Source: an uncultured Gemmiger sp. (GTDB taxonomy: Bacteria > Bacillota > Clostridia > Oscillospirales > Ruminococcaceae). From it: a stretch of 37,918 nt of DNA. Position numbers and translations under genes: made by a program. Under the pieces are notes generated by a model. The model had not been told where the DNA came from. It saw only the letters and a list, made by a program, of their open reading frames with translations, and made no database searches. The stretch lies in NCBI GenBank assembly GCA_944388125.1, contig CALXHO010000018.1:1-37918 (forward strand), written 5' to 3'. Of the stretch, positions 1 through 37,918 are shown one piece after another. Numbering within the stretch: position 1 is the stretch's first letter; each line of letters starts with the position of its first letter.

Positions 1-253
1 AGTCGGGCAGCTTGTAGCGGCAGCTGCCCAGATAGCTGGACGGGGTGCGCTTGAGCAGCTCAATGTCCATGGCGGTCTTGAGGTCGTCGTCCAGCACGGT
101 CCAGCGGCGCTCCAGCAGCCCGGCCACACCGTGCATCATGCCGTAGACCTTGCCGGCGCCCCGGCGCTTGGCACTCTCATAGACGCCCGCAAGGCTGGCG
201 TTGATGACCGAGGTGGGGCCGCCGGACTGACCGACGATTGCATTCTTTGCCAT
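1..253 (-). CDS. 6-phosphofructokinase, PPi-type paralogue 1 (partial, 3' end outside window)
   Basis: Only the first 84 codons are present; the gene runs off the left edge. The protein begins MAKNAIVGQSGGPTSVIN, with the Gly-rich N-terminal loop of the phosphofructokinase fold, and continues with an IELLKRTPSSYLGSC segment. It is closely similar, residue by residue, to the N-terminus of the complete phosphofructokinase next door (651-1889), so the two are tandem paralogues on the same strand. The ATG at 251-253 is preceded by a good AGGAGG ribosome-binding site (about 262-267). The family phosphorylates fructose 6-phosphate in cytoplasmic glycolysis. The phosphoryl-donor motif lies outside the window, so PPi use is inferred only from similarity to the neighbour. 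The neighbour's terminator lies upstream, so this copy probably has its own promoter. Confidence 0.88.
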   Translation of the reverse strand, partial: MAKNAIVGQSGGPTSVINASLAGVYESAKRRGAGKVYGMMHGVAGLLERRWTVLDDDLKTAMDIELLKRTPSSYLGSCRYKLPD

Positions 254-585
254 AAATTCGTCCTCCTGCCTGTTTGTGTTGTGCGTGGGGATGCCCCGTG
301 CCCGGTGGGGGCGGCGGGCGCCATCCGTACGATCTATCGTTGTATTGAGTGTAACATACCCTTGGTGGCTTTACCATTGCCGGGGTTGCCGAACCTTCCG
401 CGGCGGGGAAAAACGGGGCGTTCCGTCCAGCGGAATCCCCGCCGCCGGCACAGTACCGCAGACAGGAATCAAATTCCGCAATGCGGAACCACGGGGCGAA
501 ACCACCAAACAAAAGATTGCAAAAATTGCGGAAAACTGTCTCTTTGATGCATTGTGATAGAAAAAACGATCATGGCCGGAAGGAC
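254..585. other. intergenic region upstream of phosphofructokinase paralogue 1
   Basis: This stretch of about 330 nt holds no credible gene. The overlapping short open frames on both strands have no ribosome-binding site and no recognisable protein sequence. It should contain the promoter and leader of the minus-strand phosphofructokinase at 1-253, but I could not pick a convincing -35/-10 pair. It contains a perfect short palindrome at 474-488 and a related half-sequence at 516-533, listed separately. Confidence 0.5.
474..488. repeat. 15-bp perfect palindrome, possible operator
   Basis: TTCCGCA and TGCGGAA arms flank a single central A. A related half (TTGCGGAA) recurs at 526-533, preceded by TTGCAAAAATTGC-like symmetry. 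The site lies about 220 nt upstream of the phosphofructokinase start at 253. Dyad symmetry of this size suits a repressor or activator site, but no regulator can be named from the sequence. Confidence 0.35.
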
Positions 586-629
586 AAAAATACGCCCCGG
601 AGCAGGGAGGAACTCCTTGCTCCGGGGCG
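586..629 (-). terminator. Rho-independent terminator of phosphofructokinase paralogue 2
   Basis: A 12-bp GC-rich stem (CGCCCCGGAGCA at 593-604 with TGCTCCGGGGCG at 618-629) is followed on the minus strand by TATTTTTG. It starts 22 nt after the stop codon of the phosphofructokinase at 651-1889. Confidence 0.85.
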
Positions 630-650
630 TTGCAGCGATTGAAAAGGGGA

Positions 651-1889
651 TCAGACGTTGTCCAGATGGATGTGGCGGGGCACACCGTTGATGTAGATGG
701 GGGTCAGCTCGGCCTGGATGAGGGGGCGGGCGTAGCGCTCGAACTCTTCGGTGACCTGCATGCCGTCGGGGGTGATCCACTCCTCCGGCACGCGCTTTTC
801 CAGGTTGGCCACTTGCTGGACGTCCACCATCTCGGTGGTGACCTGGTAGGGCTGGTCGGACAGGCGGCGGATGGCGCACATGCGGCCGGTCTTGCCCTCG
901 GCGGCGGCCTCCACGGCGGCGCCGCCCACCTGATAGGCCTCGGTCACGTCGGTGCGGCTGGCCAGATGGCTGGCGCAGCGCTGCAGGGTGGAGAACTCGA
1001 TGGCGCGGGTCTTGCAGCCCAGGCGGACCCGGATCAGGTCGGCCAGGTAGCGGCTGGTGCCGGACAGGATGGCCTTATGGCCGAAGGCGTCCAGCTGGCC
1101 CGCGGTGGAGACCAGGTCGCACAGGAAGACGCCATCCTGGTTCTTGACGCCCTCGGACACCGCGATGGTGACGTTGTGGCGGGTGGCGGTGAGCTCGCTG
1201 ACCCGGTTCAGGAAGGCGGCCTCGTCAAAGCGGCGCTCGGGCAGCAGGATGATGTCGGGGCCGTCGGAGTCGGAACCCTTGGCCAGGGAGGCGGCGCCGG
1301 CCAGCCAGCCGGTGTGGCGGCCCATGATCTCGGCCACGGTGACGCTGCGGATATTGTAGACGCTGGCGTCGCAGATGACTTCCTTGAGGATGGTGGCCAC
1401 GTACTTGGCCGCACTGCCGTAGCCGGGGGTGTGGTCGGTCAGGTCCAGATCGTTGTCGATGGTCTTGGGCACGCCGATGAACCGGATGGGGCTGTTGATG
1501 GCAGCGCCGTAACCGGACAGCTTGGCGATGGTATCCATGCTGTCGTTGCCGCCGATGTAAAACACTGCGCCGATGGCGTGCTCCTCAAACAGGGCAAAGA
1601 GCTGGCGGTAGGGGCGGTCGTCCACACCGGCCTCGGGCAGCTTGAAGCGGCAGCTGCCCAGGAAGCTGGACGGGGTGCGCTTGAGCAGCTCAATCTGCAT
1701 TTTGTCGGAGAAATACTCGTCCAGATCGACCATTTTGCCCTGCAGAAGTCCCTCAATGCCGTACTGCATGCCGTACACATGGGGAGCGCCCAGGCTCTTG
1801 GCCGATTCGTAGACGCCGGCCAGGCTCGAATTGATGACGGCGGTGGGGCCGCCGGACTGGCCGACCAGAACGTTGGTTGTCCATGCCAT
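651..1889 (-). CDS. pfp: 6-phosphofructokinase, PPi-dependent type (paralogue 2)
   Basis: This 412-residue cytoplasmic glycolytic enzyme phosphorylates fructose 6-phosphate to fructose 1,6-bisphosphate. The donor motif reads GGND at residues 113-116, with Asp where ATP enzymes have Gly104 (E. coli numbering). The catalytic motif is PKTIDND (141-147), with Lys where ATP enzymes have Gly. Both substitutions are diagnostic of pyrophosphate-dependent enzymes, which make the step reversible. The substrate motif MGRHTGW is also present. The length suits the PPi-PFK group better than the roughly 320-residue ATP enzyme. The ATG at 1889 is chosen because the sequence starts MAWTTNVLVGQSGGPT, aligning with the paralogue; the open frame extends further upstream without homology. 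It follows the HAD gene by 109 nt on the same strand with no promoter seen between, so co-transcription is possible. Confidence 0.92.
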   Translation of the reverse strand: MAWTTNVLVGQSGGPTAVINSSLAGVYESAKSLGAPHVYGMQYGIEGLLQGKMVDLDEYFSDKMQIELLKRTPSSFLGSCRFKLPEAGVDDRPYRQLFALFEEHAIGAVFYIGGNDSMDTIAKLSGYGAAINSPIRFIGVPKTIDNDLDLTDHTPGYGSAAKYVATILKEVICDASVYNIRSVTVAEIMGRHTGWLAGAASLAKGSDSDGPDIILLPERRFDEAAFLNRVSELTATRHNVTIAVSEGVKNQDGVFLCDLVSTAGQLDAFGHKAILSGTSRYLADLIRVRLGCKTRAIEFSTLQRCASHLASRTDVTEAYQVGGAAVEAAAEGKTGRMCAIRRLSDQPYQVTTEMVDVQQVANLEKRVPEEWITPDGMQVTEEFERYARPLIQAELTPIYINGVPRHIHLDNV

Positions 1890-1998
1890 AAGGAAAATAC
1901 ACCTGCCTGTTCGTAATGTTTCGCTGCAAACGCGCAGCGCAGCAGGCACACAGACCCCGGGGCCGGTGTGCCGGAACTCATGAAAAAGCGGAAGGGGA

Positions 1999-2826
1999 TC
2001 AGTCCCCCAGGATGAAGCGGTGAATGGCCTCGGCCACACCGTCGTGGTTGTTGTCGGACACAATGACGTCGGCGGCCGCCTTGACCTCAGGCTCGGCGTT
2101 GCCCATGGCCACGCCCAGACCGGCGGCCTTGATCATGGCCAGATCGTTGTCCGAGTCGCCGCAGGCCATGACCTGTTCCCGGGAATAGCCCAGCGTCCCG
2201 GCCAGGGTCAAAAGTGCCTGGCCCTTGGTGACGCCGGGGGCGTTGAGCTCCAGGTTGCAGCCCAGGCTGGAGGTGGCCTCCACCGGGCAGGCGGCGGTCA
2301 CGGCGGCGCGGGCGGCGTCCCGGGTGGGGTAGTCGGGATACAGGATGCTGAACTTCTCGATGCCGTGGGCATGCTCCCGCATGAGGGCGTGCATGTCGTC
2401 CACGGCGATGCGGCTGTCCCGCAGATAGGGCCGCAGCGACGGCGGCGAAAGCTCCTGCATCCGGTCGAAGTTGTCGGTGGAGGTATAGCTCCTGCCGTCG
2501 ATGAAAATGCTCATGGAGCAGTCAAAGGGGCGCAGGATGTCATAGATCTGCATGGCGGTATCGGCGTCGAAAGTCAGTTCCACAATCCGCCGCCCCGTGG
2601 CCAGCTCGGTGACGGTGGCGCCGTTGGAGGTCAGGGCATAGCGGACCCCCGGCATATGGAGAAATTCCTCCGGCACACCGCTGACCGGCCGGCCGGTGGC
2701 GGGCAGCACAAGCACACCCCGGTTGATGGCCGCCCGCATGGCGTCCAGCGTGCGCGGCGAGATCCGCTTTTCATCGTCGAAAACGGTGCCGTCCAGATCC
2801 AGACCCAGGATACGGATCTCCTGCAT
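1999..2826 (-). CDS. Cof-type HAD-superfamily (subfamily IIB) phosphatase
   Basis: A 275-residue cytoplasmic phosphatase of the Cof/YidA group. Motif I is DLDGT, with catalytic Asp10 (nucleophile) and Asp12. Motif IV is GDSDNDLAMI near the C-terminus, followed by the typical GVAMGNAEPEVKAAAD segment. These enzymes hydrolyse sugar phosphates, flavin or other small phosphoesters; the substrate cannot be told from sequence. The start chosen is the ATG at 2824-2826 (MQEIRILGLDLDGT), which puts motif I at the usual position; an upstream in-frame start would add 16 non-homologous residues. A promoter at 2876-2904 directs it, and the PPi-phosphofructokinase follows downstream on the same strand. Confidence 0.9.
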   Translation of the reverse strand: MQEIRILGLDLDGTVFDDEKRISPRTLDAMRAAINRGVLVLPATGRPVSGVPEEFLHMPGVRYALTSNGATVTELATGRRIVELTFDADTAMQIYDILRPFDCSMSIFIDGRSYTSTDNFDRMQELSPPSLRPYLRDSRIAVDDMHALMREHAHGIEKFSILYPDYPTRDAARAAVTAACPVEATSSLGCNLELNAPGVTKGQALLTLAGTLGYSREQVMACGDSDNDLAMIKAAGLGVAMGNAEPEVKAAADVIVSDNNHDGVAEAIHRFILGD

Positions 2827-2875
2827 ACTCTCTCCCCCAAATCGTCTCCCCGCACCTGCGGGGAAGCCTACCAAG

Positions 2876-2904
2876 ATTGTAGCCTATTTTGCCCCACATT
2901 GCAA
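2876..2904 (-). promoter_or_regulatory. sigma-A type promoter for the HAD phosphatase
   Basis: On the minus strand TTGCAA (2904-2899), a 17-nt spacer and TACAAT (2881-2876) lie 50 nt upstream of the start codon. A 7-bp hairpin (2847-2864) lies in the resulting leader. Confidence 0.65.
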
Positions 2905-2986
2905 CAAAATCCCGGTAAAATCCGGCGCGGTATTCCTGGGAAAAGGCGGCCGCCGGACCCCCGCCCGGCAGAGGGCCGACCGCCGC

Positions 2987-3015
2987 TTTACCGGGGCGGC
3001 GCGCCGTGCTATGAT
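2987..3015 (+). promoter_or_regulatory. probable promoter for the DUF1624 membrane protein
   Basis: TTTACC (2987-2992), a 17-nt spacer and TATGAT (3010-3015) lie 48 nt before the ATG at 3064. The -10 is good and the -35 weak. Confidence 0.45.
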
Positions 3016-3063
3016 AATGCCATAGCATCATGGCGGCAAGGCCCGCCGGGGAGGGGAAACATC

Positions 3064-3831
3064 ATGGAGGAACAAAGGGCAAGGCGCATCTGGCAGATCG
3101 ACGCCCTGCGGGGGCTGGCGCTGCTGAATATGCTGGTCTACCACGGCATGTACGACTGGGTGTATGTGTTCGGCCATCCCAGCGGCTGGTACAACATCGG
3201 GGCGGCGGGGTGCCATGTCTGGCAGCAGTATATCTGCTGGAGCTTTATCCTGCTGTCGGGGGCGAGTTTCTGCCTGGGCCTCCGCCAGCTGAAAAACGGT
3301 CTGCTCACGGCAGTGTGCGCCCTGGTCCTCACCGCCGTCACGGCGCTGGTCATGCCCTCCGAGCTGATCCTGTTCGGGGTGCTGCACTTCAACGCCTGCG
3401 CGGTGCTGCTCTCCTGCCTGCTGCGCCCGGCGCTGGAAAAGATCCCCGCCGGTGCGGGCCTGGCCGCCAGCGCGGTGCTGTTTTTTGTGTGCAACCAGCT
3501 GCCCTCCGGCTTTCTGGGCTTTGAGGGACTGCACCTGGCTGCCGTGCCGCAGAGTTTGTACAAAGCCAACCTGTTCTGGCTGGGCCTGCCCGATCTGACC
3601 CGGTTTGCCTCGGCGGATTATTTCCCCGTTCTGCCCTGGGTGTTTCTGTTCTGGTGCGGATACTTCGGATGGCGGGTTCTGTCGGGCCGGGGGCTGGCCC
3701 CGGAAAAGGCAGCGGCCCCGGCGGCGCTGCGCCCGCTGTGTGCTGTGGGCAGCCGGACGCTGCTGGTTTACATGCTGCACCAGCCGGTGATTTACGGGCT
3801 GCTGTTTCTGGCTGACGCCGCCCTGGGCTGA
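3064..3831 (+). CDS. DUF1624 / heparan-alpha-glucosaminide N-acetyltransferase-like membrane protein
   Basis: A 255-residue polytopic membrane protein with about seven hydrophobic segments. The N-terminus WQIDALRGLALLNMLVYHGM and the C-terminal YMLHQPVIYG match the conserved ends of the HGSNAT_cat (DUF1624) family, related to membrane acyltransferases. Those proteins are thought to move acetyl groups across the membrane onto glycans, but the bacterial substrate is unknown. The ATG at 3064 follows GGGGAGG; the frame stays open upstream over the HAD gene but without homology. It stands alone, divergent from the HAD gene and followed by an independently promoted glycosyltransferase. Confidence 0.82.
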   Translation: MEEQRARRIWQIDALRGLALLNMLVYHGMYDWVYVFGHPSGWYNIGAAGCHVWQQYICWSFILLSGASFCLGLRQLKNGLLTAVCALVLTAVTALVMPSELILFGVLHFNACAVLLSCLLRPALEKIPAGAGLAASAVLFFVCNQLPSGFLGFEGLHLAAVPQSLYKANLFWLGLPDLTRFASADYFPVLPWVFLFWCGYFGWRVLSGRGLAPEKAAAPAALRPLCAVGSRTLLVYMLHQPVIYGLLFLADAALG

Positions 3832-3846
3832 ACCCCGGCATCGCCC

Positions 3847-3875
3847 TTGTCAGGTAAAGGCAAAGGCGCTATAAT
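3847..3875 (+). promoter_or_regulatory. near-consensus promoter for the membrane glycosyltransferase
   Basis: TTGTCA (3847-3852), a 17-nt spacer and TATAAT (3870-3875) lie about 58 nt before the chosen start. This is the best plus-strand promoter seen in the window. Confidence 0.75.
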
Positions 3876-3932
3876 ATGTAAAATAAAAGAAATTACGCCG
3901 TATGGCGAAACCATAAAGAGAGGATGGGCCGG

Positions 3933-4883
3933 ATGCTGATCAGCCTGGTAGTGCCCTGCTATAACGAAGAGGAAGCCATGCCTCTGTTCTACAAAGAGGT
4001 GACGCGGGTGGCCGAGCAGATGCGCAGGAGCCACGGCGCCGAGTTTGAGTTCATTTTTGTGGACGACGGTTCCCGGGACGGCACCCTGCGGGTGGCGCGG
4101 GAACTGCATGACCGGGACCCGCGGGTGCGCTATGTCTCCTTCAGCCGCAACTTCGGCAAGGAGGCGGGCATTTACGCCGGCCTGCAGGCGGCGAAAGGGG
4201 ATTACGTCGCCACCATGGACGCCGACCTGCAGGACCCGCCCGCCCTGCTGCCGGACATGCTGGACGCGCTGCTCTCGGGGGACTGGGACTGCGCCGCCAC
4301 CCGCCGCACCACCCGCAAGGGGGAGCCGCCGGTGCGCAGCTGGTTTGCCCGCAAGTTTTATCAGATCATCAACCGCATGGGGGAGACCGAGATCGTGGAC
4401 GGTGCCCGGGATTTCCGCCTCATGAGCCGCCGCATGACCGACGCCGTGCTGCAGATGTCGGAGTACAACCGTTTCTCCAAGGGCATTTTCAGCTGGGTGG
4501 GCTTCCGCACCAAGTGGTTCGACTATGAGAACATCGAGCGTGTGGCCGGAAAGACCAAGTGGAATTTCTGGGGCCTGTTCAAATACTCCATCGAGGGCAT
4601 CGTGGGCTTTTCCACGGCGCCGCTGGTGTTTGCCGCACTGATGGGCGTCATCTTCTGCGCGGCGGCTTTCGTGGGCATCATTTTTGTGGCGGTGCGGGCG
4701 CTGCTTTTCGGCGATCCCACCTCCGGCTGGCCCAGCATGATCTGCATCCTGCTGCTGTGCAGCGGCGTGCAGCTGTTCTGCCTGGGCATTGTGGGCGAGT
4801 ATCTGTCCAAGACCTATCTGGAAGTCAAGCACCGCCCCATCTACATCACCCAGGAGACCGAGGCCGACCGCGACAAGCGCTGA
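3933..4883 (+). CDS. family 2 glycosyltransferase, membrane-anchored (GtrB/DPM1-like)
   Basis: A 316-residue GT-A fold enzyme. The N-terminus LISLVVPCYNEEE, the FVDDGSRDGT nucleotide-binding segment, the metal-binding DADLQDPP motif and the later DFRLMSRR motif define GT2 enzymes that use an undecaprenyl- or polyprenyl-phosphate acceptor. Two transmembrane helices lie near the C-terminus, with a short cytoplasmic tail. The likely role is making a lipid-linked sugar donor for cell-surface glycans. I choose the ATG at 3933 because AAGAGAGG ends 9 nt before it; the in-frame ATG at 3924 directly abuts that site. No partner flippase or glycan operon is next to it. Confidence 0.88.
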   Translation: MLISLVVPCYNEEEAMPLFYKEVTRVAEQMRRSHGAEFEFIFVDDGSRDGTLRVARELHDRDPRVRYVSFSRNFGKEAGIYAGLQAAKGDYVATMDADLQDPPALLPDMLDALLSGDWDCAATRRTTRKGEPPVRSWFARKFYQIINRMGETEIVDGARDFRLMSRRMTDAVLQMSEYNRFSKGIFSWVGFRTKWFDYENIERVAGKTKWNFWGLFKYSIEGIVGFSTAPLVFAALMGVIFCAAAFVGIIFVAVRALLFGDPTSGWPSMICILLLCSGVQLFCLGIVGEYLSKTYLEVKHRPIYITQETEADRDKR

Positions 4884-4914
4884 CCCCCGCCTCCCCGTAT
4901 TCACATCAAAAGGC

Positions 4915-4987
4915 CGCCCCGCGACCATGTACGGCATCCGCAGGCATTCTGCATGGACCCGTACAAGCAGCGGGGCGTATGCTTTTT
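4915..4987 (+). terminator. long compound hairpin plus U-tract: terminator or leader element
   Basis: An outer stem (CGCCCCGC at 4915-4922 with GCGGGGCG at 4970-4977), an inner stem (TGTACGG with CCGTACA) and a small apical GCAG/CTGC stem are followed by TTTTT at 4983-4987. It could end the glycosyltransferase transcript, or act as a structured leader of the MATE gene that starts at 5043. The minus strand also shows a short U-run after the hairpin. Confidence 0.6.
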
Positions 4988-5042
4988 CTGACACAGATTC
5001 TTCCCGACAAAGACTGCCGGGCCAACGAAGGAGGTACCTCCC

Positions 5043-6449
5043 ATGCAACACAAAGCATCCCCGGCGGCCCGGGGCGGCGCCGATCTGGGCAATGACAGCA
5101 TCGGCGGGCTGCTGTTCAAGCTGGCATTGCCGGCCATTGTGGCACAGCTGATCAACGTGCTGTACAACATGGTGGACCGCATGTACATCGGGCACCTGCC
5201 CGAGATCGGCGAGACCGCCCTCACCGGCGTGGGGGTCTGCTTCCCGCTGATCACCGCCATCTCCGCCTTTGCCGCACTGGTTTCCATGGGCGGCGCACCC
5301 CGCGCCTCCATCTTTCTGGGCAGGGGCGACAAGGAGATGGCGGAGCGGATCCTGGGCAACTGCGCCACGGCACTGGTGGCGGTGGGCCTGATCCTGACCG
5401 TGGTGTTTTACCTGTTCGGCTACCAGCTGCTTCAGCTGTTCGGCGCCTCGCCGGAGACCATCGGGTATTCCTGGGAGTATTTCCGGCTTTATCTGGTGGG
5501 CACCATTTTTGTGCAGGTGTCCCTGGGCCTCAACGCCTTCATCAATGCCCAGGGATACGCCCTGGTGGGCATGCTCACCGTCATCATCGGCGCGGTGCTC
5601 AACATCATTCTCGACCCCGTCTTTATGTTCGGGCTGGGCATGGGGGTGTCGGGCGCCGCCCTGGCGACCATCCTGTCCCAGGCGGTATCCGCGGCATTCA
5701 CCGTCTGGTTCCTGTGCAGCAGACATACCTATCTGCGTCTCAAGGTCAAAAATTTCCGGCCGGTGGCCAAGACCCTGGTCCCCAGCCTGGTTCTGGCACT
5801 GTCCCCCTTTCTCATGCAGCTGACCGAGAGCGTCATCCAGATCAGCTTCAACACCCAGCTGCAGCTCTACGGCGGCGACGTGGCGGTGGGGGCCATGACC
5901 ATCCTGTCCAGCGTGATGCAGTTCTGCATGCTGCCCCTGCAGGGACTGACCCAGGGGGCACAGCCCATCTCCAGCTTCAACTTCGGGGCGGGCAAGATCG
6001 ACCGGGTGGTCCGGACCTTCCGGGTCCTCATGCTGGCCTGCGTGGGGTATTCCACCGCCATGTGGCTGGTATGTGAGTTCGCACCGCAGCTGATCATCGG
6101 CATCTTCACCCCGCCGGACGGCACCCTGGGCATTTACACCAAAACGGCTCTGCGCATTTACATGGGGGCGTGCTGCATCTTCGGCGCCCAGACCGCCTGC
6201 CAGCAGACCTTCGTGGCACTGGGCAAGGCCGGGGTCAGCCTGTTCCTGGCCGTGCTGCGCAAGATCATCCTGCTGGTGCCGCTGATCTTCCTGCTTCCGC
6301 ATATCCTGCCCATCTCTCAGGATATCGCAGTCTTTACGGCAGAGCCGGTGGCCGATACCCTGGCGGTCATCTGCACCTGTACCATGTTTGCCATCGTCTT
6401 CGGCAAGATCGTCCGGGACTGGAAGGCAAAACAGAAAACCAACGTCTGA
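5043..6449 (+). CDS. MATE family efflux transporter (copy 1)
   Basis: A 468-residue inner-membrane protein with about 12 hydrophobic helices in two homologous halves. The first helix region LALPAIVAQLINVLYNMVDRMYIGH is typical of the MepA/NorM-type MATE family, which exports cationic drugs and metabolites in exchange for Na+ or H+. The substrate cannot be predicted. The ATG follows AAGGAGG (5028-5034). It lies 159 nt after the glycosyltransferase, with a large hairpin between them, and is followed closely by the DUF1294 gene. Confidence 0.92.
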   Translation: MQHKASPAARGGADLGNDSIGGLLFKLALPAIVAQLINVLYNMVDRMYIGHLPEIGETALTGVGVCFPLITAISAFAALVSMGGAPRASIFLGRGDKEMAERILGNCATALVAVGLILTVVFYLFGYQLLQLFGASPETIGYSWEYFRLYLVGTIFVQVSLGLNAFINAQGYALVGMLTVIIGAVLNIILDPVFMFGLGMGVSGAALATILSQAVSAAFTVWFLCSRHTYLRLKVKNFRPVAKTLVPSLVLALSPFLMQLTESVIQISFNTQLQLYGGDVAVGAMTILSSVMQFCMLPLQGLTQGAQPISSFNFGAGKIDRVVRTFRVLMLACVGYSTAMWLVCEFAPQLIIGIFTPPDGTLGIYTKTALRIYMGACCIFGAQTACQQTFVALGKAGVSLFLAVLRKIILLVPLIFLLPHILPISQDIAVFTAEPVADTLAVICTCTMFAIVFGKIVRDWKAKQKTNV

Positions 6450-6480
6450 TCTGTGCCCCCACGGCATAAAGGAGAACACC

Positions 6481-6765
6481 ATGCCGCAGCCTCTGCTCCT
6501 GGCCGCCGCCCTCTGGCTGGCCGCCATGAACCTGACCGCCCTGCTTCTCATGGGGGCGGACAAGGCCCGGGCCCGGAACCATCGCCGCCGCATCCCCGAA
6601 AAGATGCTGTTTCTGCCCGCTGTGCTGGGCGGTGCAGCGGGGGGATGGGCGGGCATGTATCTGTTCCATCACAAGACCCGGCACTGGTATTTTGTGGTGG
6701 GCATGCCGCTGCTGCTGGCCTGCCATGCGGCGCTGGCTCTGCTGCTGGGCCGGTGGCTGGGCTGA
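6481..6765 (+). CDS. DUF1294 small membrane protein
   Basis: A 94-residue protein with an N-terminal hydrophobic helix, a basic MGADKARARNHRRRIPE loop, and two further hydrophobic segments around a GGWAGMYLFHHKTRHWYF motif. That layout (K-x-R-A, R-I-P-E, G-M-x-x-F-x-H-K-T) is the signature of DUF1294, a widespread family of unknown function. The ATG at 6481 follows AAAGGAG (6469-6475); upstream in-frame codons belong to the end of the MATE gene. It sits 31 nt after the MATE gene and before a strong terminator, so it is probably co-transcribed with it. Confidence 0.85.
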   Translation: MPQPLLLAAALWLAAMNLTALLLMGADKARARNHRRRIPEKMLFLPAVLGGAAGGWAGMYLFHHKTRHWYFVVGMPLLLACHAALALLLGRWLG

Positions 6766-6784
6766 CAGAATGCAAAATACGACA

Positions 6785-6820
6785 AAAATCCCCCGCCGGG
6801 GAATCCCGGCGGGGGATTTT
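6785..6820. terminator. bidirectional Rho-independent terminator
   Basis: A perfect 16-nt inverted repeat (AAAATCCCCCGCCGGG with CCCGGCGGGGGATTTT, loop GAAT) gives a stem flanked by A and T runs on both sides. It ends the MATE/DUF1294 transcript on the plus strand and the aldolase transcript on the minus strand. Confidence 0.93.
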
Positions 6821-6846
6821 GCAATGCTTTGTCAGATCAGGATCGA

Positions 6847-7710
6847 TCAGGCCTTGTTGGCGCTGCCGAACAGCTCGATCTTCTCGCGGACCTTCTCCAT
6901 GATGGCGTCGGCGCCCGGCTTGAGCAGCTTGCGGGGGTCGTAGCCCTTACCCTGCTGATCCTTGCCGGCCTCGATGTAGGCGCGGGTAGCCTCAGCAAAG
7001 ACCAGCTGGCAGTCGGTGTTGACGTTGATCTTGCAGACGCCCAGGCTGATAGCCTTCTGGACCATGGCATCGGGAATGCCGGTGCCGCCGTGCAGGACCA
7101 GAGGAATGTTGTTGGTCGCCTTGTGGATGCGGTCGAGAGCCTCGAAATCCAGGCCCTTCCAGTTGTCGGGGTAGATGCCGTGGATGTTGCCGATGCCGGC
7201 GGCCAGGAAGTCAACGCCCAGAGCGGTGATGCGGGCGCACTCCTCGGGGTCGGCGATCTCGCCGGCGCCAACGACGCCGTCCTCAACGCCGCCGATGGAG
7301 CCGACCTCGGCCTCGATGGACAGGCCCTTGTCGTGAGCGTACTCAACCAGTTCCTTGGTCTTGGCCACGTTCTCCTCGATGGGATAGTGAGAACCGTCGA
7401 ACATGATGGAGGTGAAGCCGGCGTCGATGCAGGCCTTAGCGCCCTCGTAGGTGCCGTGATCCAGGTGCAGAGCCACAGGAACGGTGATGCCCAGGCTCTC
7501 ATCCATGGCGCGGACCATGGCGGCAACGGTCTTGAAGCCGGTCATATACTTGCCGGCGCCCTCGGAGACGCCCAGGATGACCGGGCTCTGCATGGCCTGG
7601 GCCTGGAGCAGGATGCTCTTGGTCCATTCCAGGTTGTTGATGTTGAACTGCCCGACGCCATAGTGGCCGTCACGTGCCTTGAGCAGCATATTGGTTGCGT
7701 TTACCAGCAT
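6847..7710 (-). CDS. fba: class II fructose-1,6-bisphosphate aldolase
   Basis: This 287-residue cytoplasmic, Zn-dependent glycolytic enzyme reversibly cleaves fructose 1,6-bisphosphate. The start MLVNATNMLLKARDGHYGVGQFNINN, the LHLDHG zinc/catalytic segment, VLHGGTGIPD and the NVNTD motif are all present and the length is normal. The ATG at 7710 follows GGGAGG. The upstream open frame extends but lacks homology. A close tagatose-bisphosphate aldolase is an alternative, but the bacterial FbaA/GatY-like core with no sugar operon nearby favours glycolysis. With the two phosphofructokinases, the window carries two consecutive glycolytic steps, although not in one operon. Confidence 0.95.
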   Translation of the reverse strand: MLVNATNMLLKARDGHYGVGQFNINNLEWTKSILLQAQAMQSPVILGVSEGAGKYMTGFKTVAAMVRAMDESLGITVPVALHLDHGTYEGAKACIDAGFTSIMFDGSHYPIEENVAKTKELVEYAHDKGLSIEAEVGSIGGVEDGVVGAGEIADPEECARITALGVDFLAAGIGNIHGIYPDNWKGLDFEALDRIHKATNNIPLVLHGGTGIPDAMVQKAISLGVCKINVNTDCQLVFAEATRAYIEAGKDQQGKGYDPRKLLKPGADAIMEKVREKIELFGSANKA

Positions 7711-7853
7711 AATTAAAACCTCCCTGCGATCTTGAGCCGTGACATGACGCATCCGGCCCCGTCCGCGTTTTGCCGCCGCCGGAACCGTCCCCGCCCGCCC
7801 GGCTCCTCGAGCCAAACGGATCGAAAAGCGCGTTTGTGCGCTTGTCTGGTCTC

Positions 7854-7882
7854 ATTATATCCCGGCATTGACAAAAAATCAA
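7854..7882 (-). promoter_or_regulatory. promoter for fba, overlapping the 3' end of ogg
   Basis: On the minus strand TTGATT (7882-7877), a 17-nt spacer and TATAAT (7859-7854) predict a leader of about 135 nt before the fba start. The -35 box overlaps the stop codon of the upstream glycosylase gene. Confidence 0.7.
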
Positions 7883-8796
7883 CAGCTTTGCCCCGGTTCG
7901 CGGGGTAAAGTTTTTCCTTTTGGGGATTTTGCCGTATCCACGGCGCTTTTCCGCCCTTTGGAGGGGCCGGATGCCTCGCCCCGGGGCAGATGGGTCCGGG
8001 CATACTCAAAGATATACTGCTGGGCGATGCCTTTGTACCGCCCGGCGGCCCGGGGCATGCCGCGGGGGAAGATCCGTGCCATGGCCCGCTTCATCCAGAC
8101 ATCCATGGGGCAGGCGTCGGCAAAGCCCAGTCCGTACAAAAGCACGCAGTCGGCCACCTTGGGCCCCACGCCCCGCAGCGTCATCAGTTCCTCCCGGGCG
8201 GCGTCCATGGGCAGGACGGACAGCCGGGCGGCGCTCAGGCTGCCGTCGCAGACCCGGCGGGCGGCCCCCAGCAGATAGTCGCTGCGCCAGCCTGCCCGCA
8301 GCACTGCCATGGTTTCGGAGGTCTGGGCGGCCAGGGCCTCCGGGGTGGGGAAGGCGTACTGTCCGGGGGCCAGCTCCTCCCCGCACAGAGCGCACAGCCG
8401 CTCCACGATGCCCTTGATGCGGGGGATGTTGTTGTTCTGGCTGATGAGAAAGGTGCACAGCACCTCAAAAAAGGGCTGGCGGAGCACCCGCAGGCCGGGG
8501 GCTTCCGCCACACAGGCGGCCAGCTTTTTGCTGGCGGCAAAGCGTGCCTGGATGGCCCCGTAGTCGGTGTCCAGGGCAAAATACTGCCGCCAGAATCCGT
8601 CGTCCTCCCGGGGGCACAGCAGATACAGCAGGCCGTCCTGCTCCTGGACCGTTACCCGTCGGCCGCCCGCGATGCCGTGCCACCCGTCGGCCTGCCGGTG
8701 CCAGCGGAAGCACTGGCCGCTGGTCAGCGTCTGGTCCAGATCCATCCCGCCTGCGCTGCCCAGGACATGCCAGCCGGGGACTGTGGTGTCTTTCAT
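7879..8796 (-). CDS. 8-oxoguanine DNA glycosylase / AP lyase (OGG1-type)
   Basis: A 305-residue base-excision repair enzyme. Residues 1 to about 100 form an OGG_N-like domain, with LTSGQCFRWHR near residue 30. The HhH-GPD domain follows, with LISQNNNIPRIKGIVERLC matching the asparagine-rich helix of eukaryotic OGG1. The hairpin GVGPKVADC supplies catalytic Lys213, and PMDVWMKR supplies Asp232; the 19-residue spacing equals that of Lys249/Asp268 in human OGG1. It removes 8-oxoguanine opposite C and nicks the abasic site. The ATG at 8796 follows AAGGAGG. A Lys/Ser/Pro-rich tail of about 30 residues follows the domain and is probably disordered. Confidence 0.92.
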   Translation of the reverse strand: MKDTTVPGWHVLGSAGGMDLDQTLTSGQCFRWHRQADGWHGIAGGRRVTVQEQDGLLYLLCPREDDGFWRQYFALDTDYGAIQARFAASKKLAACVAEAPGLRVLRQPFFEVLCTFLISQNNNIPRIKGIVERLCALCGEELAPGQYAFPTPEALAAQTSETMAVLRAGWRSDYLLGAARRVCDGSLSAARLSVLPMDAAREELMTLRGVGPKVADCVLLYGLGFADACPMDVWMKRAMARIFPRGMPRAAGRYKGIAQQYIFEYARTHLPRGEASGPSKGRKSAVDTAKSPKGKTLPREPGQSC

Positions 8797-8856
8797 GGCG
8801 GAACCTCCTTTGCTGCCGGGGGACGGAAAATGCCCCCGGAAAATATTCCCGCCCGT

Positions 8857-8865
8857 ATTATAGCA
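8857..8865 (-). promoter_or_regulatory. extended -10 promoter for ogg
   Basis: On the minus strand TGCTATAAT (8865-8857) is a consensus extended -10 element, 61 nt before the start codon. No -35 box is visible at 17 nt. Confidence 0.55.
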
Positions 8866-8990
8866 TATCCGGACGGGGGATGGGGAAGGAGCAGCCCTGC
8901 CGTCGGAGCCCGCTGCCCGTTGTCGAAACTGTGGGAGACAGGGCGGCAACGGGCGGAAAAATCGGCAGTTTGCCAACTTGACAAAGCACC

Positions 8991-9127
8991 TTATCCACTC
9001 TGTTATGTTGAAAAGTTTTCCACAAATTGTGGAAAACACGGCGGAAAACTTGGCCCCAGATGGTCAAAAAGCCGCTTTGCGGGCGGGTTATCAACCTTTT
9101 CCACAGGGTTTTCAACATGTGGAATTT
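8991..9127. other. DnaA-box-like cluster
   Basis: Within 137 nt there are several matches to the DnaA nonamer TTATCCACA. One-mismatch sites: TTATCCACT (8991-8999, plus), TTTTCCACA (9016-9024, plus), TTTTCCACA (9036-9028, minus) and TTTTCCACA (9097-9105, plus). Two-mismatch sites: TTATCAACC (9088-9096), TTTTCAACA (9109-9117, plus) and TTTTCAACA (9014-9006, minus). The second and third one-mismatch sites form a perfect palindrome with 10-bp arms TTTTCCACAA around one A. The region is visibly more AT-rich than its surroundings and lies between divergent genes. It may be a DnaA-titrating or regulatory cluster, or an origin-like element. Confidence 0.6.
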
Positions 9128-9245
9128 TCTTTCCACCGTCTACGCATTGTATAAACTGCCTTCCGGACCCTGTCGAAGGGGGTCGGACCGCAGGAAAAAT
9201 CGACCCGAAAAGAGGGGAAGGAAGGTAGCAAAAAGTGCGGAAGTG

Positions 9246-9254
9246 TGATATACT
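9246..9254 (+). promoter_or_regulatory. probable extended -10 promoter for rlmB
   Basis: TGATATACT matches an extended -10 element, about 150 nt upstream of the rlmB start. No good -35 box is seen. The leader contains a loose TGCGGG/CCCGCA inverted repeat (about 9275-9312). Confidence 0.4.
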
Positions 9255-9407
9255 ACTACCGTGTATTTTAAGATGCGGGTGCTGTACACTTTTGGCAGTG
9301 AGGCTTCCCGCACAGAGATGCCCACCCCGCCGCCTGCCGCGGAGGGAGCCGGGGCAAAATAGAGTCAGGCACAGGGGCACGCCGCCCCCGTGTATCGGAG
9401 GATCACA

Positions 9408-10211
9408 ATGGACAAAAACAACCGTGAACATCGCGCACCCCGGGAGGAACGCAACGGACACGACGGAATGGACACCCTGATCTACGGCAAGAATCCCGTA
9501 GCCGAGCTGCTGAAGAGCGGCCGGCCGGTGGATACCGTCTGGCTGGCGGATTCCATGCCGGAGGCCACGGTGGGATATTACAATGCCCTGGCCCGCCAGG
9601 CGGGCGCCGTGACCAAGCGGGTGCCGTCGGGCAAGCTGCGCCAGATGTGCGGCGGGGCCGAGCACCAGGGTGTGGCTGCCCGCGCGGCCGAGATCGAGTA
9701 TGCCTCGCTGGAAGATCTGCTCCAGGCGGCCCGCCAGAAGGACGAGCCGCCGTTTCTGGTGCTGTGTGACGGCATCGAGGACCCCCACAACCTGGGGGCC
9801 ATCATCCGGTCGGCCCTGCTGTGCGGCGCCCACGGGGTGGTCATTCCCCGCCGGGGCGGCGTGGGGGTCAGCGGCACCGTCATGAAAGCCAGCGCCGGGG
9901 CGGCAGCGCGCCTGCCCGTGGCCCGGGTGCCCAACCTGGCCCAGGCGGTGCGCACCCTCAAGGAAAACAATGTCTTTGTCTACTGCGCCGATATGGGCGG
10001 CGAACCGCTGGAGCGCACCGACCTTTCGGGGGCGGTGGCCCTGGTCATGGGCAGCGAGGGCAGCGGCGTCAGCGCGCTGGTGCGCAAGCTGTGCGACGGC
10101 GTCGTCAGCCTGGACATGGCCGCCCGCAGCACCGGAGTGGACAGCTACAACGTCTCGGTGGCGGCCGGCATCCTGATGTACAACATCATGGGCCGCAGAC
10201 GCCAAGGGTGA
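9408..10211 (+). CDS. rlmB: 23S rRNA (guanosine-2'-O-)-methyltransferase, RlmB/TrmH (SpoU) family
   Basis: A 267-residue SPOUT methyltransferase. Residues 22-100 form the RNA-binding substrate domain (LIYGKNPVAELLKSG). The catalytic knot carries motif 1 NLGAIIRSA (128-136, with Arg134), motif 2 GSEGSG (215-220) and motif 3 SYNVSVAAG (246-254). The family methylates 2'-OH groups of rRNA or tRNA; RlmB targets G2251 of 23S rRNA, though TrmH paralogues look similar. The ATG at 9408 follows GGAGG with 6-nt spacing; an upstream GTG at 9390 has no such site. The next gene starts 43 nt downstream without a clear promoter. Confidence 0.9.
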   Translation: MDKNNREHRAPREERNGHDGMDTLIYGKNPVAELLKSGRPVDTVWLADSMPEATVGYYNALARQAGAVTKRVPSGKLRQMCGGAEHQGVAARAAEIEYASLEDLLQAARQKDEPPFLVLCDGIEDPHNLGAIIRSALLCGAHGVVIPRRGGVGVSGTVMKASAGAAARLPVARVPNLAQAVRTLKENNVFVYCADMGGEPLERTDLSGAVALVMGSEGSGVSALVRKLCDGVVSLDMAARSTGVDSYNVSVAAGILMYNIMGRRRQG

Positions 10212-10254
10212 GACACAACCGGATGGTTTAGAGTAAGAGGGAGAGAAACACACC

Positions 10255-13200
10255 ATGCCAAGCAAGCGGACGAATGATTCGGTCGAGCGGATTTTGCAGG
10301 AGCTCAACCAGCAGCAGGAGGCCAAGGGGATCCGTGACGGCGTTACCGACCGCAACGTGGACGAGATCCTGCGCAGCATCCCCCGTGCCGGTGTGCATCC
10401 TGACGACGGGACCGTGCAGCTTGGGCCCATTCCCCAGAACGAAATGCCGAAGGTGGAGGTCAGCGCCGATGTGGCGGACCCCGAATCCCGGTTTTCCACC
10501 CAGGCCATCGACGCCCTGCTGGCCGATCTGCCCATTTTCCGCAGCGAGGAGGCTGTGCGCCATCCCTCCTCGGCCGTGACGGCCAAGGCTCCCGCGAAAC
10601 AGCAGACCCCGGCCGCCCGGCCCGCGGCAGCAGCCCGCCCGGCCCGGCAGGAGGCTCCCGCCCGTCAGGCACAGCCTGCACAGGACCGGAGCGCTGCCGC
10701 CCCGGCACCTGCCCGCCGCCAGCCGGAGACCCTGCAGGCGCCGGACCCCCGGCCTGCTCCGGAGCCTGCCCCCAAAGGCGAGGATGGCCAAAACACCATG
10801 GGGGACACCACCCGCACCGGCATCATCAAGAATTTCCTGCGCCAGATGGGCGGCGAGGAGGGCGACCAGAGCGCCGACGAACTGTCCCAGCGCAAAAATC
10901 AGTTCCAGCGCTTCTTTGAGGAGAGCGTGGCCGTCGTGCCCGACGCCAAGGGCAAGCTGCCGCCGGAGAAGAAGCGGGGCAAAAAGCGGGGATTTTTCAG
11001 CCGCGTGGAGGACACGGGGGAAATCACCGATGAGTTTGTGCCCATCAACGTCTCCATCGTAGGCCATGGCAATGAGGCTGCCCAGCCTGCCGCCGGGCCG
11101 GAGGAGGAGACCCCGCCCCGCCATGAGCCGTCCCGCAAGAAGAAGGGATTTTTCGGCCTGTTCGGCGGCCGGAACGAGGAAGAGGAGGCCCCCCCGGAGG
11201 ATGAGGAGGAACTCTTTGTCCCCGAGGCGGAGGCCCCTGTGCCCCAGCCGGTCCCGGAGGAGCAACCCGCCGTGAGCGCCCCTGCGCCTGCGCCGGAACC
11301 CGAACCCCAGCCCGAACCGGAACCGCAGAAGTACGTTTACCGTTCCAAATATGCAGGGACCCGGCGGGTGCACGGTTCCTTCACCGACACGCTGTCCTCC
11401 CTGGGGCTGTACCATGTCGATGCTTCCCGCATCCGTGCCCAGGCGGAACAGTCCGCCGAACCGCAGTCTCAGCCGGTCAAGCCGGTACAGCCGGTGCCGG
11501 TGGCGCAGCCTGTGTTTGAGGAGGAGGCGGGGGACACCGTGGAGCGCCCCGCCATCCGTCAGGAGGAAGCGCCCCGGAAAAAGCGGGATACCGTAGAGTT
11601 CACCCCCGGCCAGAAACCCCATCAGCCGCCTGCGGCCGAAAGCCAGACCCAGACTTTCCATGGGTCGGAGCCGGTGGGAGAGCCGGTCATGACCCGGGCG
11701 GACACCCTTTCCATGAGCATCCCCGTGAACACATCCGAACCGGAGGAGCGGGAGGATACCCAGAACTTCCTCAGGTCGATGGAACCGGCAGCGGCGGGCC
11801 GTCCGGCCTGTCAGGCAAAGGCTCCTGCCCCGGCACCGCGCCGCAAGGCACCGGAGCCCGCGCCGTCCCCGGTTCAGGAGGCAGAGCAGGAGCCCGCACC
11901 GGAACACACCATGACCGGGCAGGTCCGGCTGGATATTCCGGCACAGGAGCCCCGTACGGAGCCTGCGCCCGAACACACCATGACGGGCCAGGTGCGCCTG
12001 GATGCGTCCCAGCCGTCCGGCGGCACCCAGGATTTCGACCTGGACCTGGAGCTGGGCCCCCAGGTGGAGGAAAAGCCCAACACTGAGCAGTTTGTGCGCG
12101 GCATTGCCCAGACGCTCAACGCCGGGCTGGATACTCCCGGGGAGGGAGAAACCGCCGACCGCTTTGCCGAGGCAGCGGCCCGCCTGACGGCCCGGGAGCC
12201 CGACGATGAGGAGGAAGCGCCCCGGAAAAAGCGGGGCCGCATGCGGTTTGGCGGCAGCCCCGACGACGAGCGGGATGCCCCCGAGGCCGACGGGCCCTTT
12301 GCTGCGGCGGAACACCGCCACAAGATCGACTACGAGACCGCCGAGGACGCCCCCAAGGTGCGGCAGGAACTGGACAAGCAGAACCTGATCGCCACCATCA
12401 CCGTCATTGTGTCGGGGGTGGCCGCCCTGGTCATGCTCTACCTGGGCACCGCCGCCGTGGGCGGACTGCCCCTGCCCGGGGCCCTCAATACCGATGTGTC
12501 CGCCGCCCCGCTGCTGGTGGTCATGCTGGTGCTGCTGCTGGTGACCTGCGTCCTCAACTGGAAAACGCTGCTGGACGGATTTGTGGGTCTGGTGCGGTCT
12601 CCCTCGCCGGACACCATGCCGTCGCTGGCGGCGGCCGGCGCCCTGATCCAGCTGCTGGTCTTTCTCATCCAGCCGGAGTGGTACAATGTCTCCAAGTTCT
12701 GCCTGATGGCGGGCCCGGCGGCATTGCTGCTCTGCTTCAACGGCGTGGGCAAGATGCTCAACGCCCGCACCGTCCGCGCCAACTTTGACCTGGTCAGCGC
12801 GGGGGTGGACCACGCGGTGGCCTACCGCCTGCGGGATGTGGGCGTGCTGCGCACCGTCACCCGCGGCCTGGGCGAGACAAAACCCTGCCTGCTGGTCAGC
12901 CGTCCCACCGTTCTGCTCAAGAACTTCCTGGCCGGCAGCGATGCACACCGCACCTCGGACAAGAGCCAGCAGCAGTTCAGCTGGATCCTGGGGGCCTGCG
13001 GCCTCATCAGCCTGATCTTCACCCTGCTCTACCGCGGGGATGCCGGCATGGCCTTCTCCGCCATGGCGGCGGTGTTCTGCCTGGGCGCGCCCCTGGCCGG
13101 AACCCTCATCTCCGCCCTGCCCGCCCAGCTCATGCAGCGCAGCGCTGCACGGGTGGGCGCCGTCATCCCCGGCTGGAAAGACATCCGCCAGCTGGGCCGC

Positions 13201-14049
13201 ACCAATATCATCCAGATCACAGCCCGGGACCTCTTCCCGTCGGGCTGCGTCACGCTGGCGGGCATCCGTCCCATCGGCAAGGAACGCATCGACCTTGCCA
13301 TCCCCATTGCCGCCTCGGTCCTGGCGGAGGGCAGCACCACCCTGCGGGATGTCTTTCTGGGCATGATCGGCAACGACCGCAAGCTGCTGGTCAAGGTGGA
13401 TGATCTCAAGACTGTCTACGGCAAGGGCTACGTGGCATGGGTCAACGGCAGCCGGGTGCTGGTGGGCAACCGTTCCCTTATGGAGGAGTACGAGATCCAT
13501 GTGCCCAGCATGGAGTTTGAGCGCCGTCACTCGGTCAACCAGCGTCGGGTCATCTATCTGGCCGTGTCCGGCAACCTGACCGCCATGTTCCAGGTCAGCT
13601 ATCAGCGCGACCCCGATACCGCCGCCGTGCTGGAAAGCCTGCGCCGCCGGGGCATGTCCATCATTGTGGACTGCGACGACTTCAACTGTGACGTCAACCT
13701 GGTGGAGACGGTCTACGGCCTGCCGGGAGATTCGGTCAAGGTGCTCAACGCCGAGGAGCGGGAGGCCCTGGCCCCCGCCACCGCCTGGCTGCCCGAGAGC
13801 GAGGGCAACATGCTGCATCTGGGCAGTTTTGCCAGCTTTGTGGGCGGTCTGGAAGCCGCCGCCGGTGCTGCCGAGAGCGAACATCATGCCAGTGTGGCGC
13901 TGGCTGCGTCGGTGCTTCTGAGCTGTGTGCTGGCGCTCTTCATGTCGCTGGCGGGGGGCATTGTCTCGCTGCCGCTGCCGGCCATGGTGCTGTATCAGGC
14001 AGCCTGGGCGGTGCTGACCATGGTGTTCCCCATGATCCAGCGCTACTGA
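10255..14049 (+). CDS. degenerate P-type ATPase-like membrane protein with long disordered N-terminus
   Basis: A 1264-residue protein with no family name I recognise. Residues 1 to about 700 are Pro/Glu/Ala/Arg-rich and look disordered. They carry a 23-residue tandem repeat, two basic-aromatic KK(R/K)GFF patches (243-248, 295-300) and six T-x-x-F motifs. Residues 711-1264 follow the P1B-type ATPase plan: hydrophobic helices near 711-731, 752-768, 790-805, 815-828, 908-926 and 929-957. A P-domain-like start follows at 985-1001, where canonical DKTGTLT is replaced by D(992)LFPSG. An N-domain-like GKGYVAWVNGSRVLVGN ends near 1072. DPDTAAVLESLRRRGM resembles the segment before TGDN, which here reads DCDD (1139-1142). 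GDGxND is absent, and two C-terminal helices end the protein. ATP-driven transport is therefore unlikely; a scaffold or sensor role is inferred. It starts 43 nt after rlmB, behind a GGGAG site. Confidence 0.75.
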   Translation: MPSKRTNDSVERILQELNQQQEAKGIRDGVTDRNVDEILRSIPRAGVHPDDGTVQLGPIPQNEMPKVEVSADVADPESRFSTQAIDALLADLPIFRSEEAVRHPSSAVTAKAPAKQQTPAARPAAAARPARQEAPARQAQPAQDRSAAAPAPARRQPETLQAPDPRPAPEPAPKGEDGQNTMGDTTRTGIIKNFLRQMGGEEGDQSADELSQRKNQFQRFFEESVAVVPDAKGKLPPEKKRGKKRGFFSRVEDTGEITDEFVPINVSIVGHGNEAAQPAAGPEEETPPRHEPSRKKKGFFGLFGGRNEEEEAPPEDEEELFVPEAEAPVPQPVPEEQPAVSAPAPAPEPEPQPEPEPQKYVYRSKYAGTRRVHGSFTDTLSSLGLYHVDASRIRAQAEQSAEPQSQPVKPVQPVPVAQPVFEEEAGDTVERPAIRQEEAPRKKRDTVEFTPGQKPHQPPAAESQTQTFHGSEPVGEPVMTRADTLSMSIPVNTSEPEEREDTQNFLRSMEPAAAGRPACQAKAPAPAPRRKAPEPAPSPVQEAEQEPAPEHTMTGQVRLDIPAQEPRTEPAPEHTMTGQVRLDASQPSGGTQDFDLDLELGPQVEEKPNTEQFVRGIAQTLNAGLDTPGEGETADRFAEAAARLTAREPDDEEEAPRKKRGRMRFGGSPDDERDAPEADGPFAAAEHRHKIDYETAEDAPKVRQELDKQNLIATITVIVSGVAALVMLYLGTAAVGGLPLPGALNTDVSAAPLLVVMLVLLLVTCVLNWKTLLDGFVGLVRSPSPDTMPSLAAAGALIQLLVFLIQPEWYNVSKFCLMAGPAALLLCFNGVGKMLNARTVRANFDLVSAGVDHAVAYRLRDVGVLRTVTRGLGETKPCLLVSRPTVLLKNFLAGSDAHRTSDKSQQQFSWILGACGLISLIFTLLYRGDAGMAFSAMAAVFCLGAPLAGTLISALPAQLMQRSAARVGAVIPGWKDIRQLGRTNIIQITARDLFPSGCVTLAGIRPIGKERIDLAIPIAASVLAEGSTTLRDVFLGMIGNDRKLLVKVDDLKTVYGKGYVAWVNGSRVLVGNRSLMEEYEIHVPSMEFERRHSVNQRRVIYLAVSGNLTAMFQVSYQRDPDTAAVLESLRRRGMSIIVDCDDFNCDVNLVETVYGLPGDSVKVLNAEEREALAPATAWLPESEGNMLHLGSFASFVGGLEAAAGAAESEHHASVALAASVLLSCVLALFMSLAGGIVSLPLPAMVLYQAAWAVLTMVFPMIQRY
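11890..12003 (+). repeat. in-frame tandem repeat inside the pseudo-P-type ATPase gene
   Basis: Residues 546-560 and 569-583 both read EPAPEHTMTGQVRLD, giving a 23-residue period. The DNA copies differ at synonymous positions, so the duplication is not recent or has been kept by protein-level selection. Confidence 0.85.
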
Positions 14050-14107
14050 TCCCGTTTGCCGGGGGCCTTGCGCCCTCTGCTACAATGAGAAGGAGGGCCT
14101 TGCCGCC

Positions 14108-14521
14108 GTGTACCGTGTCAAAGACAGCCAGATGAGTGTTTACGATTATATCCCGCCTTTCCACGGGGAACTGTCCCACAAGAACCGCTGGGTCCGCCTG
14201 GCGGCGGCGATGGACTGGGATGCCTTTGAGCATGAGTACAGCGCGCTGTTTGCCCGGGGCGGCAAGGTGGCCATCCCCGCGCGGGTGGCGCTGGGCAGCC
14301 TCATCATCCGGGAAGCCTGCGGTCTCTCCGACCGGGAGACGGTGGCCCTGGTACGGGAAAGTCCCTACCTGCAATATTTTCTGGGGCTCAAGGCCTTTGT
14401 GGACGAAGCCCCCTTTTCGGCCCGCAGCATGGAGATGTTCCGGCGCCGGATCCCCCGCGCCATCGTGCGCGACGCCGTGCGGCTTCTGCGCGGCTTTGAA
14501 CGCGAGGATCGCCCGGACTGA
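14108..14521 (+). CDS. transposase N-terminal domain (DUF772) protein, stand-alone
   Basis: A 137-residue protein matching only the N-terminal, DNA-binding DUF772 part of IS5/IS1182-type transposases. Visible signatures are NRWVRLAAAMDWDAFEHEY, IPARVALGSLIIREACGLSDRETV and ESPYLQYFLGLKAF, ending with FRRRI. The DDE catalytic core is missing and the frame stops soon after the domain, so it cannot transpose. It has a GTG start 10 nt after GGAGGG, a possible TACAAT -10 box at 14081-14086, and codon usage like its neighbours. No inverted repeats or target duplications are visible. It is either an IS remnant or a domesticated DNA-binding protein. Confidence 0.75.
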   Translation: MYRVKDSQMSVYDYIPPFHGELSHKNRWVRLAAAMDWDAFEHEYSALFARGGKVAIPARVALGSLIIREACGLSDRETVALVRESPYLQYFLGLKAFVDEAPFSARSMEMFRRRIPRAIVRDAVRLLRGFEREDRPD

Positions 14522-14566
14522 CGCAGTCCCGGCACCGAAACTATTCTGATGACATAGAGGGTGTAT

Positions 14567-15433
14567 ATGGAAATTCTTTTGCATTCTGTCATCCACGCGC
14601 TGGAGGACAGCGTGCGGATGCTGCCGTTTTTGTATCTTGCCTACCTGCTGATCGAGTGGCTGGAACGCCACCACGGTCAGCGCATCGAGGACGCTCTGGC
14701 GGGTGGCGGCCGGTGGGGCTTTGCCCCCGGCGCCCTGCTGGGCTGCGTGCCCCAGTGCGGATTTTCCGCCGTGGCCTCCAACCTGTATGCCAGCCGGGTC
14801 ATCACTCCCGGCACGCTGCTGGCGGTGTTTCTTGCCACCTCCGACGAGGCCATTCCCCTGCTGGCGGCGGAACCCGGCCGTTGGCCCGCCCTGCTGGCCC
14901 TGCTGGTGCTGAAAGTGCTGTTTGCCATGGTGGCCGGCTTTGTGCTGGATGTGCCTTTGCGCCGCTTTTTGCCCAAGTCGCTGTACGGCGGCTACTCGGG
15001 CAGCTCGGAGGAGATCGACTGCCACGAGGAACACGAGCCCCACAGCGGCATCTGGCTGGCCGCCCTGCGCCACACGCTGGAGATTTTTGCCTTTATCCTG
15101 ATCTTCAGCTTTGCCATCGGCCTGATCTTTGAGCTGGTAGGCGAGGATACCGTGGCCGCCGCCTTCACCGGGCTGGGCGTCTTCCAGCCCATGGTGGCTT
15201 CTCTGTTGGGGCTGGTACCCAACTGTGCCGCCAGCGTGCTGCTGACCCAGCTGTATGTGGAGGGGGTCATCTCCTTCGGCAGCCTGTTCGGCGGCCTGTG
15301 CGCCGGTGCGGGCATCGGCCTGGCCGTGCTGTGGCGGGTCAACCGCAGCGTCAAACAGAATCTCTTCATGACGGGCCTTTTGTGGGCTGTGGGCGCGGTG
15401 TGCGGCATCGTGCTGCAGTTTCTGCCCCTGTGA
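14567..15433 (+). CDS. putative heavy-metal/manganese exporter (ArsP_2, DUF2899-like permease)
   Basis: A 288-residue membrane protein with about eight to ten hydrophobic segments in two related halves. Each half carries the family motif: GCVPQCGFSAVASNLYASR (Cys60, Cys64) and GLVPNCAASVLLTQLY (Cys220). The helix after the first motif contains ATSDEAIP. A cytosolic or external loop at 146-160 is rich in Asp, Glu, His and Cys (EEIDCHEEHEPH), well suited to binding metal. The family is annotated as a putative heavy-metal or manganese transporter; the direction and ion are unproven. The ATG at 14567 has AGAGG at 14556-14560; the in-frame GTG at 14561 is too close to it. It lies 45 nt after the DUF772 gene and 24 nt before araD. 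Confidence 0.82.
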   Translation: MEILLHSVIHALEDSVRMLPFLYLAYLLIEWLERHHGQRIEDALAGGGRWGFAPGALLGCVPQCGFSAVASNLYASRVITPGTLLAVFLATSDEAIPLLAAEPGRWPALLALLVLKVLFAMVAGFVLDVPLRRFLPKSLYGGYSGSSEEIDCHEEHEPHSGIWLAALRHTLEIFAFILIFSFAIGLIFELVGEDTVAAAFTGLGVFQPMVASLLGLVPNCAASVLLTQLYVEGVISFGSLFGGLCAGAGIGLAVLWRVNRSVKQNLFMTGLLWAVGAVCGIVLQFLPL

Positions 15434-15457
15434 CCCGCCTGCAAGGAGGCATGTTTT

Positions 15458-16153
15458 ATGCTGGAAGCACTGAAACAACAGGTCTGTGACGCCAACCGTC
15501 AGCTGCCTGCCCTGGGCCTTGTGACCCATACCTGGGGCAATGTCTCGGGCATTGACCGGGAGGCGGGGCTGTTTGTCATCAAACCCTCCGGGGTGGAATA
15601 CGATGCCCTGACCCCCGAAAGCATGGTGGTCATGGACCTGGAGGGCAACCGGGTGGAGGGCACCCTCAACCCCTCCTCCGACACCAAGACCCATCTGGAA
15701 CTCTACCGGGCCTTCCCGGCCATCGGCGGCATCGTGCACACCCACAGCACCTTTGCCACATCCTGGGCCCAGGCGGGGCGGGACATCCCCTGCTTCGGCA
15801 CCACCCAGGCCGACTACTTCTACGGCCCGGTGCCCTGCGCCCGCATGCTCACCCGGGCCGAGCTGGACGCCGACTACGAAAAGAGCACCGGCCTTGTCAT
15901 TGCCGAGCTTTTCCGGGAGCGGGGCCTTGACCCCGTGGCTGTGCCGGGGGCACTCTGCCGCTGCCACGGGCCCTTTGCCTGGGGCAAAGACCCGGCCCAG
16001 GCAGTGTATCATGCCTCGGTGCTGGAGGAGTGTGCCAGAATGGCGCTCTATACCCTCCAGCTGGACCCGGGCGCTCATCCGGTGCCCCAGTATCTGCTGG
16101 ACAAACATTACTTCCGCAAACACGGGCCGGGGGCCTACTACGGCCAGCACTGA
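15458..16153 (+). CDS. araD: L-ribulose-5-phosphate 4-epimerase (class II aldolase family)
   Basis: A 231-residue protein that aligns end to end with E. coli AraD: VTHTWGNVSGIDRE, FVIKPSGVEYD, the PSSDTKTHL segment (Asp75), zinc ligands His94 and His96 in IVHTHS, His170 in CRCHGPFAWG, and the C-terminal LLDKHYFRKHGPGAYYGQ. It interconverts L-ribulose 5-phosphate and D-xylulose 5-phosphate in the cytoplasm, linking arabinose or ascorbate use to the pentose phosphate pathway. No araA, araB or sugar transporter is adjacent, so the supply pathway lies elsewhere. The ATG follows AAGGAGG. The cobalamin riboswitch begins only about 28 nt after its stop codon. Confidence 0.93.
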   Translation: MLEALKQQVCDANRQLPALGLVTHTWGNVSGIDREAGLFVIKPSGVEYDALTPESMVVMDLEGNRVEGTLNPSSDTKTHLELYRAFPAIGGIVHTHSTFATSWAQAGRDIPCFGTTQADYFYGPVPCARMLTRAELDADYEKSTGLVIAELFRERGLDPVAVPGALCRCHGPFAWGKDPAQAVYHASVLEECARMALYTLQLDPGAHPVPQYLLDKHYFRKHGPGAYYGQH

Positions 16154-16180
16154 CCCGAACCCACAACCGAAAACCGCCGC

Positions 16181-16365
16181 AAGGTGCCCGGGGCCGCAAG
16201 GCCGGCCGGGAGAATAGGGAAGCGGGTGCAAAGCCCGCGCGGGACCGCCGCCGTAAGGGAGCAGCCCCGGCCAGACACAGCCACTGCGCGCAGGAAATGT
16301 CCTGCGGGCGGGAAGGCGGGCCGGGACGCCGATGCCCGAGCCGGAAGACCTGCCCTGCGGTGTAT
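16181..16365 (+). promoter_or_regulatory. cobalamin (AdoCbl) riboswitch
   Basis: All the main conserved boxes appear in order: AATAGGGAAGCGGGTGCAAA (about 16213-16232), the GCCACTG element (16280-16286), GGGAAGGC (about 16310-16317) and the B12 box AGCCGGAAGACCTGCC (16339-16354). It precedes the cobalamin operon and should repress it when adenosylcobalamin is plentiful. No clear promoter lies between araD and this element, so the transcript may start inside araD or come by read-through. Confidence 0.95.
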
Positions 16366-16473
16366 CCTGCCGGAAAACCGGGCAGACCCCGCGCCGCGGA
16401 CGGACCAAACGCAGGCAGGGGGCGCATGCTGTGTGCAGGGGATTCTGTGCCCCGCAGGCGGACGATGCATTCC

Positions 16474-16512
16474 GGCCTTTTTCCGCAAATCCGGCGGAAA
16501 GGGGCCTTTTTT
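16474..16512 (+). terminator. riboswitch expression platform: intrinsic terminator
   Basis: GGCCTTTTTCCGC (16474-16486) pairs with GCGGAAAGGGGCC (16494-16506) through 13 pairs including two G-U wobbles, followed directly by TTTTTT (16507-16512). A competing hairpin, GGAAAGGGG (16496-16504) with CCCCTTTCC (16516-16524), overlaps its 3' arm and could serve as antiterminator. The layout implies transcriptional control of the cobalamin operon by the upstream riboswitch. Confidence 0.85.
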
Positions 16513-16550
16513 CTGCCCCTTTCCCCCAATACAAGGAGGATTCCCAACCC

Positions 16551-17312
16551 ATGAAACAGGCACTCTTGCTTGTCAGCTTCGGCACGGCGGCGCTCGGCGC
16601 CCAGAGCAGCATCACGGCGGTGGAAAACGCCCTCGTGGCCGCGGCCCCTGACCGGGCGGTGTTCCGGGCCTACACCAGCCCCACCATCCGGCGGATCCTG
16701 GCCCGGCGGGGCGTGGAGATGCCCGACCTGACCACGGCGCTGGAGACTCTGGCCGCTCAGGGCTACGAGGATGTGGCCCTCCAGCCCACCCATGTCATTC
16801 CCGGCTTTGAATACGACCGCATCCGGGCGGAGGCCGAGAGCTTTGCCCCCAAATTTGCCCGGCTGCGGCTGGGTACGCCCCTTCTCTGGGATGTGGCGGA
16901 CGTCACCGAGCTGGCGGAGCATGCAGCACAGTGCTGGCTGCCCGAGGAGGGCGCCCTGGTGCTGTTGGGCCACGGCACCGAGCACCGGGCCGACCTGATC
17001 TATCCGGCTCTGGCCGGGGCCCTGCGCTGTGCGGGGGCGGACAATGCCCTGGTGGGCACGGTGGAGGGCTGGCCCGGCTTTGACGGGGTGCTCTCCATGC
17101 TGCGGCGGGGCGGCTGGCACAGGGTCTGCCTGCGGCCCCTGCTGCTCACCGCCGGGGAGCACGCCCGCAGCGACATGGCGGGGGAGCAGCCCGGCAGCTG
17201 GAAGAGCCGTCTTGAGGCCGAAGGCTTTGCAGTGGACTGCTGCCTGGAGGGCATGGGCTCCGATGAGGCGGTGCAAAAGATGTACTGCCGCCACCTGCGG
17301 GCCATTCTGTGA
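16551..17312 (+). CDS. cbiK: sirohydrochlorin cobaltochelatase (anaerobic)
   Basis: A 253-residue class II chelatase that inserts Co2+ into sirohydrochlorin, the first committed step of anaerobic cobalamin synthesis. Metal-binding residues match Salmonella CbiK: His141 in LLGHGTEH, Glu172 in GTVEGWPG and His204 in LLTAGEHARSDMAGE. The start LLVSFGTA is typical. The ATG at 16551 follows AAGGAGG; the open frame extends upstream through the riboswitch, but that part is not protein-coding. No N-terminal signal peptide is seen, so it acts in the cytoplasm. It is the first gene of the riboswitch-controlled operon. Confidence 0.95.
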   Translation: MKQALLLVSFGTAALGAQSSITAVENALVAAAPDRAVFRAYTSPTIRRILARRGVEMPDLTTALETLAAQGYEDVALQPTHVIPGFEYDRIRAEAESFAPKFARLRLGTPLLWDVADVTELAEHAAQCWLPEEGALVLLGHGTEHRADLIYPALAGALRCAGADNALVGTVEGWPGFDGVLSMLRRGGWHRVCLRPLLLTAGEHARSDMAGEQPGSWKSRLEAEGFAVDCCLEGMGSDEAVQKMYCRHLRAIL

Positions 17313-17345
17313 GGAAAAATCCCCACAAAAGGAGGGTACGGCTCC

Positions 17346-18473
17346 ATGTTTGAGCATTACATCCAGTCGGGCGGGCGGCGGCTACGCTGCGGCTACACCA
17401 CCGGCACCTGTGCGGCTCTGGCGGCCTGGGGGGCGGCCACATTGCTGCTGACCGGGCATGCCCCGGCCCAGGCTTCCCTGACCACCCCCAAGGGCCTGCC
17501 CGTCACGGTGTCCCTGCTGGACTGCCGCACCGACGGCCAAACCGCTCAGTGCTCGGTGACGAAAGACGCCGGGGACGACGCCGACGTGACCGACGGCATG
17601 CCCGTCACCGCCGCGGTGGAACGGACCGACGCCCCCGGCATCGCCATCGACGGCGGGGAAGGGGTGGGCCGGGTGACGCTGCCCGGCCTCGACCAGCCGG
17701 TGGGCGCCGCGGCCATCAACTCGGTGCCCCGGAAAATGATCGCCCAAGCCGCTGCCAGGGCTGCCGATTCGGCCGGGTACGCCGGCGGGCTGAAAATCGT
17801 CATCTCGGTGGCCGGGGGCGAGCAGGCCGCGGCAAAGACCTTCAATCCCCGGCTGGGCATTGTGGGGGGCATCTCCATCCTGGGCACCTCCGGTATTGTG
17901 GAACCCATGAGCGAGCAGGCCCTCATCGACACCATCGCCCTGGAGCTGCGCCAGGCCGCCGCAAAAGGAGCCAAACGGGTCATCCTGACCCCCGGCAACT
18001 ACGGCATGGACTTTCTGCAGGCGGAGGGGATGGACCGGCTGGCCCCGGTGGTCAAATGCTCCAACTATATCGGGGACGCCCTGGACGCCGCCGCGGCGGC
18101 CGGGTTCGGGGAGATCCTGCTGGTGGGCCACGCGGGCAAGCTGGTCAAACTGGCGGCAGGAGTCATGAACACCCACAGCCGGGTGGCCGACGCCCGGGGG
18201 GAGGTCTTCTGCGCCCACGCGGCCCTCTGCGGCGGGGACCGGGAGCTCTGCCGCGCCCTCATGGCGGCCCCCACCAGCGATGCCTGCCTGGACCTGCTGG
18301 ATGCCGCCCAGCTGCGGCAGCCGGTCATGGAGAGCATCCTCCTGGCAATCGATACAAAACTTGCCGCCCGACTTTGTGCAGACTGCCGGGCCGGGGCGGT
18401 GCTGTTCACCAACCAACACGGGCTTTTGGGCCAGACGCAACAGGCAAAGGAGATTTTAAAGGCATGGCAATAA
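17346..18473 (+). CDS. cbiD: cobalt-precorrin-5B (C1)-methyltransferase
   Basis: A 375-residue protein with the family N-terminus RCGYTTGTCAALAAWGAA (14-31), the GEGVGRVTLPGL segment and a GILGTSGIVEPMSE-like motif (ISILGTSGIVEPMSEQA). CbiD methylates C-1 of the corrin ring in the oxygen-independent pathway, using S-adenosylmethionine. The ATG follows AAAAGGAGGG with a 33-nt gap after cbiK. Its last 10 nt overlap the start of cbiL. Confidence 0.95.
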   Translation: MFEHYIQSGGRRLRCGYTTGTCAALAAWGAATLLLTGHAPAQASLTTPKGLPVTVSLLDCRTDGQTAQCSVTKDAGDDADVTDGMPVTAAVERTDAPGIAIDGGEGVGRVTLPGLDQPVGAAAINSVPRKMIAQAAARAADSAGYAGGLKIVISVAGGEQAAAKTFNPRLGIVGGISILGTSGIVEPMSEQALIDTIALELRQAAAKGAKRVILTPGNYGMDFLQAEGMDRLAPVVKCSNYIGDALDAAAAAGFGEILLVGHAGKLVKLAAGVMNTHSRVADARGEVFCAHAALCGGDRELCRALMAAPTSDACLDLLDAAQLRQPVMESILLAIDTKLAARLCADCRAGAVLFTNQHGLLGQTQQAKEILKAWQ

Positions 18474-19153
18474 CTGGCGTTTTTTACGGCGTGGGCATCG
18501 GCCCCGGCGACCCTGAACTCATCACCGTCAAGGCGGTGCACACCCTGCAGCGCTGCCCGGTCATCGCCGCGCCGCGCACTGCGAACGGCAATATGCTGGC
18601 CCTGGACATTGCCCGGCAGGCGGTGGATTTGGGGGAGAAAACCATCCTCCCCCTGGACTTCACCATGGCTCCCGACCCTGCTGACCGGGAGGACTCCCAC
18701 CGCGCCGCCGCCGAGGCCATTGCCCGGGAACTGGCGGCGGGCCGGGATGTGGCCATGCTCAACCTGGGGGATGTGGCGCTGTTTTCCACCTTCGGCCACC
18801 TGAAAAAGCGGCTGGCCGCAAAAGGCTTTGACACCGTCATGGTGCCGGGGGTGCCCAGCTTCTGCGCCATCGCTGCCCGCCTGGGGGAGACCCTCACCGA
18901 CGGCGATACCCCCCTCCATGTCCTCACCGCCGCCGATGCCGACCTGGACAGGGCCCTGCGCCTGCCCGGCACCAAGGTCCTGATGAAGAGCGGCCGCACG
19001 GCAAAAGTCCGTCAGGCACTGGAGGAGCAGGGGCTTCTGGACCACGCCGCCCTGGTCACCAACTGCGGCCTGCCCGGGGAGGCCGTCTGCCCCGGGCTGG
19101 AGGGCGCCCCCGACCGGGCGGGATATTTCTCCACCATCGTGGTAAAGGAGTGA
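18464..19153 (+). CDS. cbiL: cobalt-precorrin-2 C20-methyltransferase
   Basis: A 229-residue tetrapyrrole methylase. The N-terminal GVGIGPGDPELITVKA loop (residues 9-24), the LNLGDVALFSTFG segment and PGVPSFCAIAARLG are characteristic of CbiL/CobI, which methylates C-20 of factor or precorrin-2. The ATG at 18464 overlaps the 3' end of cbiD by 10 nt and follows AAAGGAG, which suggests translational coupling. Confidence 0.93.
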   Translation: MAITGVFYGVGIGPGDPELITVKAVHTLQRCPVIAAPRTANGNMLALDIARQAVDLGEKTILPLDFTMAPDPADREDSHRAAAEAIARELAAGRDVAMLNLGDVALFSTFGHLKKRLAAKGFDTVMVPGVPSFCAIAARLGETLTDGDTPLHVLTAADADLDRALRLPGTKVLMKSGRTAKVRQALEEQGLLDHAALVTNCGLPGEAVCPGLEGAPDRAGYFSTIVVKE

Positions 19154-19158
19154 GCAAG

Positions 19159-19914
19159 ATGGTACATTTTGTGGGCGCCGGGCCCGGCGCCACCGATCTC
19201 ATCACGGTGCGGGGAGCGGAACTGCTGCGCGCCGCCGACGTGGTCATCTACGCGGGAAGCCTGGTCAACCCGGCTTTGCTGGGACTCTGCCGCCCCGGGG
19301 CAGCCCTCTACAACAGCGCTCAGCTGACCCTGGAACAGGTGCTGGACATCACCCAGACAGCCGACGCCGCCGGGCAGCAGATCGTCCGGCTGCACACCGG
19401 TGACCCCTGCCTGTACGGAGCCATCCGGGAGCAGATGGACGCCTTGCAGAAGCGGGGCATCTCCTTTGACCTGACCCCCGGGGTGTCCAGTTTCTGCGGG
19501 GCGGCGGCCGCCGCTCAGGCCGAGTACACCCTGCCCGGCGTCAGCCAGACGGTCATCATCACCCGCATGGCGGGGCGCACCCCGGTTCCCGAACGGGAGA
19601 ACATCGCCTCCCTGGCCGCCCACGGCGCCACCATGGTGATCTTTTTGTCGGCGGGACTGCTGGACGGACTGCAGGCGGAGCTCCTCAAGGGGGCCTACAC
19701 CGAACAGACCCCGGCGGCTCTCGTCTACAAGGCCACATGGCCGGAAGAAAAAGTCCTGCGCTGCCCCCTGGGCGAGCTGGCCGAGACCGGCCGCCGCTAC
19801 GGCATCAAAAACACAGCCCTGGTGCTGGTGGGGGACTTCCTGGCGGCGGGATATGACCGCAGCCGCCTGTATGACCCCACCTTCACCACCGGCTTCCGGG
19901 AGGCCTCCCGATGA
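19159..19914 (+). CDS. cbiF: cobalt-precorrin-4 C11-methyltransferase
   Basis: A 251-residue SAM-dependent tetrapyrrole methylase. The sequence starts MVHFVGAGPGATDLITVRG and contains YAGSLV, LHTGDPCLYGAIREQ and PGVSSFCGAAAAAQAEYT, all diagnostic of CbiF/CobM. I choose the ATG at 19159, 8 nt after AAAGGAG; the GTG at 19150 would overlap that site and the cbiL stop. Its 3' end overlaps cbiG by 4 nt. Confidence 0.94.
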   Translation: MVHFVGAGPGATDLITVRGAELLRAADVVIYAGSLVNPALLGLCRPGAALYNSAQLTLEQVLDITQTADAAGQQIVRLHTGDPCLYGAIREQMDALQKRGISFDLTPGVSSFCGAAAAAQAEYTLPGVSQTVIITRMAGRTPVPERENIASLAAHGATMVIFLSAGLLDGLQAELLKGAYTEQTPAALVYKATWPEEKVLRCPLGELAETGRRYGIKNTALVLVGDFLAAGYDRSRLYDPTFTTGFREASR

Positions 19915-20915
19915 CCGGCCTGCGGTGCATCGCCTTTACCGACAAGGGCTTTGCCCTGGCCCGGCGTCTGGCGGCTGCTCTGGACGGAACCGCCGTGCGC
20001 TGTGGCGGGGACGTCACCCTGGCAGGCTGGACGGCGGAGGGCTTTGAACAGGCAAAGGCGCTGGTCTTTGTGGGGGCGGCGGGCATTGCGGTGCGGGCCT
20101 GTGCGCCCTGCCTGAAAAGCAAGGATGTGGACCCGGCGGTGGTGGCGGTGGACGAGTGTGCCCGCTTTGCCGTGCCGCTGGTGTCGGGGCATCTGGGGGG
20201 CGCCAACGACCTTGCCCGGCAGATCGTTGCCCTGTGCGGGGCCCAGGCGGTCATCACCACCGCCACCGATGCCAACGGCGTCTTTGCGGTGGACAGCTGG
20301 GCGGTGCGGCAGGGCTGTACTGTCAGCCCGGTGGGGGGCATCAAGAGGGTGAGCGCCAAGCTGCTGGCAGGAGAAAAAATCCGCCTGCGCAGCGACTGGC
20401 CCATAGCAGGCACGCCCCCCGCGGGGGTGCTGCCTGTGGCGGAGGGCCCCAGTGACGTCCACCTCACCCTCGCCGCCCCGGCGGAAGGGGAGAGGGAACC
20501 GCTGCGGGTCATCCCCAAAATTCTGCTGGCGGGCATCGGCTGCCGCAAGGGGACCCCCATGGCGGACATCGAGGCCGCGGTGCTGGCAGCCCTGCAAAGG
20601 GCGGGGGCCGATCCTCTGGCGGTAAAAGGGGTGACCTCCATCCACTGCAAGGGGCAGGAACCCGGTCTGCTGGAACTCTGCCGGGTCCGCGGGTGGGAGT
20701 TTACCACCTTCTCCCCGGAGGTCCTGGCGGCCCAGCAGGGCGATTTTACCGATTCCGAATTTGTGCGCAAAACCGTCGGCACCGGCAACGTCTGCGAGCG
20801 CAGCGCCGTGGCGGCGGGGGGCACACTGATCTTACAAAAACAGGCGGGAAAGGGAGTCACCGTGGCATTGGCCCGGCTGCCCTTCTCGCCGGACTGGCGG
20901 TGGCAATATGAGTAA
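19911..20915 (+). CDS. cbiG: cobalt-precorrin-5A hydrolase
   Basis: A 334-residue two-domain protein. The N-terminal domain carries FVGAAGIAVRACAPCLKSKDVDPAVV-type sequence and the signature SGHLGGAND (92-100). The C-terminal domain starts near residue 203 with ILLAGIGCRKGT and includes SIHCKGQEPGLLEL. CbiG opens the delta-lactone and releases the C-20 two-carbon unit as acetaldehyde during anaerobic ring contraction. ATGA overlaps join it to cbiF, and 8 nt overlap joins it to cbiH. Confidence 0.94.
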   Translation: MTGLRCIAFTDKGFALARRLAAALDGTAVRCGGDVTLAGWTAEGFEQAKALVFVGAAGIAVRACAPCLKSKDVDPAVVAVDECARFAVPLVSGHLGGANDLARQIVALCGAQAVITTATDANGVFAVDSWAVRQGCTVSPVGGIKRVSAKLLAGEKIRLRSDWPIAGTPPAGVLPVAEGPSDVHLTLAAPAEGEREPLRVIPKILLAGIGCRKGTPMADIEAAVLAALQRAGADPLAVKGVTSIHCKGQEPGLLELCRVRGWEFTTFSPEVLAAQQGDFTDSEFVRKTVGTGNVCERSAVAAGGTLILQKQAGKGVTVALARLPFSPDWRWQYE

Positions 20916-21642
20916 ACTGTTTGTGGTGGGCCTTGGCCCCGGGGAGTCCTCCCAGCTGACCGGCGCAGCCCGGGCGGCGCTGGAACAGGCCGACCTGCTG
21001 TGCGGCTATACCACCTATATCCAGCTGGCCCGGGCAGTCTGCCCGGACACCCCCACCCTCTCCACCCCCATGACCCAGGAGATCCAGCGCTGCCGCATGG
21101 CGCTGGACGCTGCGGCCAAAGGGCAGACGGTGGCCATGGTGTGCAGCGGCGACGCGGGGGTCTACGGCATGGCAGGGCCCATTTTGCAGCTGGCCCCGGA
21201 ATATCCCGGCGTGGACATCGAGGTCATCCCCGGCGTGACGGCGGCCCTCTCGGGGGCGGCGGTGCTGGGGGCGCCGCTGGCAAACGACTTCTGCGTCATC
21301 TCCCTGTCCGACCTGCTCACCCCCTGGCCGGTGATCGAGCGCCGTCTGGACGCGGCAGCAAGAGGGGACTTTTCCATCTGCCTGTATAACCCGGCCTCCC
21401 GGCGGCGCACCGGACATCTGCGCCGGGCCTGCGACATTCTGCTGGGGACCCGCCGCCCGGACACCGTCTGCGGCTGGGTGAAAAACATCGGCCGGGAAGG
21501 CCAGCAAAGCCGGGTCCTCACCCTGGCCGAACTGCGGGGGGAGACACTGGACATGTTCACCACCGTCTTTATCGGTTCCGATTCCACCCGGGTCATCGAC
21601 GGCCGCATGGTCACCCCCAGGGGATACGAGGCCAAACAATGA
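20908..21642 (+). CDS. cbiH: cobalt-precorrin-3B C17-methyltransferase (ring contraction)
   Basis: A 244-residue tetrapyrrole methylase with the N-terminal FVVGLGPGESSQLTGAA loop, LCGYTTYIQL, VCSGDAGVYGMAGP and EVIPGVTAALSGAAVLGAPLAND, typical of CbiH/CobJ. It methylates C-17 and forms the ring-contracted lactone. It lacks the extra iron-sulfur or CbiG-like extension found in some fused versions. It overlaps cbiG by 8 nt and cbiJ by 4 nt. Confidence 0.94.
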   Translation: MSKLFVVGLGPGESSQLTGAARAALEQADLLCGYTTYIQLARAVCPDTPTLSTPMTQEIQRCRMALDAAAKGQTVAMVCSGDAGVYGMAGPILQLAPEYPGVDIEVIPGVTAALSGAAVLGAPLANDFCVISLSDLLTPWPVIERRLDAAARGDFSICLYNPASRRRTGHLRRACDILLGTRRPDTVCGWVKNIGREGQQSRVLTLAELRGETLDMFTTVFIGSDSTRVIDGRMVTPRGYEAKQ

Positions 21643-22406
21643 AACTGCTGATTTTCGGCGGCACCACTGAGGGCCGCGTGCTGGCTCAGCGGCTGGCGGA
21701 GGCGGGGGCACAGGTCACCGTCAGCGTGGCCACCCCCATGGGGGCGGAGGAACTGGCAGGCATTCCCCGCCTCACCGTGCTCACCGGGCGGCGGGATGCC
21801 GGGGCCATGCAGACTCTTTTGCAGGGGTATGACCTCTGCATCGACGCCACCCACCCCTACGCAGCCCAGGCCAGCGCCAACATCCGCACTGCCTGCACCG
21901 CCGCCGGGGTACCCCTTCGGCGGGCGGCCCGCCCCGCCTCCGCCGTCACCGACGCCGCCTTTGCCGCAGATACCACAGCGGATGCGGCGGACTACCTGGC
22001 CGGGACGGAGGGCAATATCCTGCTCACCACCGGCGCCAAGGAACTGTCCGCTTTTGCCGCCCTGGACAAGAGCCGCCTGTTTGCCCGGGTGCTGCCCACC
22101 CATGAGGGCATCGCTGCCTGTGAGGCGCTGGGCATTCCCCACCGCAACATCATCGCCATGCAGGGACCCTTCGGCACCGCCCTCAACTGCGCGGTGATCA
22201 AACAGTACCGCATCGCCTGGCTGGTGACCAAGGACGGCGGCCGGGCGGGGGGCTTTGCCGAAAAGCTGGAGGCCGCCCGCTGCACCGGGGCAAAGGTGGT
22301 GCTCATCCGCCGCCCCGCCGACGGGGGAGAGGACCCGGAACAGCTCTTGCAGCAGCTTCTGGCCGCTCTGGCCGACCCGCACAACGAGAGGAGGAAACCC
22401 CAATGA
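21639..22406 (+). CDS. cbiJ: cobalt-precorrin-6A reductase
   Basis: A 255-residue reductase of the CbiJ/CobK family. The start KLLIFGGTTEGRVLAQRLA forms the nucleotide-binding loop. DATHPYAAQASANIR, ILLTTGAKELSAF, RNIIAMQGPFG and LVTKDGGRAGGFAEKLEAA are all family signatures. It reduces the macrocycle at C18-C19 with NAD(P)H. ATGA overlaps link it to cbiH and to cbiET. Confidence 0.94.
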   Translation: MKLLIFGGTTEGRVLAQRLAEAGAQVTVSVATPMGAEELAGIPRLTVLTGRRDAGAMQTLLQGYDLCIDATHPYAAQASANIRTACTAAGVPLRRAARPASAVTDAAFAADTTADAADYLAGTEGNILLTTGAKELSAFAALDKSRLFARVLPTHEGIAACEALGIPHRNIIAMQGPFGTALNCAVIKQYRIAWLVTKDGGRAGGFAEKLEAARCTGAKVVLIRRPADGGEDPEQLLQQLLAALADPHNERRKPQ

Positions 22407-23599
22407 CCGTGACCCTTGCCGGAATGGGCGGCGGCACCGCCGCCACCATGACGGAGGAACTGCGCCGTGCCATGGAGCGCGCCCAGCTGATTGTGGGGGC
22501 GCAGCGCCTGCTGGATGCCCTGCCCCGGGGCCTTGCCGCCGACACTGCCGCCGCTGTCGCACCGGGGGAGATCCTTCGCCTGCTCAAGGCTTCGGACTGC
22601 GAAGAAGCGCTGGTGCTGTACAGCGGGGACAGCGGGTTTTACTCGGGGGCGCGGGGACTGCTGGCACTTTTGCAGGAGGAGCATATCCCCGCCCGGGTAC
22701 TGCCGGGGCTTTCCAGCGTGCAGCTGTTGGCCGCAAGGCTGGGCCGTCCCTGGCAGGACTGGACCCTCTGCACCGCCCACGGGGTGGACTGTGACCCGGT
22801 GGCCGAGGTCTGTGCTGCCGGGGGGCCTGTCTGCTTCCTCACCGGAGGGACGGGAGGAAACGCCGCCGACCTCTGCCGCCGCCTGACCGAGGCGGGGCTG
22901 GGGGAGCTGCCCGTCACAGTGGGAGAAAACCTCTCCTACCCGGAAGAACGCCTCACCACCGGCACCGCCGCCGGGCTGGCAAAGGAAACCTTCCCCTCCC
23001 TGGCTCTGCTGCTGACCGAGGCAGTAAAACGTCCCCGCCGTGCGCCGGGCATCCCGGACGGGGAGTTCATTCGGGGCAAGACCCCCATGACCAAGCAGGA
23101 GGTGCGCTGTGCCGTGCTGTCCAAGCTGGCCCTGCGCCCCGGCGACGTTTGCTGGGATGTGGGCGCCGGGACGGGCAGCGTGTCGGTGGAGATGGCCCTC
23201 TTTGCCCGAAAAGTTTACGCCGTGGAGCGGGACGCCGACGCCTGCCATCTGATCGAACAGAACCGGGCGGCCTTCGGGGCGTGGAATCTGAATCTGGTGC
23301 AGGGCACTGCCCCCGAAGCACTGAGCGGCCTGCCCGCCCCTGACGCCGTCTTTGTGGGGGGCAGCGGGGGAGAGCTGGAAGCCATCCTCCGCGCCGCCGT
23401 GGCCGCCAACCCCAGTGTGCGGCTGTGCGTGTCGGCCATTGCGCTGGAAACCCTGGACGCCGCCCGCCATGCCTTTGAGGAGCTGGGCATCGACTGGGAG
23501 GCCACCCAGATCTCGGTGGCCCGGTCCAGAGCTGCGGGCAGGCTCCATCTCATGATGGCCCAGAACCCGGTCTTTCTCCTTTCGGGAGGCGGGGCATGA
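22403..23599 (+). CDS. cbiET: fused precorrin-6Y/7 C5,15-methyltransferase and C12 decarboxylase
   Basis: A 398-residue fusion. Residues 1 to about 200 are a CbiE-type tetrapyrrole methylase (LAGMGGGTAATMTEE, YSGDSGFYSGARGLLALL). Residues from about 215 form a CbiT-type class I methyltransferase with SAM motif WDVGAGTGSVSVEMA (251-265). Together they methylate C-5 and C-15 and decarboxylate the C-12 acetate, as in the CobL fusion of the aerobic pathway. GIPDGEFIRGKTPMTKQEVR spans the junction. ATGA overlaps join both neighbours. Confidence 0.95.
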   Translation: MTVTLAGMGGGTAATMTEELRRAMERAQLIVGAQRLLDALPRGLAADTAAAVAPGEILRLLKASDCEEALVLYSGDSGFYSGARGLLALLQEEHIPARVLPGLSSVQLLAARLGRPWQDWTLCTAHGVDCDPVAEVCAAGGPVCFLTGGTGGNAADLCRRLTEAGLGELPVTVGENLSYPEERLTTGTAAGLAKETFPSLALLLTEAVKRPRRAPGIPDGEFIRGKTPMTKQEVRCAVLSKLALRPGDVCWDVGAGTGSVSVEMALFARKVYAVERDADACHLIEQNRAAFGAWNLNLVQGTAPEALSGLPAPDAVFVGGSGGELEAILRAAVAANPSVRLCVSAIALETLDAARHAFEELGIDWEATQISVARSRAAGRLHLMMAQNPVFLLSGGGA

Positions 23600-24957
23600 G
23601 GGCGCTGATGCTGGCCGCCATGCAGAGCGGCAGCGGCAAGACCGCCGTGACCTGTGCCCTGCTGGCGGCGGCCCGGCGGCGGGGGCTGGACGTCCACCCC
23701 TTCAAGACAGGCCCCGACTACATCGACCCCATGTTCCACACCCGGGCGGCGGGACGGCCCAGCCGCAACCTGGACCTGTTTCTGCAGGGGGAGGCGGGCG
23801 TCCGCCGCACATTGGCCACTGCGGGGACTGCTGCCGGGGAGGGCTTTGCCCTCATCGAGGGCGCCATGGGCTACTACGACGGCATGGCGGGCGGCACCGA
23901 TGCCGGCGCCTGGGCGGTGGCAAATGCCCTGGGCGTCCCCGCCATCCTGGTGCTGCGCCCGGCGGGGCAGGGGGTGACCCTGGCGGCCCAGCTGTATGGC
24001 ATGCTGCACTTTCGCACCCCCAGCCACATTGCCGGGGTGCTGTTCAACGGCTGCAAGGCGTCCCTGGCCGACTACCTGGCCCCCATCGTGACCCGGGAGA
24101 CGGGGCTGCCGGTGCTGGGCACCCTGCCCCCCTGCGACGCGGCAAAGTTCGACAGCCGTCACCTGGGCCTGCAGACCCCCGGGGAGATCGCCGGCCTGGA
24201 CGCCCGCTTTGCCGCACTGGCCGAGCTCCTGGAGCAAAACGCCGACCTGGACAGACTGCTGGCCCTCGCCGCCGACCTGCCGGATGGGCAGCCCAGCCTA
24301 ACCAGGGTAGGCAACCCGGTTTGCCGCATTGCCGTGGCCCGGGACGAGGCCTTCTGTTTCACTTACGCCGACAACCTGGACGCCCTGCAAGGGGCGGGGG
24401 CGGAACTCTGCTTTTTCAGCCCGCTGCACGACGAGGCACTGCCCCGGGACTGCGACGCCCTCTATCTCTGCGGCGGCTACCCGGAACTCCACGCCGGGGC
24501 GCTGGGCCAGAACGCCCCCATGCGTCAGGCAGTGCGTCAGGCGGTGGCTTCCGGCATGCCCACGGTGGCCGAGTGCGGGGGCTTTCTCTACCTGGGCCAG
24601 GCATTGGAAGATGCCGGCGGCAACCGCTTCCCCATGGCGGGGGCGCTGCCGGGGGAGGGCTTCCGCACCGACCGGCTGCGGCGGTTCGGCTATCTGACCC
24701 TGATGGCGGACACGGACAGCATGCTCCTCCGCAAGGGTGACACGCTGCCCGCCCACGAGTTCCACTACTGGGAGGCCCGGCAGCCCGGCGGCGACCTGAC
24801 CGCCCGCAAACCCGGCCGGGACAAGAGCTGGCAGTGCTGCTTTGCGGGGCCGACGATTTACGCCGGGTTCCCGCACCTGCATTTCGGGGGCAGCCTGCCC
24901 CTGGCAGAACGCTTTGTGGCGGCGGCCGCTGCCTACCGCCAAAGAAAGGCTGAATGA
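23596..24957 (+). CDS. cbiA: cobyrinate a,c-diamide synthase
   Basis: A 453-residue glutamine amidotransferase of the CobB/CbiA type. The N-terminal synthetase domain has P-loop QSGSGKTAV (10-18) and the HPFKTGPDYIDPMFH motif. The C-terminal triad-type glutaminase has nucleophile Cys327 in VAECGGFLYLG and a late histidine in FPHLHF. It amidates the a and c side chains using glutamine and ATP. It overlaps cbiET by 4 nt; the next start codon begins 2 nt after the cbiA stop codon. Confidence 0.95.
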   Translation: MRALMLAAMQSGSGKTAVTCALLAAARRRGLDVHPFKTGPDYIDPMFHTRAAGRPSRNLDLFLQGEAGVRRTLATAGTAAGEGFALIEGAMGYYDGMAGGTDAGAWAVANALGVPAILVLRPAGQGVTLAAQLYGMLHFRTPSHIAGVLFNGCKASLADYLAPIVTRETGLPVLGTLPPCDAAKFDSRHLGLQTPGEIAGLDARFAALAELLEQNADLDRLLALAADLPDGQPSLTRVGNPVCRIAVARDEAFCFTYADNLDALQGAGAELCFFSPLHDEALPRDCDALYLCGGYPELHAGALGQNAPMRQAVRQAVASGMPTVAECGGFLYLGQALEDAGGNRFPMAGALPGEGFRTDRLRRFGYLTLMADTDSMLLRKGDTLPAHEFHYWEARQPGGDLTARKPGRDKSWQCCFAGPTIYAGFPHLHFGGSLPLAERFVAAAAAYRQRKAE

Positions 24958-24958
24958 A

Positions 24959-26035
24959 ATGAAATTTACTTCGATCGCCTCCCTGTTAAAAGCCATCCCC
25001 GCCCCGGATGAAACTGCCCGGGCGGCGGCCCTGGCCCACTGGGATGCCCTGGCAAAGCCACTGGGGAGTCTGGGGGCCCTGGAGGAGGACATCGCCCGCA
25101 TAGCCGCCGTCACCGGTGACCCTGATGTCTGTTTGCAGCGCCGCACTCTGCTGGTGCTCTGCGCCGACAACGGGGTGGTGGCCCGGGGCGTCACCCAGAC
25201 CGACAGCAGCGTCACCGCCGTGGTGGCAAAGGCCCTGGCGGAAGGCAACAGCACCGTCTGCCACATGGCCCGTCAGGCAAACTGCCGGGTGGTGCCGGTG
25301 GATATGGGCATGCTGCCCCACGGGCCCATCCCCGGCCTGGTGGACTACTGCGTCCGTCCGGGGACCGATGACATCACCAAAGGTCCTGCCATGACCCGCG
25401 CCCAGTGTGAGCAGGCGGTGCTGGCCGGGGCAAACTTGGCCGCCCGGGCGGCGGAACAGGGAGCGGACATCCTCGCCACCGGGGAGATGGGCATCGGAAA
25501 CACCACCACCTCGGCGGCGGTGGCCTGCGCCCTGCTGGGCCTTGCCCCGGAGGAGGCCGTGGGCCGCGGGGCGGGCCTTTCCGACGCCGGCCTTGCCCGC
25601 AAGCGGGCGGCTGTGGAAGAGGCCCTTGCCCTCAATCAGCCCGACCCTGCCGACCCCCTGGATGTCCTCGCCAAAGTGGGCGGACTGGACATTGCGGGGC
25701 TGTGCGGCGTCTTTCTGGGGGCGGCGGCCTGCCGGGTGCCGGTGCTCATTGACGGAGTCATCAGCGCGGTGGCAGCTCTGTGCGCGGCAAGGCTCTGCCC
25801 CGGCGCCCGCCAGGCTATGCTGGCCAGCCATGTGTCGGCGGAACCCTGCGGCCGGCGGCTGCTGGAAGCGCTGGAACTCCATCCCCTCATCTGCGCCGGC
25901 ATGCGCCTGGGGGAGGGCAGCGGCGCAGTGGCAGCCCTGCCGCTTCTGGACCTGGCACTTTCCGTCTACCACGGCGGGCGGACCTTCGGCGCTCTGGGCA
26001 TGGAGGCTTACACGCCCCAGGAGGACAAGCCATGA
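24959..26035 (+). CDS. cobT: nicotinate-nucleotide:dimethylbenzimidazole phosphoribosyltransferase
   Basis: A 358-residue enzyme that activates the lower-ligand base to its alpha-riboside phosphate. Family motifs are DALAKPLGSLGALEE, LCADNGVVARGVTQTD, ATGEMGIGNTTTSAA and GRGAGLSDAGLARK. The catalytic base is Glu319 in LGEGSGAVAALP. The ATG at 24959 overlaps nothing but follows AAAGG within the end of cbiA; longer upstream frames encode CbiA's complement of codons out of frame and are not homologous. No lower-ligand synthesis gene is nearby, so the base is probably salvaged or made elsewhere. Confidence 0.94.
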   Translation: MKFTSIASLLKAIPAPDETARAAALAHWDALAKPLGSLGALEEDIARIAAVTGDPDVCLQRRTLLVLCADNGVVARGVTQTDSSVTAVVAKALAEGNSTVCHMARQANCRVVPVDMGMLPHGPIPGLVDYCVRPGTDDITKGPAMTRAQCEQAVLAGANLAARAAEQGADILATGEMGIGNTTTSAAVACALLGLAPEEAVGRGAGLSDAGLARKRAAVEEALALNQPDPADPLDVLAKVGGLDIAGLCGVFLGAAACRVPVLIDGVISAVAALCAARLCPGARQAMLASHVSAEPCGRRLLEALELHPLICAGMRLGEGSGAVAALPLLDLALSVYHGGRTFGALGMEAYTPQEDKP

Positions 26036-26574
26036 TGACACTGGTGATCGGCGGCGCGGCCTCAGGCAAGAGCGAGTTTGCGGAGGCTCTGGCCCGGCAG
26101 TTTGCCAGCCCCCGGGTCTATATCGCCACCATGCAGCCCTTCGGGGAGGAGGCTCTGGCCCGCATCCGGAAGCACCGGGACCGCCGCGCCCGCATGGGCT
26201 TTACCACCCTGGAGTGCTACACCGGTCTTGCCACCGCCTGCGACGCCCTGCCGGGGAACGCGTCGGTGCTGCTGGAATGCCTGGGCAATCTGGTGGCCAA
26301 CGAGCGGTACAGCCCCGACGGCGGCGGCGAGGGCGCCGCCCTGGCCGGGGTGCTGTGCCTGGCCGACCGCTGCCGGGATCTGGTGGTGGTGACCAACGAG
26401 GTCTTTTCCGGCGGCTCGGACTACGAGGGAGACACCCTGGGTTATCTGCGGGAACTGGCCAATGCCAACCGCGCCCTGGCCGCCCGGGCCGACCGGGTGG
26501 TGGAACTGACGGTGGGCCTGCCCAACTGGCTCAAGGGCGGGCCGACACAATCGGAGGAGGAGAACCCACATTGA
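26032..26574 (+). CDS. cobU: adenosylcobinamide kinase / adenosylcobinamide-phosphate guanylyltransferase
   Basis: A 180-residue bifunctional enzyme. The P-loop is GGAASGKS (7-14), and His48 in RKHRDRRA corresponds to the guanylylated histidine of Salmonella CobU (His46). LLECLGNLVANE and VVTNEVFSGGSDYEGDTLGYLRELANANRALA are conserved, and GLPNWLKG closes the fold. It phosphorylates adenosylcobinamide and transfers GMP to it. It overlaps cobT by 4 nt and cobS by 4 nt. A second, much shorter CobU-like gene lies downstream. Confidence 0.94.
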   Translation: MMTLVIGGAASGKSEFAEALARQFASPRVYIATMQPFGEEALARIRKHRDRRARMGFTTLECYTGLATACDALPGNASVLLECLGNLVANERYSPDGGGEGAALAGVLCLADRCRDLVVVTNEVFSGGSDYEGDTLGYLRELANANRALAARADRVVELTVGLPNWLKGGPTQSEEENPH

Positions 26575-27344
26575 AACAGGCTCTGCGCGCGGTGGACGCC
26601 GCGTTTTCCATGTTTTCGGCCATTCCCATGCCCCAGATGGACTGGGACAAGGGCGGGCTCAGGTATATGCTGTGGGCCTTTCCCCTCATCGGGGCAGTGA
26701 TGGGCGGGCTGTGCACCCTGTGGGCGCTGGCGGCGGATGCCCTGGCCCTGCCCGCGGTGCTGCGGGGGGCGGGGCTTTGCCTCATTCCCCTGGCCGTGAC
26801 GGGCGGGGTGCATCTGGACGGCTTTGCCGACACCTGCGATGCCCTTGCCAGCTACGCCCCGCCGGAAAAGCGCCGCCAGATCCTCAAGGACCCCCACATG
26901 GGCGCCTTTGCGGCCATCCGGCTGTGCGGGTGGTTCGTAGCGGACTTCGCCCTGTGGGCGGCTCTGCCGGAATTTCTCGCCGTCGCTGTGACGCTGGGGT
27001 TCTGCCTGTCCCGGGCGCTGTCCGGGCTGGCGGTGGCCCGCTGGCCTCTGGCCAGCGATACGGGACTGGTCCATACTTTTGCGGAGGCCAGCGACCGCAC
27101 CGCCACCGGGCGGTTTCTGACAGTTGTCGCCCTGCTGCTGACAGTGGGGCTGGCTGCCTGCGGGGTGCAGGGTGCTGCCATGGCCGTGGCTGCCTATGGG
27201 GTATGGCTCTGGTACCGGCGGATGGCCCGGGTGCAGTTCGGAGGCATTTCGGGGGATCTGGCCGGATGGTTTGTGCAGACCTGCGAGGTCTGGATGCTGG
27301 GGGCTTTGTGCGCGGTGCAGTATCTTGCCGCCGCATGGCATTGA
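26571..27344 (+). CDS. cobS: adenosylcobinamide-GDP ribazoletransferase (cobalamin synthase)
   Basis: A 257-residue polytopic membrane enzyme that joins adenosylcobinamide-GDP to alpha-ribazole. The signature HLDGFADTCDAL (81-92) supplies the acidic metal-binding residues, and QFGGISGDLAGW lies near the end. The reading frame needs a TTG start at 26571, which overlaps the cobU stop (ATTGA) and follows GGAGGAGG at about 26553. The start KQALRAVDAAFSMFSAIPMP aligns with the family, supporting this non-ATG start. Confidence 0.93.
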   Translation: MKQALRAVDAAFSMFSAIPMPQMDWDKGGLRYMLWAFPLIGAVMGGLCTLWALAADALALPAVLRGAGLCLIPLAVTGGVHLDGFADTCDALASYAPPEKRRQILKDPHMGAFAAIRLCGWFVADFALWAALPEFLAVAVTLGFCLSRALSGLAVARWPLASDTGLVHTFAEASDRTATGRFLTVVALLLTVGLAACGVQGAAMAVAAYGVWLWYRRMARVQFGGISGDLAGWFVQTCEVWMLGALCAVQYLAAAWH

Positions 27345-27363
27345 CAGGGAGGAAAAAGAAGCT

Positions 27364-27720
27364 ATGATGTTTGTGACGGGTCCGCTGTTTGCAGGCAAGC
27401 GGGACTATGTCTGCCGCGCCCTGGGCTGTACGCGGGAGGAGCTGGCCGCCCGGGCGGTGTGGGACGTGCAGGACCTGGCCGCCGACGCCCCCGATGCCGG
27501 GGCGCTGGCAGCGCTGGCCGACCGCCTGGCCGGGTACGAGGTCGTCATCGCCACCGAGGTGGGGGGCGGGGTCGTGCCCGTGGACGCCAGGGAGCGCGCC
27601 GCCCGGGAAGCCGCCGGACGCCTTGCCTGCCTGCTGGCCCAGCGGGCCGAAACCGTTGTGAGGGTCGTCTGCGGACTGCCGCAGACCCTGAAAGGAGATT
27701 CATCATGCTGGTCTATCTGA
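27364..27720 (+). CDS. short, degenerate CobU-like protein
   Basis: A 118-residue protein that matches only the ends of CobU. The N-terminal VTGPLFAGKRDYV (4-16) sits where CobU has its P-loop, but the Ser/Thr after GK is Arg. The middle section, including the guanylylated His and its RR neighbours, is absent. The C-terminal half has IATEVGGGVVPVDARERAAREAAGRL (62-87) and GLPQTLKG (104-111), like the CobU C-terminus. Full-length CobU is about 180 residues and is encoded 0.8 kb upstream. It is unlikely to be an active kinase; a regulatory or alternative role in nucleotide-loop assembly is inferred. It starts 19 nt after cobS and overlaps cobC by 16 nt, which suggests coupling. Confidence 0.78.
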   Translation: MMFVTGPLFAGKRDYVCRALGCTREELAARAVWDVQDLAADAPDAGALAALADRLAGYEVVIATEVGGGVVPVDARERAAREAAGRLACLLAQRAETVVRVVCGLPQTLKGDSSCWSI

Positions 27721-28313
27721 TCCGCCATGGACAAACCGTATACAATGCCGAAAAACGCTACCAGGGCACCCGGGACATCCCCCTGTCCGACGCCGGCCGC
27801 GCCGGGCTGCACAAGGCCGATTTCACCCCCGACGCCCTCTATGTCTCGCCTTTGACCCGGGCCCGCCAGACGGCGGAGATCCTTTTCCCCGGCGTTGCTC
27901 AGATCCCGGTGCAGGATCTGCGGGAGATGTGCTTCGGCAGCTTTGAGGGCCGCAACTACATCGAGATGGAACACGACGCCGAGTACCTGGCCTGGGTGGC
28001 CTCCAACAGCGAGACCGCCTGCCCCGACGGCGAGCGCAAGGCGGATTTCTGTGAGCGCACCTGCAAGGCCTTTGCGGGGGTCATCGACGAGGCTCTGGCC
28101 AAAGGGGTGGAGCGCCTGGCCATTGTGGCCCACGGCGGCACCCAGATGGCCTCGCTGGAGCGGTTCGGCCGCCCGGCCCGGGGCTACTACGACTGGTGCG
28201 CGGGCAACGGCGGCGGCTTTGTTCTGGACGCCTCTCGCTGGAAGACCGACCGGGTTCTGGATCTGGTGGGGACGGTGGATTACGGCAATCCTCCGGCCAG
28301 GGAGGCACAGTGA
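27705..28313 (+). CDS. cobC: histidine phosphatase family protein, probable alpha-ribazole phosphatase
   Basis: A 202-residue phosphoglycerate-mutase-fold enzyme. The catalytic motif LIRHGQTVYNAEKRYQG has His8, the second histidine is His143 in IVAHGGTQ, and LYVSPLTRARQTAEIL supplies the phosphate-pocket arginine. REMCFGSFEGR is typical of CobC. It should remove the 5' phosphate from alpha-ribazole phosphate or adenosylcobalamin phosphate; operon position supports this, since sequence alone cannot exclude another phosphomonoesterase. The ATG follows AAAGGAG inside the previous gene, and its TGA overlaps the cbiB GTG. Confidence 0.9.
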   Translation: MLVYLIRHGQTVYNAEKRYQGTRDIPLSDAGRAGLHKADFTPDALYVSPLTRARQTAEILFPGVAQIPVQDLREMCFGSFEGRNYIEMEHDAEYLAWVASNSETACPDGERKADFCERTCKAFAGVIDEALAKGVERLAIVAHGGTQMASLERFGRPARGYYDWCAGNGGGFVLDASRWKTDRVLDLVGTVDYGNPPAREAQ

Positions 28314-29284
28314 CGGTGGCGGCTGCCGCCCTCTGCGGCTTTGTCATCGACCTGTTTCTGGGGGACCCGGCCTGGATGCCCCATCCGGTGGTGTTCATGG
28401 GGCGGTGCATCTCGGCACTGGAAAAACTGCTGCGCCGTATCTTCCCCAAAACACCCAAAGGGGAACTGGCCGGGGGCGTGGTGCTGGCGGCGGTGCTGCC
28501 CCTGGGCACCCTGGTCTTTACCGGGCTCTGCGTGTGGGGGCTGGGCCTTGTCCATCCGGTATTCAGCTTTGCTTTGCAGGTGCTCTGGTGCTGGCAGGCC
28601 CTGGCCGTCAAGGGCCTGCGGCAGGAGAGTGAAAATGTCCGTCATGCCCTGGTCAGCGGCACCCTGGACGACGCCCGCAAGGCTGTCAGCCGCATTGTGG
28701 GGCGGGATACCGTTGCCTTGAGCCGGGAGGGAGTCATCCGTGCCGCGGTGGAGACGGTGGCGGAAAACTTTTCCGACGGCGTGGTGGCGCCCCTGTTCTG
28801 GATGCTTATCGGCGGGGCGCCCCTGGCCCTGGCCTACAAGGCGGTCAACACCATGGACAGCATGGTGGGTTACAAAAACGACCGCTATCTCTACTTCGGC
28901 CGGGCGGCGGCAAAGCTGGACGATGCCGCCAACTGGCTGCCTTCCCGTCTGGCGGCGCTGCTGCTGGTGGCGGCGGCGCCCCTCACCGGCCAGAACGCCG
29001 GACGGGCCTTTGCCCTCTGGCGCCGGGACCGACGCAAACATGCCAGCCCCAACTCCGCCCAGACCGAATCCGCCATGGCGGGGGCGCTGGGCGTGCGGCT
29101 GGCGGGGCCTGCCAGCTACTTCGGCAAGGTCCTGGGAAAACCCTGGATCGGGGACGACACCCGGCCCATCGAGCCCCAGGACATCACCCGGGCAAATCGG
29201 ATGCTCTATGTGGGCAGCGCCCTCGCCCTGGTACTTTTCTGCGGGGTGCGGCTGGGCGTCCTGGCCCTGGCCCTGACCCTGTAA
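28310..29284 (+). CDS. cbiB: adenosylcobinamide-phosphate synthase
   Basis: A 324-residue polytopic membrane protein that attaches (R)-1-aminopropan-2-ol phosphate to adenosylcobyric acid. The N-terminus FVIDLFLGDPAWMPHPVV is the family hallmark. AAVETVAENFSDGVVAPLFW, KAVNTMDSMVGYKNDRY and HASPNSAQTESAMAGALGV are also conserved. It starts with GTG at 28310, overlapping the cobC stop codon by 4 nt and preceded by GGGAGG. A 36-nt gap separates it from cobD. Confidence 0.94.
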   Translation: MTVAAAALCGFVIDLFLGDPAWMPHPVVFMGRCISALEKLLRRIFPKTPKGELAGGVVLAAVLPLGTLVFTGLCVWGLGLVHPVFSFALQVLWCWQALAVKGLRQESENVRHALVSGTLDDARKAVSRIVGRDTVALSREGVIRAAVETVAENFSDGVVAPLFWMLIGGAPLALAYKAVNTMDSMVGYKNDRYLYFGRAAAKLDDAANWLPSRLAALLLVAAAPLTGQNAGRAFALWRRDRRKHASPNSAQTESAMAGALGVRLAGPASYFGKVLGKPWIGDDTRPIEPQDITRANRMLYVGSALALVLFCGVRLGVLALALTL

Positions 29285-29320
29285 TGCCGTAAAAAAATCA
29301 CACACCGAAAGGAGACTGCC

Positions 29321-30400
29321 ATGCAGCTGACCCACGGAGGAGACTGGGAGGGCTATCGCCGGGAATACGGCGGCATGCCGCTGGATTTTTCGGCCAACGT
29401 CAGCCCCCTGGGCATGCCGGATACCGTGCGCCAGGCCGCTGCCGATGCCCTGGCCGACGCCTGGCGCTACCCCGACCCTCTCTGCCGGCAGCTGCGGGAC
29501 GCCCTGGCTGCCTATCATGGGGTGGATGCCGGGCAGATCGTCTGCGGGGCGGGGGCGGCGGACCTGATCTTCCGCCTGGTGCTGGCCCGGCGGCCCCGGA
29601 GGGCTCTCGTCACCGCCCCCACCTTTGCCGAGTATGAGCAGGCCCTGGCCCTGGCGGGCTGTGCGGTGGAGCACCTGACCTTGCGGGAGGAAACCGGCTT
29701 TGTGCCGGGGCAGGACCTGCTGGACGCGGTGCGCCCCGGCATCGACATGGTCTTTCTCTGTGAGCCCAACAACCCCACCGGCCGCACCTCCCCTAAGGCG
29801 TTTTTGCAGCAGGTTCTGGCCCGCTGCGCCGGGTGCGGGGCGCTGCTGGTGGTGGACGAGTGCTTCAACGAATTCCTGCCCGACCCGGCGGGGCATACTT
29901 TGACAGGGGAACTGTCCGGGGAACACGGCAAAAACCTGGCGGTGCTGCGGGCCTTCACCAAGAGCTTTGCCATGGCCGGGCTGCGTCTGGGCTATGTGCT
30001 GTGCGGGGACGCTGCCCTGGCGGAACGGCTCTATCACTGCGGCCCGCCCTGGGCGGTGTCCGGACCTGCCCAGGCGGCGGGGATGGCGGCTTTGCAGGCT
30101 GCCCCCCACTGCCTGCCAAAACTTCGGGCGGTCATCGGGGCGGAGCGCCCCAGACTGGCCGCGGCCCTGGAGGCCATGGGCTGCAAGGTCATCCCCGGGG
30201 AGGCAAACTATCTGCTCTTTTATCACGCCCTGCCCGACGGCAGCCCCGACGCCGGCCTGGCCGCCCGGCTGCGGACAAAGGGCGTCCTGCTGCGGGACTG
30301 CTCCAACTATTTGGGCCTGGGCCCCGGCTGGTACCGCACGGCGGTGCGTGGGACGGAGGAAAACGGGGAACTGCTCAAACGCTTGCGGGAGGTTCTGTGA
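29321..30400 (+). CDS. cobD: threonine-phosphate decarboxylase
   Basis: A 359-residue PLP enzyme of aminotransferase fold type I. THGGDWEG and LDFSANVSPLGMP open the protein, CEPNNPTGRTS is the aspartate-aminotransferase-like substrate segment, DECFNEF contacts the cofactor, and Lys214 in AFTKSFAMAGLRLGY binds PLP. It decarboxylates L-threonine O-3-phosphate to aminopropanol phosphate, used by the preceding CbiB. No threonine kinase (PduX-like) is in the window. The ATG follows AAAGGAG; its stop overlaps the cbiP start by one base. Confidence 0.94.
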   Translation: MQLTHGGDWEGYRREYGGMPLDFSANVSPLGMPDTVRQAAADALADAWRYPDPLCRQLRDALAAYHGVDAGQIVCGAGAADLIFRLVLARRPRRALVTAPTFAEYEQALALAGCAVEHLTLREETGFVPGQDLLDAVRPGIDMVFLCEPNNPTGRTSPKAFLQQVLARCAGCGALLVVDECFNEFLPDPAGHTLTGELSGEHGKNLAVLRAFTKSFAMAGLRLGYVLCGDAALAERLYHCGPPWAVSGPAQAAGMAALQAAPHCLPKLRAVIGAERPRLAAALEAMGCKVIPGEANYLLFYHALPDGSPDAGLAARLRTKGVLLRDCSNYLGLGPGWYRTAVRGTEENGELLKRLREVL

Positions 30401-31890
30401 TGGCAAAGTGCATCATGGTGCAGGGCACCATGTCCGGGGCGGGCAAAAGCCTGCTGGTGACGGGGCTGTGCCGGGCCTTTCTGCGCCGGGGACTGCGGGT
30501 GGCGCCCTTCAAGAGCCAGAATATGGCCCTCAACAGCTATATCACCAAGGACGGGCTGGAGATCGGCCGGGCCCAGGCTGCCCAGGCCGAGGCCGCCGGG
30601 GTGGAGCCGGATGTGCGCATGAACCCCATTCTGCTCAAGCCCAGCAGCGACACCGGCAGCCAGCTCATCGTCAACGGGGAGGTCCGGGGCGACTACCGGG
30701 CCGCCGACTATTTCAAGCTGAAAAAGACGCTGATCCCGGACATTCTCGCCGCCTACCGGAGCCTTGCTGCCGAGAACGACGTCATCGTCATCGAGGGGGC
30801 AGGCAGCCCGGCAGAGATCAACCTGCGGGAGGGGGACATCGTCAACATGGGGTTGGCCCAGCTGGTGGACGCCCCTGTGCTGCTGGCCGGGGACATCGAC
30901 CGGGGCGGGGTGTTTGCCCAGCTTTACGGCACGGTGGCCCTGCTGGCCCCTGAGGAAAAAGCCCGGCTCATCGGCACCGTCATTAACAAGTTCCGGGGGG
31001 ATGTGTCCCTTTTGCAGCCGGGCCTGACCCAGCTGGAAGCTCTCACCGGCGTTCCGGTTCTGGGAGTGATCCCCTGGCTGGATGTGGACATCGACGACGA
31101 GGACAGCCTCTCCCGGCGCCTGACCCGGCGGGAAGGCGGTCGCCCGGTGGACATTGCGGTCATCCGCCTGCCCCGCATCTCCAACTTTACCGACTTCTCC
31201 CCCCTGGAGGAGCACCCGGCCCTGGGGGTGCGGTATGTGGGGGCGGTGAAAGACCTGGGCCGCCCCGACCTGGTCATTCTGCCCGGCACCAAGAGTACCA
31301 TGGCCGACCTGGCCTGGATGCGGCAGAACGGGTTGGAAGCCGCTGTCCGCAGGCTGGCGGCCTCCGGGGTGCCGGTGCTGGGGGTCTGCGGCGGCTATCA
31401 GATGCTGGGGCAGACTCTCGACGACCCCGACGGGGTGGAAGGCGGCGGCAGCATGGCGGGCATGGGGCTTTTGCCCTGTGCCACCGTTTTTGCGGGCAGC
31501 AAGACCCGCACCCGGGTCACCACCGCCGTGGAGGACGGCCCCTTTGCCGGGGCAAAGCTGGACGGCTACGAGATCCACATGGGCCGCACCCGCCCCCTGA
31601 CCGACGATGCCGTTCCCTTTGCCCGTCTGTCCGACGGCCGGGCGGAAGGCACCGTGGCCGGGCAGGTGTTCGGCACCTACCTGCACGGGCTGTTTGACAC
31701 GGGAGAGCTCACCGCCGCTCTGGCCCGGTGGCTTCTCAGCCGCAAGGGCCTGGACCCGGCGGCAGTGAGCAAACCCGTCGACCGCAACACCTACCGCCAG
31801 CAGCAGTATGACCGGCTGGCGGAGGCACTGGAACAACACCTGGACCTGACCGCCATCTGGCGGGCAATGGAGGAACGCTGCCATGGATAA
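30400..31890 (+). CDS. cbiP: cobyric acid synthase (adenosylcobyrinate amidotransferase)
   Basis: A 496-residue glutamine-dependent amidotransferase that amidates side chains b, d, e and g. The N-terminal ATP-binding domain has MSGAGKSLL (11-19) and PFKSQNMALNSY. The C-terminal glutaminase has nucleophile Cys330 in GVCGGYQMLG and His429 in GTYLHGLFD. The start MAKCIMVQGTMSGAGKS sets the ATG at 30400 (GTGATGG), directly at the cobD stop; the much longer open frame upstream is cobD read in another frame. Its last 8 nt overlap the next gene. Confidence 0.95.
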   Translation: MAKCIMVQGTMSGAGKSLLVTGLCRAFLRRGLRVAPFKSQNMALNSYITKDGLEIGRAQAAQAEAAGVEPDVRMNPILLKPSSDTGSQLIVNGEVRGDYRAADYFKLKKTLIPDILAAYRSLAAENDVIVIEGAGSPAEINLREGDIVNMGLAQLVDAPVLLAGDIDRGGVFAQLYGTVALLAPEEKARLIGTVINKFRGDVSLLQPGLTQLEALTGVPVLGVIPWLDVDIDDEDSLSRRLTRREGGRPVDIAVIRLPRISNFTDFSPLEEHPALGVRYVGAVKDLGRPDLVILPGTKSTMADLAWMRQNGLEAAVRRLAASGVPVLGVCGGYQMLGQTLDDPDGVEGGGSMAGMGLLPCATVFAGSKTRTRVTTAVEDGPFAGAKLDGYEIHMGRTRPLTDDAVPFARLSDGRAEGTVAGQVFGTYLHGLFDTGELTAALARWLLSRKGLDPAAVSKPVDRNTYRQQQYDRLAEALEQHLDLTAIWRAMEERCHG

Positions 31891-32395
31891 AGGACTCATC
31901 CATCTCTACACCGGGGACGGCAAGGGCAAGACCACGGCCGCCATGGGCCTGGCCCTGCGCGCGTTGGGCAACGGCCTGCGGGTGACGGTGGTGCAGTTTC
32001 TCAAGGATGGCCGCAGCGGGGAACTGGACCCCCTGCGCCGCCTGGGGGCGACGGTCTATACCGGCCGCCCGGGAACGAAATTCGTCTTTCAGATGAACGA
32101 GGCCGAAAAGGCGGAGGTTCGTGCCCTGCAGAATGCCCAGCTGGCCCAGGCCCTGGAAAACGACTGTGACCTGCTGGTGCTGGACGAGGCCTGTGCCGCC
32201 CTGCGTCTGGGCATGGTGGAGGAGGCCCTTCTCCGCCGTGCTGTGCTGGACCGCCCCGGGAACCGGGAAGTGGTCCTGACCGGGCGGGACCCAGCCCCCT
32301 GGCTGATGGAAGCAGCCGACTATATCACCGAGATGCGCTGTGAGCGTCACCCCTACCAGAGGGGCATCCCGGCCAGAAAGGGCGTGGAATACTGA
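31883..32395 (+). CDS. cobO: cob(I)yrinic acid a,c-diamide adenosyltransferase
   Basis: A 170-residue ATP:corrinoid adenosyltransferase of the CobA/CobO/BtuR type. The P-loop is YTGDGKGKTTAAMG (9-22), VVQFLKDGRSGE follows, and LLVLDEACAALRLGM is the Walker-B-like region; ends with the usual MRCERHPYQRGIPARKG tail. It transfers the adenosyl group of ATP to Co(I) corrinoids, giving the coenzyme form. It overlaps cbiP by 8 nt and cbiC by one base. The gene is also called btuR or cobA in other species. Confidence 0.94.
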   Translation: MDKGLIHLYTGDGKGKTTAAMGLALRALGNGLRVTVVQFLKDGRSGELDPLRRLGATVYTGRPGTKFVFQMNEAEKAEVRALQNAQLAQALENDCDLLVLDEACAALRLGMVEEALLRRAVLDRPGNREVVLTGRDPAPWLMEAADYITEMRCERHPYQRGIPARKGVEY

Positions 32396-33063
32396 TGGTA
32401 CAGCACAAAACCCCCGGTGACATCGAGCGCACCAGCATGGGCATCATTCTGGAGGAGCTGGCCGAACAGGGTCTGACCCCGCCCCCGGAACACCAGGCCG
32501 TCGTCTGCCGGGTGGTGCACGCCACGGCGGATTTCGACTATGCCCGGAACCTGGTCTTCACCCCCGACGCAGTGCAGAAGGGCATCGACGCTCTGCTGGC
32601 GGGGGCGCCCGTCATCACCGACACCAACATGGCCAAGGCGGGGGTCAGCCGACCCTGCCTGCAAAAGCTGGGGGGAGAGGCCCTCTGCTTCATGGCGGAT
32701 GCAGAGGTCGCCGCCGCCGCCCGGGAAAAGGGTACCACCCGGGCCGTGGCGGCGGTGGACAAGGCGGCAGCACAGTATCCCGGCGCGGTGCTGGCTTTCG
32801 GCAACGCCCCCACGGGTTTGCTGCGCCTGGCGGACTGGATTGAACAGGGCTACCGGCCCGCCCTGGTCATCGGGGCGCCGGTTGGCTTTGTCAATGTGGT
32901 GGAAAGCAAGGAGCACGCCCTGGAAGTCTGCCGCAAGGCGGGGGTGCCCGCCATCCTGGCCATGGGCCGCAAGGGGGGCAGCGGCGTGGCGGCAGCCATC
33001 TGCAACGCCCTGCTCTACACCGCCTGCGGCACCCTGGACCCCGCCGCCCGGGGCTGGAACTGA
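32395..33063 (+). CDS. cbiC: cobalt-precorrin-8 methylmutase
   Basis: A 222-residue methylmutase that moves the methyl group from C-11 to C-12, giving cobyrinate. The catalytic histidine is His42 in VVHATADFDYA. ITDTNMAKAGVS, AFGNAPTGLLRL, GAPVGFVNVVESKE and AMGRKGGSGVAAAICNALLY are typical. It ends the operon; a strong terminator starts 18 nt after the stop codon. Its place at the end, away from the other ring-modifying genes, is a matter of gene order only. Confidence 0.95.
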   Translation: MVQHKTPGDIERTSMGIILEELAEQGLTPPPEHQAVVCRVVHATADFDYARNLVFTPDAVQKGIDALLAGAPVITDTNMAKAGVSRPCLQKLGGEALCFMADAEVAAAAREKGTTRAVAAVDKAAAQYPGAVLAFGNAPTGLLRLADWIEQGYRPALVIGAPVGFVNVVESKEHALEVCRKAGVPAILAMGRKGGSGVAAAICNALLYTACGTLDPAARGWN

Positions 33064-33080
33064 ATCAAAAAAATACAAAT

Positions 33081-33130
33081 ACACCCCGGAACGGGCCGTA
33101 ACCGGCAAACCGTTCCGGGGTGTTGCTTTG
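33081..33130. terminator. bidirectional terminator ending the cobalamin operon
   Basis: ACACCCCGGAACGG (33081-33094) pairs with CCGTTCCGGGGTGT (33110-33123), with an inner GCCG/CGGC stem. The plus side is followed by TGCTTTG, the minus side by ATTTGTATTTTTTTG, so it serves cbiC and the convergent MATE gene. Confidence 0.88.
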
Positions 33131-33131
33131 T

Positions 33132-34466
33132 TCAGGAAAGGGATTCGGGCAGGGGCGGGGGCAGATGGCGGGCCCGGCGGTAGAGGACGGCGCCCGCCAC
33201 CGTGACGATGGCCTCGGTGACGGGGAAGGCGCACCAGACGCCGTCCAGCCCGAAAGCCGCCGCCAGGGCAAAGGCCATGGGCAGAATGATGGCAAAGCCC
33301 CGCAGCAGGGCGATGATCTGCCCCGGGACCGGCTGCTCGATGGAGGCAAAATACACCGACAGGATGATGTTGACTCCCGCAAAGGGGCAGCCGATGAAAT
33401 ACAGCCGCAGGCCCATTTCGGCGATCTGCTGCAGCTGAGCGTTGCCCTCGCTGTTGAAGAGAGTGGTCACCGGTCCTGCCCAGAGGAAGGTCATGGCATA
33501 GACCGCTGCGGCGATGACAACGGCGGTCACCAGGGCGTAGCGCAGGATGGCCCCCAGTTCCCGGCGGTGGCCGGAACCGTAGTGGCGGCTGAGCAGGGGC
33601 TGGATGCCCTGGGAGATGCCGGTGAAGATGGCGATGACCACTAGGGACAGGTTGGCGATGACGCCGTAGGCCGCCACCCCCACGCTGCCGCAGATGACGA
33701 GAAGAATGGCATTGAAGGCAATCATGACCACGCCGGAGGACAGCTCGGTGATGAGGGAGGGCACCCCCGCCGAGCAGATGCTCCCCAGCAGCCGTGCCCG
33801 GGGCCGTGACAAACGCAGATGAAAGCGGTTGCGCCTTTGCAGGCGGTAGGAGGACAGAATCCCCATGCTGATGACGGGGGCCACGCCGGTGGCCAGCGCC
33901 GCGCCGAAAATGCCCAGCCCCAAGGGGAAGATGAACACGTAGTCCAGTACTACGTTGGACAGGCTGCCCAGCACCATGGCGGCCATGGCCAGCTGGGGTG
34001 CGCCGTCGTTGCGGACGAAGCTGAGAAAGAGGTTATTGAACAAAAACATGGGGGAGAACAGCAAAAGAACCTGCAGATAGGTCCGGGTCATTTCAAACAC
34101 GGTGCCGTCGGCCCCCAGCAGCCGGGCCAGTGTGCCGGGCAGCAGCAGCCCGGCGGCAACAAAGACCGCCGCAAACCCCGCGGCCAGCAATACCGAGGAG
34201 GAAAAGGCGCGGTCGGCCTCCTCCGGCTCCCCCTGGTTCCGGCGGATGGAATACTTGGTCCCGCCGCCCATGCCCACCATCAGGCCGCTGCCGTTGATGA
34301 AGCTGTACACCGGGATGGCAAGGTTGAGGGCGGCCAGGCCGTCGGCCCCCATGCCCACCGAGATGAAGTAGGTGTCGGCCAGAATATAGCAGGACAGGCC
34401 GATCATGCCCAACACATTGAGCGACGCATAGCGTGCGAACTCCCGAAAACAGGACGGTTGTTTCAC
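33132..34466 (-). CDS. MATE family efflux transporter (copy 2, MepA-like)
   Basis: A 444-residue inner-membrane protein with about 12 helices. FARYASLNVLGMIGLSCYILADTYFIS and the second-half sequences GVPSLITELSSGVVMIAFN and GISQGIQPLLSRHYGSG match MepA-type multidrug exporters. It is clearly different from the MATE at 5043. The start is GTG at 34466, about 10 nt after GAGAGGGG; the ATG at 34473 is out of frame. A near-consensus promoter and a terminator-like hairpin precede it, so expression may be attenuated. It is convergent with the cobalamin operon and has no evident link to it, although corrinoid-related transport cannot be excluded. Confidence 0.92.
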   Translation of the reverse strand: MKQPSCFREFARYASLNVLGMIGLSCYILADTYFISVGMGADGLAALNLAIPVYSFINGSGLMVGMGGGTKYSIRRNQGEPEEADRAFSSSVLLAAGFAAVFVAAGLLLPGTLARLLGADGTVFEMTRTYLQVLLLFSPMFLFNNLFLSFVRNDGAPQLAMAAMVLGSLSNVVLDYVFIFPLGLGIFGAALATGVAPVISMGILSSYRLQRRNRFHLRLSRPRARLLGSICSAGVPSLITELSSGVVMIAFNAILLVICGSVGVAAYGVIANLSLVVIAIFTGISQGIQPLLSRHYGSGHRRELGAILRYALVTAVVIAAAVYAMTFLWAGPVTTLFNSEGNAQLQQIAEMGLRLYFIGCPFAGVNIILSVYFASIEQPVPGQIIALLRGFAIILPMAFALAAAFGLDGVWCAFPVTEAIVTVAGAVLYRRARHLPPPLPESLS

Positions 34467-34522
34467 AGGTCATACCCCTCTCTTTCCTGAACTGTCGTGA
34501 AACAGCATTGGCATGCCGCCGC

Positions 34523-34582
34523 ACAAAAAAACGCCTTATCCCTCTCTCTTCTAAAGGCCTGCGAGAGAGGGAAAAGGCGTTT
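34523..34582 (-). terminator. intrinsic terminator or attenuator in the leader of MATE copy 2
   Basis: On the minus strand a stem of about 18 bp (AAACGCC..TTCCCTCTCTC-type arm at 34582-34563 with GAGAGAGGGA..GGCGTTT at 34549-34529) is followed by TTTTTTT. It lies downstream of the promoter at 34612-34640 and upstream of the GTG start at 34466. It can also terminate the M32 peptidase transcript, whose stop codon is about 80 nt upstream. Confidence 0.85.
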
Positions 34583-34611
34583 GCCCGGCGGCAATTGATT
34601 TCGTTGCCACG

Positions 34612-34640
34612 ATTGTACCAGCCGGGATGAAAACTGTCAA
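34612..34640 (-). promoter_or_regulatory. near-consensus promoter for MATE copy 2
   Basis: On the minus strand TTGACA (34640-34635), a 17-nt spacer and TACAAT (34617-34612). The predicted transcript starts near 34605 and passes through the hairpin at 34582-34523 before reaching the coding sequence. Confidence 0.75.
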
Positions 34641-34662
34641 CCCCCGTCGGGGCGGCAAAAAA

Positions 34663-36153
34663 TTACAGAGAATACAATTCGGAATATTTTTTGGTTAAAT
34701 ACTCGATGTAATATTTCGGGTCAAAGTCCCCGCCGCACAGGCTGCGGATCAGCCAGGCGGGTTCCTTCATGCAGCCGTACTTCCACAGACGGTTGGTGAG
34801 GGCGGTTTTGAGCGGGGTCAGGTCGCCCTTGGCCAGCATGGCGTCGAAGTCCATCTCGGAGGAGAGGCTGGCCATGGCCTGGGCCGCGTAGGCGCTGCCC
34901 AAAGCGTAGCTGGGGAAGTAGCCGAACTCGCCCCAGGACCAGTGGATGTCCTGCAAAACGCCGTGGGCGTCGTCGGGCACATCCACGCCCAGGTATTCCT
35001 TGTACTTGGCGTTCCAGGCGGCGGGCAGCTCGGAGACGGACAGCTCCCCGTGGAAGAGGGCCTTCTCCAGCTCATAGCGGACCATGATGTGCAGGCCGTA
35101 GGTCAGCTCGTCGGCCTCGGTGCGGATGAGGCTGGGCTCCACCCGGCTGGCGGCGCGGTAGAATTCCTCCTCGCTCACGCCGGACAGCTGGCCCGGGAAG
35201 AGGGTGCGCAGCGTCGGCCAGATCAGGTGGACAAAGCCGTGGCTGCGGCCCACCATGTTCTCGAACAGACGGCTCTGGCTCTCGTGCAGGCCCATGGTGG
35301 AGCCCCCCGCCAGCACCGTGTAGTTGAGGGCGGGGTCGACGCTCAGCTCATACAGGGCATGGCCGCCCTCGTGTGCCACCGAGTAGAGGCTGGACAGCAC
35401 ATCCCGGGGCATGTAGTGGGTGGTGATGCGCACATCCTTGCTGTTGAAGCCGTTGGTGAAGGGATGTTCGCTCTCGGCCAGGGAGCAGTGGGCGGGGTCC
35501 AGACCCCACAGGGACATGATCTTGTAGGCCAGGGCGCGCTGGCCGTCGACGGGCCAGTCCTGGTCCAGGAAATCGGTGCGGATGGGGGAGCCGTGGTCGG
35601 CAATGGCCTTGAGCAGCGGCACAATGGCGGCCCGCAGCTGGGAGAAGAAGGCGTCGCAGCGCCCGATGGTCAGGCCGCGCTCAAACTGGTCCAGCAATAC
35701 CTCATAGGGATCGCGGTCGGGGTCGATCAGGGAAGCCTGACGGCGGCGGGCCGCGATGAGCCGTTCCAGATAGGGAGCAAACAGGGCAAAGTCGTTGCTG
35801 CGCTTGGCCTTGCCCCACACCGACACCGACTCCTGGGTCAGACGGGTGAAGGCGGCGTACTCGTCGGCGGGGATGGGGCGGATGCGATCCAGGCGGATGC
35901 GCAGCTCCCGCACCTCAGCCTCCTCCTGCTCGGTGTCGGCTTCGGCCTGGGCGGCGTCCAGCAGGGCGTCGGTGGAGGGCTGCACCAGCGTGTCAAACTG
36001 GGCGCGGCTCAGGATCTCCGCAGCCTCGGCCCGGCCCTCGGAACTCTCGGCGGGGGCGGCGGTGGCCTCGTCATAGGTCATGAGCCCCAGGGCATAATTA
36101 TAAGCGTAAAGATTGCGCTCCAGTGTGCGCAGTTCGGCAATGTGTTCTTTCAT
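34663..36153 (-). CDS. M32 family metallocarboxypeptidase (Taq/thermostable carboxypeptidase 1 type)
   Basis: A 496-residue, mostly helical, cytoplasmic zinc peptidase that removes C-terminal residues from peptides. The HEXXH zinc motif is HEGGH at 261-265 in VAHEGGHALYE. The family's MGLHESQSRLFENMVGRS (third zinc ligand Glu), DVRITTHYMPRD and GYFPSYALGSAYAAQ segments are all present, and the length is normal. The ATG at 36153 has AGGAG 9 nt upstream; longer in-frame extensions lack homology. The promoter at 36230-36258 is divergent from that of the glycosyltransferase gene. Confidence 0.94.
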   Translation of the reverse strand: MKEHIAELRTLERNLYAYNYALGLMTYDEATAAPAESSEGRAEAAEILSRAQFDTLVQPSTDALLDAAQAEADTEQEEAEVRELRIRLDRIRPIPADEYAAFTRLTQESVSVWGKAKRSNDFALFAPYLERLIAARRRQASLIDPDRDPYEVLLDQFERGLTIGRCDAFFSQLRAAIVPLLKAIADHGSPIRTDFLDQDWPVDGQRALAYKIMSLWGLDPAHCSLAESEHPFTNGFNSKDVRITTHYMPRDVLSSLYSVAHEGGHALYELSVDPALNYTVLAGGSTMGLHESQSRLFENMVGRSHGFVHLIWPTLRTLFPGQLSGVSEEEFYRAASRVEPSLIRTEADELTYGLHIMVRYELEKALFHGELSVSELPAAWNAKYKEYLGVDVPDDAHGVLQDIHWSWGEFGYFPSYALGSAYAAQAMASLSSEMDFDAMLAKGDLTPLKTALTNRLWKYGCMKEPAWLIRSLCGGDFDPKYYIEYLTKKYSELYSL

Positions 36154-36229
36154 ATGGTAAAACTCCTGTATGGCCGGCAGGTCCTGCTTGGGACGGCAGG
36201 ACTCCGCAGGGAAAAAGTCGAATAGCATC

Positions 36230-36258
36230 AGTATACCACGTTGTTTTTTTGGGAGCAA
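36230..36258 (-). promoter_or_regulatory. promoter for the M32 carboxypeptidase
   Basis: On the minus strand TTGCTC (36258-36253), a 17-nt spacer and TATACT (36235-36230), about 77 nt upstream of the start codon. It overlaps the divergent plus-strand promoter at 36241-36269. Confidence 0.6.
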
Positions 36259-36269
36259 TGCGATATGAT
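36241..36269 (+). promoter_or_regulatory. promoter for the EpsJ-like glycosyltransferase
   Basis: TTGTTT (36241-36246), a 17-nt spacer and TATGAT (36264-36269), 66 nt upstream of the start at 36336. Its -35 region physically overlaps the minus-strand promoter. Confidence 0.6.
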
Positions 36270-36335
36270 AGAAAAACAGAAGGAGAAGTTTGCTGCCGGA
36301 GGAGCTTCCGGCGGTTTTCGGGGAGGAGGAGCCCT

Positions 36336-37232
36336 ATGGCCCAGCAGCCGCTAGTCAGTGTGATCGTGCCGATCTACAATGCCAAAAACCATATTGCACG
36401 GTGCGTCGAGAGCATCCGCAAACAGAGCTATCCCAATCTGGAGATCCTGCTGGTGAACGACGGTTCCAAGGACGTCAGCCTGCAGGTGTGCGAGATGTAC
36501 GCCAAGGTGGACCCGCGCATCCTGCTGGTGGACAAACCCAACAGCGGCGTGGCGGCCACCCGCAACCTGGGACTGCGCCTGGCCCTGGGCAAGTATCTGC
36601 AGTTTGTGGATGCGGACGACACCCTCCAGCCCGACGCTACCCGCCTGATGGTGGAAAAGGCGGAACAGTATGACACCGATCTGGTCATCGCCCACTACAA
36701 CCGGGTCACGCCTCCGCCGGAAAAACCCAACCTGCCCAAGGCCATGCGGGACACCGCCTTTGCCGAAAAATTCGACGAGACCATGGAGCGGCTGCTGCCC
36801 TCCGACGAGCGGGTGCAGACCTTCGGCTTTCTGCCTGAGGGCTTCATGACCAAGGCGGAGTTTGCCAAAGGCCTCATGCAGGAGCCGGCCTCCTTTTACT
36901 ACGGCGTCATGTGGAACAAGCTCTACCGTGCCGACATCGTCCGGCAGCACGAGGACGTCATCTGCAGCGAGGAACTGAACTGGAGCGAGGACCTCTACTT
37001 CAACCTCAGCTTCATCCGCTACGCCCAGCGCTTCTACGCCCTGGCGGTGCCGGTGTACAACTACCTGCAGAACAAGGAGAGCATCTGCCACACCGGGCTC
37101 AATCCCATCAATGTGGTGACCACCCGGGCGTCGCTGTTCAAGTATTACAAGGAACTGTACGAGTCCATGGGCCTGTATGAGCAGTACAAGCCCCAGATCT
37201 ACAAGTATCTGGTCTCGATGGCGGAAAGCTGA
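36336..37232 (+). CDS. family 2 glycosyltransferase (EpsJ-like)
   Basis: A 298-residue soluble GT-A enzyme. LVSVIVPIYNAKNHIARCVES, ILLVNDGSKD, NSGVAATRNLGLRLALGKYLQFVDADD (with the metal-binding DAD) and a later WNKLYRADIV / WSEDLYFNL block define the group that builds cell-surface or exopolysaccharide chains. No transmembrane helix is evident. The ATG follows GGGAGGAGGA. It stands alone between its own promoter and terminator rather than in a polysaccharide operon, so the acceptor is unknown. It is unlike the membrane-anchored glycosyltransferase at 3933. Confidence 0.9.
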   Translation: MAQQPLVSVIVPIYNAKNHIARCVESIRKQSYPNLEILLVNDGSKDVSLQVCEMYAKVDPRILLVDKPNSGVAATRNLGLRLALGKYLQFVDADDTLQPDATRLMVEKAEQYDTDLVIAHYNRVTPPPEKPNLPKAMRDTAFAEKFDETMERLLPSDERVQTFGFLPEGFMTKAEFAKGLMQEPASFYYGVMWNKLYRADIVRQHEDVICSEELNWSEDLYFNLSFIRYAQRFYALAVPVYNYLQNKESICHTGLNPINVVTTRASLFKYYKELYESMGLYEQYKPQIYKYLVSMAES

Positions 37233-37260
37233 TTCCCCGCCCCTCACACCCGGCAAACAA

Positions 37261-37307
37261 ACCGCCCCGGCAGCCTGGAGTTTCAGGCAGCCGGGGCGGT
37301 ACTTTTT
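37261..37307. terminator. bidirectional Rho-independent terminator
   Basis: ACCGCCCCGGC (37261-37271) pairs with GCCGGGGCGGT (37290-37300), with an inner GCCTG/CAGGC stem. TTTTT follows on the plus side; the minus side shows TTTGTTTG. It separates the glycosyltransferase from the convergent aminopeptidase. Confidence 0.9.
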
Positions 37308-37330
37308 GTGTTATGCAGGGAAAAAGGCAA

Positions 37331-37918
37331 TCACCGGGCGATGGGCGCCGTCTTGGCGGCCAGCCAGCTGCGCTCGGCGTCGGTCAGGCGGGGAGAAAGC
37401 ACCTCGTAGACGTTCTTGTGATAGGCGTTGATCCAGTCGATCTCGCTGCGGGTCAGCTCGTCCACCAGCACGGGGGACAGGTCGATGGGCACAAAGGTCA
37501 TGGGCTCAAAGCCCAGCCAGCGGCCGTACTGGTTCTCACCCTTGTCCACGCAGACCAGCTCGTTCTCGATGCGGATACCCACCTCGTCGGTCTCATAGAC
37601 GCCGGGCTCGTCGGTGATGGTCATGCCGGGGCGGAAGATGACGGGGTTGTTGGGGCGCAGGCTCTGGGGGCCCTCATGGACGCTGGACATGAATCCCACA
37701 CTGTGGCCGGTGCCGCAGCGGTAGTTGATCTTGTGCTTCCACAGGGGGCCGCGGGCAAAGCTGTCCAGGGCAAAGCCGGTGCAGTAGTCCAGCCACACCG
37801 CCTGGGCAATGCCGATGTGGCTCTGCAGCGTCCAGGTGTAGTAGCGGCGCTCGTTGTCGGTGAGGGGGCCCACCGGATAGGTGCGGGTGATGTCGGTGGT
37901 GCCGCAGTCGTACTGACC
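37331..37918 (-). CDS. Xaa-Pro aminopeptidase, M24 family (partial, N-terminal part outside window)
   Basis: The last 195 residues and stop codon are present; the gene continues beyond the right edge. The fragment starts inside the metal site, GQYDCGTTDITRTYPVG (two Asp ligands), then shows GTGHSVGF (His ligand), TITDEPGVYE (Glu) and IRIENELV (Glu). This five-residue set is the dinuclear metal site of creatinase-fold M24 peptidases. The C-terminal tail (FVPIDLSPVLVDELTRSEIDWINAYH) is typical of three-domain, eukaryotic-like aminopeptidase P, which removes N-terminal residues before proline. Confidence 0.9.
   Translation of the reverse strand, partial: GQYDCGTTDITRTYPVGPLTDNERRYYTWTLQSHIGIAQAVWLDYCTGFALDSFARGPLWKHKINYRCGTGHSVGFMSSVHEGPQSLRPNNPVIFRPGMTITDEPGVYETDEVGIRIENELVCVDKGENQYGRWLGFEPMTFVPIDLSPVLVDELTRSEIDWINAYHKNVYEVLSPRLTDAERSWLAAKTAPIAR

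Follow-up and report, generated by a model that had tools for sequence, protein, structure and literature searches.

An order-specific family of membrane proteins, apparently derived from a CopA-like copper pump, that lacks the catalytic motifs

P-type ATPases are known as pumps, and a gene that has the layout of such a pump without its catalytic motifs raises the question of what its product is and what it may do. The window analysed here, a stretch of 37,918 nucleotides from a Gemmiger-like bacterium, carries such a gene. The intact frame of 1264 codons described in the first-pass annotation was confirmed at 10255-14049 on the + strand, beginning with ATG; a purine-rich stretch precedes this ATG, which lies 43 nt behind the stop of rlmB. 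A Pfam search with the single window protein gave zero matches, and searches of Pfam and NCBIfam with this protein and 51 family members returned no model that names the family. The sole annotated copy found, WP_212820792.1 of Vescimonas fastidiosa, is labelled hypothetical protein. The gene, its upstream neighbour and the C-terminal part are mapped below, with helices assigned by simple hydropathy and the fold by sequence profiles.

10255..14049, + strand: whole pseudo-P1B-ATPase gene, 1264 aa (frame and family matches)
9390..10211, + strand: rlmB, SpoU-family rRNA methyltransferase, conserved upstream neighbour (Pfam)
12394..12744, + strand: helices MA, MB, M1 and M2, of which M2 is weakly hydrophobic (hydropathy; CopA alignment)
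12760..12975, + strand: truncated actuator domain (hhalign, M2-M3 interval lengths)
12976..13119, + strand: helices M3 and M4, with APL (945-947) in place of CPC (alignment, hydropathy)
13219..13245, + strand: former DKTGT site, TARDLFPSG (989-997) (alignments)
13267..13644, + strand: full-length N-domain remnant with approximate borders; HP absent, G1071 and the second glycine of GxG retained
13420..13428, + strand: GxG (1056-1058), with G1058 in 78/79 and G1056 in 54/79 copies (alignment)
13672..13680, + strand: former TGD site, CDD (1140-1142), with D1142 in 78/79 copies (alignment)
13897..14034, + strand: helices M5 and M6 (hydropathy)

Compared by hhalign with 18 Clostridial P1B ATPases, the last 565 residues align over 565 columns with a probability of 100 and E=1.9e-39, and a profile of 51 family members finds Legionella CopA in the PDB (3rfu, E=3.6e-34), family positions 11-151 aligning to CopA 78-218. 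These profile comparisons with P-type ATPases, which the first-pass annotation had proposed, bear out its view that the C-terminal 550 or so residues keep the order of a P1B pump. The window protein alone matches NCBIfam TIGR01525 with E=5.2e-8, at 32.2 bits against a curated cut-off of 346.25, which it misses; among the 51 members, the CopA model matches 37 and TIGR01525 matches 35, and the Pfam matches are all weak (HAD hydrolase in 6, DUF4079 in 1, E1-E2 ATPase in 1). In a tree the family is separated from the true pumps with a support of 100, and it attaches tentatively near CopA-like proteins, on a long branch and under midpoint rooting. Profile homology and helix order thus both agree with P1B membership, and the C-terminal 565 residues derive from a CopA-like P1B-type ATPase.

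The remaining marks of P1B membership, namely DKTGT, TGD with GDGxND, an actuator with TGE, the CPC-type triad and HP, were not recovered for the family. In an alignment of 79 copies (49 "far" and 30 genus rows; L001, the window itself, was left out, and so were L016, L036, L044, L045, L060 and L074 at <600 aa, L045 being a copy cut by an internal stop), DKTGT, TGD/SGD and HP each occur in 0/79 at the aligned site and are also absent from the wider stretch around it. The CPC-type triad is intact in 0/79 copies, L040 alone keeping its CP, and within the C-terminal 565 residues GDGxxD is present in 0/85 copies, six of which are partial because they are shorter than 600 aa. TGE[SP] is present in 3/85 copies, twice in the MA-MB loop and once as TGEP (L034) at window residue 872, where it is a possible actuator remnant. 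As controls, 18 P1B proteins were chosen for DKTGT and GDGxND, for which their counts are therefore circular; CPC, TGDN and TGE, none of them a selection criterion, were each found in 18/18. A second set of 18, chosen for DKTGT alone, has GDGxND in 18, TGE in 18, CPC in 12 and TGD[NRK] in 9, so that an exact TGDN or CPC is not a constant feature of true pumps.

The claim that the catalytic motifs are gone is thus upheld, while two of the positions given for them have to be moved: the residue aligned with the catalytic aspartate is T989 (hmmsearch) or A990 (hhalign) and not D992, and the residues aligned with TGDN are C1140-D1141-D1142-F1143 rather than 1139-1142. The alignment of orthologues that had been suggested as a check shows the replacement forms DLFPxG and xxDxN to be conserved in the family, and a local mutant is rejected because none of the 79 copies read has the intact motifs.

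Changes in spacing accompany the loss of motifs. About 65 residues of the actuator are missing, the M2-M3 interval having a median of 73 in 19 family members as compared with 138 in 36 true P1B pumps, and so is a segment of about 32 residues that bears GDGxND. The shortened actuator does not figure in the first-pass description. The N-domain interval is unchanged (median 145 versus 145 in the same 19 members and 36 pumps), and this bears on a rival reading, in which the protein is a nucleotide or second-messenger sensor whose full-length N-lobe, with its conserved glycines, would bind a ligand and signal through the tail. The HP motif, which holds adenine in P1B pumps, is absent in 79/79 copies, and the glycines, G1058 in 78/79 and G1071 in 79/79, may serve folding only. 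On the other side, human TMEM94, in which no measurable ATPase activity is reported, still binds AMPPCP at micromolar affinity (PMC12134183). We regard such a sensor as unlikely, though deserving of some weight. The helices permit yet another reading, in which the protein, having lost its ATP motor, acts as a passive channel, a carrier or a transporter of lipids: the hydrophobic segments are retained and the M4 proline is found in 67/79 copies, but no copy has the M4 metal triad intact (L040 keeps CP) and the sequence suggests no substrate, which makes this quite improbable.

A profile search detected the family in 228/245 sampled genomes of its order, with one match per genome in 227 of the 228, and no family-level match outside the order was found in the class and phylum samples. 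Most of these copies are profile detections, the motif counts coming from the 79 copies read; locus L076 had no tblastn match and was excluded thereafter, and its genome, G081, does match the profile. Among good-quality genomes of the order 179/184 have a match, and the family is therefore not strictly universal, five of the 184 being without one. In six comparisons the dN/dS ratio ranges over 0.12-0.41 for the C-terminal part and over 0.29-0.43 for the tail, and the frames are open in the listed rows, except for one with an internal TGA (G082). The pseudo-pumps are an order-specific family under purifying selection (dN/dS <=0.43). Gene decay or a sequencing artefact would explain why every catalytic motif tested is missing, but has next to no likelihood in view of the 228/245 genomes, the open frames, the dN/dS values and the conservation of the altered residues, and a decaying gene is rejected, as the first-pass annotation had argued from the sequence of this one gene. 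The sequences show that in an ancestor within the order a CopA-like copper pump became a membrane protein devoid of the catalytic motifs, and that nearly all sampled descendants keep the motorless gene, usually in one copy and usually beside rlmB. By homology, loss of catalytic residues and selection across orthologues, the pseudo-pump qualifies as a P-type-derived pseudoenzyme, whose loss of activity is predicted.

Since it derives from the same family as the true pumps, and since a strong P1B match is present in 239/245 genomes of the order, the protein could also pair with a true metal pump of the cell that carries it, in a regulatory or dominant-negative role. A putative heavy-metal exporter gene (ArsP_2) lies downstream in the genus, which would suit this role, but it is almost confined to the genus, and clustering of neighbours yielded no order-wide common neighbour besides rlmB. 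Moreover, of the six genomes in which no P1B match reached E 1e-60, five keep the pseudo-pump (G438, G485, G496, G518 and G547, of which only G438 and G496 are >90% complete). The sample behind this independence from true pumps is thus six genomes, and four of the six are <90% complete. The chance of such a partnership seems to us very slim.

The rlmB product has clear Pfam domains (SpoU_methylase 2.5e-36, SpoU_sub_bind 1.2e-15), and the link to rlmB that had been raised as a possibility is borne out by a same-strand rlmB upstream in 72/76 loci. The gap has a median of 35 nt in the 122/135 loci that were kept for having a same-strand rlmB and a start within 600 nt, some genomes being represented twice; the count of 70/70 for rlmB in the neighbour clustering is circular, because only rlmB-bearing loci entered. 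As the gap is short, the two genes are likely to form a putative co-transcribed pair. Adjacency and the short gap could also point to a direct service to RlmB or the ribosome, for example a membrane tether for 23S rRNA methylation. However, rlmB is widespread outside the order, where the pseudo-pump was not found in our samples, L042 and L077 have no rlmB within about 7 kb upstream, and adjacency is no proof of contact, so that such a service is improbable. The adjacency may reflect shared expression only.

With CopA and the P1B-1 copper ATPases (PDB 3rfu, TIGR01525, NF007952) the family shares colinear helices, the start of the P-domain and a full-length N-domain, but it differs from them by the lack of the CPC triad, DKTGT, TGD, HP and GDGxND, by an actuator about 65 residues shorter and by a long N-terminal tail. 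TMEM94 likewise has a P-type-like architecture from which TGES is missing, and its authors, who detected no ATPase activity, argue against its status as a P-type ATPase; in contrast to the pseudo-pump it is eukaryotic and has ten helices and all three cytoplasmic domains (PMC12134183). Its status is contested, as it has also been argued to be an active Mg pump (PMC13322241). The Toxoplasma ATPaseP-guanylate cyclase resembles the pseudo-pump in placing a P-type region in a large signalling membrane protein, whereas that region is P4-like, is reported to keep a DKTGT-containing motif and is fused to cyclases (PMC6592433). A literature search of titles and abstract openings found no bacterial family of this motorless kind.

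The tail carries short motifs of its own:

10255..12324, + strand: low-complexity N-terminal tail, residues 1-690 (composition)
10279..10305, + strand: tail motif M1, first copy, SVERILQEL (residues 9-17)
10357..10380, + strand: tail motif M1, second copy, VDEILRSI (residues 35-42) (sequence)
11914..11931, + strand: tail motif M3, TGQVRL, copy 1 (residue 554)
11983..12000, + strand: tail motif M3, TGQVRL, copy 2 (residue 577)
12328..12360, + strand: juxtamembrane motif M4, DYETAEDAPKV (residue 692)

In the window the tail contains 12.9% P, 12.5% A, 11.9% E and no W, and from this composition we judge it to be disordered; by P1B topology it is probably cytoplasmic. VDEILRSI stands at residue 35 in the orthologue L087 as well. 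Among 106 distinct tails drawn from the 122 kept loci, the VDxIL-type motif M1 was found in 88 (0.7 in shuffles), M2 in 32 (0.1), M3 in 40 (0.2) and M4 in 43 (0.1), all with post hoc patterns composed after inspection of tails that are related and hence non-independent; a stricter initial M1 pattern had matched 54/122 tails. M2-M4 are each confined to 30-41% of tails.

The conserved tail motif and the loss of the motor together suggest that an ancient pump has become an anchor or sensor in the membrane. The role as scaffold, sensor or regulator that the first-pass annotation proposed is favoured over decay because of purifying selection, near-universal retention and the tail motifs, and it is from sequence that we infer it. 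In its specific form, a pump-derived membrane scaffold or receptor whose tail captures partners and which no longer pumps, it is the likeliest reading, and we give it about an even chance. The helix core would be an anchor that holds the full-size N-lobe beneath the membrane, while the long tail would extend into the cytoplasm, where the VDxIL-type helix motif and other short tail motifs could capture one or more cytosolic partners; the scaffold or receptor would thereby position them at the membrane, and the altered head might be switched by a bound ligand. A bolder version, rather doubtful as a whole, makes the gene an order-defining core gene: a pump that became motorless before the radiation would now be a membrane receptor in which a reshaped N-lobe detects some ligand that is not ATP and the tail, by its VDxIL helix motif, recruits a cytoplasmic growth or division machine, its expression tied to ribosome maturation via rlmB. 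If the scaffold or receptor reading is true, the family would be a naturally occurring example of a transporter put to that use: its motor motifs are gone, yet nearly all sampled members of an order that includes many gut species have retained its shell. The reading is testable, as it concerns a single gene, usually in one copy, with a fixed neighbour and a defined motif.

A degenerate DNA pattern for M1 gave no site in the genome of the window, whose own copy it misses because R stands where the pattern requires D or E. A looser pattern gave 4 sites in 3/20 genomes, all at pseudo-pump copies, and across these 20 genomes its backward control gave 2; an extra site in G038 was rejected as an assembly artefact, since it adjoins a run of N where the gene start is repeated. 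When 3941 open frames of at least 150 aa from the window and the loci were scanned, 50 matched. A script showed 41 of these to have a C-terminus in common with family members, and on visual inspection the remaining 9 were judged to be copies or fragments of the pseudo-pump gene.

The gene of the pseudo-pump and a frame that overlaps it lie in the window as follows:

10255-14049, + strand: pseudo-pump gene, coding for 1264 residues
10228-13887, - strand: 1219-codon open frame, antisense to the pseudo-pump gene

There is no evidence for the antisense frame as a gene, and long shadow frames are common in the window.

Over the C-terminal part of the protein, the closest named relatives are those of Ca. 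Gemmiger faecavium (92%) and Gemmiger gallinarum (89%), which places the window in a Gemmiger-like bacterium. The first-pass annotation had recognized a P-type ATPase in this part, and the kinship is confirmed by profile comparisons. Searched against PDB sequences, the family profile finds Legionella CopA (3rfu) at E=3.6e-34; its positions 11-151 align to CopA 78-218, and its positions 201-474 to 334-609. An hhalign comparison of the family with 18 Clostridial P1B proteins covers 565 columns with a probability of 100 and E=1.9e-39. The NCBIfam models CopA and ATPase-IB match 37/51 and 35/51 family members, respectively, and the single window protein reaches 32.2 bits at a cut-off of 346.25. 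Residues 683-1264 as query matched in 96 of 100 relatives, with the weak partial rows including true pumps. In a maximum-likelihood tree of 55 sequences, the family is split from the true pumps with a support of 100 and joins on a long branch near CopA-like proteins. The searches made returned no model specific to the family from Pfam or NCBIfam, and no description was found in the mostly open-access literature searched.

In 79 aligned copies (the window and six copies below 600 residues set aside), DKTGT, TGD or SGD, HP and the CPC-type triad are absent from the aligned sites, and none of these motifs appears in a wider stretch around each site, L040 keeping the CP of the triad. GDGxxD does not occur in the last 565 residues of any of 85 copies, six of which are partial. 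It had been correctly noticed in the single window protein that GDGxND is missing and that DKTGT and TGDN are replaced, and the orthologues carry replaced rather than intact motifs. The placement of the catalytic aspartate at D992 did not hold, as this residue lies two to three residues beyond the aligned site; in the column itself the window has T989 and 14/79 copies have Asp, and the following column has Asp in 23/79, with the alignment uncertain by one residue. Off the aligned sites, stray strings occur by chance (DKTGS in L039, DKTGT in L086, TGDN in L013 and others). TGE[SP] is present in 3/85 copies, two of them in the MA-MB loop; the third, TGEP in L034 at window residue 872, may be what is left of the actuator motif.

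Between 19 family members and 36 true pumps, median interval lengths are 73 versus 138 from helix M2 to M3, 73 versus 105 from the TGD aspartate to M5, and 145 in both from the DKTGT site to TGD, so that the GDGxND block and a large part of the actuator domain have been lost, with the N-domain length retained. The control pumps were chosen by DKTGT, and 18 of them by GDGxND as well, and therefore only the remaining motifs are independent in that set: TGE in 36/36, CPC in 30/36 and TGD[NRK] in 27/36. The full-length N-domain may permit the pseudo-pump to sense a ligand, although the HP motif is absent from it; by analogy, the P-type-like TMEM94 still binds a nucleotide analogue without measurable ATPase activity (PMC12134183). 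Judged from sequence, the family derives from a P1B-ATPase yet fails the functional definition of one.

Other positions are strongly kept, namely D1142, the Asp of TGD (78/79), G1058 (78/79), G1071 (79/79) and P946 of helix M4 (67/79). The altered motifs are likewise conserved in their new form, with DLFPxG at 992-997 (D in 57/79, L in 58/79) and, at 1140-1144, (T/S/C)xDxN (65/79 with T, S or C, 61/79 with N). Against six genus copies, dN/dS ranges over 0.117-0.406 in residues 701-1264 and over 0.286-0.433 in the tail.

The family is real and conserved, and it is concentrated in one order, presumably the Oscillospirales of GTDB. Profile A1, built from 51 copies, sets it apart from true pumps. 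Among 291 genomes of the class, the 12 of the same order had near full-length matches (E 4.9e-101 or better), whereas the remaining 279 outside the order reached 1.9e-39 at best, the matches listed there covering only the stretch common to ordinary P1B pumps. An overlapping phylum sample of 299 genomes, in which the kinship of unmatched genomes is mostly unlisted, gave three full-length matches, all in the order, and a single further one at E 1e-37 or better, which is partial (6.2e-38, genome G695). Within the order, 228/245 genomes matched at E 1e-40 or better, 227 of them once and one twice, and 24/26 families have a match; the two without are sampled by a single genome apiece, at 55% and 77% completeness. 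Of the good-quality genomes 179/184 matched, and as five did not at E 1e-40, the pseudo-pump is near-universal in the order, not universal. Two places in plasmid records also matched, both from Oscillospiraceae-type organisms.

The suspected link to rlmB is borne out as gene order. In the window, 43 nt separate the stop of rlmB, whose identity Pfam backs, from the pseudo-pump start, and rlmB lies upstream on the same strand in 72/76 loci. The exceptions are L036 (contig end), L076 (no tblastn hit) and L042 and L077, where rlmB was not found in about 7 kb upstream. The median stop-to-start gap over 122/135 loci is 35 nt; starts were assigned heuristically, and some genomes are counted twice. 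An annotated Vescimonas record has rlmB 10 nt upstream of the gene, there named hypothetical protein. At L041 the gene start occurs twice with a run of N between, probably a scaffolding artefact.

The tail (residues 1-690) is high in P, A and E. Its motif M1, [VILF][DE]x[IM][LIM]xx[LIVFYA], falls within the first 70 residues of 88/106 distinct tails versus 0.7 in shuffles (a stricter first pattern gave 54/122). Tail motifs M2 (FFxxSVA-like, 32/106), M3 (TGx[VI]xL, 40/106) and M4 (DY..EDAxxV, ahead of MA, 43/106) compare with 0.1-0.2 each; as the patterns were drawn up post hoc and related tails are non-independent, the shuffles overstate significance. We infer that the pseudo-pump would serve as a membrane anchor with a docking tail. 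A role as partner of true P1B pumps is weakened, because of the 6 order genomes in which no P1B match reached E 1e-60, 5 retain the pseudo-pump, two of the five being more than 90% complete; in the genus, a putative heavy-metal exporter lies downstream and would fit a metal-pump partner of another kind.

Downstream of the gene, the window carries two further frames:

14108-14521, + strand: stand-alone N-terminal transposase domain (Pfam DUF772, E=1.7e-11)
14561-15433, + strand: putative heavy-metal exporter (Pfam ArsP_2, E=1.7e-17)

By tblastn, the DUF772 frame recurs in 21 genus loci besides the window (L086-L106, about 60-95% identity) and at one more distant locus (L171, 49%), a median of 36 nt downstream of the pseudo-pump (22 loci), as if it were a domesticated transposase fragment. 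A homologue of the ArsP_2 frame lies downstream in 22 loci, all but one within the genus. A frame for an elongation-factor-G-like GTPase lies downstream in 11 loci by one count and 12 by another (e.g. L078, L089), 10/12 of them outside the genus.
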